Below, piece after piece: positions 1 to 63,185 of a stretch of DNA of 63,185 nucleotides (within the stretch, counting starts at the first letter, position 1; every line of letters starts with the position of its first letter). Both the position numbers and the translations under genes were made by a program. Under the pieces are notes generated by a model that made no database searches, was not told the DNA's origin, and saw only the letters and a program-made list of their open reading frames with translations. Source of the stretch: Anaeromicrobium sp. (GTDB taxonomy: Bacteria; Bacillota; Clostridia; Peptostreptococcales; Thermotaleaceae). The stretch lies in the NCBI RefSeq assembly GCF_025210435.1, contig NZ_JAOART010000087.1, forward strand, positions 1 to 63,185, written 5' to 3'.

Positions 1-1
1 G

Positions 2-40
2 ATAGTAGTTGAAAAATATGGTATAAATTTAACAGGATAA
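2..40 (+). CDS. possible 3' end of an upstream gene (partial)
   Basis: Twelve sense codons followed by TAA run from the window edge. The stretch is too short to identify. In Bacillus the gene before ylxY is pnp, but the visible residues (ending INLTG) do not let me confirm that. It may be chance. Confidence 0.2.
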   Translation: MVVEKYGINLTG

Positions 41-106
41 GTATGCAGCCAATCACTGGAATAATAATCCATTATAAGAATATTATTCAATTGTATGACT
101 GCATAC
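41..106. repeat. imperfect palindrome
   Basis: GTATGCAG at 41-48 pairs perfectly with CTGCATAC at 99-106, and AATAAT-rich segments further in also pair with mismatches, giving arms of about 28 bp. No T-run follows, so it is not a typical terminator. It lies in the leader of the polysaccharide deacetylase gene. Confidence 0.5.
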
Positions 107-218
107 TAGTTTGGAAATATATGTTGTACGAAATATGAGATGTAAAATTGAATTCCATTTCACAAATCTATAGAATAATAAATTTTTTAGTTGAATATAG
201 TTTAAAGGGGGGGATAGT

Positions 219-932
219 ATGAGGATTTACATTGTGTCTAGGAAAAAAATCTATATATGTATTTTTATAATTATACTAATAATAGGAGCAATTTCTATGT
301 TAGGCTATAGGAGTAAAGGCGTTTGGAATGAATATAAAACAGAGCCCATAAGGAAGGTTGAGGTGAATTCAAAAAAAATGGCCTTTACATGCAATGTGGA
401 TTGGGGTGGAGAACATATTCCTAAGATGTTGGAAATATTTAAAGAAAATAATATTAAAGTAACCTTTTTTATAACGGGAAGATGGGCAGAGAAAAATAGA
501 GAATTATTGGTAAAGATAAAGGAAGAGGGACATGAAATTGGGAATCATGGATATTCACATAAACTACCCACTAAAACAAATAAAAAAGAGAATATAAAGG
601 AAATAAAAAGGACAGAAGAAGCCATATACAAGGCTTTATCTCATAAAACCAATCTATTTGCTCCACCAGCAGGTGATTATAATAAAGAAACCTTAGAGAT
701 TGCTGAAAATCTAGGATATAAGGTGATTCTTTGGAGTGTTGATACTATTGATTGGAAAAAGGGATCTACAAAAGATATCATAATAAAAAGGGTATTTAAT
801 AAAGATCATAAAGGAGCAATACTTCTTATGCATCCAAAGGAAGAAACTATAAAGGCTCTTCCCCATATAATAAAAAAAATCAAAGAAGAGGGAATTCATA
901 TATGTACTGTTTCTGAACTTATAAATATATAG
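219..932 (+). CDS. ylxY: polysaccharide deacetylase family protein (YlxY/PdaB-like)
   Basis: A predicted membrane-anchored or exported carbohydrate esterase 4 protein of 237 aa, which would remove acetyl groups from peptidoglycan or a related glycan outside the membrane. Residues 10-28 form one transmembrane segment. NodB-type motifs follow in order: metal region with D61, TFFITGRW (82-89), HEIGNHGYSH (105-114, metal His 110 and 114), FAPPAGDYN (147-155) and LLMHP (202-206). The first motif reads CNVDW instead of the common TFDDGP, as in the PdaB/YlxY branch. The position before the M16 peptidase matches Bacillus ylxY-mlpA. The start follows a GGGGGG-type ribosome binding site. Substrate is not shown by sequence. 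Confidence 0.9.
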   Translation: MRIYIVSRKKIYICIFIIILIIGAISMLGYRSKGVWNEYKTEPIRKVEVNSKKMAFTCNVDWGGEHIPKMLEIFKENNIKVTFFITGRWAEKNRELLVKIKEEGHEIGNHGYSHKLPTKTNKKENIKEIKRTEEAIYKALSHKTNLFAPPAGDYNKETLEIAENLGYKVILWSVDTIDWKKGSTKDIIIKRVFNKDHKGAILLMHPKEETIKALPHIIKKIKEEGIHICTVSELINI

Positions 933-949
933 AAAAAATCTGATTTTAC

Positions 950-978
950 TTGATAATTGAGGGTGAGTAAACTATAAT
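950..978 (+). promoter_or_regulatory. sigma-A promoter of the M16 peptidase gene
   Basis: TTGATA (950-955) and TATAAT (973-978) are separated by 17 bp, close to consensus. The promoter lies 40 bp before the start codon of the peptidase gene, so the peptidase and genes after it have their own transcription start. Confidence 0.75.
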
Positions 979-1017
979 AACAAGTAGTTATGCCATAAAA
1001 CACTCTAGGAGGAAACT

Positions 1018-2280
1018 ATGTACAAAAAGTTTAAATTAAGTAATGGTACGAGAATTATTATGGAAAAAATTCCTCATGTAAAATCTATTTCCTTAGGCAT
1101 ATGGGTTAATGTGGGATCGGTAGATGAAACAGTGGAAAATAATGGAATTACCCATTTTATAGAACATATGCTTTTTAAAGGGACTAAAAATAGAAGTGCA
1201 AAGGAGATAGCAGCAGCTATTGACGATATCGGTGGTCAACTAAATGCATTTACTGGAAAAGAATGCACATGCTATTATGCTAAGGTATTAGACTCCCATA
1301 TAAACATAGCAGTGGACGTTCTTTCAGATATGGTATTTAATTCATCATTAGATGAAAGGGAAATTGAAAAGGAAAAAAATGTTGTATTAGAAGAAATAAG
1401 TATGTATGAAGATTCTCCAGAAGAGAATGCTCATGATCTACTATTTAAAACCATATATAAAGATGATTCTTTAGGTTATCCCATATTAGGAACAAGAGAT
1501 ATTATATCAAATTTAACAAGGGATAAACTAGTAGAACATATGGAAAAATTTTATGTTCCAGAGAACATGGTTATTTCTGTAGCGGGAAATTTTGACGAAA
1601 AATATTTAATAAATATGTTAGAGGAAAAAATAATTTCTATAGGGAAAAAGAAAAATATCCAACTGAAGAATGATAAAGAAAAACCTAATTTTAATAGGGA
1701 AATTGGAATGAAGTATAAGGATATAGAACAATTACACTTATGCATAGGCCTTGAGAGTTTTTCAATGGGAAGTGAAAATGTATACCCTTTGCTAGTTATG
1801 AACACCATATTTGGTGGTAGCATGAGTTCTAGATTATTTCAAAATATAAGGGAAGATAAGGGATTAGCATATTCAGTATTCTCTTACCCCACATCCTACA
1901 GAAATTCAGGAATATTTACCATATATGCTGGTATAAATCCAAAGCAATTAGAAAAAGTGTGTCTAAGTATAAGAGAAGAAATTGACCTGATAAAAAATAA
2001 GGGATTAGGAAAAGAAGAACTATTAAAAGCCAAGGAACAACTAAAGGGAAGTTATATATTAGGATTAGAAGGTACAAGTAGTAGAATGATGGGAATTGGG
2101 AAAAGTGAACTTTTATTAAATAGGGTATATACCCAAAAGGAAGTTTTAGATAAAATTGATAATATAGAGATGGACCATATTAAAAGGGTAATTGATAAAA
2201 TATTTTCAAAGGAGAATATGTCCGTATCTTTAGTTGGAAATATAGATAAGGATATTAATATTAAAAAGTATTTATATTAA
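1018..2280 (+). CDS. mlpA: M16 family zinc metallopeptidase (MlpA/YmxG-like)
   Basis: Processing-protease-like zinc peptidase, 420 aa, in the usual size range for single-chain bacterial M16B proteins. The inverted zinc motif HFIEH lies at residues 46-50, with the downstream acidic region (EKEKNVVLEEISMYED, about 118-133) supplying the third ligand. The second, non-catalytic M16 half follows, including the conserved SSRLFQNIREDKGLAYSV segment near residue 270. The start has an AGGAGG site 6 nt upstream. Bacillus keeps the same gene before ymxH. Cytoplasmic; substrate unknown. Confidence 0.93.
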   Translation: MYKKFKLSNGTRIIMEKIPHVKSISLGIWVNVGSVDETVENNGITHFIEHMLFKGTKNRSAKEIAAAIDDIGGQLNAFTGKECTCYYAKVLDSHINIAVDVLSDMVFNSSLDEREIEKEKNVVLEEISMYEDSPEENAHDLLFKTIYKDDSLGYPILGTRDIISNLTRDKLVEHMEKFYVPENMVISVAGNFDEKYLINMLEEKIISIGKKKNIQLKNDKEKPNFNREIGMKYKDIEQLHLCIGLESFSMGSENVYPLLVMNTIFGGSMSSRLFQNIREDKGLAYSVFSYPTSYRNSGIFTIYAGINPKQLEKVCLSIREEIDLIKNKGLGKEELLKAKEQLKGSYILGLEGTSSRMMGIGKSELLLNRVYTQKEVLDKIDNIEMDHIKRVIDKIFSKENMSVSLVGNIDKDINIKKYLY

Positions 2281-2294
2281 AAGAGAATAGGTTG

Positions 2295-2341
2295 GGCTAC
2301 TGACAAGATCCAAAGGAAAAATTTGAATATTGTTAGTAGCC
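2295..2341 (+). repeat. hairpin between mlpA and dut
   Basis: GGCTACTGACAA (2295-2306) pairs with TTGTTAGTAGCC (2330-2341) with one G-U pair, around a 23-nt loop. No T-run follows, so it may be an RNA processing or stability element rather than a terminator. Confidence 0.5.
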
Positions 2342-2370
2342 TAAAAATTTGTATAGGAGAGGAATAGATA

Positions 2371-2805
2371 ATGACAAAAGTTAAAATAGTAGTTAAAGAA
2401 GGAGCACAAATACCTAAGTATGAAACTGATGGATCTGCTGGAATGGATTTAAGAGCATATATTAAAGAAGATATTATAATAAAACCAGGGAAAAGAAGGT
2501 TGGTGGAAACAGGAATACATATACAATTATCACAGGGAACAGAGGCACAAGTTAGGGCTAGGAGTGGACTTGCTATGAAATATGGTATAGGAGTAATCAA
2601 CGGGGTAGGCACTGTAGATAGTGATTATAGGGGAGAAATAAAAGTTCCTTTAGTTAATTGGGGAGAAGAGGATTTCATAGTTAAAAATGGTGATAGGATA
2701 GCTCAATTGGTAATATGTAAATATGAAAAGATAAACTGGGAAGAAGTCCAAAATTTAGAGGATACTTTACGTGGAACAGGTGGATTTGGACATACAGGAA
2801 TATAA
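2371..2805 (+). CDS. dut: dUTP diphosphatase
   Basis: Hydrolyses dUTP to dUMP and diphosphate, keeping uracil out of DNA and feeding dTMP synthesis. The 144 aa chain is standard for trimeric dUTPases and shows all five motifs in order: DGSAGMDLRA (20-29), RSGLAMKYG, the uracil-binding GVINGVGTVDSDYRGEI region with the catalytic Asp, GDRIAQLVI, and the C-terminal RGTGGFGHTG arm. The ribosome binding site is GGAGAGG. Cytoplasmic. Confidence 0.97.
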   Translation: MTKVKIVVKEGAQIPKYETDGSAGMDLRAYIKEDIIIKPGKRRLVETGIHIQLSQGTEAQVRARSGLAMKYGIGVINGVGTVDSDYRGEIKVPLVNWGEEDFIVKNGDRIAQLVICKYEKINWEEVQNLEDTLRGTGGFGHTGI

Positions 2806-2850
2806 TGAGTATACACTTAATATAATTAAAGGAGGGTGTTATAGATTTCT

Positions 2851-3049
2851 GGTGTATAAACTTGCTTTATATGGGCCTATTTCAGGAAACCATTGAAAAT
2901 CTTTTCCACCCAAGTCCTTGTCACAAGCGAAAGTGTGAATCTTCGTATATAGGTTCATGTGTCATGTTGGAGTAGCATAGGATGTTGTGACGTTCCAGGG
3001 TTTCAAAGATTTTCAATAGTTTCCCTTATAGGCAAGTTACTGTATAAAA
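2851..3049. repeat. long palindromic element with internal structure
   Basis: This fills most of the 298-bp gap between dut and ymxH. GGAAAC.ATTGAAAATCTTT (2885-2904) pairs with its complement at 3005-3024 with one mismatch. Outer segments TATAAACTTGC and GCCTAT also have partners in the right arm (3027-3046), with an offset. Inside, GTCACAA (2920-2926) pairs with TTGTGAC (2985-2991), and a small GAATC/GGTTC stem lies within that. The whole could fold into one branched RNA or cruciform of about 200 nt. There is no plausible reading frame. It could be a miniature palindromic repeat or a structured RNA. Confidence 0.65.
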
Positions 3050-3103
3050 CAAATTTACAACCAATAAATCTATAGAGAAATATAGTAAACAGGAGGAATA
3101 GGG

Positions 3104-3346
3104 ATGAGGTTGAGTGAACTTGGGGGGAAAGAAATAGTAAACTTAACAGATGGAGCTAGATTAGGAATGCTTGGAGAATGTGATCTGCTTATTAATGAGA
3201 AAACAGGGAAAATAAAAGCCATACTAGTTCCAGACTATAAAAGTCAGTTTTCATTTTTCTATGACAGAAATTTTTTAGAAGTTCCATGGGAATGTGTAAA
3301 AAAGATAGGAAATGATATGATTATTGTAGAATTAGAGGAACTTTAA
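3104..3346 (+). CDS. ymxH: YlmC/YmxH family sporulation protein
   Basis: A small PRC-barrel-like protein of 80 aa, the full length for this family. The opening MRLSELGGKEIVNLTDGARLG and the later ILVPD match the family. It is a sporulation-associated protein of unknown biochemical role. AGGAGG lies 8 nt before the ATG. Gene order before the aspartokinase gene fits the Bacillus ymxG-ymxH-dapG region, here without the dipicolinate synthase genes. Confidence 0.9.
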   Translation: MRLSELGGKEIVNLTDGARLGMLGECDLLINEKTGKIKAILVPDYKSQFSFFYDRNFLEVPWECVKKIGNDMIIVELEEL

Positions 3347-3348
3347 CA

Positions 3349-3379
3349 GGTTGGTAAAATTTATTACCAATCTTTTTTT
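3349..3379 (+). terminator. terminator after ymxH
   Basis: GGTTGGTAA and TTACCAATC form a hairpin followed by seven T residues. Confidence 0.85.
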
Positions 3380-3451
3380 GTACCCTAAAATGTTTTCACA
3401 TATAAAATTCCCAAAAGTGAGTATATACACATACTATTATATTACAGGAAG

Positions 3452-3481
3452 TCAAAGGTTTGAAATAATTTAAAACTTTGA
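3452..3481 (+). repeat. hairpin in the dapG leader
   Basis: TCAAAGGTTT (3452-3461) pairs with AAAACTTTGA (3472-3481), one mismatch. It lies 77 nt before the aspartokinase start. I see no lysine riboswitch or T-box hallmark in this 180-bp leader. Confidence 0.4.
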
Positions 3482-3558
3482 TGGGAACTACATTGAAGTA
3501 TATTAGACTATATGCTGTTTTCGTGCTAATATATGTATAGATAGTTAGGAGGAAAAGT

Positions 3559-4779
3559 ATGGACATAATCGTACAAAAATTTGGGGGAACATCTGTAGCC
3601 ACAGAAGAATTAAGAAAGAAAGTAGCATCAAAGGTAGTGGCAACTAAGGAATCAGGAAAAAATCCAATCGTAGTAGTATCAGCCATTGGTAGACGAGGGG
3701 ATAAATACGCTACAGATACTTTGGTTAATATGGCCACTTCTGTATACGATGGGGATAATGCTAGAGATTTAGATATTATAATGTCTGTTGGTGAAATTAT
3801 ATCATCTGTAATACTTTCTAATACCATAAAGGCAATGGGATATGAAGCACAAGCTGTAACTGGATTTCAAGCAGGTATAATAACAGATAATCATTTTGGA
3901 GATGCAGATGTTTTAAAAGTTGATAATAAATATTTGATGGATTTACTTAACAAAGGAATAATACCTGTAGTAGCAGGATTTCAAGGTGTTACTGAAACTG
4001 GAGAGATTACAACTCTAGGAAGAGGCGGTAGTGATACTACAGCAGCTATTTTAGGAGAAGCTCTACAGGCAAAGTGTGTGGAAATATATACGGATGTGGA
4101 TGGCGTAATGACGGCAGATCCTAGGGTTGTGACAAAGGCAAGAGTAATAGATGAAATTGATTATGAGGAAATATATCAAATGGCTGATGAGGGAGCTAAG
4201 GTGGTTCACCCAAGGGCTGTGGCTGTGGCTAAAAGGTCTAATATTCCCATGAAAGTAAAAAATACATTAAATGAAAGTAAAGGTACTATTATAATACAAA
4301 AAAATCATTATCTTAGGAAGTTTAGAAAGTCTTTAGAAGAGGACAATGTAATTAGGGCAATAGCTCATAAAAACAATATTTCTCAGGTGAGCGTATATTT
4401 TAATGATAATATGGAAGATAATGATATACTTATGAATAACTTAACTAAGTTTCAAGTAAGTATTGATTTAATTAACTTTTTTACAGATAAAAAAGTATTT
4501 ACTATAGATAATAAGGATTTAGACAAGGTTAAAAACATAATGGGAAAAAATAAATTTGAATATAGTATTATTGAAAATTGTAGTAAGGTAACAGCCATTG
4601 GCCATAAAATAAGGGGCATTCCTGGCGTTATGGGAAAAATAGTAAAAGCCCTTTCTCATTCTGGAATTAAAATTTTACAAAGCTCTGATTCTCATACAAC
4701 AATATCTTGCCTTATAAAGGAAGAACATATAGAAAAAGCAGTAAATGCTCTTCATGCAGAATTTAATTTAGACAAATAA
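3559..4779 (+). CDS. dapG: aspartate kinase
   Basis: Phosphorylates L-aspartate, the first step to lysine, diaminopimelate, threonine and methionine. At 406 aa it is a typical single-chain aspartokinase: amino-acid kinase domain with VQKFGGTSVAT (5-15), GRGGSDTTA and the IYTDVDGVMTADPR segment, then two C-terminal ACT domains (about 270-400, with GVMGKIVKALSHSGI). The position next to ymxH and tepA matches Bacillus dapG, which serves cell-wall and spore diaminopimelate and dipicolinate. Which amino acid inhibits it is not visible. The last two codons fall in the arm of the following palindrome. Confidence 0.95.
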   Translation: MDIIVQKFGGTSVATEELRKKVASKVVATKESGKNPIVVVSAIGRRGDKYATDTLVNMATSVYDGDNARDLDIIMSVGEIISSVILSNTIKAMGYEAQAVTGFQAGIITDNHFGDADVLKVDNKYLMDLLNKGIIPVVAGFQGVTETGEITTLGRGGSDTTAAILGEALQAKCVEIYTDVDGVMTADPRVVTKARVIDEIDYEEIYQMADEGAKVVHPRAVAVAKRSNIPMKVKNTLNESKGTIIIQKNHYLRKFRKSLEEDNVIRAIAHKNNISQVSVYFNDNMEDNDILMNNLTKFQVSIDLINFFTDKKVFTIDNKDLDKVKNIMGKNKFEYSIIENCSKVTAIGHKIRGIPGVMGKIVKALSHSGIKILQSSDSHTTISCLIKEEHIEKAVNALHAEFNLDK

Positions 4780-4968
4780 AATAATTAAGCACCTATAAGG
4801 CATATTCAAAAAATAAATTAGTCATTTCACTGGTTATTTGAATTATTTTCTTCGTTATGGAATCGCTCACATATGTTTAATATGCTCGCTCATCATGCCT
4901 TGAAAATAATCCAAATTCCTCAGAGAACTGACTAATTTATTTCTTTCATATGCCTAATTATTTTATTT
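4774..4968. repeat. long palindromic (MITE-like) element after dapG
   Basis: The two arms (about 4774-4850 and 4902-4968) pair over about 65 bp with few mismatches: AAATAAAATAATTA at 4774-4787 with its complement at 4955-4968, AAATAAATTAGTCA with TGACTAATTTATTT, and ATTATTTTC with GAAAATAAT. The left arm has an 11-bp extra segment near 4788-4798. The about 50-nt apical part contains repeated CGCTCA. It has no ORF and overlaps the dapG stop codon. It is either a non-autonomous repeat or a very large RNA hairpin. Confidence 0.7.
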
Positions 4969-4973
4969 ATTTT

Positions 4974-5008
4974 ATAAAAGTCTTTTATTTTTAATAAAAG
5001 ACTTTTAT
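4974..5008. terminator. hairpin, possible terminator before tepA
   Basis: ATAAAAGTCTTTTATT (4974-4989) is followed after a short loop by its exact complement (4993-5008). The T residues are inside the stem, so termination is plausible but not certain. It may work in both directions. Confidence 0.5.
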
Positions 5009-5063
5009 ATTGGAAAAAATAATTTAAGATTAATTAAATTGATTGCAGAAGGGAATAATGTCA

Positions 5064-5768
5064 ATGGAAAAGAAAGATGCGAAAAAAAATAACGAGAAGC
5101 TTGAAAATATAAAAGAAATGGGTGTAAGTAATATTCCAAGTACACAAAGTAATATTCATTGTTTAACCATAATAGGACATATAGAAGGCCATGGAGTATC
5201 TTCACCTCAAACTAAAGCTACAAAATATGAACATATAATCCCCCAATTAATTGCAGTTGAGGAAAATCCCAACATAAAGGGAATGCTTACCATTTTAAAC
5301 ACGGTAGGAGGAGATGTGGAAGCAGGACTAGCCTTAGCAGAAATGATATCTAGTATATCAAAACCTACAGTTTCATTAGTATTAGGAGGAGGCCACAGCA
5401 TAGGAGTTCCCTTAGCTACAGCCAGTGATTATTCATATATAGCTCAAACGGCTACTATGACTGTTCATCCCATAAGAACTAATGGGTTGGTCATAGGAGC
5501 ACCACAGACTTTCCAGTATTTTAAAAAAATGCAAGATAGAATAATAAATTTTATTCTTAGGACATCTACCATATCAAAGGAAAGGTTAAATGAATTAATG
5601 AGTGAAACTGATGAAATAGCCAATGATGTGGGAACTATTTTAATAGGAAAAGAAGCCGTTGATGTGGGTCTTATAAACAGTGTGGGAGGATTAAGTCATG
5701 CCATGGGAAAATTACAGGGGATGATAAAAGAAGTGGAAGAAAAAAAAGAAAATGAAAAAGAAGAATAA
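5064..5768 (+). CDS. tepA: ClpP-class serine protease, TepA/YmfB-like
   Basis: Cytoplasmic ClpP/crotonase-fold protease, called translocation-enhancing protein in Bacillus. The core shows TILNTVGGDVEAGLALAEMI, the nucleophile region GGGHSIGVPLATASD and the His-bearing TMTVHPIR. Length is 234 aa from this start. AGAAGGG at 5047-5053 serves ATG 5064 with 10-nt spacing; ATG 5058 is the alternative. The gene lies between dapG and ftsK as in Bacillus. The C-terminus is a run of Glu and Lys. Confidence 0.9.
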   Translation: MEKKDAKKNNEKLENIKEMGVSNIPSTQSNIHCLTIIGHIEGHGVSSPQTKATKYEHIIPQLIAVEENPNIKGMLTILNTVGGDVEAGLALAEMISSISKPTVSLVLGGGHSIGVPLATASDYSYIAQTATMTVHPIRTNGLVIGAPQTFQYFKKMQDRIINFILRTSTISKERLNELMSETDEIANDVGTILIGKEAVDVGLINSVGGLSHAMGKLQGMIKEVEEKKENEKEE

Positions 5769-5815
5769 CTATGAAGAAGTGTCTTTTTTACGGAGTAGAA
5801 TAATATTTTTTCTTA

Positions 5816-5824
5816 TGTTATAAT
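5816..5824 (+). promoter_or_regulatory. extended -10 promoter candidate
   Basis: TGTTATAAT is an extended -10 box. I see no good -35 element. It would start a transcript near 5831, just before the hairpin at 5834. Confidence 0.4.
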
Positions 5825-5830
5825 ATGAAT

Positions 5831-6056
5831 GTCAAAGTGTTAATAGGGGAATATTAACACTTTAAATTTTGGTAAAAATAAATTTGGTCAAATGTGTAGT
5901 TATTAGAAGTTTTATACCACCCACTATTTTCCATACTATAGTTTGGGCATGATGTAAGGTTTAACCAAGTTTTGTGAAATTTTCATTTTATACATGGACT
6001 GTAGGAATAGGTATTTTATTATATAGTTTCTGGCACAGTTAAACCTGTGCTTTTTT
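5831..6056 (+). ncRNA. structured leader or small RNA before ftsK
   Basis: This occupies the 334-bp gap between tepA and ftsK. It starts with a perfect 11-bp hairpin (AAAGTGTTAAT 5834-5844 with 5853-5863) and ends at a strong terminator (6033-6056). AGGTTTAAC (5957-5965) is exactly complementary to GTTAAACCT (6038-6046), which spans the terminator loop and part of its stem, so a competing antiterminator-like pairing is possible. It matches no riboswitch I recognise. It could be a small RNA or an attenuated leader for ftsK. Confidence 0.35.
6033..6056 (+). terminator. terminator upstream of ftsK
   Basis: GCACAG and CTGTGC flank a 6-nt loop and are followed by six T residues. It lies 47 bp before the ftsK start codon. 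Confidence 0.8.
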
Positions 6057-6102
6057 ATAATTTGTATGAAAAAACTTTCACTATATGTTAAGGAGAGAAC
6101 TT

Positions 6103-8373
6103 ATGACAAAGAAAAGGAGAACAGCAAAAAAAGAAAATAAAGAGTTTAAGTCCATATTAATAATTTTTATAGGAATCTTTATATATATATGTTTAACTTA
6201 TAACTCTGTGGGACAAATTGGAAATTTAATAAAAAGAAATTTAATGGCCTTATTTTCTACAACATCCTATGTACTACCATTAGTGATAATACTATTTGGA
6301 ATACTATCTTTATTTAATAAAAAAGAATTTTTAAATCATAAAGTCAAATATTTTGTAGTCATTATGTACATATGTTATTTAATTCTATTTACTTTATACA
6401 GTAGAGAATATATCCCAGAAAAATTTTTTCATATGAGTAATATAAAGAATATGTACATACAAGGAACTAATGGCATTGGTGGAGGATTAATTGGTAATTT
6501 TATAGGTTATAATAGTATAAAATTACTAGGTGTTAATGGTACTTATTTTTTAGTAATATCCGTAATAATACTTTCATTAATATCATTATTAAATCTTTCT
6601 TTAATAGATATATTTGAATTTTTAAGGGAGATCTTAGAAAAAGGAATAATAGTCCTTAAGAATGTAGTGGTTTCTTTTGTTATGGTATCAGATAAGCCAA
6701 AGAAGAAAAGGGAAAAGAAAGTAAGACAAAATAAAAGAATAGAGCCTAAAGTTGAAGGTATTGTTGAAGAAAAATCCATGAATGAAAAGATAAAAATCCT
6801 AGATTTTACAAAAGAATTTGAAGAAGAAAAAATAATAGATACTAATATGAAGAAAAAATCTAATAAAATTAAAGAAACTAAAGGACATGTAAAGGATGAG
6901 GAAATAGAAATAAAAATAGATACGGATAAAAATGAAGAAAAAGAATATATTATTCCATCTGTAGATCTATTAGAAAAAAAGTCTAAGAAAAACAATCAAA
7001 ATGATAAAAAGGAAATTTTAGGGAAAGCCAGTATACTAGAACAAACTCTAGATAATTTTGGTGTTGAAGCTAAAGTTGTGCAAGTTAGTAAAGGCCCTAG
7101 TATAACTAGATATGAAATTCAACCAAGTCCTGGAGTAAAGGTAAGTAAAATCGTGAACCTTTCAGATGATATAGCCCTTAACCTAGCAGCCTCTAATATT
7201 CGAATTGAAGCTCCTATACCAGGAAAGGCAGCTGTAGGTATAGAAGTTCCTAATGATGAAGTATCTATGGTTACAATAAGAGAAGTTATAGAGAGTGAAC
7301 AATTTTTAAGTAGCACATCAAAGGTTAGTTTTGTATTAGGAAAGGATATAGCAGGAAATCCCATCGTAACGGATTTGTCAAAAATGCCCCATATGTTAAT
7401 AGCTGGAGCTACTGGGTCTGGTAAGAGTGTATGTGTAAATGCCATAATAAATAGTATTTTATACAAGGCAAAACCTAATGAAGTAAAGGTTTTATTAATA
7501 GATCCAAAGGTAGTAGAACTTAGTACCTACAATGGAATTCCCCATTTACTAATACCAGTAGTTACAGATCCTAATAAGGCATCTAGTGCATTAAATTGGG
7601 CTGTTGCAGAAATGACTAGAAGATATAAGTCCTTTGCAGAAAATAATGTACGGGATATAGGTGGATATAACAAAAAAATGAAAGAATTGGAAGATGAAAT
7701 TTTTCCACAAATTGTAATTATAATCGACGAACTAGCTGACTTAATGATGGTATCCCCATCACAAGTGGAAGATAGCATATGTAGATTAGCTCAAATGGCT
7801 AGAGCAGCAGGTATTCATTTGATTGTAGCTACTCAAAGACCTTCTGTGGATGTAATCACAGGGGTAATTAAGGCCAATATACCATCTAGAATAGCTTTTT
7901 CTGTATCTTCCCAAGCAGATTCCAGGACCATATTAGATATGGGAGGTGCTGAAAAACTATTAGGAAAGGGAGATATGTTATTTTATCCAGTTGGATCAGC
8001 TAAGCCCATACGAGTTCAAGGTGCTTTTATATCTGACTCTGAGGTTGAAAAGGTGGTTGGTTTTGTGAAAAATCAATCAGAAGAAAATAATTATAAAGAA
8101 GATATTATAGACAATTTTCAAAAGGCTAGTATGGAATCCAACAAGGAGGTAGATCCAGTTTTAAAGGAAGCTATAGAGTTAGTTGTGAATTCGGGACAAG
8201 CATCCATATCTATGCTTCAAAGAAGGTTTAGAATAGGATATAATAGAGCAGCTAGGCTCATAGATGAATTAGAAGAAAGAAATATAGTAGGCCCCCACGA
8301 GGGTAGCAAACCAAGGAAGGTTTTAATGACAAAAGAAGAATTAGAAACAATACGAGCAGAAGAAGGGGTTTAG
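6103..8373 (+). CDS. ftsK: DNA translocase FtsK/SpoIIIE
   Basis: Membrane-anchored motor that pumps DNA through the division or sporulation septum. From ATG 6103 (AAGGAG at 6090-6095) it has 756 aa. Four hydrophobic segments occupy the first about 180 residues. A charged linker follows (about 195-300), then the RecA-like motor with Walker A GATGSGKSV (about 435-443) and Walker B IIIDELADLM (about 540), and a winged-helix gamma domain from about 685 that reads polar DNA motifs. An in-frame ATG at 6085 overlaps the ribosome binding site and is unlikely. The mnmH start is 1 nt after the stop. Confidence 0.95.
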   Translation: MTKKRRTAKKENKEFKSILIIFIGIFIYICLTYNSVGQIGNLIKRNLMALFSTTSYVLPLVIILFGILSLFNKKEFLNHKVKYFVVIMYICYLILFTLYSREYIPEKFFHMSNIKNMYIQGTNGIGGGLIGNFIGYNSIKLLGVNGTYFLVISVIILSLISLLNLSLIDIFEFLREILEKGIIVLKNVVVSFVMVSDKPKKKREKKVRQNKRIEPKVEGIVEEKSMNEKIKILDFTKEFEEEKIIDTNMKKKSNKIKETKGHVKDEEIEIKIDTDKNEEKEYIIPSVDLLEKKSKKNNQNDKKEILGKASILEQTLDNFGVEAKVVQVSKGPSITRYEIQPSPGVKVSKIVNLSDDIALNLAASNIRIEAPIPGKAAVGIEVPNDEVSMVTIREVIESEQFLSSTSKVSFVLGKDIAGNPIVTDLSKMPHMLIAGATGSGKSVCVNAIINSILYKAKPNEVKVLLIDPKVVELSTYNGIPHLLIPVVTDPNKASSALNWAVAEMTRRYKSFAENNVRDIGGYNKKMKELEDEIFPQIVIIIDELADLMMVSPSQVEDSICRLAQMARAAGIHLIVATQRPSVDVITGVIKANIPSRIAFSVSSQADSRTILDMGGAEKLLGKGDMLFYPVGSAKPIRVQGAFISDSEVEKVVGFVKNQSEENNYKEDIIDNFQKASMESNKEVDPVLKEAIELVVNSGQASISMLQRRFRIGYNRAARLIDELEERNIVGPHEGSKPRKVLMTKEELETIRAEEGV

Positions 8374-9432
8374 ATGGTAAAAACTATAGATATTAAAGAT
8401 GTACTAAAAATGAAAGACATTCTACTTATAGACGTAAGGTCTCAGGTAGAATATGAGGATGGCACTATTCTAAATGCTATTAATATTCCCATACTAGATA
8501 ATGAGGAGAGGGCCATGGTAGGAACCATATATAAAAAAGAGTGTACAGAAAAGGCCACTTTAATGGGAATTGAGTACGGATCTAAGAAATTAGTTTCCAT
8601 ATACGAAAGTATAAAAGGTTATTCTAAGGAATATAAAAATATAGTTTTCTTTTGCTATAGGGGTGGAATGAGAAGTAAAAGTGTATGTTCCTTTGTACAA
8701 ATGATGGGGATTAAAAATGTATTCCAACTAACAGGTGGATATAAAAGTTATAGAAATACTGTGGTGAACTTTTTAGAAAAAAACATTTATGACTATAATT
8801 TTATAATGATACATGGATTAACAGGAGTAGGAAAAACCCACATATTAGAGAAATTACATGAAAGAGGTAAAAGTGTATTAGATTTAGAAAAATTGGCTAA
8901 CAACAGTGGATCAGTTTTTGGGAATATAATGTATAATGAAAAATTACCTACTCAAAAGAACTTTGATGCAGGAATTTTTCACACCCTACGGGGATTAAAA
9001 GACAAAAATGTATATGTGGAAAGTGAAAGTAAAAGGATAGGAAATGTAATAATACTTAACCATATATTTGAAAAAATAATAAGTGATAAACACATATTAG
9101 TGGAAACTAATATGGAAAACAGAATTACTAATATAAAAAAAGATTATATAAATGGAATAGAAGATAATGAACAAAAGTTAAAGGATGCAATAGAACATCT
9201 AAGAAAAAGACTTGGGAACGTAAATGTGAATATGTTAATTGAAAAAATAGATAAGAAGGAGTACGACCATGTTATAGAGTATTTAATTAAAAATTATTAT
9301 GATCCACTTTATAAGTATTCCATTGATAAATTTAGAGAATATGATTACGAAGCAAATTACTTATCCATGGATAAAGTAGTAGACGAAATAATAAAATTTG
9401 TAGAAGATATAACTGGTGAAGGGAGAAATTAA
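8374..9432 (+). CDS. mnmH: tRNA 2-selenouridine synthase
   Basis: Replaces sulfur by selenium in the wobble 2-thiouridine of certain tRNAs, using selenophosphate. The 352 aa protein has an N-terminal rhodanese domain with the active Cys94 in FFCYRGGMRSKS and a C-terminal P-loop domain with GLTGVGKT (148-155), the expected order for MnmH/SelU/YbbB. It directly follows ftsK and is followed 2 bp later by rimO, so all are probably co-transcribed. Its presence implies that the cell makes selenophosphate. Confidence 0.93.
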   Translation: MVKTIDIKDVLKMKDILLIDVRSQVEYEDGTILNAINIPILDNEERAMVGTIYKKECTEKATLMGIEYGSKKLVSIYESIKGYSKEYKNIVFFCYRGGMRSKSVCSFVQMMGIKNVFQLTGGYKSYRNTVVNFLEKNIYDYNFIMIHGLTGVGKTHILEKLHERGKSVLDLEKLANNSGSVFGNIMYNEKLPTQKNFDAGIFHTLRGLKDKNVYVESESKRIGNVIILNHIFEKIISDKHILVETNMENRITNIKKDYINGIEDNEQKLKDAIEHLRKRLGNVNVNMLIEKIDKKEYDHVIEYLIKNYYDPLYKYSIDKFREYDYEANYLSMDKVVDEIIKFVEDITGEGRN

Positions 9433-9434
9433 CA

Positions 9435-10772
9435 ATGAAATTAAGGGTATATATTGAAACATTAGGATGTGCTAAAAATCAAGTAGACTCAGAAGTGATG
9501 ATGGGGCTTTTAAAAGAACATGGATTTTTATTAGAAATGGAAGAAGACAGGGCAGATATTATAATAGTAAACACCTGTGGATTTATAAATGATGCAAAGC
9601 AAGAATCTATAGACACTATACTTTCTTTAGCTAAATATAAAGAACATGGAAATTGCAAATTGTTAATAGTAGCTGGATGTTTAGGAGAAAGATATAATGA
9701 TGAATTATTAAAGGAATTACCAGAAGTAGATGGAATTGTGGGAACTGGAAACTTTCCTCAGGTTGTTGACATTGTAAATAGTACATTAAAGGGAGAAAGA
9801 ACTAGCAAGCATGGAGATATAAATGTGGTATTTGATGAAAATATGCCAAGAATATTAGGAACACCTTCCTATAGTGCATATTTAAAAATTGCTGAAGGTT
9901 GTGACAACCTATGTACTTATTGTATTATTCCAAAATTAAGGGGTAAATATAGAAGTAGAGAAATGAAGGATATAATAGGAGAAGCAAAATCATTAGCATC
10001 ACAAGGTGTTAAAGAATTAATCATAATAGCACAAGATACTTCAAACTATGGAATAGATTTGTATGGAGAAATTAAAATAGGGGATCTTTTAGATGAATTA
10101 AATAAAATTGAGGGTATTAAATGGATTAGAATACTGTATTGTTATCCAGAAAAAATAGATGATAAGCTTATAGAATCCATGAGTAGAAATGAAAAGGTAT
10201 GCAAATATATAGATATGCCAATACAACACTGTAGTGATAATATATTAAAATTAATGAATAGAAAAACAAGTAAAGAACATATAGAAACTGTAATAAAGAA
10301 ATTAAGAGAAAAAATAGGAGATATTAGTATAAGAACTACCTTAATAGTAGGTTTTCCTGGGGAGACAGAAGAAGACTTTTTAGAGTTAAAGGATTTTGTT
10401 AAAAGGATGAGATTCGATAGATTAGGAGTATTTCCTTACTCTAAAGAAGAGGGAACATCGGCTGAAAAGCTTCCAAATCAAGTGGAAGAAGATATAAAGA
10501 TATCTAGACAAGAGGAGATAATGGATATACAAAAAAATATATCCTTTGAGAAAAATAATGAGAAAATAGGTAATATTTATGATATACTTATAGAAGAAAA
10601 AGAAGCAGAAAATGTATATGCTGGAAGAAGCATGTATGATATTCCTGATGTAGATGGAATAGTGTATGTTAACTCTGAGGTTGATTTAAAGGAAGGCCAA
10701 ATAGTAAAAACAGAGATAACAGATGCTTTCGAATATGATTTAATAGGGGAGATGCTTGATGAATCTTGCTAA
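9435..10772 (+). CDS. rimO: ribosomal protein S12 methylthiotransferase
   Basis: Radical-SAM methylthiotransferase that modifies an aspartate of ribosomal protein S12. At 445 aa it has the three-part family layout: UPF0004 domain with Cys12, Cys48 and Cys82 (ETLGCAKNQVDSE, VNTCGF, AGCLGER), radical-SAM CX3CX2C at Cys156, 160 and 163 (CDNLCTYC), and a C-terminal TRAM domain from about 380. ETLGCAKN and CIIPKLRGKYRSR favour RimO over MiaB, which is present separately at 48.4 kb. The pgsA start lies inside its last codons. Confidence 0.95.
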   Translation: MKLRVYIETLGCAKNQVDSEVMMGLLKEHGFLLEMEEDRADIIIVNTCGFINDAKQESIDTILSLAKYKEHGNCKLLIVAGCLGERYNDELLKELPEVDGIVGTGNFPQVVDIVNSTLKGERTSKHGDINVVFDENMPRILGTPSYSAYLKIAEGCDNLCTYCIIPKLRGKYRSREMKDIIGEAKSLASQGVKELIIIAQDTSNYGIDLYGEIKIGDLLDELNKIEGIKWIRILYCYPEKIDDKLIESMSRNEKVCKYIDMPIQHCSDNILKLMNRKTSKEHIETVIKKLREKIGDISIRTTLIVGFPGETEEDFLELKDFVKRMRFDRLGVFPYSKEEGTSAEKLPNQVEEDIKISRQEEIMDIQKNISFEKNNEKIGNIYDILIEEKEAENVYAGRSMYDIPDVDGIVYVNSEVDLKEGQIVKTEITDAFEYDLIGEMLDESC

Positions 10773-11298
10773 CAAACTGACGATTGTAAGGATATTTTTA
10801 GTACCAGTTTTCATGATATTTCTATTAAATGAGATCACTTATGGTGTATATATAGCTGCATTTGTATTTACTGTAGCAGCCATAACAGATACTTTAGATG
10901 GATATATTGCTCGAAGTAGGAATCAGGTTACTAAATTTGGTAAGTTTATGGACCCACTTGCAGATAAGTTGTTAGTTACAGCAGCTTTAGTTTGTTTAGT
11001 ACAAATGGATCAACTTCCAGCTTGGATTGTTGTTGTGATTATTTCACGAGAATATGCCATAAGTATTTTAAGGGCAGTTGCTGCATCAGAAGGTATTGTA
11101 ATAGCAGCAAGCGTTTATGGCAAGCTAAAGACCATAACACAGATAGTTGCCATAATAGCCATATTATTAGATAATTATCCTTTTAGTTTAATAGGATTTC
11201 CATTTAGCACTATTGCTCTTTGGATAGCGGTTATTTTAACTATTGTATCTGGAGTTGATTACATATACTTAAATAGGCATATACTTAAACAAGGATAA
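10759..11298 (+). CDS. pgsA: CDP-diacylglycerol-glycerol-3-phosphate 3-phosphatidyltransferase
   Basis: Integral membrane enzyme making phosphatidylglycerophosphate, the precursor of phosphatidylglycerol and cardiolipin. The CDP-alcohol phosphotransferase signature is intact: DTLDGYIARSR then GKFMDPLADK (about residues 42-71). About 179 aa with several hydrophobic helices. ATG 10759 is preferred over TTG 10756; GGGGA lies 8-10 nt upstream. It overlaps rimO by 14 bp, suggesting translational coupling. Confidence 0.95.
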   Translation: MNLANKLTIVRIFLVPVFMIFLLNEITYGVYIAAFVFTVAAITDTLDGYIARSRNQVTKFGKFMDPLADKLLVTAALVCLVQMDQLPAWIVVVIISREYAISILRAVAASEGIVIAASVYGKLKTITQIVAIIAILLDNYPFSLIGFPFSTIALWIAVILTIVSGVDYIYLNRHILKQG

Positions 11299-11321
11299 AA
11301 AGCAGCTATGCTGCTTTTTTT
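11299..11321 (+). terminator. terminator after pgsA
   Basis: AAAGCAGC and GCTGCTTT form an 8-bp stem with a 3-nt loop, continued by T residues. It closes the ftsK-mnmH-rimO-pgsA unit. Confidence 0.85.
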
Positions 11322-11356
11322 AATTACTAGAAATAGATTAGTTTAGGAGGGATATT

Positions 11357-12592
11357 ATGAAATGTGCAATTTTAAGCATTGGAACAGAACTATTAATGGG
11401 ACAAATATTAAATACTAATAGTAAATATCTATCAGAGGAACTAAACAATTTAGGAATTGGAGTATATTATCACCATACGGTTGGGGATAATCCTAAGAGA
11501 CTTGAGGCTTTAATAAGGGAGACTTTCAAGAATGTGGATATGATCATAACTACAGGAGGATTAGGTCCTACTCAAGACGATTTGACTAAGGAAATTATTA
11601 GCAAAGTATTTGACAGGGAAATGATGAAGGACGAGTACTCATATGGTAAAATAAGAGATTATTTTAATAACAGGAAAAAAATCATGTCCAAAAATAATAT
11701 TAGACAAGCATACATGCCTAAGAACTCCATAATACTTGAAAATAATTATGGTACTGCTCCAGGATTTATTATAGATGACAAAGAAAAAATAATCATATGT
11801 CTACCGGGGCCTCCTAAAGAAATGAAAAATATGTTTAATGATCAGGTAATGAAATATCTAATGAAAAAAGCTAAAAATTATATATACTCAAAAACTATTA
11901 GATTATTTGGAATAGGAGAATCTTTGTTAGAAGAAAAAATAATGGATCTAATTGAAAATCAAGAGAATCCTACTATAGCTACTTATGCCAAAGAAGGGGA
12001 AGTAAGCATAAGAATTACATCAAGTAGTAAGGATGAAGATGAAGCTAAATATTTAGTAAATAATATGATAAAAAATATATATGAAAAAGTGGGCCAATAT
12101 ATATATAGCACGGATAATGAAGAACTAATAGATGTGGTAGTAAAGAAACTTAAGGAAAAATCTTTAACCATATCATTAGCTGAATCATGTACTGGTGGAA
12201 TGATAGGATCAAAATTTACAGATATACCCGGCATATCAAGTTCTTTTGATAGAAGTTTAGTAACCTATTCTAATATGGCTAAGGAAGAAGAATTGGGTGT
12301 TAAGAAGCACATATTAGAAGAATTTGGAGCTGTTAGTCGCCAAACGGCTGAAAGTATGGCAATGGGTTTAAAAAGAAAAACTAAAAGTAATATATGCTTA
12401 TCAGTAACTGGCATAGCAGGGCCTGATGGAGGAACGGAGGAAAAACCTGTAGGATTAGTATATATATGCCTTTTATATGGAAAAACTATGGTAACAAGAC
12501 GTTTCCACTTTAGTGGAGATAGGAATAAAATAAGAACATATACTCTGCTTAGTAGTCTAAATATGATAAAAGAAGTATTGGAAAGAGGGTAA
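11357..12592 (+). CDS. cinA: CinA family protein (nicotinamide mononucleotide deamidase)
   Basis: Two-domain competence/damage-inducible protein, 411 aa. The N-terminal MoaB/MogA-like domain (1-170, with TTGGLGPTQDD) is linked to ADP-ribose pyrophosphatase activity in characterised homologues. The C-terminal PncC domain (about 255-411, with SLAESCTGGMIGS and SVTGIAGPDGG) deamidates NMN for NAD salvage. AGGAGGG precedes the ATG. The location just before recA is the common Firmicutes order, though recA has its own promoter here. Confidence 0.95.
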   Translation: MKCAILSIGTELLMGQILNTNSKYLSEELNNLGIGVYYHHTVGDNPKRLEALIRETFKNVDMIITTGGLGPTQDDLTKEIISKVFDREMMKDEYSYGKIRDYFNNRKKIMSKNNIRQAYMPKNSIILENNYGTAPGFIIDDKEKIIICLPGPPKEMKNMFNDQVMKYLMKKAKNYIYSKTIRLFGIGESLLEEKIMDLIENQENPTIATYAKEGEVSIRITSSSKDEDEAKYLVNNMIKNIYEKVGQYIYSTDNEELIDVVVKKLKEKSLTISLAESCTGGMIGSKFTDIPGISSSFDRSLVTYSNMAKEEELGVKKHILEEFGAVSRQTAESMAMGLKRKTKSNICLSVTGIAGPDGGTEEKPVGLVYICLLYGKTMVTRRFHFSGDRNKIRTYTLLSSLNMIKEVLERG

Positions 12593-12610
12593 AATATTGT
12601 AATATTTTTA

Positions 12611-12639
12611 TTGACTTTAGGGGAATAATAAATTATAAT
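12611..12639 (+). promoter_or_regulatory. recA sigma-A promoter
   Basis: TTGACT (12611-12616) and TATAAT (12634-12639) with a 17-bp spacer; near-consensus strength. Confidence 0.85.
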
Positions 12640-12645
12640 CTAATC

Positions 12646-12659
12646 AGAACATCTGTTCG
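12646..12659. promoter_or_regulatory. LexA (SOS) box of recA
   Basis: AGAACATCTGTTCG matches the Gram-positive LexA/DinR operator CGAACNNNNGTTCG with one end mismatch. It sits at the expected transcription start, where bound LexA would block the promoter. Confidence 0.85.
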
Positions 12660-12667
12660 GTAAAAGG

Positions 12668-12697
12668 AAGGTGGTGAAAGTCAGAATTTATTCTGAC
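12668..12697 (+). promoter_or_regulatory. recA ribosome binding site separated from the start by a hairpin
   Basis: The best match to the 16S tail is AAGGTGGTGA (12668-12677), 26 nt from the recA ATG. Between them, GTCAGAA (12680-12686) and TTCTGAC (12691-12697) make a perfect 7-bp stem with a 4-nt loop. Folding it brings the site to about 8-11 nt from ATG 12704, a normal spacing. An alternative reading is a 9-codon in-frame leader from GTG 12671 ending at TAA 12698. Confidence 0.6.
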
Positions 12698-12703
12698 TAA
12701 TAT

Positions 12704-13765
12704 ATGGATCAAAAAAAGAGAGCATTAGAAATGGCCATGGGCCAAATTGAAAAGCAATTTGGTAAAGGTTCTATTATGAAATTAGGAGAAGAGAGCGTAA
12801 GGATGAATGTTGAATCAATTTCAACAGGATCATTAGACTTAGATATAGCAACAGGTATAGGTGGAATACCAAAGGGAAGAATTATTGAAATATATGGGCC
12901 AGAATCATCTGGTAAGACTACAGTGGCCCTACATGCCATTGCAGAGGCACAAAAAAAAGGTGGAGTTGCAGCATTTATAGATGCAGAACATGCACTAGAT
13001 CCTGTGTATGCAAGAAACTTAGGAGTTAATATAGATGAACTTGTAGTATCCCAACCGGATACGGGAGAACAAGGATTAGAAATATGTGAAGCTTTAGTAA
13101 GAAGTGGTGCTGTAGATATAATTGTAGTAGATTCAGTAGCAGCTCTAGTACCAAAGGCTGAAATACAAGGGGATATGGGAGACTCTCATGTGGGACTACA
13201 GGCTAGATTAATGTCTCAGGCTCTAAGAAAATTAGCCGGTATAATTAATAAATCTAAGACTTCAACCATATTCATTAATCAGTTAAGAGAAAAGGTAGGA
13301 GTAATGTTTGGTAATCCTGAAACTACTACTGGTGGAAGGGCTCTTAAATTTTATTCATCCGTAAGACTTGATGTAAGAAGAGTTGAAGCAATAAAGCAAG
13401 GAGATACTATATTAGGAAATAGAACTAAAGTGAAGGTTGTTAAAAATAAAGTAGCACCTCCCTTTAGAATCGCAGAATTTGACATAATGTATGGAAAGGG
13501 TATTTCTGCAGAAGGAAATATATTAGACTGTGCTGTCAAATCTGAAATAATTAAGAAATCTGGATCTTGGTATAGCTACAACGATAAAAAGCTAGGTCAA
13601 GGAAGGGAAAATGTGAAAAAGTTTTTAGAAGAAAATCCAGATTTTGCAGTAAATGTGGAGAATAAAATAAGAGAGAAACACAATCTTCCCTTAAAGGATG
13701 TACCTGCTGTTAAAGATGAAAGACCAGCAAAGGAAAAAAAATCAGAAAAAAAAGATGAGAAATAA
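12704..13765 (+). CDS. recA: recombinase RecA
   Basis: ATP-dependent strand-exchange protein and activator of LexA self-cleavage. The 353 aa sequence has Walker A GPESSGKT (65-72), Walker [10 protein letters not shown], the [19 protein letters not shown] loop region and an acidic/basic C-terminal tail rich in Lys, Asp and Glu. The start is fixed by homology ([11 protein letters not shown]), although no ribosome binding site is at the usual distance. SOS-controlled by the box above. Confidence 0.98.
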
Positions 13766-13790
13766 AAACCTACATGTGTAGGTTTTTTTC
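13764..13790 (+). terminator. terminator after recA
   Basis: CCTACA and TGTAGG, flanked by A and T runs, form a hairpin followed by seven T residues. Confidence 0.88.
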
Positions 13791-13830
13791 TTTGTATAGT
13801 TGATTCGAAAGATATGTTCCGAGTAGGAAA

Positions 13831-13872
13831 AAATAGGCTTATTAATTTAAAAAATAATTAATAAGCCTATTT
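13831..13872. repeat. perfect 17-bp inverted repeat
   Basis: AAATAGGCTTATTAATT (13831-13847) and its exact complement (13856-13872) flank an 8-nt loop. No T-run follows. It may be a backup terminator or mRNA end protector. The rest of the 246-bp recA-steA gap shows only an extended -10 box, TGATATAAT at 13936-13944. Confidence 0.6.
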
Positions 13873-14011
13873 CAAATTATAAATAATTTTGAATAATAAA
13901 ACATTAGCATTAAATGGTATTGAATATTCTTTTTATGATATAATTAATATTTGTATTGTATGAATAATTAAAATAGACAAATACTAATAAAAAAACTATC
14001 GGAGGAAATAT

Positions 14012-15133
14012 ATGTTAATAAAATCAACTGTAAGAGTTGACAAGAAGACAAAGACTTTAGTAAATAGACTACAACAGGGAGAAATCGCTGTAATAAATCA
14101 TGAGGATATAGATGAAGTTGCTGCAAATTCTCTAGTTAATTGTAAACCTGTCCTAATAATAAATGGAGCAAAGAGTATAAGTGGAAGATATGAAAATTTA
14201 GGGCCAGGAATTATAAATGGAGCAGGAATTCCCATATTAGATAATATAGGACAAGAAGCCTTTGATAAAATATCAGAAAATGACCATATAGAAGTAATAG
14301 ATGGAAATATATATGTAAAAGGCACATATATAGGGCAAGGGGAATTATTAACAGAGGATGTAATTGCAAAAAAATTAAAAGAAACTAGTAAAAATTTTGA
14401 AAAAGAACTTAATAAATTTGTTGAAAATACTTTAGAATATGCTCAAAAGGAAAAGGACTTGTTCCTTGAAAATTTAGAGATTCCAAAGGTTAAAACTAAG
14501 TTTAAAAATACACATACTCTAGTAGTTGTAAGAGGTCAAAATTATAAAGAAGACCTAAAGGCCATAAGAACCTATATAGACGAGTTTAACCCAGTATTAA
14601 TAGGAGTAGATGGTGGCGGTGATGCCTTAATGGAGTTTGGATATACACCCCATATGATAGTGGGAGATATGGATAGTATATCTGATGAATGTTTAAGAAT
14701 GTGCCAAGAATTAGTAGTCCATGCATATCCTGATGGAAGGGCTCCTGGTCTAAAGAGAATAAATGAACTTGGTCTAAATGCAATTACTTTTCCAGCACCT
14801 GGAACTAGTGAAGATTTAGCCATGTTATTGGCCTTCCACTATGAAACAGACTTAATTGTAGCTGTGGGAACCCATTCTAATATGGTAGATTTTTTAGAAA
14901 AGGGAAGAAAGGGTATGGCGAGTACTTTTTTAGTTAGATTAAAAGTAGGATCTAAATTAATAGATGCTAAGGGTGTAAGTAAATTATATAGAGAGAGTAT
15001 AAGATTAAAGCATTTAGTGGGAGTAATTGTAGGTGCCATAATTCCCATATTTATTGTAGGTGCATTTTCACCTCCAGGGAGACAATTGTTAAAATTACTA
15101 CTAATGAAGCTTAAATTTGCTTTTCCAATATAA
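14012..15133 (+). CDS. steA: SteA-like protein (thiamin pyrophosphokinase-like fold)
   Basis: 373 aa. SteA was described in Corynebacterium as a cytokinetic-ring protein acting with SteB; clostridial homologues carry the same annotation. The middle region resembles thiamin pyrophosphokinases (GVDGGGDALMEFG and HMIVGDMDSISDE, about 196-227), and one C-terminal transmembrane helix (about 333-352, GVIVGAIIPIFIVGAF) would hold the domain on the cytoplasmic face. GGAGG lies 7 nt before ATG. It is followed 12 bp later by the SteB-like gene. Role in this organism is inferred. Confidence 0.8.
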   Translation: MLIKSTVRVDKKTKTLVNRLQQGEIAVINHEDIDEVAANSLVNCKPVLIINGAKSISGRYENLGPGIINGAGIPILDNIGQEAFDKISENDHIEVIDGNIYVKGTYIGQGELLTEDVIAKKLKETSKNFEKELNKFVENTLEYAQKEKDLFLENLEIPKVKTKFKNTHTLVVVRGQNYKEDLKAIRTYIDEFNPVLIGVDGGGDALMEFGYTPHMIVGDMDSISDECLRMCQELVVHAYPDGRAPGLKRINELGLNAITFPAPGTSEDLAMLLAFHYETDLIVAVGTHSNMVDFLEKGRKGMASTFLVRLKVGSKLIDAKGVSKLYRESIRLKHLVGVIVGAIIPIFIVGAFSPPGRQLLKLLLMKLKFAFPI

Positions 15134-15145
15134 AGGAGGATTATC

Positions 15146-15997
15146 ATGGTAATAAATGTAAAATACTATGTTATAACTATAGTTGCAATATTTTTAGCAA
15201 TTGGAATTGGTATATTCATAGGTATAATGTTAGATGGCCAAGATCTAATAGTAAAGCAACAGGAAGATATATTAAAGCAGGTAGAAGATAGGTTTGATGA
15301 ATTTAAGGTTAAGCAGGACGAATTACAAGAAAGTGTTGCCAAATTAAATAATGAAAATGAAAATAATGTTAAATTTTTAAATACTATTTTCCCTAACCTA
15401 GTAAAAGATAGGCTAACAGGTTATAAAGTTATGATAATAGAAACTAGTGAACACATATCCTATTCAGAAATAGATGATACTTTACAAAAAAGTGGAGCTG
15501 AAAGTATTTCTAAGCTAATAATAAAGAATAAATTTTTATCATCTGAAAATCGAATAACTGAAAATCCTGAAGGAGAAAGTGTAGAAAGAGTAAATATTGA
15601 TCAATTGTTAAATGGCATATTCATAGAAAAAAACCAGGATCTAATTAAAAAATATGTAGAAGATGAGATTATTCAATTAAATGGTGAAATTAACATGGAA
15701 TTTGATTACATAATTTTAGCAGGGGAAGATAATGAAGAATTAAAGTTATTTGAGAGTATAGAAAAGCCTATAATAAGTTTTTGTAAGGAAAATAATATGG
15801 GAATAATAGCTGTTGAAAAAACTAATAACGATGTATCTAAAATTAAAGAGTATAAAAAGCTAGGACTATCTACTGTAGATAATATAGATACAACCATGGG
15901 AAAAATATCTTTAGTAATGATTCTAACAGGAGAAACTGGAAATTATGGACAAAAGAAAACAGCTGACAAATTAGCTCCTCAGTGGTTTAAGGAATAG
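15146..15997 (+). CDS. steB: SteB/MctB-like membrane protein
   Basis: 283 aa, often annotated as copper transporter, MctB family. One N-terminal transmembrane helix (about 7-27) is followed by a coiled coil (about 35-70) and a soluble domain, so most of the protein is outside the membrane. I see no metal-binding Cys or Met cluster, so copper transport is doubtful and partnership with the adjacent SteA-like protein is more likely. AAAGGAGG precedes the start. Confidence 0.75.
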   Translation: MVINVKYYVITIVAIFLAIGIGIFIGIMLDGQDLIVKQQEDILKQVEDRFDEFKVKQDELQESVAKLNNENENNVKFLNTIFPNLVKDRLTGYKVMIIETSEHISYSEIDDTLQKSGAESISKLIIKNKFLSSENRITENPEGESVERVNIDQLLNGIFIEKNQDLIKKYVEDEIIQLNGEINMEFDYIILAGEDNEELKLFESIEKPIISFCKENNMGIIAVEKTNNDVSKIKEYKKLGLSTVDNIDTTMGKISLVMILTGETGNYGQKKTADKLAPQWFKE

Positions 15998-16009
15998 GAG
16001 ATGATATAA

Positions 16010-16696
16010 GTGAAAAAACATATTACAGTGTTAATTCCAGTTTATAATGAAGAAAAACGAATAAAATCAACTATTGATAGTTTAAAAAATAGCATTTATA
16101 TTGATCAAATAGTAGTTATTGACGATGGTTCAACAGATAATACGGTGGGCACCTTAAAAAATGAACCTGTACTATTATATAGTTTAGGAAAAAATTGTGG
16201 AAAAGGCCATGCCATGAATTATGGAATAGAAAAAGTTATGGATAATAGTAAAATAATATGTTTCTTAGATGGGGATATAGGTCATACATCCATAGAATTA
16301 GACAAGCTAATAAAGCCTCTAGTGGAAAATGAAGCAGATTGTACAATAGGAAAATTTCCATCTCCTAAGAAAAAGGGAGGAGTAGGTCTTGTTAAGAAAT
16401 TAGCTAAAGAAGGGGTGAAATTTTATACGGGTGAAGAGATTCATTCATCCCTATCAGGGCAAAGGGCTTTTAAGAGTGAGGTTCTGAAGGATTTAGGGAA
16501 AATGGAATTTGGATATGGGGTAGAAGTTGGAATGACCATAGATATACTAAATAAAGGATATAAGATAGAGGAGATTCCTGTGAATATGACCCATAGGGAA
16601 ACGGGAAGGGACTTAAAAGGTTTTATCCATAGGGGAAAACAATTTTTACACATACTATATGTTCTAGGAAAAAGGCGAGGGGATAGAAAATGCTAA
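16010..16696 (+). CDS. glycosyltransferase family 2
   Basis: GT-A fold glycosyltransferase, 228 aa: IPVYNEEKRIKSTIDSL (8-24), VVIDDGSTDNT, and the DGD metal motif in FLDGDIGH. It resembles dolichol-phosphate-mannose-synthase-type enzymes and lacks a membrane tail, so it is cytoplasmic or peripheral. GTG start with AGGAG upstream. The GT4 gene overlaps its last codons by 7 bp, and the two probably act on the same undecaprenyl-linked or surface glycan. Substrate unknown. Confidence 0.85.
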   Translation: MKKHITVLIPVYNEEKRIKSTIDSLKNSIYIDQIVVIDDGSTDNTVGTLKNEPVLLYSLGKNCGKGHAMNYGIEKVMDNSKIICFLDGDIGHTSIELDKLIKPLVENEADCTIGKFPSPKKKGGVGLVKKLAKEGVKFYTGEEIHSSLSGQRAFKSEVLKDLGKMEFGYGVEVGMTIDILNKGYKIEEIPVNMTHRETGRDLKGFIHRGKQFLHILYVLGKRRGDRKC

Positions 16697-17505
16697 ATTA
16701 TATAGTATATTTTATAGGAGCATACATAATAACCAGATTTAGTATAAAAAAAATTCTTTTCTTGCTAGAGACTGGAGATGCAACTAGGGAAAACTATAGA
16801 AAAGAAAAAATTCCTGTAAGTAGTGGAATATTTTTTGTACCTCTTATTATTGTGAACTCTATTTTTATTATTTTATTAGAAAAAAATATAGAAATTATTC
16901 CCTTAAGTATTTTTTTAATAGGTACTATTACTATGGCATTCTTAGGACTATGTGATGATTTGTTAGGAAATAGGAATATAACAGGTCTTAAGGGGCACTT
17001 ACTATATATATTAAAGGGGAAATTATCTACAGGTGGTCTGAAAGCTGTAATAGGTGGAGCAGTGGCTTTCACAATTAGTTTGCTAATGAGTAAGGAATAT
17101 GTGGATGTGGTAGTTAATACATTGGTAATAGCTCTTTTTACAAATTTTATAAATTTATTGGACCTAAGACCAGGAAGAGCTATAAAAGGTTTTTTAGTAT
17201 GTAGCTTAATAGTTTTTGTATATCCCATAAATTATATGGTTAAAAATTACATATATACCTTATATGGTGGAATATTAGCATATGTTAAGTATGATTTAAA
17301 GGCTAAATCCATGTTAGGAGATGTGGGTTCAAATTTAATGGGAGTAAGTTTAGGAATACTATGGGTATATAATACGGGTATAGAAATTAGAAGTATTGTC
17401 TTAGTTTTTTTGATTTTGATTCATCTATACGCTGAAAAATACTCTATCACTAAAACTATAGAAAAAGTAAGCCTATTAAAGTATATAGATGACCTAGGAA
17501 GATAG
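16690..17505 (+). CDS. MraY/WecA-like glycosyl-1-phosphate transferase
   Basis: Multi-span membrane protein, 271 aa, of the family moving a sugar-1-phosphate from a UDP-sugar to undecaprenyl phosphate. Conserved parts: FLGLCDDLLGN (catalytic Asp pair, about 77-87), NFINLLDLRPGRA (about 154-166) and MLGDVGSNLMG (about 211-221). It is shorter than MraY (about 320 aa) and lacks the MraY C-terminal His loop, so it is not the main peptidoglycan enzyme. GAGGGG lies before ATG inside the GT2 gene. Confidence 0.85.
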   Translation: MLNYIVYFIGAYIITRFSIKKILFLLETGDATRENYRKEKIPVSSGIFFVPLIIVNSIFIILLEKNIEIIPLSIFLIGTITMAFLGLCDDLLGNRNITGLKGHLLYILKGKLSTGGLKAVIGGAVAFTISLLMSKEYVDVVVNTLVIALFTNFINLLDLRPGRAIKGFLVCSLIVFVYPINYMVKNYIYTLYGGILAYVKYDLKAKSMLGDVGSNLMGVSLGILWVYNTGIEIRSIVLVFLILIHLYAEKYSITKTIEKVSLLKYIDDLGR

Positions 17506-17520
17506 GGTGGTGTTATAAAA

Positions 17521-18600
17521 ATGATGAGTATAAAAATAGGTACAGTAGAAAAAATCATTAAGGACAAAGATCATATAAGTGAGCTTTTGGTAAAAATAAA
17601 TAATGAGGATTGTAAAGCTGTATTATACAAAGAACTAACTAACAATGTGGCTGTGGGAGATAGGGTTTTACTAAATACTACAGCTGTAGAGCTGAGTTTA
17701 GGTACAGGTGGAAATCACTTTGTCATATGCAATTTAGAGGATTGTGAGAGGAATTTAAGGCCTGGTGGTCATATTATGAAACTTAGATATACACCATATC
17801 AATTAAAGGTCTTTGCAGCAGAAGAACAGGACAGTGAGTACCATGATTTATTTAATCAATTTAAATCTTTAAATAAAACACCTGTAATAATAGGAACATT
17901 ACACAGTATGTTAGTTCCTATTAGTTTCATGGCAAAACACTTAGATAATCAATTGAAAATAGTATATATAATGACTGATGGAGCAGCATTACCTATTAAT
18001 TTAAGTAAAGCTGTAGATAGTTTAAAGAATAAAAAAATAATTGAAAAGACAATCACAGTTGGAAATTCCTTTGGTGGGGATTTAGAATGTGTAAATATAT
18101 ATAATGGGTTAATTGCGGCAAAGGAAATAGAAAAGGCCGATTTAATAGTAGTTACTATGGGGCCAGGGATAACTGGTACGGGAACTAAATATGGATTCAC
18201 AGGGGTAGAACAAGGCCAAATAATTGATGCGGTAAATACACTAGGTGGAATACCTGTTGCCATACCAAGAATTAGCTTTGCAGATAAACGAAAAAGGCAT
18301 AGGGGAATTAGTCACCATTCCATTACAGTGTTAAAAGAAATTTGCAAAACTAAAGCATATATACCAATACCAAAATTCAATAATGGTAATGATAATGTTT
18401 TAATAAATCAACTTTTAGAAAATAATATAGATAAAAAACATGAAATAAAATATTATAATGTGGAGTATATAGATGAAGTTCTTAGTGCCTGTCCATTTAA
18501 TATGAGAAGTATGGGACGAAATTATATGGAAGATAGAGAATACTTTATAACAGCTGCATTATCATCTAAAATGGCTATTGATTTAATTCAGAATCAATAA
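17521..18600 (+). CDS. DUF3866 family protein
   Basis: 359 aa protein of unknown function, with the family's features such as VTMGPGITGTGTKYGF and the closing ALSSKMAIDLI. No signal peptide or membrane segment. It is the last gene of the SteA-SteB-GT2-GT4 operon, so a link to the envelope glycan is possible but unproved. Start at 17521 or 17524 (ATGATG) after GGTGGTG. Its last 26 bp overlap the 3' end of the convergent mciZ-like gene. Confidence 0.85.
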   Translation: MMSIKIGTVEKIIKDKDHISELLVKINNEDCKAVLYKELTNNVAVGDRVLLNTTAVELSLGTGGNHFVICNLEDCERNLRPGGHIMKLRYTPYQLKVFAAEEQDSEYHDLFNQFKSLNKTPVIIGTLHSMLVPISFMAKHLDNQLKIVYIMTDGAALPINLSKAVDSLKNKKIIEKTITVGNSFGGDLECVNIYNGLIAAKEIEKADLIVVTMGPGITGTGTKYGFTGVEQGQIIDAVNTLGGIPVAIPRISFADKRKRHRGISHHSITVLKEICKTKAYIPIPKFNNGNDNVLINQLLENNIDKKHEIKYYNVEYIDEVLSACPFNMRSMGRNYMEDREYFITAALSSKMAIDLIQNQ

Positions 18601-18706
18601 GATCTTTTAATGTAGAAAAATCTTTTGATACAATTTCTAAAGCTTCTAGAAGTTCTTTAACTTTTCCTACTAAAAAAAATTTATTATTACATATTATTTT
18701 ATGCAC
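18575..18706 (-). CDS. mciZ: MciZ-like small inhibitor of FtsZ
   Basis: A 43-aa minus-strand gene. GTG at 18706-18704 has a GGAAGGAG site 9 nt upstream (18723-18716). The sequence fits MciZ, the about 40-aa mother-cell inhibitor of FtsZ: a short basic N-terminus, LVGK (12-15), a helical stretch with Glu and Leu, then F30 and KDLI (34-37), matching the Bacillus pattern LVGKxxE...F...KDWI. A sigma-E-like promoter lies upstream, and the gene is next to spoIIM, which fits a mother-cell role capping FtsZ filaments. Family assignment rests on one short motif and context; an unrelated small protein is possible. Confidence 0.65.
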   Translation of the reverse strand: MHKIICNNKFFLVGKVKELLEALEIVSKDFSTLKDLIDSELNQ

Positions 18707-18720
18707 ATTTAAGAACTCCT

Positions 18721-18749
18721 TCCCTGTATACTTTTATAATATGCAGGGA
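18721..18749. repeat. hairpin over the mciZ-like promoter
   Basis: TCCCTGTATA (18721-18730) pairs with TATGCAGGGA (18740-18749) with one G-U pair. It overlaps the -10 region and untranslated leader of the minus-strand gene. Confidence 0.4.
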
Positions 18750-18764
18750 AAATTTAAAATATGA
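18736..18764 (-). promoter_or_regulatory. sigma-E-like promoter of the mciZ-like gene
   Basis: On the minus strand, TCATATT (18764-18758) and CATATTAT (18743-18736) are spaced by 14 bp, matching the sigma-E -35 and -10 pattern (kmATATT, 14-15 bp, CATACAnT) with one or two -10 differences. The predicted start lies just before the ribosome binding site. Confidence 0.55.
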
Positions 18765-18778
18765 AAAAAATAGACAAG

Positions 18779-18807
18779 TCATAAAGATGTCCCCTTTTGC
18801 ATAATAT
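18779..18807 (+). promoter_or_regulatory. sigma-E-like promoter of spoIIM
   Basis: TCATAAA (18779-18785), 14-bp spacer, CATAATAT (18800-18807). The -35 is less exact than the divergent one. Sigma-E control of spoIIM is established in Bacillus. Confidence 0.5.
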
Positions 18808-18839
18808 TCTATAAGGTAATATGGAAAGGGGGCATTATA

Positions 18840-19481
18840 ATGGTTAGAAACTTTAAAAATTTAATATATTCCCACATAGAAACCAATACAGGAATTTATT
18901 TTTTAGTCATATTATTTTTTGTAGTGGGTGTTTCAGGTGGTGCATTTACGGTAAAAGCTCTAGGAGATGTACAAAGGCAAGAATTAATGAATTACATGAA
19001 AAATTTTTTCTATGTATTAGACAATAACAAGATAGAAGGAAGTATGGTATTAAAACAATCCATAATGAATAATTTTCAGACTATAATATTAATGTGGCTT
19101 TTAGGCATAACTATTATAGGAATACCCTTTATATTAATAATAGTTTTAATAAGAGGACTAGTAGTGGGATTTACCATAAGCTTTATAATAAGGGAATTAG
19201 GAATTAGGGGTATTGCTTTTTCAGCAGTATCTATATTACCACAAAATCTAATAATAATTCCATCCATAATAATTGTGGCAGTTTTAGGTATTTCCTTTGG
19301 AAAAACTTTTGTTCAGAATAAATTTTTAAAGTATAATCATAATAAATATTCACCACTTAAGAAAATAATCGCTTATAGTAGCTTAGTCTGTTTTATATTT
19401 TTTTTAACTTTATTTGGATGTATTATTGAAGCATATGTGTCACCTGTTTTAATGGGGCTTTTGACAAATTCTGTAATATAG
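18840..19481 (+). CDS. spoIIM: stage II sporulation protein M
   Basis: Membrane subunit of the SpoIID-SpoIIM-SpoIIP complex that drives engulfment of the forespore; it anchors SpoIIP in the mother-cell membrane. 213 aa with about five hydrophobic helices, including residues 20-42, 83-110 and the C-terminal FFLTLFGCIIEAYVSP. The FSAVSILPQNLIIIPSI segment is typical. AAAGGGGG lies upstream of ATG 18840. Gene order spoIIM-xerD-deoB-dacF matches Bacillus without fur and pupG. Confidence 0.93.
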   Translation: MVRNFKNLIYSHIETNTGIYFLVILFFVVGVSGGAFTVKALGDVQRQELMNYMKNFFYVLDNNKIEGSMVLKQSIMNNFQTIILMWLLGITIIGIPFILIIVLIRGLVVGFTISFIIRELGIRGIAFSAVSILPQNLIIIPSIIIVAVLGISFGKTFVQNKFLKYNHNKYSPLKKIIAYSSLVCFIFFLTLFGCIIEAYVSPVLMGLLTNSVI

Positions 19482-19690
19482 ATTTTGGATATAAATTTGA
19501 AAAAGCACTTTACATTATGAGTTTTAATTTTTATAATTTTAAGTGAAGCAACTATAATAAATTAGGTTTCATTTAAGTATTAGCTAGAGAGGTCCCTTGA
19601 AAAGAGAGAAGATTATTTATAAAAACATTTTGAGAAATAGATAAATATTTAATAAAATAAATATAGTATAAGATAAAAGGGGACAAGTTT

Positions 19691-20572
19691 ATGAATGAGT
19701 ATGTTGAGAATTTTATAGATTACATAACTAATGAAAGAGAATTATCAAAAAACACTTTAGATTCATATAAAAGAGATATATATCAATTCATGCTTTTTTT
19801 AGACACTATGAAAATAGGAAATATAGATGATGTGACAAAGACAAACATAATAACTTATATGATTCATTTAAAGAAAGCTGGAAGGGCAACTTCTACTATT
19901 TCTAGAAATTTAGCTTCTATAAGATCTTTTTTTCAGTATTTATTTGCTAAAAGGCATATATCTAAAAATCCTACTTTGAATTTAGAATCTCCAAAGGGAG
20001 AAAAGAAACTTCCCACAATTCTAACCATTGAAGAAATAGAGCTTTTGTTAGATCAACCTAATATTCATAAACAAAAGGGAATTAGGGATAAGGCCATGTT
20101 AGAACTATTATACGCAACGGGAATTAGGGTTTCTGAGTTGGTAGAATTAACTATAGAAGATGTAAACTTAAGTATGAGTTACTTAAAGTGCAACAAAACT
20201 AATAAAGAAAGAATAATTCCAATGGGGTCTATGGCTTTAGAAGCACTAAAAAATTACTTGGAAAATTGCAGGGACCAAATGGTTAAAGAAGATGAGGAAT
20301 CTTTATTTGTAAATGTTAAAGGAAAACCCATGTCAAGACAGGGATTTTGGAAGATAATCAAAAAGTATGCCCACAATGCTCAAATAAAAAAAACTATCAC
20401 TCCTCAAGTTTTAAGACATTCCTTTGCAATACATCTTCTACAAAATGGTGCAGATTTAAAATCTATACAAAAGATGTTAGGTCATTCAGATATATCTACT
20501 ACTAATATATATGCTTTAATAAATAGTAAAAAAATTAATGAAGTCTATACAAAGGCCCACCCAAGGGCATAA
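19691..20572 (+). CDS. xerD: tyrosine recombinase XerD
   Basis: Resolves chromosome dimers at dif with XerC, under control of FtsK. 293 aa: SAM-like N-terminal DNA-binding domain (1-90) and C-terminal catalytic domain with Arg146 ([10 protein letters not shown]), Lys172, Arg242 (LRHS), His265 (LGHSD) and nucleophile Tyr274. The first His of the usual HxLRH box is Gln239 here ([10 protein letters not shown]). The 209-bp gap upstream holds a TATAAT near 19550 and no gene I can support. Confidence 0.93.
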
Positions 20573-20669
20573 ATTAAAATTGCTAGAAAATTTCAAATCT
20601 TATATTACTCAATTACTTTATAAATTAATGGGTATAATATTTGTAATAGAAAACAAAGGAGGCAATAAG

Positions 20670-21839
20670 GTGATTAATAGAACAACTATTATAATATTAG
20701 ACAGTGTAGGAATAGGAGCATTACCAGATTCCAAATCCTATGGTGATGAGGGGGTTAACACTCTTGAAAATATAGCAAAGGTATGTGGTGGAATAAAATT
20801 ACCTAATCTAGTGGAGTTAGGCCTAGGTAACATAGATGGTATTGAAAATATAGATAAAGTTTTAAATCCAAAGGGAGCCTATGGTAAGGCTGATGAAATC
20901 TCAAAGGGAAAAGATACTACTACAGGCCATTGGGAAATTGTTGGTTTAAAGATAGAAGAACCATTTAAAACATACCCAGATGGATTTCCAAAGCATATAA
21001 TAGAAAAGTTTGAAGAAAAAATAGGCAGGAAAGTACTAGGAAACAAGGTGGCTTCAGGAACAGAAATAATCAAGGAATTAGGACCAGAACATGTTGAAAC
21101 AGGAAATCCTATAGTGTACACTTCGGCAGATAGTGTATTTCAAGTGGCAGCCCATGAAGGTGTAATTCCCCTTGACGAACTTTATGAAATTTGCTCAACT
21201 GCTAGGGAAATGCTAAGGGGTGAAGATCAGGTTGCAAGAGTTATAGCTAGACCATTTATTGGGGAAATAGGAAACTTTACAAGAACTGCGAATAGAAGGG
21301 ATTACTCATTAAAACCTTTTGATAAAACTGTCCTTGATTTTGCAAAAGAAAAGGGACTAGATGTAATTGCAGTAGGTAAAATAGAGGATATATTTGATGG
21401 ACAAGGAATAACGGAAGCTGTCCATACGAAGAGTAATATGGATGGAGTAGATAAGACTATAGAGTATCTAAAGGCAGATAACAAAGGTATAATATTTACA
21501 AATCTTGTAGATTTTGATGCTAAATTTGGACATAGAAGAAATCCAGAAGGATACAAGGAAGCCCTAGAAGAATTTGATAAAAGAATGCCTGAAATAATAG
21601 AAAGCTTAAAGGAAGATGATCTATTAATAATAACAGCAGATCATGGAAACGATCCTACATACAAGGGAACAGATCATACCAGAGAATATATTCCTATCCT
21701 AGTATACGGAAAGAATGTTAAATCGGCAGTTAATTTAGGGATTAGAAAATCTTTTGCTGATATAGGAGCAACTATAGCAGATATACTAGATACACAAATA
21801 CCTAAAAATGGAGAGAGTTTTAAAGATATGATCATATAA
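20670..21839 (+). CDS. deoB: phosphopentomutase
   Basis: Interconverts (deoxy)ribose-1-phosphate and -5-phosphate in nucleoside salvage. 389 aa from GTG 20670, which has AAAGGAGG 7 nt upstream; the frame extends further upstream into xerD but without initiation signals. Alkaline-phosphatase-fold motifs: [13 protein letters not shown] at the start, DTTTGHWE (catalytic Thr), and [21 protein letters not shown] with metal ligands. Same order as Bacillus drm-dacF, with the purine nucleoside phosphorylase gene absent. Confidence 0.96.
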
Positions 21840-21844
21840 TAAAT

Positions 21845-21891
21845 AGAGATATGAAAGAGATGGTAATCTTTTTCATATCTCTTATTTTTTT
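21845..21891 (+). terminator. terminator after deoB
   Basis: AGAGATATGAAA (21845-21856) pairs with TTTCATATCTCT (21871-21882), followed by a T-rich tract. Confidence 0.85.
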
Positions 21892-22003
21892 AAAAATAAC
21901 TTGTTACTTTTGAGAAAAACTTTAATTATTCAACAACCTATTGAATAAGTATATTAATGGGTGGAAAAGCTAAAATTAAAATCATGCTTAAGGAGGGAAA
22001 ACA

Positions 22004-23167
22004 TTGAAAAAATATTCAATAAAAATAGTCATTTATATAATGTTATTTATGTTAATATTCACTGGCCAGATGAGTCTAGTATGGGCAAATCCCTTTGATG
22101 TAGATGCTAGATCTGCTATTTTAATGGATCCATGTAGTGGAAAAGTCATATATGAAAAAAATCCTAATGATAAATTGCCTCCAGCTAGTGTAACAAAAAT
22201 AATGACTATGTTAATCACCATGGAAGAAATTGATTCAGGAAATATAGACTTAACAGATAAGGTGACCATAAGCGAACATGCTTCTAGTATGGGAGGAAGT
22301 CAGCTATATATGGAACCGGGAGAAGTAAGAACAGTAGAAGAGTTAATGAAAGGTATTGCAGTTGCATCTGCCAATGATGGATGTGTGGCTATGGCTGAGT
22401 TCATATCAGGTTCAGAAGAAGTATTTGTTAAGAGAATGAATGATAAGGCTAAAGAATTGGGTATGAATAATACTCAGTTTATGAATACTAATGGATTGCC
22501 AGAGGAAGGTCATTATACAACAGCATATGATATTGCTTTAATGTCTAAGGAATTATTAAAACACCCTAAGATACATAAATGGTTAACCATATGGATGGAC
22601 ACTCTAACAGTTGGATTACCTAACAAGAAAAAAACTGTTCTACAACTTACTAATACTAATAAATTAATTAGATTCTATAAAGGAGCAAATGGCATAAAGA
22701 CAGGTTACACATCTGATGCAAAATACTGTCTATCAGCCTCAGCTAAAAAAAATGGTTTTAGCTTAATAGCCATAATTCTAGGTAGTCCCACATCAAAGAT
22801 TAGATTTGCTGAAGCCAGTAAATTATTAAATTATGGATTTTCAAATTATAGTATGGTAAATGTTGCTAAGAAAAATCAGATTATGGGACAAATAAGGGTT
22901 GATAAAGGAAAGGTAGAATATATAAACGTCATTGCAAAGGATAATGTGGGAACCACAGTAAAAAAGGGCCAAGAGAAGGAAGTACATAAGGAAGTTGTAA
23001 TACAAAAAAGCATAAAAGCTCCATTAAAAGCTGGTAGTAAGGTTGGATATATATCCTTATCATTAAAAGGAAAAGAAATAACTAAGATAGATTTAGTGGC
23101 AGAAAAGGATGTGAAAAAAGCCAATATATTAGATATATTTACTCGATTGAGTGATAATTTATTATGA
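22004..23167 (+). CDS. dacF: D-alanyl-D-alanine carboxypeptidase (DacF type)
   Basis: Penicillin-binding protein trimming the terminal D-Ala of peptidoglycan stem peptides; DacF acts on forespore peptidoglycan in Bacillus. 387 aa: signal peptide (1-28), SVTK with catalytic Ser62 and Lys65, SAN (122-124), KTG in GIKTGYT, then a C-terminal beta domain and a closing amphipathic segment for membrane attachment. TTG start with AAGGAGGG 7 nt upstream. An inverted repeat at 21926-21948 lies in its leader. I did not find a convincing sigma-F promoter. Confidence 0.92.
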   Translation: MKKYSIKIVIYIMLFMLIFTGQMSLVWANPFDVDARSAILMDPCSGKVIYEKNPNDKLPPASVTKIMTMLITMEEIDSGNIDLTDKVTISEHASSMGGSQLYMEPGEVRTVEELMKGIAVASANDGCVAMAEFISGSEEVFVKRMNDKAKELGMNNTQFMNTNGLPEEGHYTTAYDIALMSKELLKHPKIHKWLTIWMDTLTVGLPNKKKTVLQLTNTNKLIRFYKGANGIKTGYTSDAKYCLSASAKKNGFSLIAIILGSPTSKIRFAEASKLLNYGFSNYSMVNVAKKNQIMGQIRVDKGKVEYINVIAKDNVGTTVKKGQEKEVHKEVVIQKSIKAPLKAGSKVGYISLSLKGKEITKIDLVAEKDVKKANILDIFTRLSDNLL

Positions 23168-23220
23168 AAAAATCTTACAATGAATAATTATAATTAAAAT
23201 ACCTAATAGATATTATATAG

Positions 23221-23262
23221 CCCCTATAAGTGGAAAGATATTGTCCACTAATAGGGGTTTTA
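23221..23262 (+). terminator. terminator after dacF
   Basis: CCCCTATAAGTGGA (23221-23234) pairs with TCCACTAATAGGGG (23244-23257), one mismatch, followed by TTTTAT. Confidence 0.85.
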
Positions 23263-23352
23263 TAGTTCATAAATGGGGACAGGAGAGTGTAAAATGTGAT
23301 ATAATGGGTATCGTATATAATTTCATTAACAAATAATTTAAGAGGTGAGACT

Positions 23353-24096
23353 ATGGCACTAAATCTCAAACTAGAAACTTTTGAAGGACCCCTTGACCTA
23401 TTGTTTCACTTAATAGAAAAGGCTAAGGTTGATATATACGATATACCTATTTTTAATATAACTCAGCAATATATTGAGTACATTGATCAAATGAAAAAAT
23501 TTGACTTAGAAATAACTAGTGAATTTCTAGTTATGGCTTCAACTTTAATGGAAATCAAGTCAAAAATGCTCCTACCAAATAAGAAAGAAACTCAATTAGA
23601 ATTGGATTTAGAGGAAGACCCTAGACAAGAATTAATTTTAAAACTTGTAGAATATAAAAAGTTTAAGGAAGCTGCCTTGAGCTTAAAAGACAGGCAAAAC
23701 TTATATAAGAAAATCTTTTATAAGGAACAAGAACAGATAGATGAATATATAATAAAAGATGTTTATGACCCCCTTGATTTAGAATTATGTATTTTGAAAG
23801 AAGCTTTCCAAAATATATTAAAAAGAAAGAAAAAAGAAGAAAGTATAAACATAGATATTCAAATTCTAAAAAGGGAAGAAATAACAATTGAAGATAAACT
23901 AAAATACATAAGGGGAAAATTACAAAGCCGTGCTCAAATAGAATTTGAAGAATTATTTTCAGATTTCTATACTAAAACTGAATTAGTGGTCACTTTCTTA
24001 GCTATACTAGAGTTAATAAAATTGAAGGTAATACGTGTTAAGCAGGATAAGGCATTTGAGAAAATACATTTAAGAAAAGTAAGTAAAGAGGTGTAA
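23353..24096 (+). CDS. scpA: segregation and condensation protein A
   Basis: Kleisin subunit that bridges the SMC dimer and binds ScpB in the bacterial condensin. 247 aa: N-terminal helical domain (LETFEGPLDLLFHLIEKAKVDIYDIPI), a charged linker, and a C-terminal winged helix (VVTFLAILELIKLKVIRVKQ). GAGGTGAG precedes the ATG. scpB starts 3 bp after its stop. Confidence 0.96.
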   Translation: MALNLKLETFEGPLDLLFHLIEKAKVDIYDIPIFNITQQYIEYIDQMKKFDLEITSEFLVMASTLMEIKSKMLLPNKKETQLELDLEEDPRQELILKLVEYKKFKEAALSLKDRQNLYKKIFYKEQEQIDEYIIKDVYDPLDLELCILKEAFQNILKRKKKEESINIDIQILKREEITIEDKLKYIRGKLQSRAQIEFEELFSDFYTKTELVVTFLAILELIKLKVIRVKQDKAFEKIHLRKVSKEV

Positions 24097-24099
24097 CTT

Positions 24100-24624
24100 T
24101 TGAAGGAGGAAAAAATAAAATCTATAATAGAATCATTTTTATTCGTATGGGGTGAACCATTAGATATTAAGTTAATAAGCAAAACACTAGAACTATCACC
24201 TGCATACGTGAGAAAAGTAATAATAGATATGAAAAATATTTATGAAAAGGAAAATAGGGGTATACAAATAATAGAAGTGAACAATAAATTTCAATTATCA
24301 ACTAACAAAGAAAACTATGAATATATACAAAAATTATGTACTCCACCACAAAATAAAGGACTTACTCAGGCAGCTTTAGAGGTGGTATCCATAATAGCAT
24401 ATAAACAACCTATAACTAGGCCAGAGATAGAGGCTATAAGGGGTGTAAAGAGTGACAAAGCCATTACTACTCTCGTAGATAGAAATTTAATATGTGAAAA
24501 TGGAAGACTTGATAAACCAGGTAAGCCCATATTATATATAACTACTGACGAATTTTTAAGATCTTTTGGTATAAATAACTTGGAATCATTACCAACTTTA
24601 GAAGATGAAGAAATGGGAAATTAG
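24100..24624 (+). CDS. scpB: segregation and condensation protein B
   Basis: Winged-helix dimer that binds the ScpA linker in the SMC complex. 174 aa with two winged-helix units and the signature ALEVVSIIAYKQPITRPEIE (about 88-107). TTG start 3 bp after scpA with GAGGTG in the scpA end, so translation is probably coupled. Confidence 0.95.
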   Translation: MKEEKIKSIIESFLFVWGEPLDIKLISKTLELSPAYVRKVIIDMKNIYEKENRGIQIIEVNNKFQLSTNKENYEYIQKLCTPPQNKGLTQAALEVVSIIAYKQPITRPEIEAIRGVKSDKAITTLVDRNLICENGRLDKPGKPILYITTDEFLRSFGINNLESLPTLEDEEMGN

Positions 24625-24653
24625 AGCATGAAATTATTTTCATGCTTTTTTTT
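24625..24653 (+). terminator. terminator after scpB
   Basis: AGCATGAAA (24625-24633) pairs with TTTCATGCT (24638-24646), then a long T-run. Confidence 0.88.
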
Positions 24654-24724
24654 TATATTAAGAGTAATTATTAAAAAAATGGAAAAAATATACTAGAATA
24701 ATAACTTTGTATGGAGGTGACTAG

Positions 24725-25237
24725 TTGATATATTTTCTATTAATAGGAAGTGTATTTATATTTTCCATAATAATCATGTTTATACCAATAAGAGTTATGA
24801 TAATTTTAAAAAATAATACATATGATTTTGACTTAACTGTTAAGGCCCCATTTAAAAGGATAGAGAAAAGTTTAGACATAAGGGAAGAGATGGCTAATAG
24901 GTATAAAGAAAAGGGAAAGACTAAAAATGAAGTGGAATTAGAAAATATGTTTTACGTATTAAAATATATTTTGAAAAAAGCAAGTCTTGATAATTTTGTA
25001 TGGGAAACCCAATTAGGGACAGGAAATGGAGCATGGACAGCTATTTTTTCAGGAATAATTATTGTAATTAAGGAAAACATAAAAATATTAATAAAAAGGA
25101 ATATAGGTTATAAGAGCTTAATATTTTCAACTACTCCCTCCTATACAAAGATAAGTATAGATAACTCATTAGAATGTACTATAAAAATTAAAATTATATA
25201 CATTATTATGGCAAGTATAAAATTAAAAAGGAAGTGA
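24725..25237 (+). CDS. ytfI: DUF2953 membrane protein (YtfI-like)
   Basis: 170 aa. An N-terminal transmembrane helix (2-25) precedes a soluble domain with the family-type WETQLGTGNGAWTAIFSGII (about 98-117). TTG start with GGAGGTGA just upstream. It stands directly before ytfJ (4 bp apart), as in Bacillus ytfI-ytfJ. Function is unknown; the pair is linked to sporulation. Confidence 0.82.
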   Translation: MIYFLLIGSVFIFSIIIMFIPIRVMIILKNNTYDFDLTVKAPFKRIEKSLDIREEMANRYKEKGKTKNEVELENMFYVLKYILKKASLDNFVWETQLGTGNGAWTAIFSGIIIVIKENIKILIKRNIGYKSLIFSTTPSYTKISIDNSLECTIKIKIIYIIMASIKLKRK

Positions 25238-25241
25238 AAAG

Positions 25242-25706
25242 ATGGCACAATATCCCATTGAAGCTTTAATGCAAACTACTATGGAGAGCTTAAAAGAAAT
25301 GATAGATGTAAATACCATAGTAGGTGACCCTGTTGAAACGCCAAGTGGTACTATTGTAATACCCATATCAAAGGTATCCTTTGGATTCGTATCAGGAGGA
25401 GCTGAATATGAAAAAACAAGTAAGAATAAGGAAGAAAATAATAGGGAAGATCAAGAAGAAGACAATTCCCAAGAGGAAGACAAAAAGGATAAACTTCCAT
25501 TTGGTGGAGGTTCAGGAGCAGGAGTCTCTGTACAACCAGTGGCATTTATGATAGTTTCTAATAATGAAATGAAATTAATGCCAGTAGACCAAAATGCTAG
25601 TATATTGGATAATGTTATGAATTTTATGCCAAAATTTTTAGATAAAATTCAAGATATGGTAAAAAAGGATGATAAAAAGGAAGAAGAAAATGACATTATT
25701 CTGTAA
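25242..25706 (+). CDS. ytfJ: sporulation protein YtfJ
   Basis: GerW/YtfJ-type spore protein, 154 aa. In Bacillus, GerW is needed for normal spore germination. Conserved opening (PIEALMQTTMESLKEMIDVNT), the IPISKVSFGFVSGGAEY core, a Glu/Lys/Asp-rich insert (about 62-86) and the Gly-rich PFGGGSGAGVSVQPVAF. The terminator stem begins inside its last codons. Confidence 0.9.
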   Translation: MAQYPIEALMQTTMESLKEMIDVNTIVGDPVETPSGTIVIPISKVSFGFVSGGAEYEKTSKNKEENNREDQEEDNSQEEDKKDKLPFGGGSGAGVSVQPVAFMIVSNNEMKLMPVDQNASILDNVMNFMPKFLDKIQDMVKKDDKKEEENDIIL

Positions 25707-25734
25707 GGGATATTCCCCTACAGAATATTTTTTT
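25698..25734 (+). terminator. terminator overlapping the ytfJ stop
   Basis: ATTCTGTAAGGG (25698-25709) pairs with CCCCTACAGAAT (25715-25726), one mismatch, then ATTTTTTT. The ytfJ stop codon lies in the left arm. Confidence 0.82.
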
Positions 25735-25787
25735 CATATGCCTAAATATGATATATTATATTTATGAGTACATGAGGGGGAATATAA

Positions 25788-26198
25788 GTGGAAATTAAAG
25801 AAGCTATTGATTTGATATGGAAAAATAGGAAGTATACTACGGATGACCCTAAAAAGGCCATAAGTCACTTAAATGAAGAAGTGGCAGAGTCTATGAAAGC
25901 TTTAATTAAAGGAGATATTAACAAAGCTAAAAGGGAATTAGAAGATGCGTTATCCTGTTTATTTATTGCTTTAAAGGTTATGGATGTGGATGTGGAGAAA
26001 GCTATTACAAATCAAATAAGGCAAATGAACTCAAGAAATAAAAAGGTGATGATTTTTAGAAAGGATAAGGTAGAGATTTTAGTAGACAATAATGTAAAAG
26101 GCGGATGGTATGTTTGGAGTGAGGAAGATTTAAAGGAAGCTGAAAAAATTGCTAAGGAATTTGGTTGTGAAATTATATATGAAAATAAATCTTTTTAG
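25788..26198 (+). CDS. MazG-like nucleotide pyrophosphohydrolase family protein
   Basis: 136 aa. Residues 15-80 show the all-alpha NTP pyrophosphohydrolase pattern with LNEEVAES and ELEDALSCLFIAL acidic helices that bind magnesium. The C-terminal about 50 residues (ILVDNNVKGGWYVWSEEDLKEAEKIAKEFGCEIIY) form a separate small domain. GTG start with GAGGGGG 7 nt upstream. Likely a housecleaning nucleotidase; substrate not shown. Confidence 0.7.
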   Translation: MEIKEAIDLIWKNRKYTTDDPKKAISHLNEEVAESMKALIKGDINKAKRELEDALSCLFIALKVMDVDVEKAITNQIRQMNSRNKKVMIFRKDKVEILVDNNVKGGWYVWSEEDLKEAEKIAKEFGCEIIYENKSF

Positions 26199-26314
26199 CT
26201 ATAAATAATTGATTACTATAGAAAAAATTGGACAAAATGAATACTTTTATAAACTTATATTTTCATCTTCAAGGGTAGATAATAATATTAATATTACCTT
26301 TTGGAGTGATAAAT

Positions 26315-27466
26315 ATGAAGGAGACAAATTTAATATTAAGGTTTTTAAGATTAAAGAAATATGCACTGTTGACAGTGTGTTTTTTAGTGCTGATGGGAAC
26401 TAGATCCTTTGGATTAGAAATACCCTTATCTGCCAGTAGTGCCATATTAATGGACCGATCCACAGGAAGAGTATTATATGCAAGGAACATTAATAGTAAA
26501 ATGCCTATGGCTAGTACTACAAAAATAATGACTGCACTTTTAGCCATAAAAAAGGGAGACTTAGATAGTTATGTGAAAGTTCCTACAGAAGCAGTTGGAG
26601 TAGAGGGCTCATCAATTTACCTTCAGTATGGTGAAAAAATCCTACTAAGGGATCTAGTGTATGGTTTAATGTTAAGATCAGGAAATGATTCAGCTGTTGC
26701 AATTGCCCACCATGTTGGAAAATCTGTAGAAGAATTTGTAGATATGATGAATGAAGAAGCAAAGAGATTAGGTGCTAATAATACTAACTTTATGAATCCT
26801 AATGGCCTTCATCATGATAAACATTATACTACAGCTTATGATTTAGCTTTAATAACACGAGAAGCTTTAAGAAATCAGGCCTTTAGGGAAGTGACTAAGA
26901 CTAAATTATGGGTGGCCAAAAGGGAAGGTCATAAATATTTCTATAATAAGAATAAGACACTAAGTCAATACAAGGACGGAGACGGAGTAAAAACAGGATA
27001 TACAAGGGCAGCAGGAAGGTGTTTAGTAACTTCGGCTACCAGAAATGATATGCAATTAATTGCAGTAGTTTTAAATGATCCAAATTGGTTTAATGATTGT
27101 TTTAAAATGTTGGATTTTGGTTTTGATAATTATAAATCAACTAAAGTTTTTGGAAAGGATGAAATAACTAAAAAAGTTACTGTTTATGGTGGAGAAAAAA
27201 AGTATACTAACTTAGTATACAAGGATGATATAATAGTACCTTTAAAAGAAGGAGAAGAAAAACTAATTAAAACTATAATTGAAATTGATGAAAATATACA
27301 AGCTCCTATTAAAAGAAGGCAATCATTAGGAAAAGCCAATGTATATTTAAAGGATAAATTATTAGGTACTACAGATATAATAAGTAGAGAAGATATAGAA
27401 GTAGAAAAAATACAAAGAAAAATTACAAAATATCTTAAAGAAAAAATAATAAGCCTAAATTTGTAA
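26315..27466 (+). CDS. D-alanyl-D-alanine carboxypeptidase
   Basis: Second D,D-carboxypeptidase of the window, 383 aa from ATG 26315 (GGAG at 26303-26306); an in-frame GTG at 26306 lacks a binding site. Signal peptide to about residue 34, STTK with Ser67 and Lys70, SGN motif in LRSGNDSAVA, KTG in GVKTGYT, then a C-terminal PBP5-type domain. Related to but distinct from the dacF product; it may be the vegetative or DacB-type enzyme. Confidence 0.92.
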   Translation: MKETNLILRFLRLKKYALLTVCFLVLMGTRSFGLEIPLSASSAILMDRSTGRVLYARNINSKMPMASTTKIMTALLAIKKGDLDSYVKVPTEAVGVEGSSIYLQYGEKILLRDLVYGLMLRSGNDSAVAIAHHVGKSVEEFVDMMNEEAKRLGANNTNFMNPNGLHHDKHYTTAYDLALITREALRNQAFREVTKTKLWVAKREGHKYFYNKNKTLSQYKDGDGVKTGYTRAAGRCLVTSATRNDMQLIAVVLNDPNWFNDCFKMLDFGFDNYKSTKVFGKDEITKKVTVYGGEKKYTNLVYKDDIIVPLKEGEEKLIKTIIEIDENIQAPIKRRQSLGKANVYLKDKLLGTTDIISREDIEVEKIQRKITKYLKEKIISLNL

Positions 27467-27481
27467 CAAAATAGAGTGAAA

Positions 27482-27516
27482 AAAAATACCCTATATTTAT
27501 AAGGGTATTTTTTTTA
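27482..27516 (+). terminator. terminator after the carboxypeptidase gene
   Basis: AAATACCCT (27484-27492) and AGGGTATTT (27502-27510) form a hairpin running into eight T residues. Confidence 0.86.
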
Positions 27517-27532
27517 TTGGATAGGAGGGGAA

Positions 27533-28498
27533 ATGGTGGTTATAAAAAATTATGATTGCGTAGATGCAGGTGGTGAGTACTGTCCATGTTATCTAGCAGA
27601 AGTAGGTGAATGTATACTATGCTCCCATCTTCAAAACAAGAAAATCTGCGAGTGTATTTGGACTGGCCAATGTATATATCAAAACTATATTTGGAATCAT
27701 AATAAAAGAAAAAATGAGAGAAAGGATTTTCAAGCTCAAGTATTAGATAAGAAAAACATTATGGAAGATATTTTTTTGTTAAAGATTAAACTAGATAAAA
27801 AAATTGTTAAAGATCTCAAGCACCCAGGGTCCTATTTAATGTTGAAACCTAAGGATAGTCCAGAATACTTTAGTGCGCCCATGTCTATCATGGATACAGA
27901 TGAAAATGAGTCCTGCATATATACATTAATAGAAATACTAGGTTCTAAAAGTAAGACTTTGAGTAATATAGAGGAGAATATAATAGTTAGAGGACCTTAT
28001 TTTAATGGATTAATAGGACTTAAGAAATTAAAAAAGGCTAAGGCAAATAAAATACTAGTAGTAGGTAGAGGGGCTGGCATAGCACCTGCTATAAATACTA
28101 TAAAGTATTTGATAAGGAATCACAACAAGATTACCTTTATAGTTGATTATGGAAGAAGAAAAGAAGAGTATATGGAAGAATATATAAAAAATTTAAATTG
28201 TACTATAAAAAAAATGAATCTAAAGGATGAGAAAGAAATGGATATGTTAAGAGATATGGCAAAGGAAGGATATGATATATTATATTCTTCTGGGTCGGAT
28301 AACTTTAGTAGAAGAATGTATCCTATAGCAAGAAAACATAAAATGGACTTTGTAATATTAAATAATTCTAAAATATGTTGTGGAGAAGGAATTTGTGGAT
28401 CTTGTACTAGTAAAGATGTACATGGGAATTTAGTAAAAATGTGCAAGACACAGGTAAAACCTCAGGAAATAATGAAAAGGGGGATGCCATATGAGTAA
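27533..28498 (+). CDS. FAD/NAD-binding ferredoxin reductase-like protein with Cys-rich N-terminus
   Basis: 321 aa. Residues 62-300 resemble PyrK/sulfide dehydrogenase-type electron-transfer subunits: FAD-binding barrel, a nucleotide-binding segment (LVVGRGAGIAPAINTIKYL) and a C-terminal 2Fe-2S site CCGEGICGSC plus a later Cys. The first 50 residues add eight Cys (9, 17, 19, 27, 30, 39, 41, 47), enough for one or two further metal clusters. It overlaps the next gene by 8 bp, so the two products probably form one oxidoreductase. Electron donor and acceptor are unknown. Confidence 0.8.
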   Translation: MVVIKNYDCVDAGGEYCPCYLAEVGECILCSHLQNKKICECIWTGQCIYQNYIWNHNKRKNERKDFQAQVLDKKNIMEDIFLLKIKLDKKIVKDLKHPGSYLMLKPKDSPEYFSAPMSIMDTDENESCIYTLIEILGSKSKTLSNIEENIIVRGPYFNGLIGLKKLKKAKANKILVVGRGAGIAPAINTIKYLIRNHNKITFIVDYGRRKEEYMEEYIKNLNCTIKKMNLKDEKEMDMLRDMAKEGYDILYSSGSDNFSRRMYPIARKHKMDFVILNNSKICCGEGICGSCTSKDVHGNLVKMCKTQVKPQEIMKRGMPYE

Positions 28499-29771
28499 GG
28501 TCGTCATAATTGGAGGTGGATGGGCAGGTGTAGCTGCAGCCATAAGTGCTAAAAAAGCAGGAGCTGAAGTAACTATAATAGAAAGAACAGATATGCTATT
28601 AGGCCTTGGTAATGTGGGCGGAATAATGAGAAATAATGGTAGATATACGGCAGCAGAAGAAAATATATTACTTGGTAATAGGGAATTATTTGAAATAACA
28701 GATCGGGTATCAACACATAAAAAACTTGATTTTCCAGGACATAAACATGCAAATCTGTATGATGTATCAAAGGTAGAGCCAGAAGTGAAAAAACTTTTAA
28801 AAGAAATGGATATAGAAATAAAGTTAAGAAGTAGGGCTATTAATGTAGAAATGAACGAAAATAAAATTACAGGAATAATACTCCAAAATGATGAAACTAT
28901 ATATGGAAATGCATTCATAGAAACTACAGGAAGTGCTGGGGGGATGGGAAATTGTAGTAAATATGGTAATGGATGTGCCATGTGCATATTAAGATGTCCC
29001 ACCTTTGGACCAAGGGTGAGTATTAGTGCAAAGACTGGAAATGAAGATCAAATGGGAGAACGAAATGATGGGACTTGTGGAGCTTTTAGTGGATCCTGTA
29101 AATTGAATAAGGAATCTTTAAGTGATGAAGTAAGAAAAGAATTAGATGAAAAGGGAGTAGTTGTACTACCTATTAATGAAGATGATATAAATATGAATAA
29201 ATTAGATATTAAAGTTTGTCAGCAATATGCCTTAAAGGAATATGCTCAAAATGTAATATTATTAGATACAGGCCATGCAAAATTAATGACACCCTATTAT
29301 CCATTGGATAAACTTAGAAAGATAAAGGGCCTTGAAAATGCCAGATATGAAGATCCATACTCAGGAGGTATGGGAAATTCCATTAGGTATTTATCCATAG
29401 CTAAGAGGGACAATTTTATGAGAGTTTTAAATGTGGATAATTTGTTATGCGCAGGAGAAAAAGCAGGTTTGTTTGTGGGCCACACAGAGGCCATAAGTAC
29501 AGGGGCATTAGCAGGACATAATAGTGTACGACTAATTTGTGGTCTACCCCTATTAAAGCTACCTACAAACATTGCATTAGGAGATATAATATCCTATGAA
29601 AATCACATGAGAAATTCTGTCAACGGTCTTAGAAAGAGATATACCTTTGCTGGGTCCATATACCTTGAAAGGATGAAAATGTTAGGCTTATACATTTTGA
29701 ATAAAGATATGTTAAAGAATAAAATAGAAAAATTAGGATTATTAAATATATATGATGAGAAGATAATGTAA
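28491..29771 (+). CDS. FAD-dependent oxidoreductase
   Basis: 426 aa. The N-terminal dinucleotide-binding motif IIGGGWAGVAAAISAKKAG (6-24) and the later IRYLSIAKRDNFMRVLNVDNLLCAGEKAG stretch indicate a GidA/FAD-dependent family fold. Cys155, 162, 165 and 169 (CSKYGNGCAMCILRC) form a possible iron-sulfur site. It is translationally coupled to the reductase-like gene before it. Substrate unknown; not tRNA modification, since the protein lacks MnmG length. Confidence 0.8.
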   Translation: MSKVVIIGGGWAGVAAAISAKKAGAEVTIIERTDMLLGLGNVGGIMRNNGRYTAAEENILLGNRELFEITDRVSTHKKLDFPGHKHANLYDVSKVEPEVKKLLKEMDIEIKLRSRAINVEMNENKITGIILQNDETIYGNAFIETTGSAGGMGNCSKYGNGCAMCILRCPTFGPRVSISAKTGNEDQMGERNDGTCGAFSGSCKLNKESLSDEVRKELDEKGVVVLPINEDDINMNKLDIKVCQQYALKEYAQNVILLDTGHAKLMTPYYPLDKLRKIKGLENARYEDPYSGGMGNSIRYLSIAKRDNFMRVLNVDNLLCAGEKAGLFVGHTEAISTGALAGHNSVRLICGLPLLKLPTNIALGDIISYENHMRNSVNGLRKRYTFAGSIYLERMKMLGLYILNKDMLKNKIEKLGLLNIYDEKIM

Positions 29772-29781
29772 ATAAAATTTA

Positions 29782-29813
29782 GGCTATCACCCTATGGTGG
29801 TAGCCCTATTTAT
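29782..29813. terminator. bidirectional terminator between convergent genes
   Basis: GGCTATCACC (29782-29791) pairs with GGTGGTAGCC (29796-29805). T-rich sequence flanks both sides, so it can serve the oxidoreductase on the + strand and the small gene on the - strand. Confidence 0.75.
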
Positions 29814-29817
29814 GAAC

Positions 29818-29982
29818 CTATTTCAAATCATTACCTGCTTTTTGCCTATCTAAAAGAGCATTAATTTCCTTGGAATCAACAACATGCTCTGCAGTGAAAC
29901 TTATACCAGATCCAACATTTTGTCTATGGTTAGTAGTAGGAATTTTCTTTCCAACAATTCCTTTTCTTGATTTTTGAGTCAC
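29818..29982 (-). CDS. small conserved-looking protein of unknown function
   Basis: 54 aa from GTG 29982, which has AGAAGGAGGAGG 6 nt upstream; a longer frame to 30045 has no such signal. The sequence is basic at the start (MTQKSRKGIVGKK) and later has NVGSGISFTAEHVVD and a Lys-rich end, with no membrane segment or Cys. I do not recognise the family. Small size, strong ribosome binding site and single-gene transcription would fit a spore or stress protein, but this is a guess. Confidence 0.65.
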   Translation of the reverse strand: MTQKSRKGIVGKKIPTTNHRQNVGSGISFTAEHVVDSKEINALLDRQKAGNDLK

Positions 29983-30149
29983 AATAATCCTCCTCCTTCT
30001 ATGAATTACAGTATTAGTATGTGTCAGGTACATAAAATAATTCATTGAAGATAAATATAGAAATTAAGCTAAAGAACTGTGACATTTGAAAAAAAATTGT
30101 GGTAATATATAATTTTAAAGACTATCATTAGAAGAGGGAAGAAAAAAAG

Positions 30150-30857
30150 ATGGAAATAGGCCATAAGGGACAAACTATAAAGTTTAATATAGAATATAAA
30201 AAAAGAAAGAAGATTAAGATACACATTGACCAGGGACGAAGAATAACTGTACTAGCCCCAAAGGGAACTAAGGAAGAACACATAATAGAGTTGGTTAAGT
30301 CTAAGACTACCTTAATATTAGAAAAATTAAAATCAATGGAGAAAGAAACTAAGGACATTGTGGAAAATAAGTATGAGGATGGAGATAAGCTATTATATTT
30401 AGGGAAATACTATGTAATGAATGTAATTAGGGACAACAACATAGAAAAAAATATGATAGACTTTAACAATGGACAATTTACAATTATCCTAAAAGAATAT
30501 GATAAGGATATTATTAAAAAGCTCATTAAGAGATTCTATAAAAAACAATGTAAAAAAGTTATCTTAAAGAGGATTAATCACTATGATAACTATTTTCACA
30601 AAAAGATAAGAAATATTGAAATAATAGAATCTAAAAATAAGTGGGGAAGTTGTAACTCAAATAAGAAATTAGATTTTAATTGGAGACTTATTATGGCTCC
30701 AATAGAGATAATAGATTATGTAGTAGTTCACGAAATGTGTCATTTAGATCACATGAATCATTTAAAATCCTTTTGGAGGTTACTAGGGAAAATAATTCCT
30801 GATTACAAAAGAAGAAGTGAGTGGCTACAATACTATGGAAATAGCTTAAATATATAA
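30150..30857 (+). CDS. YgjP/SprT-like zinc metallopeptidase (DUF45)
   Basis: 235 aa cytoplasmic protein of the M48-related YgjP family. The zinc motif HEMCH (194-198) lies in DYVVVHEMCHLDHMNHLKSFW, with His204 as likely third ligand. KWGSCNSNKKLDFNWRL (164-180) is the conserved segment before it. Family members are presumed metal-dependent hydrolases; the substrate is unknown. Own start with GGGAAG upstream. Confidence 0.88.
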   Translation: MEIGHKGQTIKFNIEYKKRKKIKIHIDQGRRITVLAPKGTKEEHIIELVKSKTTLILEKLKSMEKETKDIVENKYEDGDKLLYLGKYYVMNVIRDNNIEKNMIDFNNGQFTIILKEYDKDIIKKLIKRFYKKQCKKVILKRINHYDNYFHKKIRNIEIIESKNKWGSCNSNKKLDFNWRLIMAPIEIIDYVVVHEMCHLDHMNHLKSFWRLLGKIIPDYKRRSEWLQYYGNSLNI

Positions 30858-30868
30858 GGAGTGTTTAT

Positions 30869-31579
30869 ATGAAATTACAAAAGTATATGGCCCATTGTGG
30901 GGTTGCGTCTAGAAGAAAATCAGAGGAAATGATAAAAGAAGGTAAGGTTGTGGTAAATGGTGAAGTAATAGATTTTATGGGAAAAGTAATAGACCCAGAT
31001 AGAGATGTGGTTAAAGTAAATGGAAGAAGGATAAAACCTGAATCCATTAAAAAATATATATTACTATATAAACCTGAAGGATACGTATGTACCTTATCAG
31101 ATGAAAAGGACAGAAAAACTGTTATTGATTTAGTGAAGGATGTAAAGGAAAGAGTGTATCCTGTGGGAAGACTGGATTATAATACTTCTGGTCTTTTAAT
31201 AATGACTAATGATGGGGACTTAGCATATAAGCTTACCCATCCTAAACATGAAATTAAAAAGACATACATGGCTAAAGTAAGGGGGCATGTTGGGGAAGAT
31301 AAATTAGAAAAACTAAGAAATGGTGTTCAAATAGAAGGTTACAAAACTAGTCCAGCCATAGTTAGAAGGGTAAAAGAAAATCAGGGAACTAGTGTGATAG
31401 AAATAAGTATACATGAAGGAAAAAATAGACAAGTTAGAAAGATGTTTGATAATATAGGCCATTCTGTAGTGAAGCTTCAAAGGGTTAGCATTGGAAGAAT
31501 TAACTTGGAAAACTTAGAAAAGGGAAAATGGAGACTTTTAACTAACAAAGAAGTTAATTATTTAAGAGAGGGAAGATAA
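30869..31579 (+). CDS. rluB: 23S rRNA pseudouridine synthase (RluB/RsuA family)
   Basis: 236 aa: N-terminal S4 RNA-binding domain (1-60), then the RsuA/RluB catalytic domain with GRLDYNTSGLLIMTNDG, whose Asp is the nucleophile, and EGKNRQVRKM. This clostridial type usually modifies 23S rRNA position 2605. GGAGTG lies before ATG. It begins a run of closely packed genes through surE. Confidence 0.9.
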   Translation: MKLQKYMAHCGVASRRKSEEMIKEGKVVVNGEVIDFMGKVIDPDRDVVKVNGRRIKPESIKKYILLYKPEGYVCTLSDEKDRKTVIDLVKDVKERVYPVGRLDYNTSGLLIMTNDGDLAYKLTHPKHEIKKTYMAKVRGHVGEDKLEKLRNGVQIEGYKTSPAIVRRVKENQGTSVIEISIHEGKNRQVRKMFDNIGHSVVKLQRVSIGRINLENLEKGKWRLLTNKEVNYLREGR

Positions 31580-31581
31580 AT

Positions 31582-31980
31582 ATGTTAGAGATGTATTTAG
31601 AAAAGGACCCTAGTATTATAAGTGGATTTCTAAATAAGGAATTAAACAATAAAAGTGAATTTGTAATATTAAAGGAAAAAAATGAAATTCTAGGAATTTT
31701 AGAATTTCTTCAAATAAATCCACTGGTGGCAGAAATAAAAGAAATAAAAATAATGAATGAAGAGTTTAGCATGAAAGATGGTCTTATAAGGGCGGCCTTA
31801 AATTTTATGTTTAATAGGGGGATTTTCTTTGCTATAGATAAGGAAAATAATTTAGAACCTTATGGCTCTGAAAAGGACAGTAAGGATTTAATTTTAAAGG
31901 AATTTAGGGATTATTACTCTCTAGATTTGAATAAATGGATAAATAGTAGTTGTTGTAAAGGTGGATGTAATGGAAAATAG
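31582..31980 (+). CDS. hypothetical GNAT-like protein with a Cys tail
   Basis: 132 aa, starting 2 bp after rluB. The middle (SEFVILKEKNEILGILEF and EIKIMNEEFSMKDGLIRAALNFMFNRG) looks like part of an acetyltransferase fold, but the acetyl-CoA loop is not clear. The tail is SSCCKGGCNGK, a possible metal or cofactor site. The ytqB start overlaps its last 11 bp. Function unknown. Confidence 0.7.
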   Translation: MLEMYLEKDPSIISGFLNKELNNKSEFVILKEKNEILGILEFLQINPLVAEIKEIKIMNEEFSMKDGLIRAALNFMFNRGIFFAIDKENNLEPYGSEKDSKDLILKEFRDYYSLDLNKWINSSCCKGGCNGK

Positions 31981-32539
31981 AAGCTTAACTAAAATAACCA
32001 ATATTGCCTGGTCCATGGTGGAAAATTGTCTATATGAAGGGTGTGTAACTTTAGATGGAACTATGGGAAATGGAAATGATACTGTTTTTTTAAGGGAAAA
32101 GATAGGCAACACGGGAAAGGTATATAGTTTTGATATACAAGATCTAGCTATTGAAAATACAAGAAAAAAACTAGAAGAAAAAAATTTCATTTCTAATGTG
32201 GAATTGATTAAAGATGGACATGAGAATTTAGATAAATATATAAAAGAGGAAATAGATGGAGCTATATATAATTTAGGTTTTTTACCTAAGGGAGATAAAA
32301 GCATAACTACTTTAGGTGAAAATACAGTCATTGCTCTACAAAAGACATTAAATATCCTGAAAAGAAGTGGAATTATGGTCATATCCATATATTATGGCCA
32401 TGAAAAGGGTCTAGAGGAGAAGGATATGGTATTAGACTATGTACACAATTTAGATAGTAAAAAATATCATGTGATTAAAATGGAGTTTTTTAATCAAAAA
32501 AATAATCCTCCAATTTTAGTCGCTATTGAAAGGAAATAA
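31970..32539 (+). CDS. ytqB: class I SAM-dependent rRNA methyltransferase (YtqB-like)
   Basis: 189 aa from ATG 31970 (AAAGGTGG at 31957-31964). The SAM-binding loop is LDGTMGNGNDTVFL, followed by VYSFDIQ and the NLGFLPKGDK motif typical of the YtqB/rRNA methylase family. Overlaps the preceding gene. The rRNA target in this family is not well defined. Confidence 0.88.
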   Translation: MENRSLTKITNIAWSMVENCLYEGCVTLDGTMGNGNDTVFLREKIGNTGKVYSFDIQDLAIENTRKKLEEKNFISNVELIKDGHENLDKYIKEEIDGAIYNLGFLPKGDKSITTLGENTVIALQKTLNILKRSGIMVISIYYGHEKGLEEKDMVLDYVHNLDSKKYHVIKMEFFNQKNNPPILVAIERK

Positions 32540-32558
32540 ATATAAAAAGGGTGGTTTT

Positions 32559-33320
32559 ATGAAAATATTAATTACTAACGATGATGGAATTGGGGCTGAG
32601 GGAATATACAAATTAGCTTGTGAACTGAGTAAAGTAGGTGAAATTTTTATAGGAGCTCCAGATAGGCAAAGAAGTGCCACAGGCCATGGAATAACCATGC
32701 ATGAGCCCTTAAGAGCTAGAAAAGTTACTTTTTTCGATACGGATTTTGAAGCCTGGTCCATAAGTGGAACACCAGCAGACTGTGTAAAATTATCCATAGA
32801 ATCTCTAATGGACAAAAGACCTGATATAGTAGTATCTGGTATTAATAACGGACCTAATTTAGGTACAGATGTGTTGTACTCAGGAACTGTCTCTGCTGCC
32901 ATGGAAGGTGTATTATTAGGAAGTAAAGGAATTGCCATGTCCTTAGCAGGTTTTAAAAACTTAGATTATGCATATGCAGCTGAATTTGCCAGAAAATTAG
33001 TAGAGAATTTAAGGGATAAGGACATACCTGAGGATACCCTACTTAATGTTAATATACCTAATTGTAGTGAGGAGAATATAAAAGGAGTAGAGATTACAAA
33101 TTTGGGTGTAAGAAAATATAAAAGTTCCTATACGGAAAGAATTGATCCTAGAGGAGAAAGATATTTTTGGTTAGAAGGAGAAATAGTGCCTGTGGAAAAT
33201 GGTGGAGATACGGATATACATGCCATTGAAAACCATGTGGTATCTGTAACACCACTACATTTTGATTTAACTAAAAATTCTTTAATAGATGAAGTTAAAA
33301 ATTGGAATATTAGTATATGA
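32559..33320 (+). CDS. surE: 5'/3'-nucleotidase SurE
   Basis: Metal-dependent nucleoside monophosphate phosphatase. 253 aa from ATG 32559. Active-site motif ITNDDG at 4-9, SGINNGPNLGTDVLYSGTVSAAMEG in the middle (Asn and Ser ligands). Start placed after GGGTGG; the frame continues upstream into ytqB without signals. Last gene of the rluB-surE run. Confidence 0.95.
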   Translation: MKILITNDDGIGAEGIYKLACELSKVGEIFIGAPDRQRSATGHGITMHEPLRARKVTFFDTDFEAWSISGTPADCVKLSIESLMDKRPDIVVSGINNGPNLGTDVLYSGTVSAAMEGVLLGSKGIAMSLAGFKNLDYAYAAEFARKLVENLRDKDIPEDTLLNVNIPNCSEENIKGVEITNLGVRKYKSSYTERIDPRGERYFWLEGEIVPVENGGDTDIHAIENHVVSVTPLHFDLTKNSLIDEVKNWNISI

Positions 33321-33372
33321 AATGGAAAAAATATTTAAGTATAAATGAATAATTGTATACAATTAGACAGAA

Positions 33373-33428
33373 TAATTGCAATTTAAATTAACGTGAAATT
33401 TAAATTGCAATTACTTGTTTTTTTTGGT
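33373..33428 (+). terminator. terminator after surE
   Basis: TAATTGCAATTTAAATT (33373-33389) and its exact complement (33397-33413) form a 17-bp stem, followed by CTTG and eight T residues. Confidence 0.85.
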
Positions 33429-33480
33429 AATATAAAACTGGAAAAACAATTTATTAATAAATAGAATGGAGTTGAAAGTA

Positions 33481-33687
33481 GTGTCACAGGATAAAAAATT
33501 AATTATAAAAAAAGAATGGTGTAAGGGTTGTGGAATATGTGTTGAATTTTGTCCTAAAAAAGTTTTAGGTTTAGTAGACGAAAAAATTGAAATCTTAGAC
33601 CTTGACGCATGTATTAAGTGTGGACTATGTGAGCTAAGATGTCCTGATTATGCTATATATTTAGGAGGTAACGAAGATGAAAAATAG
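33481..33687 (+). CDS. korD: 2-oxoacid:ferredoxin oxidoreductase, ferredoxin-like delta subunit
   Basis: 68 aa ferredoxin-like subunit with two 4Fe-4S sites: CKGCGICVEFCP and CIKCGLCELRCP. It passes electrons from the KorAB catalytic core to ferredoxin. GTG 33481 is chosen because GGAG lies about 9 nt before it; ATG 33466 has no site upstream. Overlaps korA by 11 bp. Confidence 0.9.
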   Translation: MSQDKKLIIKKEWCKGCGICVEFCPKKVLGLVDEKIEILDLDACIKCGLCELRCPDYAIYLGGNEDEK

Positions 33688-34816
33688 AGTAGTAAAATTA
33701 ATGCAAGGAAATGAAGCCTGCGTAGAGGGAGCTATAGCTGCTGGAATGACTTTCTATGGTGGTTATCCAATAACACCTTCTACAGAAGTTGCAGAAGGAT
33801 CAGCAGAAAAGCTTCCTAAAGTTGGTGGAAAGTTTATACAAATGGAAGATGAAATTGCAGGTATGGCAGCTACTATAGGTGCAGCTTTAACTGGAGCTAA
33901 AGCTATGACTGCTACAAGTGGACCAGGATTTTCATTAAAGCAAGAAAATATTGGATATGCAGCTATGGCAGAAGCACCATGTGTTATAGTAAACGTTCAA
34001 AGACATGGTCCAAGTACAGGACTTCCTACTTCACCATCTCAAGGAGATGTTATGCAAGCTAAGTGGGGAACTCATGGAGATCACCCAGTAATAGCTTTAT
34101 CACCATCTTCAGTTAAAGAAACATTTGACTTAACAGTTAGATGCTTTAACTTAGCAGAAAAATACAGAACTCCTGTAATACTATTATTAGATGAAATTGT
34201 TGGACATATGAGAGAAAAAATTGAAATCCCTAGTGCGGATGACATTGAAATTATAGATAGAAAGAAGCCTACTTGTGCACCAGAAGATTACTTAGCATAT
34301 GGTGTAGAAGGTGACGAATTAGTTCCAGCTATGGCAGGATTCGGTGATGGATATAGATACCATGTAACAGGACTTGTTCATGATGAAACTGGATTCCCTA
34401 CAAACAGTACTGAGGTTGCTCAAACATTAATTACAAGATTAATGGACAAGGTTGAGAAAAATATTGACGATATTGTAGAGTATGAAGAATTCATGTTAGA
34501 AGATGCAGAACTTGTAGTGTTAGGTTATGGTGGAAATGCAAGAGCTGTAAAGGCTGCTGTAAGAAAAGCTAGAGAAGAAGGTTTAAAAGTTGGTATGTTT
34601 AGACCAATTACTATCTGGCCATTCCCAGAAAAGCAAGTTATTGAATTAGCTAATAAAGTTGATAACATTATTGTATCAGAGCTTAACTATGGTCAAATAG
34701 CTTTAGAAGTAGAAAGAGTTGTAAAGGGTGCTACTAAAGTTAGTCATATAGGAAAAATCAATGGTGAAATCTTAACTCCAGACGAAATATTAGCAAAAAT
34801 TAAGGAGGTATTATAA
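33677..34816 (+). CDS. korA: 2-oxoacid:acceptor oxidoreductase subunit alpha
   Basis: 379 aa subunit of a CoA-dependent 2-oxoacid oxidoreductase, most likely 2-oxoglutarate or branched-chain type (KorA/VorB). Conserved parts include GNEACVEGAIAAGMTFYGGYPITPSTE (substrate and TPP region, about 11-37) and TSGPGFSLKQENIG. GGAGG lies upstream inside korD, and the stop overlaps the korB start (TAATG). Codon choice is more C-ending than in neighbours, in line with high expression. Exact 2-oxoacid not shown. Confidence 0.93.
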   Translation: MKNRVVKLMQGNEACVEGAIAAGMTFYGGYPITPSTEVAEGSAEKLPKVGGKFIQMEDEIAGMAATIGAALTGAKAMTATSGPGFSLKQENIGYAAMAEAPCVIVNVQRHGPSTGLPTSPSQGDVMQAKWGTHGDHPVIALSPSSVKETFDLTVRCFNLAEKYRTPVILLLDEIVGHMREKIEIPSADDIEIIDRKKPTCAPEDYLAYGVEGDELVPAMAGFGDGYRYHVTGLVHDETGFPTNSTEVAQTLITRLMDKVEKNIDDIVEYEEFMLEDAELVVLGYGGNARAVKAAVRKAREEGLKVGMFRPITIWPFPEKQVIELANKVDNIIVSELNYGQIALEVERVVKGATKVSHIGKINGEILTPDEILAKIKEVL

Positions 34817-35637
34817 TGTCTAGTCAATTAATACAAGATACTTTTAGAATGAATAAATTACCTCATATTTGGTGTCCAGGTTGTGGCCACGGAATCTTAA
34901 TGCGTGGTATAGCACAAGCAATCCAAAATTTAGGTTTAGATAAAGATAAGGTTTGTGTAGTATCGGGAATCGGATGTTCTTCAAGAGCGCCAGGATACAT
35001 GGACTTTAACACATTACATACTACTCACGGTAGAGCATTAGCTTTTGCTACAGGAGTTAAACTTGCAAGACCAGAGCTTACTGTAATCGTAATTACAGGA
35101 GATGGAGATGCATCTGCAATCGGTGGTAACCACTTAATCCATGCAGCAAGAAGAAACATAGATATTACAACTATCGTATTTAACAACAACATTTATGGAA
35201 TGACAGGTGGTCAATATTCTCCAGCAACTCCAACAGGAGACCTAGGAACTACTGCACCATACGGAAACATTGACAGACCTTTTGATATATGTAACTTAGG
35301 TGCAGCAGCAGGAGCAACTTATGTTGCACGTTCAACTGCATACCATGTTAACCCACTTATTAAGTACATCCAAAAGGGTATTGAAAACAAGGGATTCTCA
35401 CTAATTGAAGGAATCAGTTCTTGCCCAACTTATTACGGAAGAAAGAATAAAAAAGGTGATTCAGTTAACCTACTTAAGTGGCAAAAAGATCATGCTGTTG
35501 ATGTGAAGAGAGCAGAAAAGTTAACTGAAGAACAATTAGAAGGTAAATTCTTAATAGGTGAATTTGTAGATACTACTTCACCAGAATATACTGAAGAATA
35601 TCAAAAAATCATTGATAGATTATCAAAGGAGAGATAA
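34816..35637 (+). CDS. korB: 2-oxoacid:acceptor oxidoreductase subunit beta
   Basis: 273 aa thiamine diphosphate-binding subunit. WCPGCGHG (20-27) gives one Fe-S Cys pair, and GDGDASAIGGNHLIHAARRN with NNNIYGMTGGQ is the TPP-magnesium site. Decarboxylates the 2-oxoacid with KorA to form acyl-CoA and reduced ferredoxin. One base after its stop korC begins. Confidence 0.95.
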   Translation: MSSQLIQDTFRMNKLPHIWCPGCGHGILMRGIAQAIQNLGLDKDKVCVVSGIGCSSRAPGYMDFNTLHTTHGRALAFATGVKLARPELTVIVITGDGDASAIGGNHLIHAARRNIDITTIVFNNNIYGMTGGQYSPATPTGDLGTTAPYGNIDRPFDICNLGAAAGATYVARSTAYHVNPLIKYIQKGIENKGFSLIEGISSCPTYYGRKNKKGDSVNLLKWQKDHAVDVKRAEKLTEEQLEGKFLIGEFVDTTSPEYTEEYQKIIDRLSKER

Positions 35638-35638
35638 T

Positions 35639-36178
35639 ATGTCTAATAAAAAAGAATTAAGATTAACAGGTTCAGGTGGTCAAGGTCTAATCCTTGGAGG
35701 AATAATATTAGCAGAGGCTGGAATACTAGAAGGTAAAAATGCTATTCAATCTCAATCATATGGTCCAGAAGCTCGTGGAGGAGCTAGTAAAGCAGAGGTA
35801 ATCATTAGTAATGACGAAATTGATTTCCCTAAAGTTCAATCTGTAGACATGCTTTTATGCTTAACTCAAATAGCAGCGGACAAATATGCTAAAGAAGTAA
35901 ATGAGAATACTACTTTAATAGTAGACACAAAGGTAAAACTAGAAGATAATATAAATTGTGGTAAGGTTGTACAATTACCAATTCTTGATACAGCGGCTAA
36001 TGAAGTTGGTAAAATTGTAGTGGCTAATATAGTTGCATTAGGTGTTATAAACGGAGTATTAGGATTAGTGGAAAAAGAATCTCTAGAAAAAGCAGTGTTA
36101 AGCAGAGTTCCAAAGGGAACTGAAGAGCTAAACAAAAAAGCACTATATGAAGGATATAAGCTAGTAGAAAATCTTTAA
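35639..36178 (+). CDS. korC: 2-oxoacid:acceptor oxidoreductase subunit gamma
   Basis: 179 aa from ATG 35639 with AAAGGAGAG upstream. Family features: LTGSGGQGLILGGIILAEAG (7-26) and QSQSYGPEARGGASKAEVIIS. Completes a four-subunit KorDABC enzyme in a single operon. Confidence 0.95.
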   Translation: MSNKKELRLTGSGGQGLILGGIILAEAGILEGKNAIQSQSYGPEARGGASKAEVIISNDEIDFPKVQSVDMLLCLTQIAADKYAKEVNENTTLIVDTKVKLEDNINCGKVVQLPILDTAANEVGKIVVANIVALGVINGVLGLVEKESLEKAVLSRVPKGTEELNKKALYEGYKLVENL

Positions 36179-36197
36179 GAGGAAAGGTATATAAAAT

Positions 36198-37076
36198 ATG
36201 AAAGAAGAAAAGGTAGATTTAACTAGGATTATACAAAAGAAATTTTCACGATTAAGTAAGGGGCAAAAACTTATTGCACAATACATCATAAATGAATACG
36301 ATAAGGCAGCTTTTATGACAGCTTCAAAATTAGGAAACAGGGTCGGAGTAAGTGAATCTACTGTAGTAAGATTTGCTAATGCATTAGGATATGATGGGTA
36401 CCCCCAATTGCAAAAGGAACTCCAAGAACTTGTTAAGACAAAATTAACTACTGTACAGAGACTTGAAATGTCAAAGGATTACAAAGATGGTGGTACAGTA
36501 TTAAAAAAAGTTTTAAAGGCTGATATGGATAATATACGTCATATGATTGACGAATTAGATGATAAATTATTCCAAGACATAATTGATAAAATTTTAGAAG
36601 CAGATAGGGTTTATATAGTTGGTCTTAGAAGTTCTAGCACCTTAGCAGAGTACTTAGGTTTTTATTTAAATCTAGTTCTTGATAATGTACGAGTAGTAAG
36701 ATTAGGTGTAAGCGACGTATTTGAGCAAATATTAAGAGTTAAAGAGGGAGACTTAGTAATTGGAATTAGTTTTCCTAGATATTCTAAAAGTACATTAAAT
36801 GCTTTAAATTACACTAAGGAACAGGGAGCTACTATAGTAGGTCTTACGGATAGTAAAGTGTCTCCTATAACGGAAATAGCAGACTATACACTGACGGCAA
36901 GAAGTAATATGGCATCTTTTGTAGATTCTTTGGTGGCGCCACTTAGTTTAATCAATGCACTAATAGTTGCACTAGGCATGAAAGAAAGAGATAAAATCTC
37001 AACTACCTTTAACAAGCTTGAAAATATTTGGAAAACACAAAATGTATACGACAATAAAGATGGATCTAGTCTATAG
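36198..37076 (+). CDS. MurR/RpiR family transcriptional regulator
   Basis: 292 aa regulator: N-terminal RpiR-type helix-turn-helix (about 10-85, MTASKLGNRVGVSESTVVRFANALGYDGYPQLQKEL) and a C-terminal SIS sugar-phosphate-binding domain (about 125-260, VYIVGLRSSSTLAEYLGFYL). Only 19 bp follow korC, so it is probably co-transcribed and may respond to a sugar phosphate. Target genes are not visible. Confidence 0.92.
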   Translation: MKEEKVDLTRIIQKKFSRLSKGQKLIAQYIINEYDKAAFMTASKLGNRVGVSESTVVRFANALGYDGYPQLQKELQELVKTKLTTVQRLEMSKDYKDGGTVLKKVLKADMDNIRHMIDELDDKLFQDIIDKILEADRVYIVGLRSSSTLAEYLGFYLNLVLDNVRVVRLGVSDVFEQILRVKEGDLVIGISFPRYSKSTLNALNYTKEQGATIVGLTDSKVSPITEIADYTLTARSNMASFVDSLVAPLSLINALIVALGMKERDKISTTFNKLENIWKTQNVYDNKDGSSL

Positions 37077-37083
37077 ATAAAAG

Positions 37084-37115
37084 AAGCTACAGTGAGAACT
37101 GTGGCTTTTTTTTTA
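37084..37115 (+). terminator. terminator after the RpiR regulator
   Basis: AAGCTACAG (37084-37092) pairs with CTGTGGCTT (37099-37107), then nine T residues. Confidence 0.88.
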
Positions 37116-37260
37116 AAATCCTTTCAAGTAATAATAATTTTACTAGTAATTTTACCTGCAACCTTAAATTATTATTATTTGAAAGGATAAAATAATGAAA
37201 ATGATATTTTATGATTATATAATTTAATGTATAATGGTTCTTAGTGTTAGGAGGAATGGC

Positions 37261-37875
37261 ATGACCAAATTAATTATGGTAAGACATGGGGAAACTACAT
37301 GGAACATAGAACATAGAGCTCAAGGTAGTAAAAACATAGGATTAACAGAGAATGGCTTAAATCAAGCTAAGCTACTTGCACAAAGGCTAAAGCATTATAA
37401 TATTGATAAAATATATAGTAGTGACCTAGACAGAGCCTTTCATACGGCTGAAATGGTGGCAAAAGAATTAAATCAACAGGTTATAAAAGACAATAGATTA
37501 AGAGAAATGAGTTTTGGAAGATGGGAAGGTTTAAGGATTAGTGAAATAAAAGAGAAATATGAAGATGAGTTTATAGTATGGAGAAATAATCCACATAAGG
37601 CTTTAATTCCCCAAGCTGAAAAGCTAATAGATGTTCAAAATAGAACACTAGAAATAATTAATCATATTATAAAAGAAAATAAAGGGAAAACTATATTAAT
37701 AGTATCTCATGGCATATCTATTAAAAGTATGATCTTAGGTATTATGGAAATGCCCTTATCAGACTTTTATAAAATAACTCAAAATAATACATCTATAAAT
37801 ATAATAGAGTATAGGGATTATGGTCCGGTTATTAAAACATTAAATGATACTGCTCACTTAGAAAATATAGAGTAA
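37261..37875 (+). CDS. histidine phosphatase family protein
   Basis: 204 aa, phosphoglycerate-mutase-like fold. MVRHGETTWNIE near the start contains the catalytic His; the second His lies in LIVSHGISIKSMI. Length and motif favour a small-molecule phosphatase (CobC/PhoE type). ATG 37261 with GGAGG upstream is used; the longer frame to 37234 lacks signals. The flavoprotein gene follows within a few bp. Confidence 0.88.
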   Translation: MTKLIMVRHGETTWNIEHRAQGSKNIGLTENGLNQAKLLAQRLKHYNIDKIYSSDLDRAFHTAEMVAKELNQQVIKDNRLREMSFGRWEGLRISEIKEKYEDEFIVWRNNPHKALIPQAEKLIDVQNRTLEIINHIIKENKGKTILIVSHGISIKSMILGIMEMPLSDFYKITQNNTSINIIEYRDYGPVIKTLNDTAHLENIE

Positions 37876-37890
37876 AGGATGAAGATAAAA

Positions 37891-39117
37891 TTGAGTAAAG
37901 TAATTGTTATAGGAGGAGGAGCAGCAGGAATGATTGCAGCTGCCACTTCAGCAAGTAGAGGAAATGAGACCCTATTATTAGAGCAAAATGAAAAATTGGG
38001 AAAAAAAATATATATTACAGGAAAAGGTAGATGTAATATAACTAATGCCCAAGATATTGAAGAATTAATAAATAATGTTACTACAAATAAGAACTTTTTG
38101 TATAGTGCTTTTTATAGTTATACAAATGATGACATAATAAACCTAATGAATGAACATGGTGTGAAGACTAAAGTGGAAAGGGGTTTTAGAGTATTTCCCC
38201 TTTCAGATAAGTCTAGTGATGTAATAAAAGCCCTAGAGAAAAATATGCTAAAATATAAAGTAGATGTGAGATTAGGAACTAAAGTAAAAGAGATTATTGT
38301 TAAAGCGAATAAAGTAACGGGAGTAATATTAAGTGACAATAAAAAAATTAATTGTGAAAAAGTAATTATAGCTACAGGTGGATTGTCCTATCCTACCACA
38401 GGAGCTACAGGATCTGGATATGATTTTGCTAAGAAGGTTGGACATGATATAGTAAAATTAAAGGCTGCGCTTGTGCCCCTTGAAACGAAAGAAGGATGGA
38501 CTCGTGAACTTCAAGGACTTTCCCTTAGAAATGTGGAGATGAAATTCTATTATAAAAATAAAGTAGTCTATTCTAATTTTGGAGAAATGCTATTTACCCA
38601 TTTTGGCATATCTGGCCCCCTAGTTTTAAGTGCTAGTAATTATATAAATGAATACCTAGAAAAGGGAAATATGGCAGTTACTATTAATCTAAAACCAGCC
38701 CTTCATAGGGATAAATTAGATAAGAGAATTCAAAGGGATTTTGAAAAATATTCTAATAAACAATTTAAAAATGCATTAAAGGATTTATTACCTACAAAAT
38801 TAATACCTATAATAATTAAATTATCTAATATAGCAGAAGACAAAACAGTAAATCAAATAACTAAAGAGGAAAGAAAAAATTTATTAGATAATATAACAAA
38901 ATTACCTATGACCGTTACAAAAACTAGACCTATAAAGGAAGCCATAATAACTTCTGGGGGAATCAATGTGAAAGAAATAGATCCATCTACTATGGAATCT
39001 AAGAAGATAGCAGGTCTACATTTTGCAGGAGAAGTTATAGATGTGGAGGCTTTAACGGGAGGATATAACTTACAAATAGCATATTCTACAGGCTATTTGG
39101 CAGGAATGAACGTATAA
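37891..39117 (+). CDS. NAD(P)/FAD-dependent oxidoreductase (YhiN/HI0933 family)
   Basis: About 408 aa flavoprotein of unknown reaction. N-terminal IVIGGGAAGMIAAATSASRGN binds FAD; GKGRCNITN, ATGGLSYPTTGATGSGYDFA and the C-terminal LHFAGEVIDVEALTGGYNLQIAYSTGYLAG are family hallmarks. TTG 37891 is about 11 nt after AAAGGA; ATG 37879 is the alternative but sits on the binding site. Homologues are known Tn7-like attachment genes, but no transposon sign lies here. Confidence 0.9.
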   Translation: MSKVIVIGGGAAGMIAAATSASRGNETLLLEQNEKLGKKIYITGKGRCNITNAQDIEELINNVTTNKNFLYSAFYSYTNDDIINLMNEHGVKTKVERGFRVFPLSDKSSDVIKALEKNMLKYKVDVRLGTKVKEIIVKANKVTGVILSDNKKINCEKVIIATGGLSYPTTGATGSGYDFAKKVGHDIVKLKAALVPLETKEGWTRELQGLSLRNVEMKFYYKNKVVYSNFGEMLFTHFGISGPLVLSASNYINEYLEKGNMAVTINLKPALHRDKLDKRIQRDFEKYSNKQFKNALKDLLPTKLIPIIIKLSNIAEDKTVNQITKEERKNLLDNITKLPMTVTKTRPIKEAIITSGGINVKEIDPSTMESKKIAGLHFAGEVIDVEALTGGYNLQIAYSTGYLAGMNV

Positions 39118-39145
39118 AATTAAATAGAGGAAAGGAATTTTTAGG

Positions 39146-39793
39146 ATGAGAAGGATAACAATAGCATTAGATGGACCAGCGGGAGCAGGAAAGAGTACGG
39201 TAGCAAAGAAAATTGCAAAACTGAAAAATTTAGTTTACATAGATACGGGAGCCATGTATAGGGCTGTAACATTAAACTTTTTAAAGAATGAAATTTCTAT
39301 AGAGAACGAAAAACAGGTAAATGAAGCTTTGAGTAAAATAGATATGGACCTAGACAGTTCTAATGTGTATTTAAATGGAGAATGTGTAAATGAAGAAATA
39401 AGAACTCCCCTAGTAACTAAAAATGTTTCAGCAGTGTCGGCCATAGGGAAAGTTCGACAAAAAATGGTAGAACTTCAAAGAAAAATATCAGAGGGTAAAA
39501 GTGTAATAATGGATGGTAGAGATATAGGAACCTTTGTTCTTCCAAAGGCTGAGTATAAGTTTTTCTTGACAGCATCCATAGAAGAAAGGGCCCATAGAAG
39601 GTATGAAGAGCTTATTAAAAAGGGTTTTGATGTAAATTTAGAAGATATAAAGAAAGATATAGGAAGAAGAGATAAGATTGATAGTGAAAGGGAAATTGCT
39701 CCTTTAAAAAAGGCAGAAGATGCCATTGAAATAGATAGTACAAGTAAGAATATAAATGAAGTAATAAAAGAAATATTATCTTTTATAGAATAA
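39146..39793 (+). CDS. cmk: cytidylate kinase
   Basis: Phosphorylates CMP and dCMP. 215 aa with P-loop GPAGAGKSTVAK (10-21), TGAMYRAVT, the DGRDIGTFVLP motif and the lid RRDKIDSERE. Standard length. It precedes ispH-rpsA, the usual clostridial order cmk-ispH-rpsA. Confidence 0.96.
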   Translation: MRRITIALDGPAGAGKSTVAKKIAKLKNLVYIDTGAMYRAVTLNFLKNEISIENEKQVNEALSKIDMDLDSSNVYLNGECVNEEIRTPLVTKNVSAVSAIGKVRQKMVELQRKISEGKSVIMDGRDIGTFVLPKAEYKFFLTASIEERAHRRYEELIKKGFDVNLEDIKKDIGRRDKIDSEREIAPLKKAEDAIEIDSTSKNINEVIKEILSFIE

Positions 39794-39867
39794 AAGATAA
39801 TATTTAGAAGGAATTTGTAAAAAAGTGTAGAATTTAAATAAAAGTATCCATAGGAGGTATAATAATA

Positions 39868-41781
39868 GTGAAAATAGAAGTTGCTAAAAATGCAGGCTTT
39901 TGTTTTGGCGTTAAAAAAGCTATGAATGAAACTTTGGCTGCTGCAAAAAAATACGATTCCATATATACATATGGACCTCTGATACATAATAATCAAGTTA
40001 TAGATAAACTTGAAAATGAGGGAATAAAAGCCATAGAAGCCTTAGAAGAAGTTAAAAATTCCACTTTAATTATCAGGTCCCACGGAATCCCTCTTAAGGT
40101 ATATGAAAGAGCTAAAGACTTACACATAGAAATTATAGATTGCACATGTCCCTTCGTTAGAAAAGTCCAAAAAATAGCTAAAGAATATGGTGAAAAGGGC
40201 TATAATGTAGTAATTATAGGTAATTCTAAGCATCCTGAGGTAATAGGTATAAAGGGATGGTGTAAAGGTAATGTATATGTGGTAGAATCTAATAAGGATT
40301 TAGATGTTATACCTAATTGTGACAAGATTTGCGTTGTAGCTCAAACTACAATTACCCGTGAGCTTTGGAATAATATAACTAATGAATTAAAAAATAAGAC
40401 TAATGAGTTAGAAATGTTTAATACCATATGTGCTGCCACAAAAGAAAGGCAAATGCACTGTGCCGAACTAGCTAAAAATGTGGATGCTATGATTGTCATT
40501 GGAGGTTATCATAGTTCTAATACTCAAAAGTTATATAAAATAAGTAAAGAGTATTGTAAAAAGTCGTATCATATTGAAACGGCAGATGAATTGCCTATAA
40601 AAGATTTAAAAGATTTAAATAGAATAGGAATTACAGCTGGAGCTTCTACTCCAGATTGGATTATTAAGGAGGCTATTGAAAAAATGAGTGATATTCAACA
40701 AGAGCAAAATGACATGATGAGCATGATGGAGGAAATCGAAAAGAGTTTAGTCATGCCAAGAAGAGGAACAATAGTTAAAGGAACTGTTGTACAAGTAACA
40801 GAGGGTGAAGTGGTTGTAAACATTGGATATAAGTCTGATGGAGTAATACCAAGAAGTGAACTTGCAGGTGATTCTTCTGTGGATCCAAGAACAATTATTA
40901 AAGAAGGAGAAGAATTAGAAGTTTGCGTATTAAAATCCGATGACGGAGAAGGTAATGTATTATTATCTAAAAAGAGAGTAGATGCAGAAAAGCATTGGAA
41001 AGAAATAGAAAAGATATTTGAAGACAAAGAGACTATAGTAGTTAAGGTTTCACAAGTTGTAAAGGGTGGAGTTATAGCTTTATATAAGGAATTAAGAGGA
41101 TTCATTCCGGCTTCTCAATTATCTTTAAGATTTGTAAAGGATTTAGATAAATATGTAGGACAAGAATTATCTGTAAAGGTAATTGAATTTAAGTTAGATA
41201 AAAAGAAACTAGTATTATCTCATAGAATCATATTAGAAGCCGAAAGAGAAGAGAGAGAAAATAAAGTTTGGGAAAATATTCAAAAGGAGAAGGTGGTACA
41301 AGGGACTGTCAAGAGACTTGCTGCCTTTGGAGCCTTTGTAGATATTGGTGGAATTGATGGCTTAGTTCACATTTCAGATATATCTTGGGGAAGAGTAAAT
41401 GACCCTAAGGATGTATTAAAAGAAGAAGATAAAGTTGAAGTTAAGATATTAGACTTTGATAGAGAAAAGGGAAAAGTATCATTAGGTATTAAGCAACTTT
41501 TACCACAGCCATGGGAAGTGGCAGACGAAAAATATGAAGTAGGTGAAGTTGTAGAAGGAAAAGTTGTTAGATTAGTAGATTTTGGAGCTTTTGTGGAAGT
41601 TGAGCCAGGACTTGATGGATTAGTACATATTTCACAAATATGTGAAAAACATATATCCAAGGCAGATGAAGTATTAAAAATAGGTGAGACTGTTAAGGCA
41701 AAAATACTAGAATTAGATAAAGAAAAGAAGAGAATGAGCTTAAGCATTAAAGATGCACAGGAAACTTCTGTTGAAGAATAA
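39868..41781 (+). CDS. ispH-rpsA: fusion of HMBPP reductase (IspH) and ribosomal protein S1
   Basis: 637 aa two-part protein. Residues 1-285 are IspH (last step of the MEP isoprenoid pathway) with the Fe-S ligands Cys12, Cys94 and Cys188. Residues about 298-637 hold four S1 RNA-binding repeats, starting at GTIVKGTVVQV, EDKETIVVKVSQVV, VVQGTVKRLAAFGAFVDI and VVEGKVVRLVDFGAFVEV. This fusion is established for Clostridia. GTG start with TAGGAGGT 9 nt upstream. No internal start with a good site separates the halves. Confidence 0.95.
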   Translation: MKIEVAKNAGFCFGVKKAMNETLAAAKKYDSIYTYGPLIHNNQVIDKLENEGIKAIEALEEVKNSTLIIRSHGIPLKVYERAKDLHIEIIDCTCPFVRKVQKIAKEYGEKGYNVVIIGNSKHPEVIGIKGWCKGNVYVVESNKDLDVIPNCDKICVVAQTTITRELWNNITNELKNKTNELEMFNTICAATKERQMHCAELAKNVDAMIVIGGYHSSNTQKLYKISKEYCKKSYHIETADELPIKDLKDLNRIGITAGASTPDWIIKEAIEKMSDIQQEQNDMMSMMEEIEKSLVMPRRGTIVKGTVVQVTEGEVVVNIGYKSDGVIPRSELAGDSSVDPRTIIKEGEELEVCVLKSDDGEGNVLLSKKRVDAEKHWKEIEKIFEDKETIVVKVSQVVKGGVIALYKELRGFIPASQLSLRFVKDLDKYVGQELSVKVIEFKLDKKKLVLSHRIILEAEREERENKVWENIQKEKVVQGTVKRLAAFGAFVDIGGIDGLVHISDISWGRVNDPKDVLKEEDKVEVKILDFDREKGKVSLGIKQLLPQPWEVADEKYEVGEVVEGKVVRLVDFGAFVEVEPGLDGLVHISQICEKHISKADEVLKIGETVKAKILELDKEKKRMSLSIKDAQETSVEE

Positions 41782-41782
41782 T

Positions 41783-41816
41783 AAAAAAGAATAAGGATTA
41801 ATCCTTATTCTTTTTT
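41783..41816 (+). terminator. terminator after ispH-rpsA
   Basis: A perfect 17-bp palindrome, AAAAAAGAATAAGGATT and its complement, ending in six T residues. Confidence 0.88.
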
Positions 41817-41835
41817 AAAAAATAAGGGGGCGCTT

Positions 41836-42603
41836 ATGAATTACGAAGAGTTTAAAGATGTAGTACATAGAAAAAGTAAAATAAATTTAAACTACTATAA
41901 AGAAAGACAGATGAAAAGAAGAATAGACTCTTTAATTAAGAGAAATAATTTTAAAGGGTATAAGGATTACTATGAAGCCTTATGCAAGGATAAGGCCTTA
42001 TATGAACAGTTTATAAACTATCTGACTATAAACGTATCAGAATTTTATAGGAATATAAATCAATGGAAGGTATTAGAAAAAGAAGTATTTCCGTATCTAT
42101 TATCCCAAAATAAAAAATTAAAGATATGGAGTGCAGCATGTTCAACAGGAGATGAACCATATTCATTGGCCATGTGTCTTAGCAATTTAATACCATTATC
42201 ATCCATAAGTATAGTAGCTACTGACATAGATAAAGAGGTCCTTAGAAAGGCAAAGGAAGGCATATACAGTGAAAAAAGTGTATCAGGTGTACCTTCCAAT
42301 TTTGTCAATAAATATTTTGATAAATTAGGAGACAAATACCAAATTAAAAATGAAGTAAAAAAATGTATAGAATTTAAAGAACATAATCTTTTAAATGATT
42401 CATATCCTAGGAACTGCGATTTAATAGTATGTAGAAATGTAATGATATATTTCACAGAAGAATCTAAAGAGATCATTTATAAAAAATTCAATGAATCTTT
42501 AAAAGACGGAGGAATATTATTTGTAGGTAGCACTGAACAAATAATAATGCCAACAAGATACAATTTTGAATCTTTAAAGACTTTTTTCTACAAAAAAATA
42601 TAG
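41836..42603 (+). CDS. cheR: CheR-type protein-glutamate methyltransferase
   Basis: 255 aa. N-terminal helical domain (1-75), then a SAM-binding domain with IWSAACSTGDEPYSLAM (about 96-112), ATDIDKEVLRKA and DLIVCRNVMIYF. It would methylate glutamates of chemoreceptors. It stands alone among housekeeping genes without other chemotaxis genes nearby. The start follows AAGGGGG. Confidence 0.92.
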   Translation: MNYEEFKDVVHRKSKINLNYYKERQMKRRIDSLIKRNNFKGYKDYYEALCKDKALYEQFINYLTINVSEFYRNINQWKVLEKEVFPYLLSQNKKLKIWSAACSTGDEPYSLAMCLSNLIPLSSISIVATDIDKEVLRKAKEGIYSEKSVSGVPSNFVNKYFDKLGDKYQIKNEVKKCIEFKEHNLLNDSYPRNCDLIVCRNVMIYFTEESKEIIYKKFNESLKDGGILFVGSTEQIIMPTRYNFESLKTFFYKKI

Positions 42604-42734
42604 GATGATTTAATTACTACACTCCCTTGTGAAAAAGATAGTCTAATAGTGTTCTAATTTGCTTTTTTTATTTTATAAAAGTATAAAGGAATTAGAATAT
42701 CTATAAAGAATAGAAAATAAGGGGGTGTAATTTT

Positions 42735-43340
42735 ATGGAAAAAAAGAAACAATATACCATATCTGAGGTAAGCAAAATTACAGAGTATCCTACTCATGTT
42801 CTTCGGTATTATGAAACGGATTTTGATTTAGAAATACCAAGAACTAATTCAAATAGAAGATATTACACAGACAAAGAAGTAGAAACATTTTTATACATAA
42901 AAGATTTACAGGGGAAAGGGCTTACAAATAAACAGATAAAATCAATATTAAAATCCCCTGAGGTCATAATAAATGATTGTGATGCTCCTGTAGCTGCTAC
43001 TGCAGAAGTAGATATAGTACATAATAATTGTACCGCTATAATGAACACTGGTGATGTACATGAAATACAAAATTTAATTACCAATGATCTGAAATATAAA
43101 ATGGATGAAGTAAAAGCTGACATCATAACACATATGGAAAATTTATTAGAAGAAAGAAAAGAAACAAAACCAATTCCCTTAAGAGGAGAAGGAAGTAAGG
43201 AAAAAGATGTCTTAATATCAGAAAATGCAAGGTTAAAGATGAAAGTAAAAGAAAAAAGTTATGAATTAGCTGAATTAAAAGATAGGGTAAAGAGGTTAGA
43301 GGAAAGAAAAGGTCTATGGGATAGATTGTTCAAGAAGTAG
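42735..43340 (+). CDS. MerR family regulator with C-terminal coiled coil
   Basis: 201 aa. MerR helix-turn-helix at 6-72 (YTISEVSKITEYPTHVLRYYE, NRRYYTDKEVETFLYIKDL). A middle part with Cys and Ala follows, and residues about 150-195 form a charged coiled coil. No ligand-binding domain is visible. MerR-HTH plus coiled coil resembles chromosome-organising proteins such as RacA in layout only. The 131-bp gap before it has no feature I can support beyond an AT-rich promoter region. Confidence 0.8.
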   Translation: MEKKKQYTISEVSKITEYPTHVLRYYETDFDLEIPRTNSNRRYYTDKEVETFLYIKDLQGKGLTNKQIKSILKSPEVIINDCDAPVAATAEVDIVHNNCTAIMNTGDVHEIQNLITNDLKYKMDEVKADIITHMENLLEERKETKPIPLRGEGSKEKDVLISENARLKMKVKEKSYELAELKDRVKRLEERKGLWDRLFKK

Positions 43341-43405
43341 AATATTCTGACAAGAATATAACATTCACAAAATTCACAAAAGAACTACAAACTTAATAAC
43401 ATATA

Positions 43406-43438
43406 TGTTATAATCTTCCTAGAGCCTAATGACTCTAG
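43406..43438 (+). promoter_or_regulatory. ald promoter and leader hairpin
   Basis: TGTTATAAT (43406-43414) is an extended -10 box. CTAGAG (43419-43424) and CTCTAG (43433-43438) form a small hairpin at the predicted 5' end of the ald mRNA. Confidence 0.5.
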
Positions 43439-43462
43439 AATAATTCGTATGGAGGGATACAA

Positions 43463-44581
43463 ATGATAGTTGGAATTCCTAAGGAAATTAAGAACAATGA
43501 GAACAGAGTTGCTATAACTCCGGCAGGTGTGGACGCTTTTGTTAGAGCAGGACACAAGGTTATTATTGAAAACAATGCGGGCTTAGGTAGTGGTTTTTCT
43601 AATGAAGTTTATGTGGAAGCTGGTGCTGAAATAATACCCACTGCTAAGGAAGTTTTCCACATGGCTGATATGATTGTTAAGGTAAAAGAGCCATTAAAAG
43701 AAGAATATGAATACTTTAAAGAAGGACAAATATTGTATACATATTTACACTTAGCTCCAGAACCAGAATTAACAAAGGCTTTAATTGAAAAAAATGTTGT
43801 ATCTATTGCTTATGAAACTGTTCAATTAGAAGATGGTTCATTACCACTTTTAACTCCAATGAGTATGGTAGCAGGAAGAATGGCTACTCAAATAGGAGCT
43901 CAATTCCTAGAAAAGCACGAAGGTGGAAAAGGTGTATTACTAGGAGGAGTACCTGGAGTAGAACCAGCTAAAGTTACTGTAATTGGTGGGGGTATCGTTG
44001 GTACCCATGCAGCTAAGATGGCTGTTGGGTTAGGTGCAGATGTAACTATATTAGATATTAATGCACAAAGATTAATATACTTAGATGATATATTCCAAGG
44101 AAGAATCAAAACTGTAGTATCAAACAGCTATAACGTAGCTAAAGCGGTTAAAGAGTCAGACCTAGTAATAGGGGCTGTATTAATCCCAGGCGCTAAGGCA
44201 CCTCACTTAGTAACGGAAGATATGGTTAAGGCTATGGAACCAGGTTCTGTTATTGTAGATGTTGCTATAGATCAAGGTGGTTCTATTGCTACAATAGATA
44301 GAATAACTACTCATGATAATCCAGTATATGAAAAGCACGGTGTAATTCATTATTCTGTTGCTAATATGCCAGGAGCAGTAGCTAGAACTTCCACATTAGC
44401 ATTAACTAGTGCTACATTACCATATGGATTACAAATAGCTAACAAGGGATACTTAGAGGCTATTAAGGAAAATAAGGCTCTAGCTAAGGGAGTTAACGTA
44501 ATTGAAGGTAAAGTTACTTATGAATCAGTAGCTAAAGCCCATAATCTAGAGTACACTCCATTAGAAGAAGTTATTGGGTAA
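43463..44581 (+). CDS. ald: alanine dehydrogenase
   Basis: NAD-dependent oxidative deamination of L-alanine to pyruvate and ammonia. 372 aa, family length. [17 protein letters not shown] start, the nucleotide-binding [28 protein letters not shown] (about 172-199) and the [20 protein letters not shown] region are intact. Monocistronic, ending at a shared terminator. It probably links amino-acid fermentation or germination alanine to pyruvate. Confidence 0.97.
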
Positions 44582-44600
44582 ATAAATATTTAATAAAATT

Positions 44601-44628
44601 AAGGGTTGCTAATTTAGCAACCCTTTTC
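44601..44628. terminator. bidirectional terminator between ald and the aminotransferase gene
   Basis: AAGGGTTGCTA (44601-44611) pairs with TAGCAACCCTT (44615-44625), with T-rich flanks on both strands. The stem contains the last codons and stop of the minus-strand aminotransferase gene. Confidence 0.82.
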
Positions 44629-45810
44629 TAATATATATTTTTCTAATCCTATTTTTAAAACATGTGAAGCTCTTTTTAATTCATTCTCATCTATAACATA
44701 GGCAATTCTAACCTCATTATGACCAAGGCTTGAACCATAAAAGTTTTTGGCAGGAGCTAGCATAACTGTTTCATTATTAAAGGAAAAGTCCTTAAGTAGC
44801 CAGATACAAAAATCCTCTGCATCTTTAACGGGAAGTTTTATAACTATGTAAAAGGCCCCTTCTGGCTTAGTTATAGTTACATTAGGGATTTTTTTTAATT
44901 CCTCATATAATACATCTTTTCTTTTTTTGTATGTATCTAAGGATGAAATAACATATTCCTTTGGAGTTTTTAAAAGTTCTGTAGCACCGATTTGTTCTAA
45001 CATGGGACAGCACAATCTAAGCTGACACAACTTCAAAATTTCTTTTATTAATAATTTGTTTTTACTTACTATGGAACCTATTCTAGCACCACAAGCACTA
45101 AATCTCTTAGATAAACTATCTATTAAAATAATTCTATCTTTTATGTGATTTATCTCACCAAAACTATGAAATTTATTATCATCATATACAAAATCCCTAT
45201 ACACCTCATCAGAAATAACATATAAATTATGTTCCTTTGCTATATTAGCAATAGTCTCTATTTCTTCTTTAGTGTAAACAACTCCTGTTGGATTAGATGG
45301 ATTAGATATTAATATGGCCTTAGTTTTATCTGTAATTTTATTTACAAAATCCTCTTTAGGTGGTAAATGAAAGGAATCCTCTATTTTTGTAGTTATGGGA
45401 ACCACATTTAGACCTATTGAAGCACAAATTCCCTTATAGTTAGTATAAAAGGGCTCTGGGATTATGACCTCATCTCCCACATCACCTAGGGCCATAAGAG
45501 TAAATAAAAGACCTTCACTAGCCCCATTAGTAATTAGTATTTCATCTCTTTCGTAGGCTAGATTATAATTCTTATAAAATTCTATAAAGCTATCTATAAG
45601 TTCATCATTTCCAGTGGAATTAGTGTAACTTATTATTTTCTCTTCTGAATTTTTGATTTTATTCATAAATAAATGTGGCGTTTCTATATCTGGTTGACCT
45701 ATGTTTAAGTGATATACTTTTTTATTTTGTGATTTAGCCTCTTCTGCATAAGGCGTTAATTTCCTTATGGGGCTTTCATCCATACTTAATATTCTCTTTG
45801 AAAAACTCAT
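44614..45810 (-). CDS. pyridoxal phosphate-dependent aminotransferase, class I/II
   Basis: 398 aa fold-type I aminotransferase. From ATG 45810 with AGAGGAG 9-10 nt upstream; the open frame reaches 45879 without signals. LNIGQPDIETP near residue 36, NPSNPTGVVY, SDEVYRDF and the PLP lysine in LIDSLSKRFSACGARIG are visible, matching aspartate/aromatic-type enzymes. Being convergent with ald suggests separate control. Amino-acid specificity is not shown. Confidence 0.92.
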   Translation of the reverse strand: MSFSKRILSMDESPIRKLTPYAEEAKSQNKKVYHLNIGQPDIETPHLFMNKIKNSEEKIISYTNSTGNDELIDSFIEFYKNYNLAYERDEILITNGASEGLLFTLMALGDVGDEVIIPEPFYTNYKGICASIGLNVVPITTKIEDSFHLPPKEDFVNKITDKTKAILISNPSNPTGVVYTKEEIETIANIAKEHNLYVISDEVYRDFVYDDNKFHSFGEINHIKDRIILIDSLSKRFSACGARIGSIVSKNKLLIKEILKLCQLRLCCPMLEQIGATELLKTPKEYVISSLDTYKKRKDVLYEELKKIPNVTITKPEGAFYIVIKLPVKDAEDFCIWLLKDFSFNNETVMLAPAKNFYGSSLGHNEVRIAYVIDENELKRASHVLKIGLEKYILEKGC

Positions 45811-46160
45811 CTTATACGTCTCCTCTTTATATATGTCTATATGCTGATTTGTTGAAAAAACATAAATATATATTAACATAAATAAATTTTAATAAAAACA
45901 AAATTCTACAAAAAATACTAATTTTTTTGAACATTATAATAATCTTCTAATAATATAACTAGTAGATAGGTAGGGGGGCTTATGCAAAAAAATAAAAGAT
46001 AGTATGGATAAATAATTAGAAAATTATAAAGGGTAGTGTTAGGATCTTTTAAGATGCTGACATTACCCTGTTAAATTCATAAATATGGATATTATTTCAA
46101 TGAGAGAATAAAAAGAGAACAGATTGTAGTTTTGAATTATAATAGACTGAGATATGGAAT
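45811..46160. other. gap holding a promoter region and hairpin
   Basis: This 350-bp AT-rich gap holds the minus-strand leader of the aminotransferase gene (a minus-strand TATAAT near 45935) and, on the + strand, a strong GGGGGG site followed by a six-codon ORF (ATG 45982) that looks like debris. AGGGTAGTGTTAG (46030-46042) pairs with CTGACATTACCCT (46057-46069); on the minus strand T-rich sequence follows, so it may terminate the 46161-46409 gene. Confidence 0.5.
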
Positions 46161-46409
46161 TTATCTAATAGAAGCAGTACCTGCTCCCAGACCTGCAGCC
46201 ACTGCAATATTAATTTTGGGATTAACATTAAGATAATGCATAAATATAATTGCAAAAATACCAACAAAATAAATAACTAATTTAGCTAATATTTTAGATT
46301 CAAGTTTTATGTATAACTTATTATAGATTTTAAGTTTTTTATCAATAAAATCAATTGAGGATGCAACGATTATATAAATAACGAGGTATTGCCAAAAGGG
46401 TAGTCTCAT
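46161..46409 (-). CDS. small membrane protein, unknown
   Basis: 82 aa with two hydrophobic helices (about 5-22 and 43-62) and a Gly/Ala-rich end. I do not recognise the family. The ribosome binding site is weak (GGAG about 14 nt upstream), and the frame stays open upstream without an ATG, so it may be a gene fragment. A perfect 18-bp hairpin precedes it. Confidence 0.45.
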   Translation of the reverse strand: MRLPFWQYLVIYIIVASSIDFIDKKLKIYNKLYIKLESKILAKLVIYFVGIFAIIFMHYLNVNPKINIAVAAGLGAGTASIR

Positions 46410-46453
46410 ATTTGATAAATCAACTCCAATCGTAATAATAGGTAAATTTTAAC

Positions 46454-46498
46454 ATATAAGCATTATTAATACAATATAGTTATTAATAATGCTTATAT
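46454..46498. repeat. perfect 18-bp inverted repeat
   Basis: ATATAAGCATTATTAATA (46454-46471) and its exact complement (46481-46498) flank a 9-nt loop. A second hairpin, ATATAATGG/CCATTATAT, lies at 46523-46562. Together they fill most of the 235-bp gap before the 63-aa gene, with no ORF. Confidence 0.6.
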
Positions 46499-46644
46499 TT
46501 CTAATGTAGTACCGAGTAGTAAATATAATGGCATAATTTATTATATTTTAATTCCATTATATTATATATACAATAATTATCTTATATAAAACAAAAACAC
46601 ATATGATTTATGTGTATGTGAAACACTAAGGCAGAGGTGTTTAC

Positions 46645-46836
46645 ATGAAAAGAAACCATATAAATAAAGACAAAGAAATAAAAGTAATAAAAAATTCTGT
46701 AGATTCAGGAGCAGTAGAAGATATTTATGAATTAAAGACTCAAGAACTAAGCATTAAATCTGCACGAGTGACAGAGGAAATGAATCAAATAAATACTGCA
46801 TGGGCTACAGGTAGTGCTCCAAGAGAAAGAAAGTAA
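46645..46836 (+). CDS. small hypothetical protein
   Basis: 63 aa, charged and soluble, no Cys (KVIKNSVDSGAVEDIYELKT, EEMNQINTAWATGSAPRERK). GAGGTG lies 6 nt before ATG and a good terminator follows, so it is probably expressed. Family not recognised. Confidence 0.6.
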   Translation: MKRNHINKDKEIKVIKNSVDSGAVEDIYELKTQELSIKSARVTEEMNQINTAWATGSAPRERK

Positions 46837-46884
46837 AAGGCAATGTGATTAAGTTAAAAACTTTTAATAATATTATTTAAAGAT

Positions 46885-46919
46885 GTAGAGTATGCCAAAA
46901 CATGCTCTGCTCTTTTTTT
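46885..46919 (+). terminator. terminator after the 63-aa gene
   Basis: GTAGAGTATG (46885-46894) pairs with CATGCTCTGC (46901-46910) with two G-U pairs, then TCTTTTTTT. Confidence 0.8.
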
Positions 46920-46961
46920 CGGGGAAGCCACTTAAATAGATTAATTTAAGGAGGCTTCATT

Positions 46962-47220
46962 ATGACTAATTACTCTACGATTATTAAAAATAAATTAAAT
47001 TCCATTATTAAAAAAATGGCTATTTCTCCATAAACCTTTGTTAAAAGGCCAGGTAAAGATTTTACTGGAAATTGTAAAATAACATTTGAATCCACTATTA
47101 ACATATTGTTATAAAAAGTAATACTATGAAAATAGAAGAATTAATGAGTTTTTGTTCAAAATGAAGGGGTTAATCCAGTTGAGGATATATGAAAGCACCT
47201 AAATAAGATGTTATTATTAT
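46962..47220 (+). pseudogene. relic of an IS4-type transposase
   Basis: After AAGGAGG, a frame from ATG 46962 reads like the N-terminus of an IS4-family transposase: SIIKKMAISP, stop at 47031, then TFVKRPGKDFTGNCKITFES in the same frame, further stops, and a piece resembling the FVQ..NP segment near 47160. Only about 85 codons are left and no terminal repeats are recognisable. The remaining sequence up to 47312 holds nothing I can support. Confidence 0.55.
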
Positions 47221-47312
47221 ACGAAAATAATGTTTAATGTAGGGTTAATAACACTGTATTACTCCGTATCATAATGTGAAGCATGTAATAAGATAAAAAT
47301 GGAGATGAGAGT

Positions 47313-47819
47313 ATGGAAAGCAGATACCCACATGTAGCTATAGTTAATGTAAGAGGAGGGCCAATTAGACCACAAATTAGAGGCATAGTATTTATAAAAG
47401 ACGTACCTACTGGTGCTATGGTATATGCGAATATACATGGATTGCCACCTTATCAACCTGCAAAGGGAGATTTAGATCCTATAGGTCCCTTTGGGTTCCA
47501 TATTCATGAGTTTGGAAATTGCAACATAGGAGGATGTGGCAATCCATTTAAATATGCTGGTGGTCACTGGAATCCGACTAATCAACCTCATGGGAATCAT
47601 GCAGGAGATTTTCCAGTTCTATTTTCAAACGATGGAGTAGCAATTATGGAATTTTTTACTAATAAATTTAAGGTTAGAGATGTAATAGGAAAGTCCATTA
47701 TAATTCATGAAAATCCCGATGATTATAGAACACAACCTACAGGGAATGCAGGAAGAAGAATTGCTTGTGGAGTGATAAAACCCTACTACAAGTATTCACC
47801 ATCTTATTGTTTTCTATAA
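47313..47819 (+). CDS. Cu/Zn superoxide dismutase family protein
   Basis: 168 aa. Copper and zinc ligands are present: His63 and His65 (GFHIHEFGNC), His85 (GGHWNP), His93, His96 and Asp99 (QPHGNHAGD, a zinc loop about six residues shorter than usual), and His132 (IIHENPDD). Arg149 and Cys152 (GRRIACGVI) fit the guide Arg and disulfide. There is no signal peptide, so it may be cytoplasmic or delivered to the spore surface. GGAGATGAG precedes ATG. Unusual for an anaerobe; neighbours are relics and small ORFs. Confidence 0.85.
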   Translation: MESRYPHVAIVNVRGGPIRPQIRGIVFIKDVPTGAMVYANIHGLPPYQPAKGDLDPIGPFGFHIHEFGNCNIGGCGNPFKYAGGHWNPTNQPHGNHAGDFPVLFSNDGVAIMEFFTNKFKVRDVIGKSIIIHENPDDYRTQPTGNAGRRIACGVIKPYYKYSPSYCFL

Positions 47820-48318
47820 AATTTTATCAAGTATTTTTATACAATAAATTGTATATTTAGGGGGAGGTGGTTACGAAACTACCTCTGGTTATTTTCTTTG
47901 GAGAAAGTTGTAAATAGCTAATCCATAACATTAAAAATACTATCATGACAATGGGGCATCATCATTGTTCCTATTAATATTATTCATTCCTAGCATCATG
48001 GAAAGCATACTTTAAAATAGCTCTATTAAAAAAGTCTAAAAAACTTTTTTGTTATAGGCATCTTTATCTTTATTATTTTTTAAATTATTCCAATCTACAC
48101 CCTTATAGAAATTATTTTTCGTATAAGGTGATGGGTTTATAGGTTTAACTTTATATAGAATTAGTAACAAGCCTCCTTTGATATAGGATCCGTAAAAAAA
48201 TATTAATTTAGGGACTTGTTAAATATAAAAAAAGATTTTACAGTCTCAATTTATTAAAATAAGAAAAAGGTTATACTAAATTTATGACTAATTATATTTA
48301 TGAAAACCTAGTATAATG
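47820..48318. other. long gap with hairpins and a small minus-strand ORF
   Basis: Most of this stretch lacks a clear gene. GAGGTGGTT (47864-47872) and AACTACCTC (47877-47885) form a hairpin after the dismutase gene, possibly a weak terminator. AAAAAAGT (48028-48035) and ACTTTTTT (48043-48050) form a small bidirectional terminator at the end of the minus-strand ORF described separately. Confidence 0.5.
48036..48170 (-). CDS. possible small protein, 44 aa
   Basis: From TTG 48170 to TAG 48036 on the minus strand, 44 codons rich in Lys and Asn (KGVDWNNLKNNKDKDAYNKK). AAAGGAGG lies upstream but only 1 nt from the TTG, which is too close. A minus-strand TTGAGA/TATATT pair lies further upstream, and a terminator-like hairpin spans the stop. 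It may be a decayed gene. Family not recognised. Confidence 0.3.
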   Translation of the reverse strand: MLLILYKVKPINPSPYTKNNFYKGVDWNNLKNNKDKDAYNKKVF

Positions 48319-48348
48319 TTGAATATAGTTACATCAAACTGTTATAAT
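48319..48348 (+). promoter_or_regulatory. miaB promoter
   Basis: TTGAAT (48319-48324), 18 bp, TATAAT (48343-48348), 57 bp before the miaB start. Confidence 0.6.
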
Positions 48349-48404
48349 ATGATAGTATATAAATCAGATAATAGATATAACATACAATTTAGGAGGAAAT
48401 AACT

Positions 48405-49832
48405 TTGAGCGAAAGAAAAGAAGTGAAAGTATCATTAGAAGACATTGCACTTCAAAATGAATATATTGAAATAATGAAAGCTGAAAATGAAGAGGAATAT
48501 GAAAAAACTCATAAGAAAAAGAAGGCTTTAATAGTAACTTATGGTTGCCAAATGAACGAACATGACTCGGAGAAATTAATGGCAATGCTTGATAATATGG
48601 CATATGAACAGGCTGATAACATAGATGATGCAGATTTAATTATATATAATACTTGTTGTGTAAGAGAAAATGCAGAACTAAAGGTATATGGTAACTTAGG
48701 ACAATTAAAACCTAAAAAGGCAAAGAAAAAGGATATGATTATTGCAGTATGTGGTTGTATGATGCAACAACCTCATGTGGTAAATGAAATAAAGAAAAAA
48801 TATAGGCATGTGGATATTGTATTTGGTACACATAACCTTCATAAGTTTCCCCAATTACTAGTCGCATGTAGACAGAGCCAAACTATGATTGTGGATGTAT
48901 GGGAGAGTGAAGGAGAAGTAGTAGAAGGATTAAAGGCTGCAAGAAGATTCTCCCTAAAGGGATTTGTAAATATAATGTATGGTTGTAACAACTTTTGTAC
49001 CTATTGTATAGTTCCATACACTAGGGGAAGAGAAAGAAGTAGAAAGCCTGAAGATATAGTAAATGAAGTGAGAGAGCTTGGACAAGAAGGAACTAAAGAA
49101 ATTACACTTTTAGGTCAAAATGTAAACTCCTATGGAAAAACCTTAGAAGAGAAGGTGGATTTTGCCCAATTACTTAGAATGTTAAATGAAGTAGAGGGAA
49201 TAGAGCGAATCAGATTTATGACTTCCCATCCAAAGGATTTATCATATGATTTAATTGAGGCCATGAGAGATTGTGACAAGGTATGTAATCATATGCATTT
49301 ACCAGTTCAATCAGGAAGTAGTAGAATACTAAAGAAAATGAATAGACACTATACTAGGGAAGATTATTTAAATATAGTACATGATCTAAAAAGAGAAATA
49401 CCTGGTGTAGCCATAAGTACAGATATAATAGTTGGATTCCCGGGAGAAACGGAAGAAGATTTTAATGACACACTAAGCTTAGTAGAGGAAGTAGGTTATG
49501 ATTCTTCATTTACTTTCCTATATTCTATCAGAGAAGGTACTCCTGCTGCTAAATATGAAGATCAAGTACCAGAAGATATTAAGCATGAAAGATTTAATAG
49601 ATTACTAAATGTATTAAACCCTATAATCAATGACAATAATAAAAAGCTAGAGGGAAAGACTTTAAAAGTTTTAGTAGAAGGATTTAGTAAGACAGATAAA
49701 ACAAAGTTAATGGGAAGAACAGAAACAAGTAAACTAGTTAACTTTAGTGGAAATGAAGAATTAATCGGTCAAGTGGTTGATGTGAAAATTACTAAGGCAA
49801 AAACCTTCAGTTTAGAAGGTGAAGCTTTATAG
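48405..49832 (+). CDS. miaB: tRNA-2-methylthio-N6-dimethylallyladenosine synthase
   Basis: Radical-SAM methylthiotransferase acting on i6A37 of tRNAs after MiaA. 475 aa: an about 40-residue N-terminal extension, the UPF0004 domain with [22 protein letters not shown] and CGCMMQQ, the CX3CX2C site CNNFCTYC and a TRAM domain. TTG start with AGGAGG 7-8 nt upstream. Heads the miaB-mutS-mutL-miaA-hfq region. Confidence 0.96.
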
Positions 49833-49839
49833 GACAATT

Positions 49840-49865
49840 AAAAACCAGGGATATCCCTGGTTTTT
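49840..49865 (+). terminator. terminator between miaB and mutS
   Basis: AAAAACCAGGGAT and its complement form a 13-bp hairpin ending in five T residues. Confidence 0.8.
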
Positions 49866-49919
49866 ATAACATTACTAAGAAGAAGTAAGGGGCTAATTAA
49901 TAGTAGGAGGAATAGGTGC

Positions 49920-52586
49920 ATGGGAAAATTAACTCCAATGATGAGGCAATACCTTGATATAAAGGATAAATATAAAGATTGTATTTTATTTTTTAGATTA
50001 GGCGATTTTTATGAAATGTTCTTTGAGGATGCTAAAACAGCATCAAGGGAACTTGAAATTACACTAACTGGAAAGAGCTGTGGATTAGAGGAAAAGGCAG
50101 CCATGTGTGGAGTACCCTTTCATTCTGCACAAAACTATATAGCAAAGCTTATAGAAAAGGGATATAAGGTGGCCATAGCAGAACAGGTGGAAGATGCATC
50201 TAAGGCTAAGGGCTTGGTAAAAAGAGATGTGGTAAAGGTAGTAACTCCAGGAACAGTTATGGATGCGGAGCTACTTAAGGATAATGAAAATAACTATATC
50301 ATGTCCATATATGTGGATGAAGGTGCCATTGGTATAGCTTACTCAGATATAAGTACGGGAAGATTAAATTGTACTCAAATAATAGATGATAATCCATTGG
50401 GGCAATTAATAGATGAAATTGTTAAGACTAAACCTAGGGAAATTATAATAAATAAAAATGTTCATAATGGAATTAATATAGAACTTGAGATTGGGAAGAT
50501 AATGAACCCATACATAAGTTTATTTCATGGTTGGGCCTATGATTTGAAGTATGGACAAAACAAAATATTAAAACAATTAAATGTACTAAATTTAGATGGA
50601 ATAGGTCTTAGTGACAAAAATTATAGTATATGTGCAGTAGGGTCATTACTTGAATATATAGAAACTACTCAAAAGAGTAGCATATCCTTTATTCAAAATA
50701 TAAGATTCTATTATTTGGACAACTATATGGTACTAGATAAGTTTACAAGACGTAACCTAGAACTTGCTGAGACCATGAGGGAAAAAAGTAAAAAGGGTTC
50801 ACTACTTTGGGTACTTGATAAAACTAATACGGCCATGGGAGCTAGACAAATAAAAAAATGGGTAGAGGAGCCCCTTAAAAATCCAGATGAAATACAGGGA
50901 AGGTTAGATGGTGTAGAAGAATTAAAGAATGATTTCTTAGTAATGGAAGAGTTAAAGGGTTACTTAAAAAGTGTATATGATCTAGAGCGTTTAGCCGTAA
51001 GGATTTCTTATGGCAATGCCAATGGCAGGGATATGATGGCTTTAAAGACATCCCTAGAACAACTTCCTAATATAAAAAATACTATAGGTCACATGGAGTC
51101 TTTAAAGATAAAAGAAATAAGAGATAGAATAGAAACTTCTCAAGATGTGAGAGAAATCATAGAAAAGGCCATTGTGGAAAATCCACCTATTACTATAAAA
51201 GAAGGTGGAATAATTAAGGATGGATATAACGAAGAATTAGATGAACTAAGATATATTAGTCGTGGTGGTAAAGAATGGATATCCAACTTAGAAAATATGG
51301 AAAAGGAAAAGACTGGTATTAAATCCTTAAAGATAGGCTTTAACAAAGTATTTGGATATTATATAGAAGTGACTAAATCAAACCTTAGCCTAGTTCCAGA
51401 TGATTATATAAGGAAACAAACCTTATCCAATGCGGAGAGATATATAACTCCTGAATTAAAGGAAGTGGAAGCTAAAGTATTAGGTGCTCAAGATAAGATT
51501 GTAGAACTTGAATATGATATATTCTTAAGTTTAAGGGAAAAGATAAAGGAACATAGTTTAAGGATTCAAAGGACTGCTAGTGAGATAGCTGGGTTAGATG
51601 CCCTCCTTTCCTTTGCCCATATAAGTAATGAATATAACTATGTGAAGCCTGAAATAAACTTTGAAGGTAAAATTCATATTGAAAATGGCCGTCATCCTGT
51701 AGTAGAAAGGATGATGAAAGACGAAATATTTGTAGGAAATGATACACTACTAAATAAGGATGAAAATAGATTCTCCATTATAACAGGACCAAACATGGCA
51801 GGTAAGTCCACCTATATGAGACAAGTTGCTTTAATTGCCCTAATGAGTCAGATCGGTTGCTTTGTACCGGCAGATAGAGCAAATATAGGTATAGTAGACA
51901 GGATATTTACTAGGGTAGGAGCATCTGATGACTTAGCTCAGGGACAAAGTACCTTCATGGTGGAAATGAGCGAACTTGCCAATATACTTAATAATGCTAC
52001 TAGGGATAGTTTAATTATCCTAGATGAAATAGGAAGGGGAACTAGTACTTATGATGGACTTAGTATTGCTTGGGCCGTAGTGGAACACATCAGTGATATT
52101 AAAAACATAGGTGCAAAGACATTGTTCGCTACCCACTACCATGAATTGACTGATCTAGAAGACACATTAGATGGAGTAAAAAATTACTGCATCCATGTGA
52201 AAGAAAACAATGGAAATGTAGTATTCTTACACAAAATCATAAAGGGTAGTGCAGATCAAAGTTATGGAATAGAAGTGGCTAAGTTAGCTGGAGTAAAAAA
52301 TCATGTTATAGATAGGGCTAAGGGAATACTTGAAAAACTTGAAAATGACCATGTAAGACCTACTATGGATTATGATGAAATAAAAGATGATAACATTGAA
52401 TACAAGGAAGAAGAAATTCAAGAGGTTCACAAGGAAATTGCAGTTTGTGAACAACAATTAGATTTCTTACAACCCAGTGAAGATTCTAAGGTAGTTGAAG
52501 AATTAAGAAAGATTAACATATTAGAGCTGACACCTATGGATGCAATGAATGAACTTTACAAGCTTAAAAAATTAATATCTAAGTAG
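49920..52586 (+). CDS. mutS: DNA mismatch repair protein MutS
   Basis: Recognises base mismatches and small loops. 888 aa, typical length. N-terminal mismatch-binding domain with the FRLGDFYEMFFEDA motif, connector and lever domains, then the ABC-type ATPase with GPNMAGKSTYMRQ (Walker A, about 622) and LDEIGRGTSTYDG (Walker B, about 700). GGAGG before ATG. mutL starts 60 bp downstream. Confidence 0.98.
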   Translation: MGKLTPMMRQYLDIKDKYKDCILFFRLGDFYEMFFEDAKTASRELEITLTGKSCGLEEKAAMCGVPFHSAQNYIAKLIEKGYKVAIAEQVEDASKAKGLVKRDVVKVVTPGTVMDAELLKDNENNYIMSIYVDEGAIGIAYSDISTGRLNCTQIIDDNPLGQLIDEIVKTKPREIIINKNVHNGINIELEIGKIMNPYISLFHGWAYDLKYGQNKILKQLNVLNLDGIGLSDKNYSICAVGSLLEYIETTQKSSISFIQNIRFYYLDNYMVLDKFTRRNLELAETMREKSKKGSLLWVLDKTNTAMGARQIKKWVEEPLKNPDEIQGRLDGVEELKNDFLVMEELKGYLKSVYDLERLAVRISYGNANGRDMMALKTSLEQLPNIKNTIGHMESLKIKEIRDRIETSQDVREIIEKAIVENPPITIKEGGIIKDGYNEELDELRYISRGGKEWISNLENMEKEKTGIKSLKIGFNKVFGYYIEVTKSNLSLVPDDYIRKQTLSNAERYITPELKEVEAKVLGAQDKIVELEYDIFLSLREKIKEHSLRIQRTASEIAGLDALLSFAHISNEYNYVKPEINFEGKIHIENGRHPVVERMMKDEIFVGNDTLLNKDENRFSIITGPNMAGKSTYMRQVALIALMSQIGCFVPADRANIGIVDRIFTRVGASDDLAQGQSTFMVEMSELANILNNATRDSLIILDEIGRGTSTYDGLSIAWAVVEHISDIKNIGAKTLFATHYHELTDLEDTLDGVKNYCIHVKENNGNVVFLHKIIKGSADQSYGIEVAKLAGVKNHVIDRAKGILEKLENDHVRPTMDYDEIKDDNIEYKEEEIQEVHKEIAVCEQQLDFLQPSEDSKVVEELRKINILELTPMDAMNELYKLKKLISK

Positions 52587-52646
52587 TTTATAGAGTATAA
52601 AAGTGGGTTATATGTATAATTATTAAATCCAAATAAGGGTGAGAAT

Positions 52647-54704
52647 ATGGAAAGAAGAATTAATAGATTAGATGAGATAATAGCAAATAAAATAGCGGCA
52701 GGTGAGGTGGTGGACAGGCCTGCCTCTGTTATAAAGGAATTGGTGGAAAACTCCATAGATGCAAAGAGTAATAAAATCACTGTGGAGATTAAAAATGCAG
52801 GAAAATCCTATATAAGAATAAGTGATAATGGTATAGGTATACATCCTGATGATGTGGAAGTTGCCTTTGAAAGGCATGCCACTAGTAAGATAAGAAAAGT
52901 AGAGGATTTAAGTAGTATACTGTCCCTTGGTTTTAGGGGCGAAGCCTTAGCTAGTATAGCTGCCGTATCCCAATTAGAATTAATAACTAAAAGTAAGGAT
53001 CATAATGTGGGAAGAAAGGTAGTAGTTCACGGAGGAAAACTCATTTCTAATGATGAAGTGGGAGCACCTGGTGGAACTACCATATTGGTAAAAAATCTAT
53101 TTTATAATGTACCTGCTCGTTTTGAATTCATGAAATCAAATGGATCAGAAACTTCCTATATTATAGATATAGTTAGTAAATTAGCACTGGCTTATCCTAA
53201 TATATCCTTTAGACTTATTAATAATGATAAGGTAGTATTTGTAACTAATGGTAATGGGCATATAGTTAATAACATAGCTAGTATATATGGTAAAGATATA
53301 GCTAAAAACTTAATAGAGGTGGAAGAAAAAGTAGATAATATTATTGTAAAAGGTTTTTTATGTAAACCTAGTGTTACTAGGGGTAATAAAAAATTACAGA
53401 CTTTTTTTGTAAACCAAAGATATATAAAATCTAAAACCATATCAGAGGCAGTATCTGATGCATATAAAACATTAATAACTATAAATAGACATGCCATCTG
53501 TTTTGTTTATGTGCATATGAATCCTAATTTAATAGATATAAACATACATCCTGCTAAAACTGAAATAAGGTTTAAAGATGATGAAAATGTTAAAAAAGGT
53601 ATTAGTTATGTCCTTAAAAAAGGGCTTTTTAGTAAAAGTCTAATTCCTCAAATAAGGGAAGAGGAAAAGATAAGAAAAGAGGCTAAAATAAATATAATTA
53701 ATACACCTATAATCAAAAGTAAAATAGAAAATCCTAAAAATATAAGTAACATGATAAAAAAAGAAGAACCTAAAAAGAATATAATAAATCCTATAAAAAA
53801 TATTAAAGAAGTGAATATAACACCAATTCTACAGGAAAATGAAATAGATAAAGTCAAAACTATGGAAAAAAATATAATAGAACCTGAAATAATAGTTAAA
53901 GAAGAAAAAGTAAAGTATGAACCAATACTAGAGAAAGAAAATAGTTTGGTAAATCATGTTCAAGTTATAGAAAAGGAACCAGAAGTAGAAAAATTAATAG
54001 AAAAAAATATAGAAGAGAATATAAAAGAAAAACTAGAAGAAAATATGGAAAAAGAGATTTTACCTACAATTTTTATGGATACTCATAAAGATGAGATACA
54101 AGAGTCTTTCATAGAAAAAAATGAAGATGAGACCATATTGGATATAAGAATAATAGGACAATTATTTAACTCCTACTTAATAGGACAAGGAAAAGATAAA
54201 ATGTATTTGGTAGATCAGCATGCAGCCCACGAAAGAATATTGTATGAATGGTTTTTAAAAAAATATAAAAGTCAAAATCCATTAACTCAAAAGCTATTAG
54301 TTCCTATTTTAGTAGAGTTTAGCATATATGAGTATGAAACCATAAAAGAATTTATCCATGTATTTGAAAACTTGGGATATGAATTAGAAGATTTCGGACA
54401 AAATACCTTTAGAATAACATCTGTGCCTGTTATTTTTGGAAAACCAGAAGCAGAGAGTTTTTTCAAAGAGGTGGCAGAATCCTTTAAGCATATATCTAGT
54501 TCCTATGATGCAAAGATAGAAAAGGTGATTTCCATGGCATGTAAAAATGCCATAAAGGCCAATGATAAATTAATGGATATGGAGATAGAAAGATTGATGG
54601 ATGAATTGTCAAAGGCAGATAATCCATATACGTGCCCCCATGGACGTCCCATAGTAATATCTATGACGAAATATGAAATAGAGAGAAAATTTAAGAGAAA
54701 ATAA
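52647..54704 (+). CDS. mutL: DNA mismatch repair protein MutL
   Basis: 685 aa. GHKL ATPase N-terminus (IAAGEVVDRPASVIKELVENSIDA, DNGIGI, SLGFRGEALASI), a Lys/Glu/Ile-rich linker (about 330-490), and a C-terminal domain with the endonuclease motif DQHAAHERILYE (about 523-534), ACKNAIKANDKL (about 631) and CPHGRP (about 664). The nicking motif fits organisms without MutH and Dam. Confidence 0.97.
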   Translation: MERRINRLDEIIANKIAAGEVVDRPASVIKELVENSIDAKSNKITVEIKNAGKSYIRISDNGIGIHPDDVEVAFERHATSKIRKVEDLSSILSLGFRGEALASIAAVSQLELITKSKDHNVGRKVVVHGGKLISNDEVGAPGGTTILVKNLFYNVPARFEFMKSNGSETSYIIDIVSKLALAYPNISFRLINNDKVVFVTNGNGHIVNNIASIYGKDIAKNLIEVEEKVDNIIVKGFLCKPSVTRGNKKLQTFFVNQRYIKSKTISEAVSDAYKTLITINRHAICFVYVHMNPNLIDINIHPAKTEIRFKDDENVKKGISYVLKKGLFSKSLIPQIREEEKIRKEAKINIINTPIIKSKIENPKNISNMIKKEEPKKNIINPIKNIKEVNITPILQENEIDKVKTMEKNIIEPEIIVKEEKVKYEPILEKENSLVNHVQVIEKEPEVEKLIEKNIEENIKEKLEENMEKEILPTIFMDTHKDEIQESFIEKNEDETILDIRIIGQLFNSYLIGQGKDKMYLVDQHAAHERILYEWFLKKYKSQNPLTQKLLVPILVEFSIYEYETIKEFIHVFENLGYELEDFGQNTFRITSVPVIFGKPEAESFFKEVAESFKHISSSYDAKIEKVISMACKNAIKANDKLMDMEIERLMDELSKADNPYTCPHGRPIVISMTKYEIERKFKRK

Positions 54705-54716
54705 AGGAGTTTAAAC

Positions 54717-55658
54717 ATGAAAAAGCCCTTAATAATTATAGTAGGACCAACAGCTGTTGGAAAAACTGAAACTTCCATAGAAATAGCAAGAGAATTGAAT
54801 TGTGAAATAATATCAGCAGATTCTATGCAAATATACAAGGGGATGGACATTGGTAGTGCAAAGCCTACCATGGAAGAAAGACAGGGAATTCCCCATTTCC
54901 TAATGGATGAAATAGATCCTAGAGAAAATTATTCCGTATCTGATTTTCAGAAGTCTGCTAAAAAATATATAGATGAAATAATATCTAGGGGAAAGATTCC
55001 TATGATCGTGGGAGGAACAGGCCTTTATGTTAATTCAATCATATATAATATAGATTTTTCATCTACTAGTCAAAATAAAGAATTAAGAGAAAAATTAGAA
55101 GCTGAGGCAAGGGAATTTGGAAATGAATATGTACATAATAAATTAAAAGAAGTAGATGATAAAGCAGCAAAGAGAATACATGCAAATAACTTAAAAAGAG
55201 TTATTAGGGCCCTTGAAGTATATTATGAGAGTGGAGATAAAATAAAAGAGTTTAAATCTAACCTAGTTCCAAATGAAGAATATGATTATTGCCTTATAGG
55301 TCTTATTAGAGATAGGGAAGAACTTTATAATAGGATAAATGAAAGAGTAGACATACTAATGGAAATGGGACTTGTGGATGAAGTTAAAAAACTTATGAAA
55401 CTTGATCTTGATGTGGATAATATATCTATGAAAGGGTTAGGATATAAGGAGATAATAAAGTATTTAAAGGGCGAATATACATTGCAAAAGGCTGTAGATA
55501 TACTAAAGAGAGACACTAGAAGATATGCTAAAAGACAAATTACTTGGTTTAAACGATATGATCAAATGCAGTGGTTTGATATAAATAAATATGATGGTAA
55601 AGAAGACCTAAAGGAAGATATTGTTAAATATATAGAAGGAAAGTTAGAGTTAATGTAG
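54717..55658 (+). CDS. miaA: tRNA dimethylallyltransferase
   Basis: Adds the dimethylallyl group to A37 of tRNAs reading UNN codons; its product is the MiaB substrate. 313 aa with P-loop GPTAVGKTE (9-17), ISADSMQIYKGMDIGSAKP, and the C-terminal RDTRRYAKRQITWFKR. AAAGGAG before ATG, 12 bp after mutL. Confidence 0.96.
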   Translation: MKKPLIIIVGPTAVGKTETSIEIARELNCEIISADSMQIYKGMDIGSAKPTMEERQGIPHFLMDEIDPRENYSVSDFQKSAKKYIDEIISRGKIPMIVGGTGLYVNSIIYNIDFSSTSQNKELREKLEAEAREFGNEYVHNKLKEVDDKAAKRIHANNLKRVIRALEVYYESGDKIKEFKSNLVPNEEYDYCLIGLIRDREELYNRINERVDILMEMGLVDEVKKLMKLDLDVDNISMKGLGYKEIIKYLKGEYTLQKAVDILKRDTRRYAKRQITWFKRYDQMQWFDINKYDGKEDLKEDIVKYIEGKLELM

Positions 55659-55702
55659 AATATAAATTAGTAGCCATATAAAATTCTGGGAGGGTAAAAC
55701 TA

Positions 55703-55945
55703 ATGAAAAACGCCATAAATTTACAAGATATATTTTTAAACCATGTAAGAAAAGAACATGTACCTATTACTATATTTTTAATGAACGGATTTCAATTAAA
55801 GGGTTTAGTAAAAGGTTTTGATAGCTATACAATCGTATTAGAGGGAGACGGAAAGCAAAATATGATTTATAAACATGCTGTATCCACAATAATACCAGCT
55901 AGAAAAGTAGCATTCATGCAAGATAGAAGGGAAGATAACAAGTAA
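55703..55945 (+). CDS. hfq: RNA chaperone Hfq
   Basis: 80 aa Sm-like hexamer subunit. Sm1 region [29 protein letters not shown] and Sm2 motif YKHAVSTI (about 58-65, usual YKHAISTI) are intact. GGGAGGG precedes ATG. Following miaA is the widespread bacterial order. Confidence 0.97.
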
Positions 55946-55974
55946 AAAAGATAAAATAAAAATATAAATGGCTA

Positions 55975-56008
55975 GGAGATAGATTTTTTAAGTCTATCTC
56001 TTTTTTTC
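55975..56008 (+). terminator. terminator after hfq
   Basis: GAGATAGA (55976-55983) pairs with TCTATCTC (55993-56000), then seven T residues. Confidence 0.85.
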
Positions 56009-56016
56009 GGAACGAG

Positions 56017-56140
56017 GGTCTATGTACCCTATAAATATATGTTTTTGCTCATATTAATTTTAACCCTATAAAAATTTATTTGCTACATGAGGATTCTTGT
56101 GATAAAATGCATAGAAAAACTATTTTAGATAGAATCAAAT
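56017..56140 (+). pseudogene. decayed copy of the 3' end of the small GTPase gene
   Basis: This stretch aligns with 58616-58745, the last about 40 codons of the GTPase gene at 58211-58744 and the start of the next gene. The best part, near 56086-56136, matches TCTTGTGATAAAAT, CATAG and AAAAACTATTTT in order with few changes, and ATAAATATAT at 56031-56040 matches the upstream part. The reading frame is broken. It appears to be a scar of a duplication around degV. Confidence 0.6.
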
Positions 56141-56183
56141 GAAAGAAAGATAACAGAAAAATATATAGTAGGAGAGGATATAG

Positions 56184-57137
56184 ATGATAAAGATTATGGC
56201 TGACTCAACATGCGATTTATCCCAGGAAATTATAAAAAAGTATGATATTAGTATAGCTCCTGTGACTATCAACATAGAAGGAAAGACTTATAGGGATAAG
56301 ATCGATATTAAAGCTGACGAATTTTATAACATTATTGAGGATTTAGATGAAGAACCGGGTACTTCAATGCCAAGTCCTACCGAATACATTAATATAATGA
56401 AGGATGCTATTGAAAAGGGCCACACAGAGGTACTATGTATTTGTATGTCGAGCGGTACAAGTGGTGCATATCAGTCTGCTATAATTGCTAAAGATTGTTA
56501 TTTTGAAGAAAATCCAAATTCAACTGTAAAGATTCACATTGTAGACTCAAAATCCATGAGTCACGGCAGTGGGTGGCTGATTCTAAAAAGTGCTAGATTA
56601 AGAGATCTAGGGGCTACCTTTGAAGAATTAATTGAATTTAATGAAACCTATAAAACAAGTGTAAAGCATTTTCTTTCTGTGGATGATTTAGATCATTTAA
56701 TTAAAAGTGGTAGACTTACAAATGTAAGTGCATTTTTAGGTAAAGTTTTAAAACTTAAACCTATAATGACAATGAAAAAGGGAAAAGGTGCAATTGTAGC
56801 TAAGGAGAGAGGAAGAAAAAAAGTACTTAAACACTATGTTGATGAGTTTATGAAAAGAAATGATAGTAATATTACTGATTTTATAATAATTGGATATACT
56901 TCCGATTTGAAATATGCTGAAAATTTAAGGATAAAAATTCAGAGAGAAAGTGACTTTACGGGTGATATTTTTATTATGCAAATGGGTGTTGCTGTAGGAA
57001 CCCATGTTGGCTTGGGAGCCATATCTATGTTTTTTGTAGAGAAGGGACATGGCAAAGACAATTTTTTAATAAACGAAGTCCATGGACTGTTAGAGAAGAA
57101 AAATGAATTACTAGAAAAAATTAAAAATCATACCTAA
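56184..57137 (+). CDS. DegV family fatty-acid-binding protein
   Basis: 317 aa. DegV (FakB-like) proteins hold a fatty acid for FakA-dependent phosphorylation. Opening MIKIMADSTCDLSQEIIKKYDI, the GTSMPSPTEY motif and SSGTSGAYQSA are typical, and the C-terminal lipid-binding part contains GVAVGTHVGLGAI. GGAGAGG before ATG. Flanked by repeat-derived sequence on the left and a terminator on the right, so it may have been inserted here. Confidence 0.9.
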   Translation: MIKIMADSTCDLSQEIIKKYDISIAPVTINIEGKTYRDKIDIKADEFYNIIEDLDEEPGTSMPSPTEYINIMKDAIEKGHTEVLCICMSSGTSGAYQSAIIAKDCYFEENPNSTVKIHIVDSKSMSHGSGWLILKSARLRDLGATFEELIEFNETYKTSVKHFLSVDDLDHLIKSGRLTNVSAFLGKVLKLKPIMTMKKGKGAIVAKERGRKKVLKHYVDEFMKRNDSNITDFIIIGYTSDLKYAENLRIKIQRESDFTGDIFIMQMGVAVGTHVGLGAISMFFVEKGHGKDNFLINEVHGLLEKKNELLEKIKNHT

Positions 57138-57170
57138 AGATAAAATAATATTGAAATAGATTATTTATTT

Positions 57171-57196
57171 AAGAACAGTTCTTTTGAGCTGTTCTT
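57171..57196 (+). terminator. terminator after degV
   Basis: AAGAACAG (57171-57178) pairs with CTGTTCTT (57189-57196), inner bases also pair, then TTTAAG. Confidence 0.75.
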
Positions 57197-57294
57197 TTTA
57201 AGTTTATTAGTTTTAACTTTATAAGAATAGAATATTTATCTATTTTGAAAAATAAAAATTTAATAAGGCTTACTTTATTCCTGAGGTGATGGAT

Positions 57295-58218
57295 TTGATA
57301 AGAAAGGAAATCATTATAAATAAATATAGGCAGGGACAAATTTCAATGGAGGATTTTTTCATAAAGCTTATGGAGGAAGAGAAAAGAGAAAAGAGAGATG
57401 GGGTGGAAAAAAAGGCATTAGAAAAGTTAAATAAATTAATAGGTCTTAAAAGAGTTAAAAAGGTAGTAGAAGAGATAATAGCTGTAACTTTGGTGCAAAA
57501 AATAAGAAAGGAAAAATTATTAAAAAGTGATCCGATAGTTATGCATATGATATTTAAGGGCAATCCTGGTACGGGAAAGACTACGGTGGCTAGGATTTTG
57601 GGAGAAGTATTTCATGAGATGAAAGTTTTATCACAAGGACATTTGGTAGAGGCAGAGAGGGCTGACTTAGTAGGGGAATATATAGGTCATACAGCCATAA
57701 AAATGAGAAATCATGTGAAAAAGGCTCAAGGAGGTATACTTTTTATAGATGAGGCCTATTCCCTATGTAGAGGTGGAAAAAAGGACTTTGGAAAGGAAGC
57801 TATAGATGCACTAGTTAAGGGAATGGAAGATAACAAGGAAGACTTCATATTAATATTAGCTGGATATAAAGAAGAAATGGATGCCTTTTTGAGAAGTAAT
57901 CCAGGACTTAAATCTAGATTTCCTATTCAAATAGAATTTGAGGACTATAATTTGGATGAATTAATAAGTATCGGCGAACTAATGCTTAAAGATAGGGAAT
58001 ACAAACTATCCCTTGGTGCTAAGAATAAAATTAAGGATATTATTGAGAAAAACTATAGAAAAGATAGATATATAGGTAATGCTAGAATGGTAAGAAATAT
58101 AATTGAAGCTTCAATACGAAATCAAGCGGTGAGATTAAAAAAGAGTAATAAATATGGAGTAGAGGATCTTTTATATATAAGAAAAGACGACATTAATCAG
58201 GGGGATGTGGATGGTTAG
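57295..58218 (+). CDS. spoVK: SpoVK/CbxX-like AAA+ ATPase
   Basis: 307 aa AAA+ protein. Walker A GNPGTGKTTVA (about 89-99), Walker B GGILFIDEAYS (about 146-156) and the arginine-finger loop SNPGLKSRFP match the SpoVK/CbbX family; Bacillus SpoVK acts in spore maturation. TTG 57295 is chosen because GAGGTGAT ends 4 nt before it; GTG 57286 and ATG 57289 lie within that site. It overlaps the GTPase gene by 8 bp. Confidence 0.85.
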   Translation: MIRKEIIINKYRQGQISMEDFFIKLMEEEKREKRDGVEKKALEKLNKLIGLKRVKKVVEEIIAVTLVQKIRKEKLLKSDPIVMHMIFKGNPGTGKTTVARILGEVFHEMKVLSQGHLVEAERADLVGEYIGHTAIKMRNHVKKAQGGILFIDEAYSLCRGGKKDFGKEAIDALVKGMEDNKEDFILILAGYKEEMDAFLRSNPGLKSRFPIQIEFEDYNLDELISIGELMLKDREYKLSLGAKNKIKDIIEKNYRKDRYIGNARMVRNIIEASIRNQAVRLKKSNKYGVEDLLYIRKDDINQGDVDG

Positions 58219-58744
58219 GTGCATAGTTATAGGAAAGGATAAAAGTGGTAAAACTATTTTTTGCAAAAATTTTTCTAAATTTATAAATCCTAAAAACAAA
58301 AAAAATGAAATATTCACACAAAAGGGATTAACAAATTATAAGATAAGTATTAAAAGTGAAAAGATATATTTGATAGATAGTGTGAGTATTGACTCAGGAA
58401 TAGATAAATGGGAGAGGAGAAGAGAAAGAACAAAGACCCTATATGCTTTAATAGATGCTAATATAATAATTCATATTATTGATGCTACAGATTTTTCTTT
58501 TAAAGGTATAGATAAATATATAATAGACTATGGTATTACTAAGGATAAATATTTAATTTTACTAAATAAAACAGATAAGATACATGATAATAATTTGATG
58601 AAAGAAATCATAAGGACCTATCCTAAAATAAATATATTTAACATTTCAGCAAAGAAAAGAATTGGTTTTAACAATGTGAAAACCTGTTTGCGACATATGA
58701 TTTCTTGTGATAAAATACATAGGAAAAACTATTTTGGATGGTGA
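58211..58744 (+). CDS. small Ras-like GTPase
   Basis: 177 aa. G1 GKDKSGKT, G3 region LIDSVSIDSG (Asp without the usual PG), G4 NKTD and G5 SAK are present in order. It is a compact single domain with no effector or membrane part, resembling EutP or the HflX G-domain but shorter. ATG 58211 has AGGGGG upstream inside spoVK. The PLP-enzyme gene starts 4 bp after its stop. Function unknown. A decayed copy of its end lies at 56.0-56.1 kb. Confidence 0.75.
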   Translation: MVRCIVIGKDKSGKTIFCKNFSKFINPKNKKNEIFTQKGLTNYKISIKSEKIYLIDSVSIDSGIDKWERRRERTKTLYALIDANIIIHIIDATDFSFKGIDKYIIDYGITKDKYLILLNKTDKIHDNNLMKEIIRTYPKINIFNISAKKRIGFNNVKTCLRHMISCDKIHRKNYFGW

Positions 58745-58748
58745 TTAA

Positions 58749-60041
58749 ATGTTACGAAGTACTAAAGACTATTTAATAGAACATATGAACATATCAGAGA
58801 AGGTACTTAATCTTAGTAATGAAGTGGAAAATGAGATTAAAGATAGATTAAAAGACATTGATAAAATAAGGGAATTTAATCAATATAAAGTATTAAAGGT
58901 ATTTCAAGAGTGTAGAGTAAGTGATTCACATTTTCAGTGGAATACAGGATATGGATACAATGATATGGGAAGAGAAACTATAGAAAAGGTATTTGCACAA
59001 TTATTTAATTGTGAAGATGCTATAGTTAGACCTACTATAGTTAATGGTACTCATGCCCTTACCCTATGTTTAACAGGTATATTAAGATCAGGGGATGAAA
59101 TAATCTCTGCCACAGGAAAGCCTTATGATACCCTAGAGGAAGTAATAGGAATCAGAGGAGAGTATGGTGGATCATTAAAGGAATTTGGAATTACATATGA
59201 ACAAGTGGATTTTAAAGAGAACGGAAATGTAGATATAGAAAAATTAAAGTCATTAATAAGTGAAAAAACTAAAATGATATATATCCAAAGATCTACAGGG
59301 TATGATTGGAGAAAGGCCCTTACTATAAGTGATATAGAAGAAGTTGTAAAAGCTGCAAAGGAAATTAAACCAGATGTGATTTGTATGGTGGATAATTGCT
59401 ACGGAGAATTTTTAGATACAAAAGAACCTACTGAGGTTGGTGTAGATGTGATGGCAGGATCACTAATTAAAAACCCTGGTGGTGGGTTGGCTTTAACAGG
59501 AGGATACATAGTAGGGAGAGAAGATTTAATAGAAACTATCTCATATAGAATGACATCTCCTGGAATAGGAAAGGAATGTGGCCTTACCTTTGGCATGACA
59601 AGAAGTATGTTCCAAGGATTATTCATGGCACCCCATGTGGTAAGTGAAGCCATAAAGGGAGCCATATTCTGTTCAAAGCTATATGACAAGCTAGGATATG
59701 AAGTATCACCTAAATGGCATGAGAGTAGAAGTGATATAATACAGGCAATAAAACTTGGTAGTGAAAAGGCTGTAGTGGCCTTTTGTGAAGGTGTACAAGG
59801 GGCCGCACCAGTGGATTCATTTGTAAAGCCAGAACCATGGGAAATGCCAGGATATGATTCACCAGTTATCATGGCAGCAGGAGCCTTCGTTCAAGGATCA
59901 TCTATAGAACTAAGTGCCGATGCACCAATTAAGGAACCTTACATAGTATATTTCCAAGGTGGACTTACATATGAGCACAGTAAATTCGGAGCCATTAAGG
60001 CCTTGAGCACTATGGAGGAACAAGGTTGTATACAGTTGTAA
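58749..60041 (+). CDS. methionine gamma-lyase family protein (aluminum-resistance type)
   Basis: 430 aa fold-type I PLP enzyme of the COG4100/YnbB family, annotated as methionine gamma-lyase-like or aluminum-resistance protein; the true substrate is not settled. GYGYNDMGRETIEKVFAQLF, PTIVNGTHALTLCL, VDNCYGEF and the PLP lysine in AGSLIKNPGGGLALTGGY are conserved. The last codons (from about 60027, giving CIQL) may be supplied by the adjoining transposon end. Third gene of the spoVK-GTPase unit. Confidence 0.9.
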   Translation: MLRSTKDYLIEHMNISEKVLNLSNEVENEIKDRLKDIDKIREFNQYKVLKVFQECRVSDSHFQWNTGYGYNDMGRETIEKVFAQLFNCEDAIVRPTIVNGTHALTLCLTGILRSGDEIISATGKPYDTLEEVIGIRGEYGGSLKEFGITYEQVDFKENGNVDIEKLKSLISEKTKMIYIQRSTGYDWRKALTISDIEEVVKAAKEIKPDVICMVDNCYGEFLDTKEPTEVGVDVMAGSLIKNPGGGLALTGGYIVGREDLIETISYRMTSPGIGKECGLTFGMTRSMFQGLFMAPHVVSEAIKGAIFCSKLYDKLGYEVSPKWHESRSDIIQAIKLGSEKAVVAFCEGVQGAAPVDSFVKPEPWEMPGYDSPVIMAAGAFVQGSSIELSADAPIKEPYIVYFQGGLTYEHSKFGAIKALSTMEEQGCIQL

Positions 60042-60122
60042 AGTTGTGTTTGTTTAATAAAGTTGTAAACTGTTTAATAAAACCGTAAACTGTTTAATAT
60101 AGTTGCAAACTAAACTTGCAAA
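60041..60122. repeat. phased 20-bp repeats, likely TnsB-binding transposon end
   Basis: TGTTTAATAA at 60051-60060 and 60071-60080 and TGTTTAATAT at 60091-60100 recur every 20 bp. TTGTAAA, CCGTAAA and TTGCAAA precede or follow each at 60063, 60083 and 60103, with another TTGCAAA at 60116. The period is two helical turns, so sites face the same side. The layout resembles closely packed TnsB sites of a Tn7-type right end. Confidence 0.65.
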
Positions 60123-60127
60123 TTTCA

Positions 60128-60165
60128 AAATTCTTATGAAGGAAATACTTCATAAGAATTTTTTT
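60128..60165. terminator. terminator inside the transposon end
   Basis: AAATTCTTATGAAG (60128-60141) pairs with CTTCATAAGAATTT (60148-60161), then TTTT. It would stop transcription entering from the host gene. Confidence 0.82.
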
Positions 60166-60429
60166 AGTGTGTAGTAATTGAAATCATAGAAAAAATTAAT
60201 ATTAGAACCATTGATTAAAATTATTTAGGGAAGCTTAATCTATAAAACATTAAAATTATTAATGCAAAAAAATGGTCACATTCTGTAGTATGAGTTTTAA
60301 ATTACAAATTCTAATTATATATTATAAATTTAAACTAAGTAGTTATATGCTGGTCTAAAAATGGATATAAATAGTATGAAATTTACTAAACTTCAATCCT
60401 TTAAATAAGTGCTAATGAAAGGGGATAAC
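60166..60429. other. AT-rich leader of the TnsD-like gene
   Basis: 264 bp without an ORF I can support. No clear promoter or further copy of the 20-bp repeat stands out. GAAAGGGG at 60416-60424 is the ribosome binding site of the next gene. Confidence 0.5.
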
Positions 60430-62373
60430 ATGTTAAAATATTTTCCAAGAATATATCCTGAGGAAATTTTCTATAGTGTGATAGCTAGATACCATAAGCA
60501 TTGTGGAAATGTATACTTTAAATCTACCTATAAGGATTTATTTAATAAGTCGTCTAAAGGAACTCAAATAGATTTTCCGAATAATTTAGATTTAGTAGTA
60601 TCAAAATTACCAAATTCAATCAATTACACTAGTGAATCAATAATTAAAAACAATACCTTATATAATTGTTATCTCCCTTTTGTTCCCATACAAACTCAGA
60701 GAAAAATTATAAGAATAATGAAAGGTCAAGAAAGATCAAAAACTTTTGGGTTTGTAGGTATGTCTACTCAAAAACATCTTAAAAGGCGACACTTATTTTA
60801 TTGTCCAATATGTGCGAAACAAGATTATAAAAGATTTGGAGAGTCATATTTTCACAGGATACATCAAATACCAGGAGTAAATATTTGTAATCAACATAAA
60901 TGTTTACTAACTGAATATGAAAAAGAATTAAAGTTAATAGGAGTTGGAAAATACTATGATTGTGATTACAATTTTCTTGACTTAAAAATACATTACGAAG
61001 AAGATAGCAACTATGAAAAAGAGTTGCTAAATATAGCAAATGCATTTGATTATTTATTAAAAAAAGATTTGAGTCATTTTAATCAACTAGAAATTCACAA
61101 AAAGTATAGATTTTTTATGGAACAAAAAGATTTAATAGACAGAAGAGGTTGCATAAAACATAAAGATTTACATGAGCAATTCACAAGCTATTTTACTCAT
61201 AAACTGCTACTAGAATTAAATTGCCAAATTGAATATTCTCATCATATTTATAATAATTGGTTAAGTAGAATATCTGGAAAAACAGCAGGCGTAATTGAAC
61301 CTATTAGACATATATTATTTATACAATTTTTAGTTGGAGATATAAAAGCCTTTTTTGAAGAAAGGTATGATGAAGAAGAAAGTGTAAAAGAAAAAAACTT
61401 CAATGAAAAAAGAAGTAAGTATAGGCATACGTTGAAGGCGTTTATAAGTAAATTTCCTAATACTAACAGGAGTAACCTTTCTAAAAAAATAAGAATTGAA
61501 TATAGATGGCTTCGTAAAAATGATAGAGAATGGTTTGAACAGAATGCGCCAAAATCATCAACTAATAAATCAATAAATGAAAAATTATTAAATGAGTCGA
61601 AAAGAAAAATTCTTAATTTCATTATAAATACTCCAAATTGCAATAGAAATCAAATAATAAATTCTTATGCAAATGAATATAAGAGAATTAAGGTTTATGA
61701 TAGAACATGGTTTGAGGAAAATATGCCTAAACCAATCAGGAATGAATTGTGCAAAGATGATTTTTATGATAAAGTTCGAAAGTATAAATCAGAACTATTA
61801 GAATATCTAAAACAGAATCCTAATAGTAACAGAAGTGAGCTTAGAGAAAACTTACCAAAACAATATAATTGGTTATATAATAATAATATTGATTGGATTA
61901 ACGAAAATTTACCTAATAGAAAAATGAGATCAAATTATATAAATAAGTACAAGTTTAAATATAGAGAATTAATATTAGATTATATAGAAAATAATCCTAA
62001 ATCTTGTAGAGAAATGATAAAAAGAGCTTCACGAAAACCTTTCAATTGGTTGTATATGAATGACAAAGAATGGTTTGATAGTAATATGCCTAGACCACTT
62101 GAATCTAAAGAAAGAAATATAAATAAGAAGCTTAGAGTAGATTGGGGGGAAAGGGATAATATTATTTTAGAAGAATTAAAAGAGATTTATAAACGTATTA
62201 CTAGAAATAGCAGTCGCAGAAGAATAACTAATAAATACTTGTTAGGTCAATTAAGACCAGAATTCAGATCACCAGTTAAAAATGATTTAATTAAAATGCC
62301 GAAGACTAAAAATTATATTGATTCGATAGTAGACACAAAGAGAACTTACCAAATGGAAAAAAATAAAATTTAA
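60430..62373 (+). CDS. tnsD: TnsD/TniQ family transposon target-site selection protein
   Basis: 647 aa, longer than Tn7 TnsD (about 508). TniQ domain at 1-165 with YPEEIFYSVIARYHKH and the zinc motif CPIC (Cys125, 128), GESYFHRIHQIPGV and CNQH (Cys153, His156). Four repeats of about 60 residues follow (about 332-375, 391-435, 452-496, 510-556), each ending like WLxxNDxxWFxxNxP, then the TnsD end domain starting VDWGERD (570). The repeats probably read the attachment DNA. ATG 60430 is used; a weaker frame start at 60409 lacks a site. It ends at its own terminator. Confidence 0.9.
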   Translation: MLKYFPRIYPEEIFYSVIARYHKHCGNVYFKSTYKDLFNKSSKGTQIDFPNNLDLVVSKLPNSINYTSESIIKNNTLYNCYLPFVPIQTQRKIIRIMKGQERSKTFGFVGMSTQKHLKRRHLFYCPICAKQDYKRFGESYFHRIHQIPGVNICNQHKCLLTEYEKELKLIGVGKYYDCDYNFLDLKIHYEEDSNYEKELLNIANAFDYLLKKDLSHFNQLEIHKKYRFFMEQKDLIDRRGCIKHKDLHEQFTSYFTHKLLLELNCQIEYSHHIYNNWLSRISGKTAGVIEPIRHILFIQFLVGDIKAFFEERYDEEESVKEKNFNEKRSKYRHTLKAFISKFPNTNRSNLSKKIRIEYRWLRKNDREWFEQNAPKSSTNKSINEKLLNESKRKILNFIINTPNCNRNQIINSYANEYKRIKVYDRTWFEENMPKPIRNELCKDDFYDKVRKYKSELLEYLKQNPNSNRSELRENLPKQYNWLYNNNIDWINENLPNRKMRSNYINKYKFKYRELILDYIENNPKSCREMIKRASRKPFNWLYMNDKEWFDSNMPRPLESKERNINKKLRVDWGERDNIILEELKEIYKRITRNSSRRRITNKYLLGQLRPEFRSPVKNDLIKMPKTKNYIDSIVDTKRTYQMEKNKI

Positions 62374-62681
62374 AGTTTTGAATTATTAACAATATATGAA
62401 TAGATTTATAAATTTGACTTAAAGAGAAAGTTAACTTTGTCAAAATGGAGAGAAGTATAAAATTGTTCTAGCAACAAATTTATACTTCTTTTTATATAAT
62501 TATTCACTTTTACATAAGAAGGAGGTTCTAATTAATAAGCAACTATGTAGATAGTAATAACAGGATATATTTAATGTGAATACATTAATTAAGTCATAAA
62601 TATAACAGAAAAAAACATTTATGTTATATTTTGTATTTTAATAGTTAATAATACAGTAATTATGCAAAGAGGGTATCTATT
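62374..62681. other. gap between tnsD and tnsA
   Basis: 308 bp. Holds the tnsD terminator, an orphan AAGGAGG at 62519-62525 with no usable start codon after it, and an inverted repeat AAATATAACA (62598-62607)/TGTTATATTT (62622-62631) before tnsA. No gene seen. Confidence 0.55.
62451..62494 (+). terminator. terminator after the tnsD-like gene
   Basis: AGAAGTATAAAATTGTT (62451-62467) pairs with AACAAATTTATACTTCT (62473-62489), one mismatch, then TTTTTA. Confidence 0.8.
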
Positions 62682-63176
62682 ATGTCTAGACATGGAAAAA
62701 GCGATATATGTAGATTAAAAGAAAAAAGAGGCTTAGGTAGAGGTATTAATTATATTCCTTGGATAAAAGTACACGAAGTCCCTTCAAGGGGAAGGAAACA
62801 TAGAGTACTTGGAGTCAAACACAAGAGGATATATCATTTTCTAAGTGATTTAGAATACTACTTTTACTTATTGCAAATTTTTGATAGTAATGTTGTAGAA
62901 ATCAGAGAACAGTTTCCCTTATTATCATTAGAGACTACAAAACTAATAGCAGAGGAGTTGAATATTAGGCACCCCTCAGTTGGTGGGCGAGATATAGTTA
63001 TGACTACGGATTTTTTAATAACAGTAAAAAAGGATAACATATATACTGGACAGTCAAAAGTTAATTCCAATAATTTCAAATTAAAAAAATATAACACCCT
63101 TATGCAATTTTATAGTATCCTTATTAGCGACAAAACCTTTAAGGAGAAAAAATTACAGGAGTGTTATATAAGTTAG
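62682..63176 (+). CDS. tnsA: TnsA-type transposon endonuclease, N-terminal domain only
   Basis: 164 aa. Restriction-enzyme-like nuclease that cuts the 5' ends of Tn7-like elements together with TnsB. Catalytic residues: Glu58 (FLSDLEYYF), Asp110 (MTTDFLI), Gln124 and Lys126 (GQSK); REQFPL (75-80) is also conserved. Spacing agrees with Tn7 TnsA. The chain stops 38 residues after the Lys, while Tn7 TnsA has a further about 110-residue winged-helix domain. The tail (from VNSNNFKLKK) does not look like the usual TnsA continuation. GAGGG lies before ATG. The other two frames are closed here, so a simple frameshift is not evident. Confidence 0.82.
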   Translation: MSRHGKSDICRLKEKRGLGRGINYIPWIKVHEVPSRGRKHRVLGVKHKRIYHFLSDLEYYFYLLQIFDSNVVEIREQFPLLSLETTKLIAEELNIRHPSVGGRDIVMTTDFLITVKKDNIYTGQSKVNSNNFKLKKYNTLMQFYSILISDKTFKEKKLQECYIS

Positions 63177-63185
63177 TTTATCATA

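Follow-up and report, generated by a model that had tools for sequence, protein, structure and literature searches.

A Tn7-like transposon directly behind a methionine gamma-lyase-family gene, the probable attachment gene of its lineage, in Anaeromicrobium sp. (Thermotaleaceae)

A Tn7-like transposon is inserted, in the usual Tn7 orientation, directly behind the gene of a methionine gamma-lyase-family PLP enzyme (MGL), and this gene is with good confidence the attachment gene of its lineage. Both ends of the element, a 5-bp target-site duplication, flanking DNA of an element-less relative on both sides, and the same transposon end behind MGL in related genomes were all observed, and by descent the element is Tn7-like. 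A wider reading is put forward tentatively: a Tn7-like lineage, seen in a single family (Thermotaleaceae), would home to MGL by means of TnsD proteins in which a C-terminal module has been multiplied to four, as a modular reader of a longer coding stretch, and would have inserted repeatedly, so that its stacked right ends now form the 3' end of the host gene.

The window, i.e., the whole stretch of DNA that was analysed, is the entire contig C41 (63,185 bp) of a 3.96-Mb assembly of 148 contigs, labelled G000. Since C41 ends inside the element, the window had to lack tnsB, tnsC and the second end. It contains the following features:

58749..60041, + strand, methionine gamma-lyase-family PLP enzyme (MGL), the probable attachment gene (PF06838, E 4.8e-193)
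60040..60044, unstranded, left copy of the 5-bp target-site duplication AAAGT, overlapping the TAA stop (end register)
60045..60111, + strand, right transposon end: 8-bp terminus TGTGTTTG and three overlapping TnsB-type sites at 20-bp spacing (repeat and register analysis)
60127..60165, + strand, terminator-like hairpin with 15-bp perfect arms and a T-run, just within the right end
60430..62373, + strand, tnsD1, a TniQ/TnsD protein of 647 aa with four tandem C-terminal modules of about 55 aa and a C-terminus shorter than that of TnsD2 (PF15978, E 2.1e-51; PF06527, E 4.4e-20)
62682..63176, + strand, truncated tnsA: the N-terminal domain, then non-homologous sequence to the contig end (Pfam, 1f1z)
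63177..63185, unstranded, contig end; the element continues on contig C70 (assembly)

The MGL gene, which we take to be of the COG4100 or "aluminium resistance" type, is represented by strong homologues (E below 1e-100) in 38 of the 41 genomes searched, its own genome counted. Its stop codon TAA occupies positions 60039-60041, and the right end begins at 60045, three bases past that codon and 6 nt beyond its first base, which leaves MGL intact. The terminus contains TGT and is followed by a threefold 20-bp repeat at 60051-60111, which corresponds to the layout given for Tn7 ends, an 8-bp terminus with TGT and then the TnsB sites, in passages of PMC11406308. A preliminary description of this DNA had pointed to TnsD-like and TnsA-like genes and a repeat array directly 3' of MGL, and Pfam, the solved Tn7 structures and the 20-bp copies bear it out; the array, real as it is, turns out to be the transposon end itself, from 60045, and no separate feature.

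The other end of the element, together with much of its coding capacity, was located on contig C70:

C70:171-1118, strand not given, 3' part of tnsC (TniB/AAA match; 35% to the TnsC of contig C39)
C70:1185-3248, strand not given, tnsD2, 687 aa (PF15978 and PF06527)
C70:3448-8101, strand not given, Qat defence genes (PADLOC: qatA, qatB with a weak match at E 6e-11, qatC, qatD)
C70:8428-11103, strand not given, N6 DNA methylase that also matches, weakly, an ATPase domain (family match)
C70:15832-15972, inverted, three spaced left-end sites starting at 15832, 15887 and 15954 (pattern match)
C70:15980, unstranded, left terminus (register with the right end)
C70:15981-15985, unstranded, right copy of the duplication AAAGT (end register)

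Each of the three inverted sites differs by one mismatch from the site of the window. Outside the outermost one lie 8 bp (TGAGGTTA), the same length as the terminus of the right end, and AAAGT then follows on both sides; a chance agreement of these five bases would have a probability of about 1/1024. Compared with the ends of the Tn7 type, the right end fits fully, and the left end possesses the sites and a terminus that reads TGA in place of TGT. The second end and the 5-bp duplication, which the preliminary description had proposed to look for, are accordingly present on C70.

The DNA beyond the duplication comes from the same locus. Directly after AAAGT, C70 carries an older right end and then the DNA that follows MGL in G001, a congener whose MGL is 96% identical to that of the window and whose genome gave no match to the TnsD of the window, nor to PF15978 at E 1e-10. 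C70:15981-16174 agrees in 174 of 195 columns (89%) with the G001 DNA located 198-391 bp behind MGL, and what follows in G001 matches contig C27 from base 161, in continuation of the C70 flank, the two contigs overlapping by 65 bp of repeated sequence. A short repeat with inverted ends, which looks like a MITE or an IS end, occurs at this break (C70:16175-16312, C27:1-65) and also before glmS on C39 (L130, about 10340-10510). When the element is removed on paper, the order MGL, AAAGT, old right end is restored, which is the arrangement of G001. The related genome with an empty site, suggested earlier as a comparison, thus exists in the sense that G001 is devoid of the element, but its site already carries older ends. 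The assembled parts amount to 19.1 kb, of which C41 contributes 3,141 bp and C70 15,980 bp; no sequence joins C41 to C70, and the middle of the element is missing. C70 begins in a repeat with further copies on contigs C103, C132, C122, C105 and C80, which would explain the assembly break and which also cuts tnsC.

A search for the end motif TGTNNTTGTTWAATAWAGTYGYAAACT, with up to two mismatches, covered 17 family genomes and 394 order genomes. The motif occurred at 12 places in seven of the 394 order genomes, every one of them in an MGL locus; a reversed-pattern control gave one place in the 394 order genomes and none in the 17 family genomes. Seven of the 12 places lie at the stop codon of MGL, one per genome. 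Counted from the first base of the stop, the terminus lies 6 nt downstream in six of them and 2 nt upstream in G016, where the transposon end (G016:C1:1778053-1778079) extends into MGL, whose last bases and stop codon it provides. Of the remaining five, three are on C70, where they correspond to the older right end and to two of the left-end sites; G001 accounts for one more, its second right end, and G012 for the last, which follows a truncated copy of MGL. The right end of G005 is more degenerate and falls outside the two-mismatch pattern, which brings the right ends to 8 of the 17 family genomes; none was found behind MGL in 8 other family genomes with up to four mismatches, and G002, with no strong MGL match and no lexA match, was left out of the comparison. 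The motif therefore occupies a fixed place and orientation behind MGL in several genomes, the second end being known from G000 alone and the right end alone elsewhere. In a collection of 84,980 species, a non-exhaustive scan from which G001, an exact match, is missing and which may omit the genome of the window and those near it, the exact motif was found in two records, Lutibacter sp. B2 (JADPRS010000035.1) and Marinisporobacter sp. McD1.33 (JAOARP010000020.1). Both are MGL loci and correspond to G010 and G015, already among the seven genomes; Marinisporobacter is a member of the Thermotaleaceae. In G012, the MGL 3' end also recurs twice on contig C14 (L071), about 4.8 and 9.2 kb beyond MGL; both copies are truncated and diverged, the first being followed by right-end-like sequence and a terminator as behind MGL itself, the second by a different hairpin.

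The DNA between MGL and lexA was compared in the same family. MGL and lexA are separated by 0.2-1.3 kb in seven of the eight genomes without a right end (6 kb in G007), and in the eight genomes with one they lie 13-94 kb apart in four and on different contigs in three, lexA being not found in the last. A reading of this interval as a transposon island or cargo was dropped because the ORFs of the four long intervals appeared by eye mostly ordinary and chromosomal, in an order partly common to relatives; it was further weakened by the lack of tns remnants and by a split that largely follows genera. In the MGL-lexA DNA of G001, G012, G015 and G016 and in parts of that of G005, G010 and G014, no tns gene was detected by tblastn (E up to 1) apart from two TnsD matches no better than chance (E 0.30 and 0.71). 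Nor did the same DNA contain any group of inverted sites, the scattered inverted near-matches having three or four mismatches, with five in G001, two of these 18 bp apart. In G012, no recombinase that would indicate an integrase-type island stood out when the ORFs within the first 5 kb were inspected by eye.

Since neither tns genes nor groups of inverted sites were found in that DNA, the right ends of the relatives may derive from one old insertion, inherited vertically and kept because the end carries the terminator of MGL, the element of G000 alone being a later arrival. This must be regarded as a serious possibility, if a somewhat doubtful one: the position is the same, related sequence is seen by eye past the terminator in G012, G005 and G015, and left ends and tns genes were not found in the DNA examined from the relatives. 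Against it, G001, with two or three right ends in a row, and C70 have more than one right end, the number of sites varies (three, two or one), and G009, of the same genus as G014-G016, is devoid of a right end. According to the reading of repeated insertion, later elements would enter where the earlier ones did, between MGL and the right end already present, and the right ends would pile up and outlive their elements. G001 has a hairpin similar to that of the window in its right-end relic (81% over 188 aligned columns including the hairpin).

The transposition genes of the element are Tn7 homologues, several of them incomplete. A sequence search of solved structures matched tnsD1 to the Tn7 TnsD (8glu, E 7.3e-15), and its homology to tnsD2 continues beyond its own stop, with one TAG and one TAA within the match. 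The N-terminal domain of TnsA lies barely above the Pfam cut-off (26.8 versus 26.5 bits), and the protein matches the solved Tn7 TnsA (1f1z, E 3.8e-28, over chain residues 15-120 only; also 1t0f) and diverges from the two other TnsAs of the genome after about residue 116. Of the TnsA endonuclease the N-terminal part alone is present, truncated either in this copy or at the assembly break. Tn7-like elements devoid of TnsA exist, and an incomplete tnsA bears on activity, not on descent. Of the two genes expected in the flanking contigs according to the preliminary description, tnsC is represented by its 3' part on C70, but a third tnsB was not found in the assembly, the sole copies being those of C39 and C102; its expected place is the unassembled gap. 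Owing to the truncated tnsA, the tnsC cut by a repeat, the shortened tnsD1, the TGA of the left terminus and the tnsB not found, the present copy is probably immobile. C70 further encodes an rve-domain transposase fragment and a SEC-C protein. Among its ORFs of at least 90 aa no Cas effector gene was noticed by eye, part of the element being unassembled, and PADLOC run on nine proteins returned, of its CAST-locus models, TniQ only, which matched TnsD2.

In the C-terminal part of the TnsDs, a profile built from ten module copies, partly from the scored proteins themselves and therefore yielding flattering E-values, detected four tandem modules of about 55 aa in tnsD1 and four in tnsD2, each at E 1e-22 or better. 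Exactly one module was detected in each of the 14 other TnsDs with any (those of C39 and C102, and 12 from other genomes), and none in the TnsD of G021 or the second TnsD of G029; the set left out a 148-aa TnsD piece and the third TnsD, both of G014. The two four-module proteins are each other's closest relatives found, and their modules pair best in register (81 identities, the first of 24 pairings, the next reaching 78), which suggests, by a small margin, a gene duplication subsequent to the multiplication of the modules.

The presence of two tnsD genes, together with the missing junction between C41 and C70 and the stacking observed at the site, would also agree with two stacked elements, one contributing tnsD1 and tnsA on C41 and the other tnsC, tnsD2 and the cargo on C70. 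This arrangement seems unlikely, as one right and one left end are flanked by the same duplication and the two TnsDs, with the same four modules, are so closely related. Still less credible is the reading of the 20-bp array as a native 3' untranslated feature of MGL in the family, with the tns genes merely nearby, which was prompted by the array of G001 without tns genes and which accounts for at least one site copy and a hairpin behind MGL without this TnsD in G001, G005 (degenerate), G010, G012, G014, G015 and G016, across four genera, but which was dropped because on C70 the element terminates in three spaced, inverted copies of the same site beside an identical 5-bp repeat and a second right end, the array has the 8-bp plus TGT layout of a Tn7 end (passages of PMC11406308) and does not follow MGL in any of the 8 other family members examined, and MGLs about 75% alike would not be expected to keep neutral DNA so similar.

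As to the single element homing to MGL, its mechanism may be pictured from that of Tn7, in which the C-terminal domain of TnsD recognises the 3' coding sequence of glmS (passages of PMC11406308). The four-module TnsD would bind the conserved 3' coding end of MGL and recruit TnsC, and TnsA/B would then attach the right end at a point 6 nt downstream of the first base of the MGL stop codon, sparing the gene. Multiple helix-turn-helix domains have been described in the C-terminal region of TnsD (Faure et al. 2023, passages of PMC10293859), so that several DNA-binding domains in a TnsD are not new in themselves; four copies of the module may read more of MGL than one. The proposal of MGL as the attachment site of this lineage, already made in the preliminary description, is supported by the second end, the duplication and a motif found only in MGL loci, the recognition of MGL by TnsD being the part that we infer.

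The distribution of TnsD was surveyed by scoring the best two or best five candidates per genome. PF15978 was matched at E up to 1e-10 in 16 of the 394 order genomes, including G000, the only one among the TnsD genomes checked with TnsD beside MGL; no TnsD of this architecture was seen apart from the pair in this one element, which bears on the earlier suggestion that the neighbours of TnsD homologues be tabulated. Thirteen TnsD stretches, several of them short or ending at contig ends, were taken from 12 of the 15 other genomes, leaving out G103, G155, G201 and further TnsD places in G014 and G057. MGL occurred in none of the 13 and glmS in four, adjoining tnsA in G009, G014 and G195 and about 2.5 kb off, cut by the stretch end, in G011, the nine others being without glmS. 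Within the scope of this survey, no independent element with transposition genes at MGL was found among the 394 order genomes. Searches with TnsD1 in the genome_contigs collection, with TnsD2 in phages and with the exact end motif in viral contigs gave no match; TnsD2 matched 187 plasmid records, all below 60% identity, three of which cover at least 80% of the protein.

Other Tn7-like elements were encountered along the way. In G000, a second one, with its own repeat array and genes open from tnsA to tnsD, lies on C39 (L130, 10899 onward; L010) directly behind glmS, a gene named from its sequence, and a third, with tnsC split over two ORFs, on C102 (L131, 12840 onward; L011), its tnsA being located about 5 kb behind a gene that by eye is likely an RlmCD/RumA-type methyltransferase, with other ORFs between. 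In G014 (C24, 34000-53000; L154), two tandem elements occur behind glmS, the proximal tnsD match covering only about 148 aa.

Few attachment genes have been named for Tn7-like elements, and MGL would add a new one. Those named in passages of PMC11406308 comprise glmS, yhiN, comM, parE, guaC, yciA, ffs, rsmJ and tRNA genes. No report of an MGL attachment site was found in the literature searched, where a listing in supplementary tables is possible: "aluminum resistance" and "methionine gamma-lyase" do not occur in that literature, "lyase" and "aluminum" are absent from the main texts of PMC8649781 and PMC10293859, and ynbB gave one literature match, PMC6411097. MGL and the TnsD with a quadrupled module offer a natural pair for asking how the modules read DNA and whether their number can retarget insertion. 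The stacked right ends would represent a fossil record of repeated homing, and they carry a warning that end arrays can outlive their element and resemble native repeats.

With respect to known systems, the Qat cargo is nothing unusual, defence cargo being ordinary for Tn7-like transposons according to passages of Benler et al. 2021 (PMC8649781). The dual tniQ/tnsD loci described in passages of Faure et al. 2023 (PMC10293859) likewise possess two tniQ/tnsD genes per element; these are tandem, whereas in the MGL element they flank tnsA and tnsC and both encode four-module TnsDs, and its assembled parts showed no CRISPR-Cas genes. With Tn7 and the glmS-homing elements, e.g., that of C39, the MGL element shares TnsA, TnsC and TnsD, the 5-bp duplication, a point of insertion that lies behind a conserved gene and leaves it intact, and the layout of the ends, with overlapping sites near the attachment gene and spaced sites at the far end. 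It differs from them in its location behind MGL instead of glmS, 6 nt downstream of the first base of the stop codon, in the order of its genes, one tnsD preceding tnsA and a second following tnsC, and, with respect to the C39 element, in a TnsD built of four modules instead of one.
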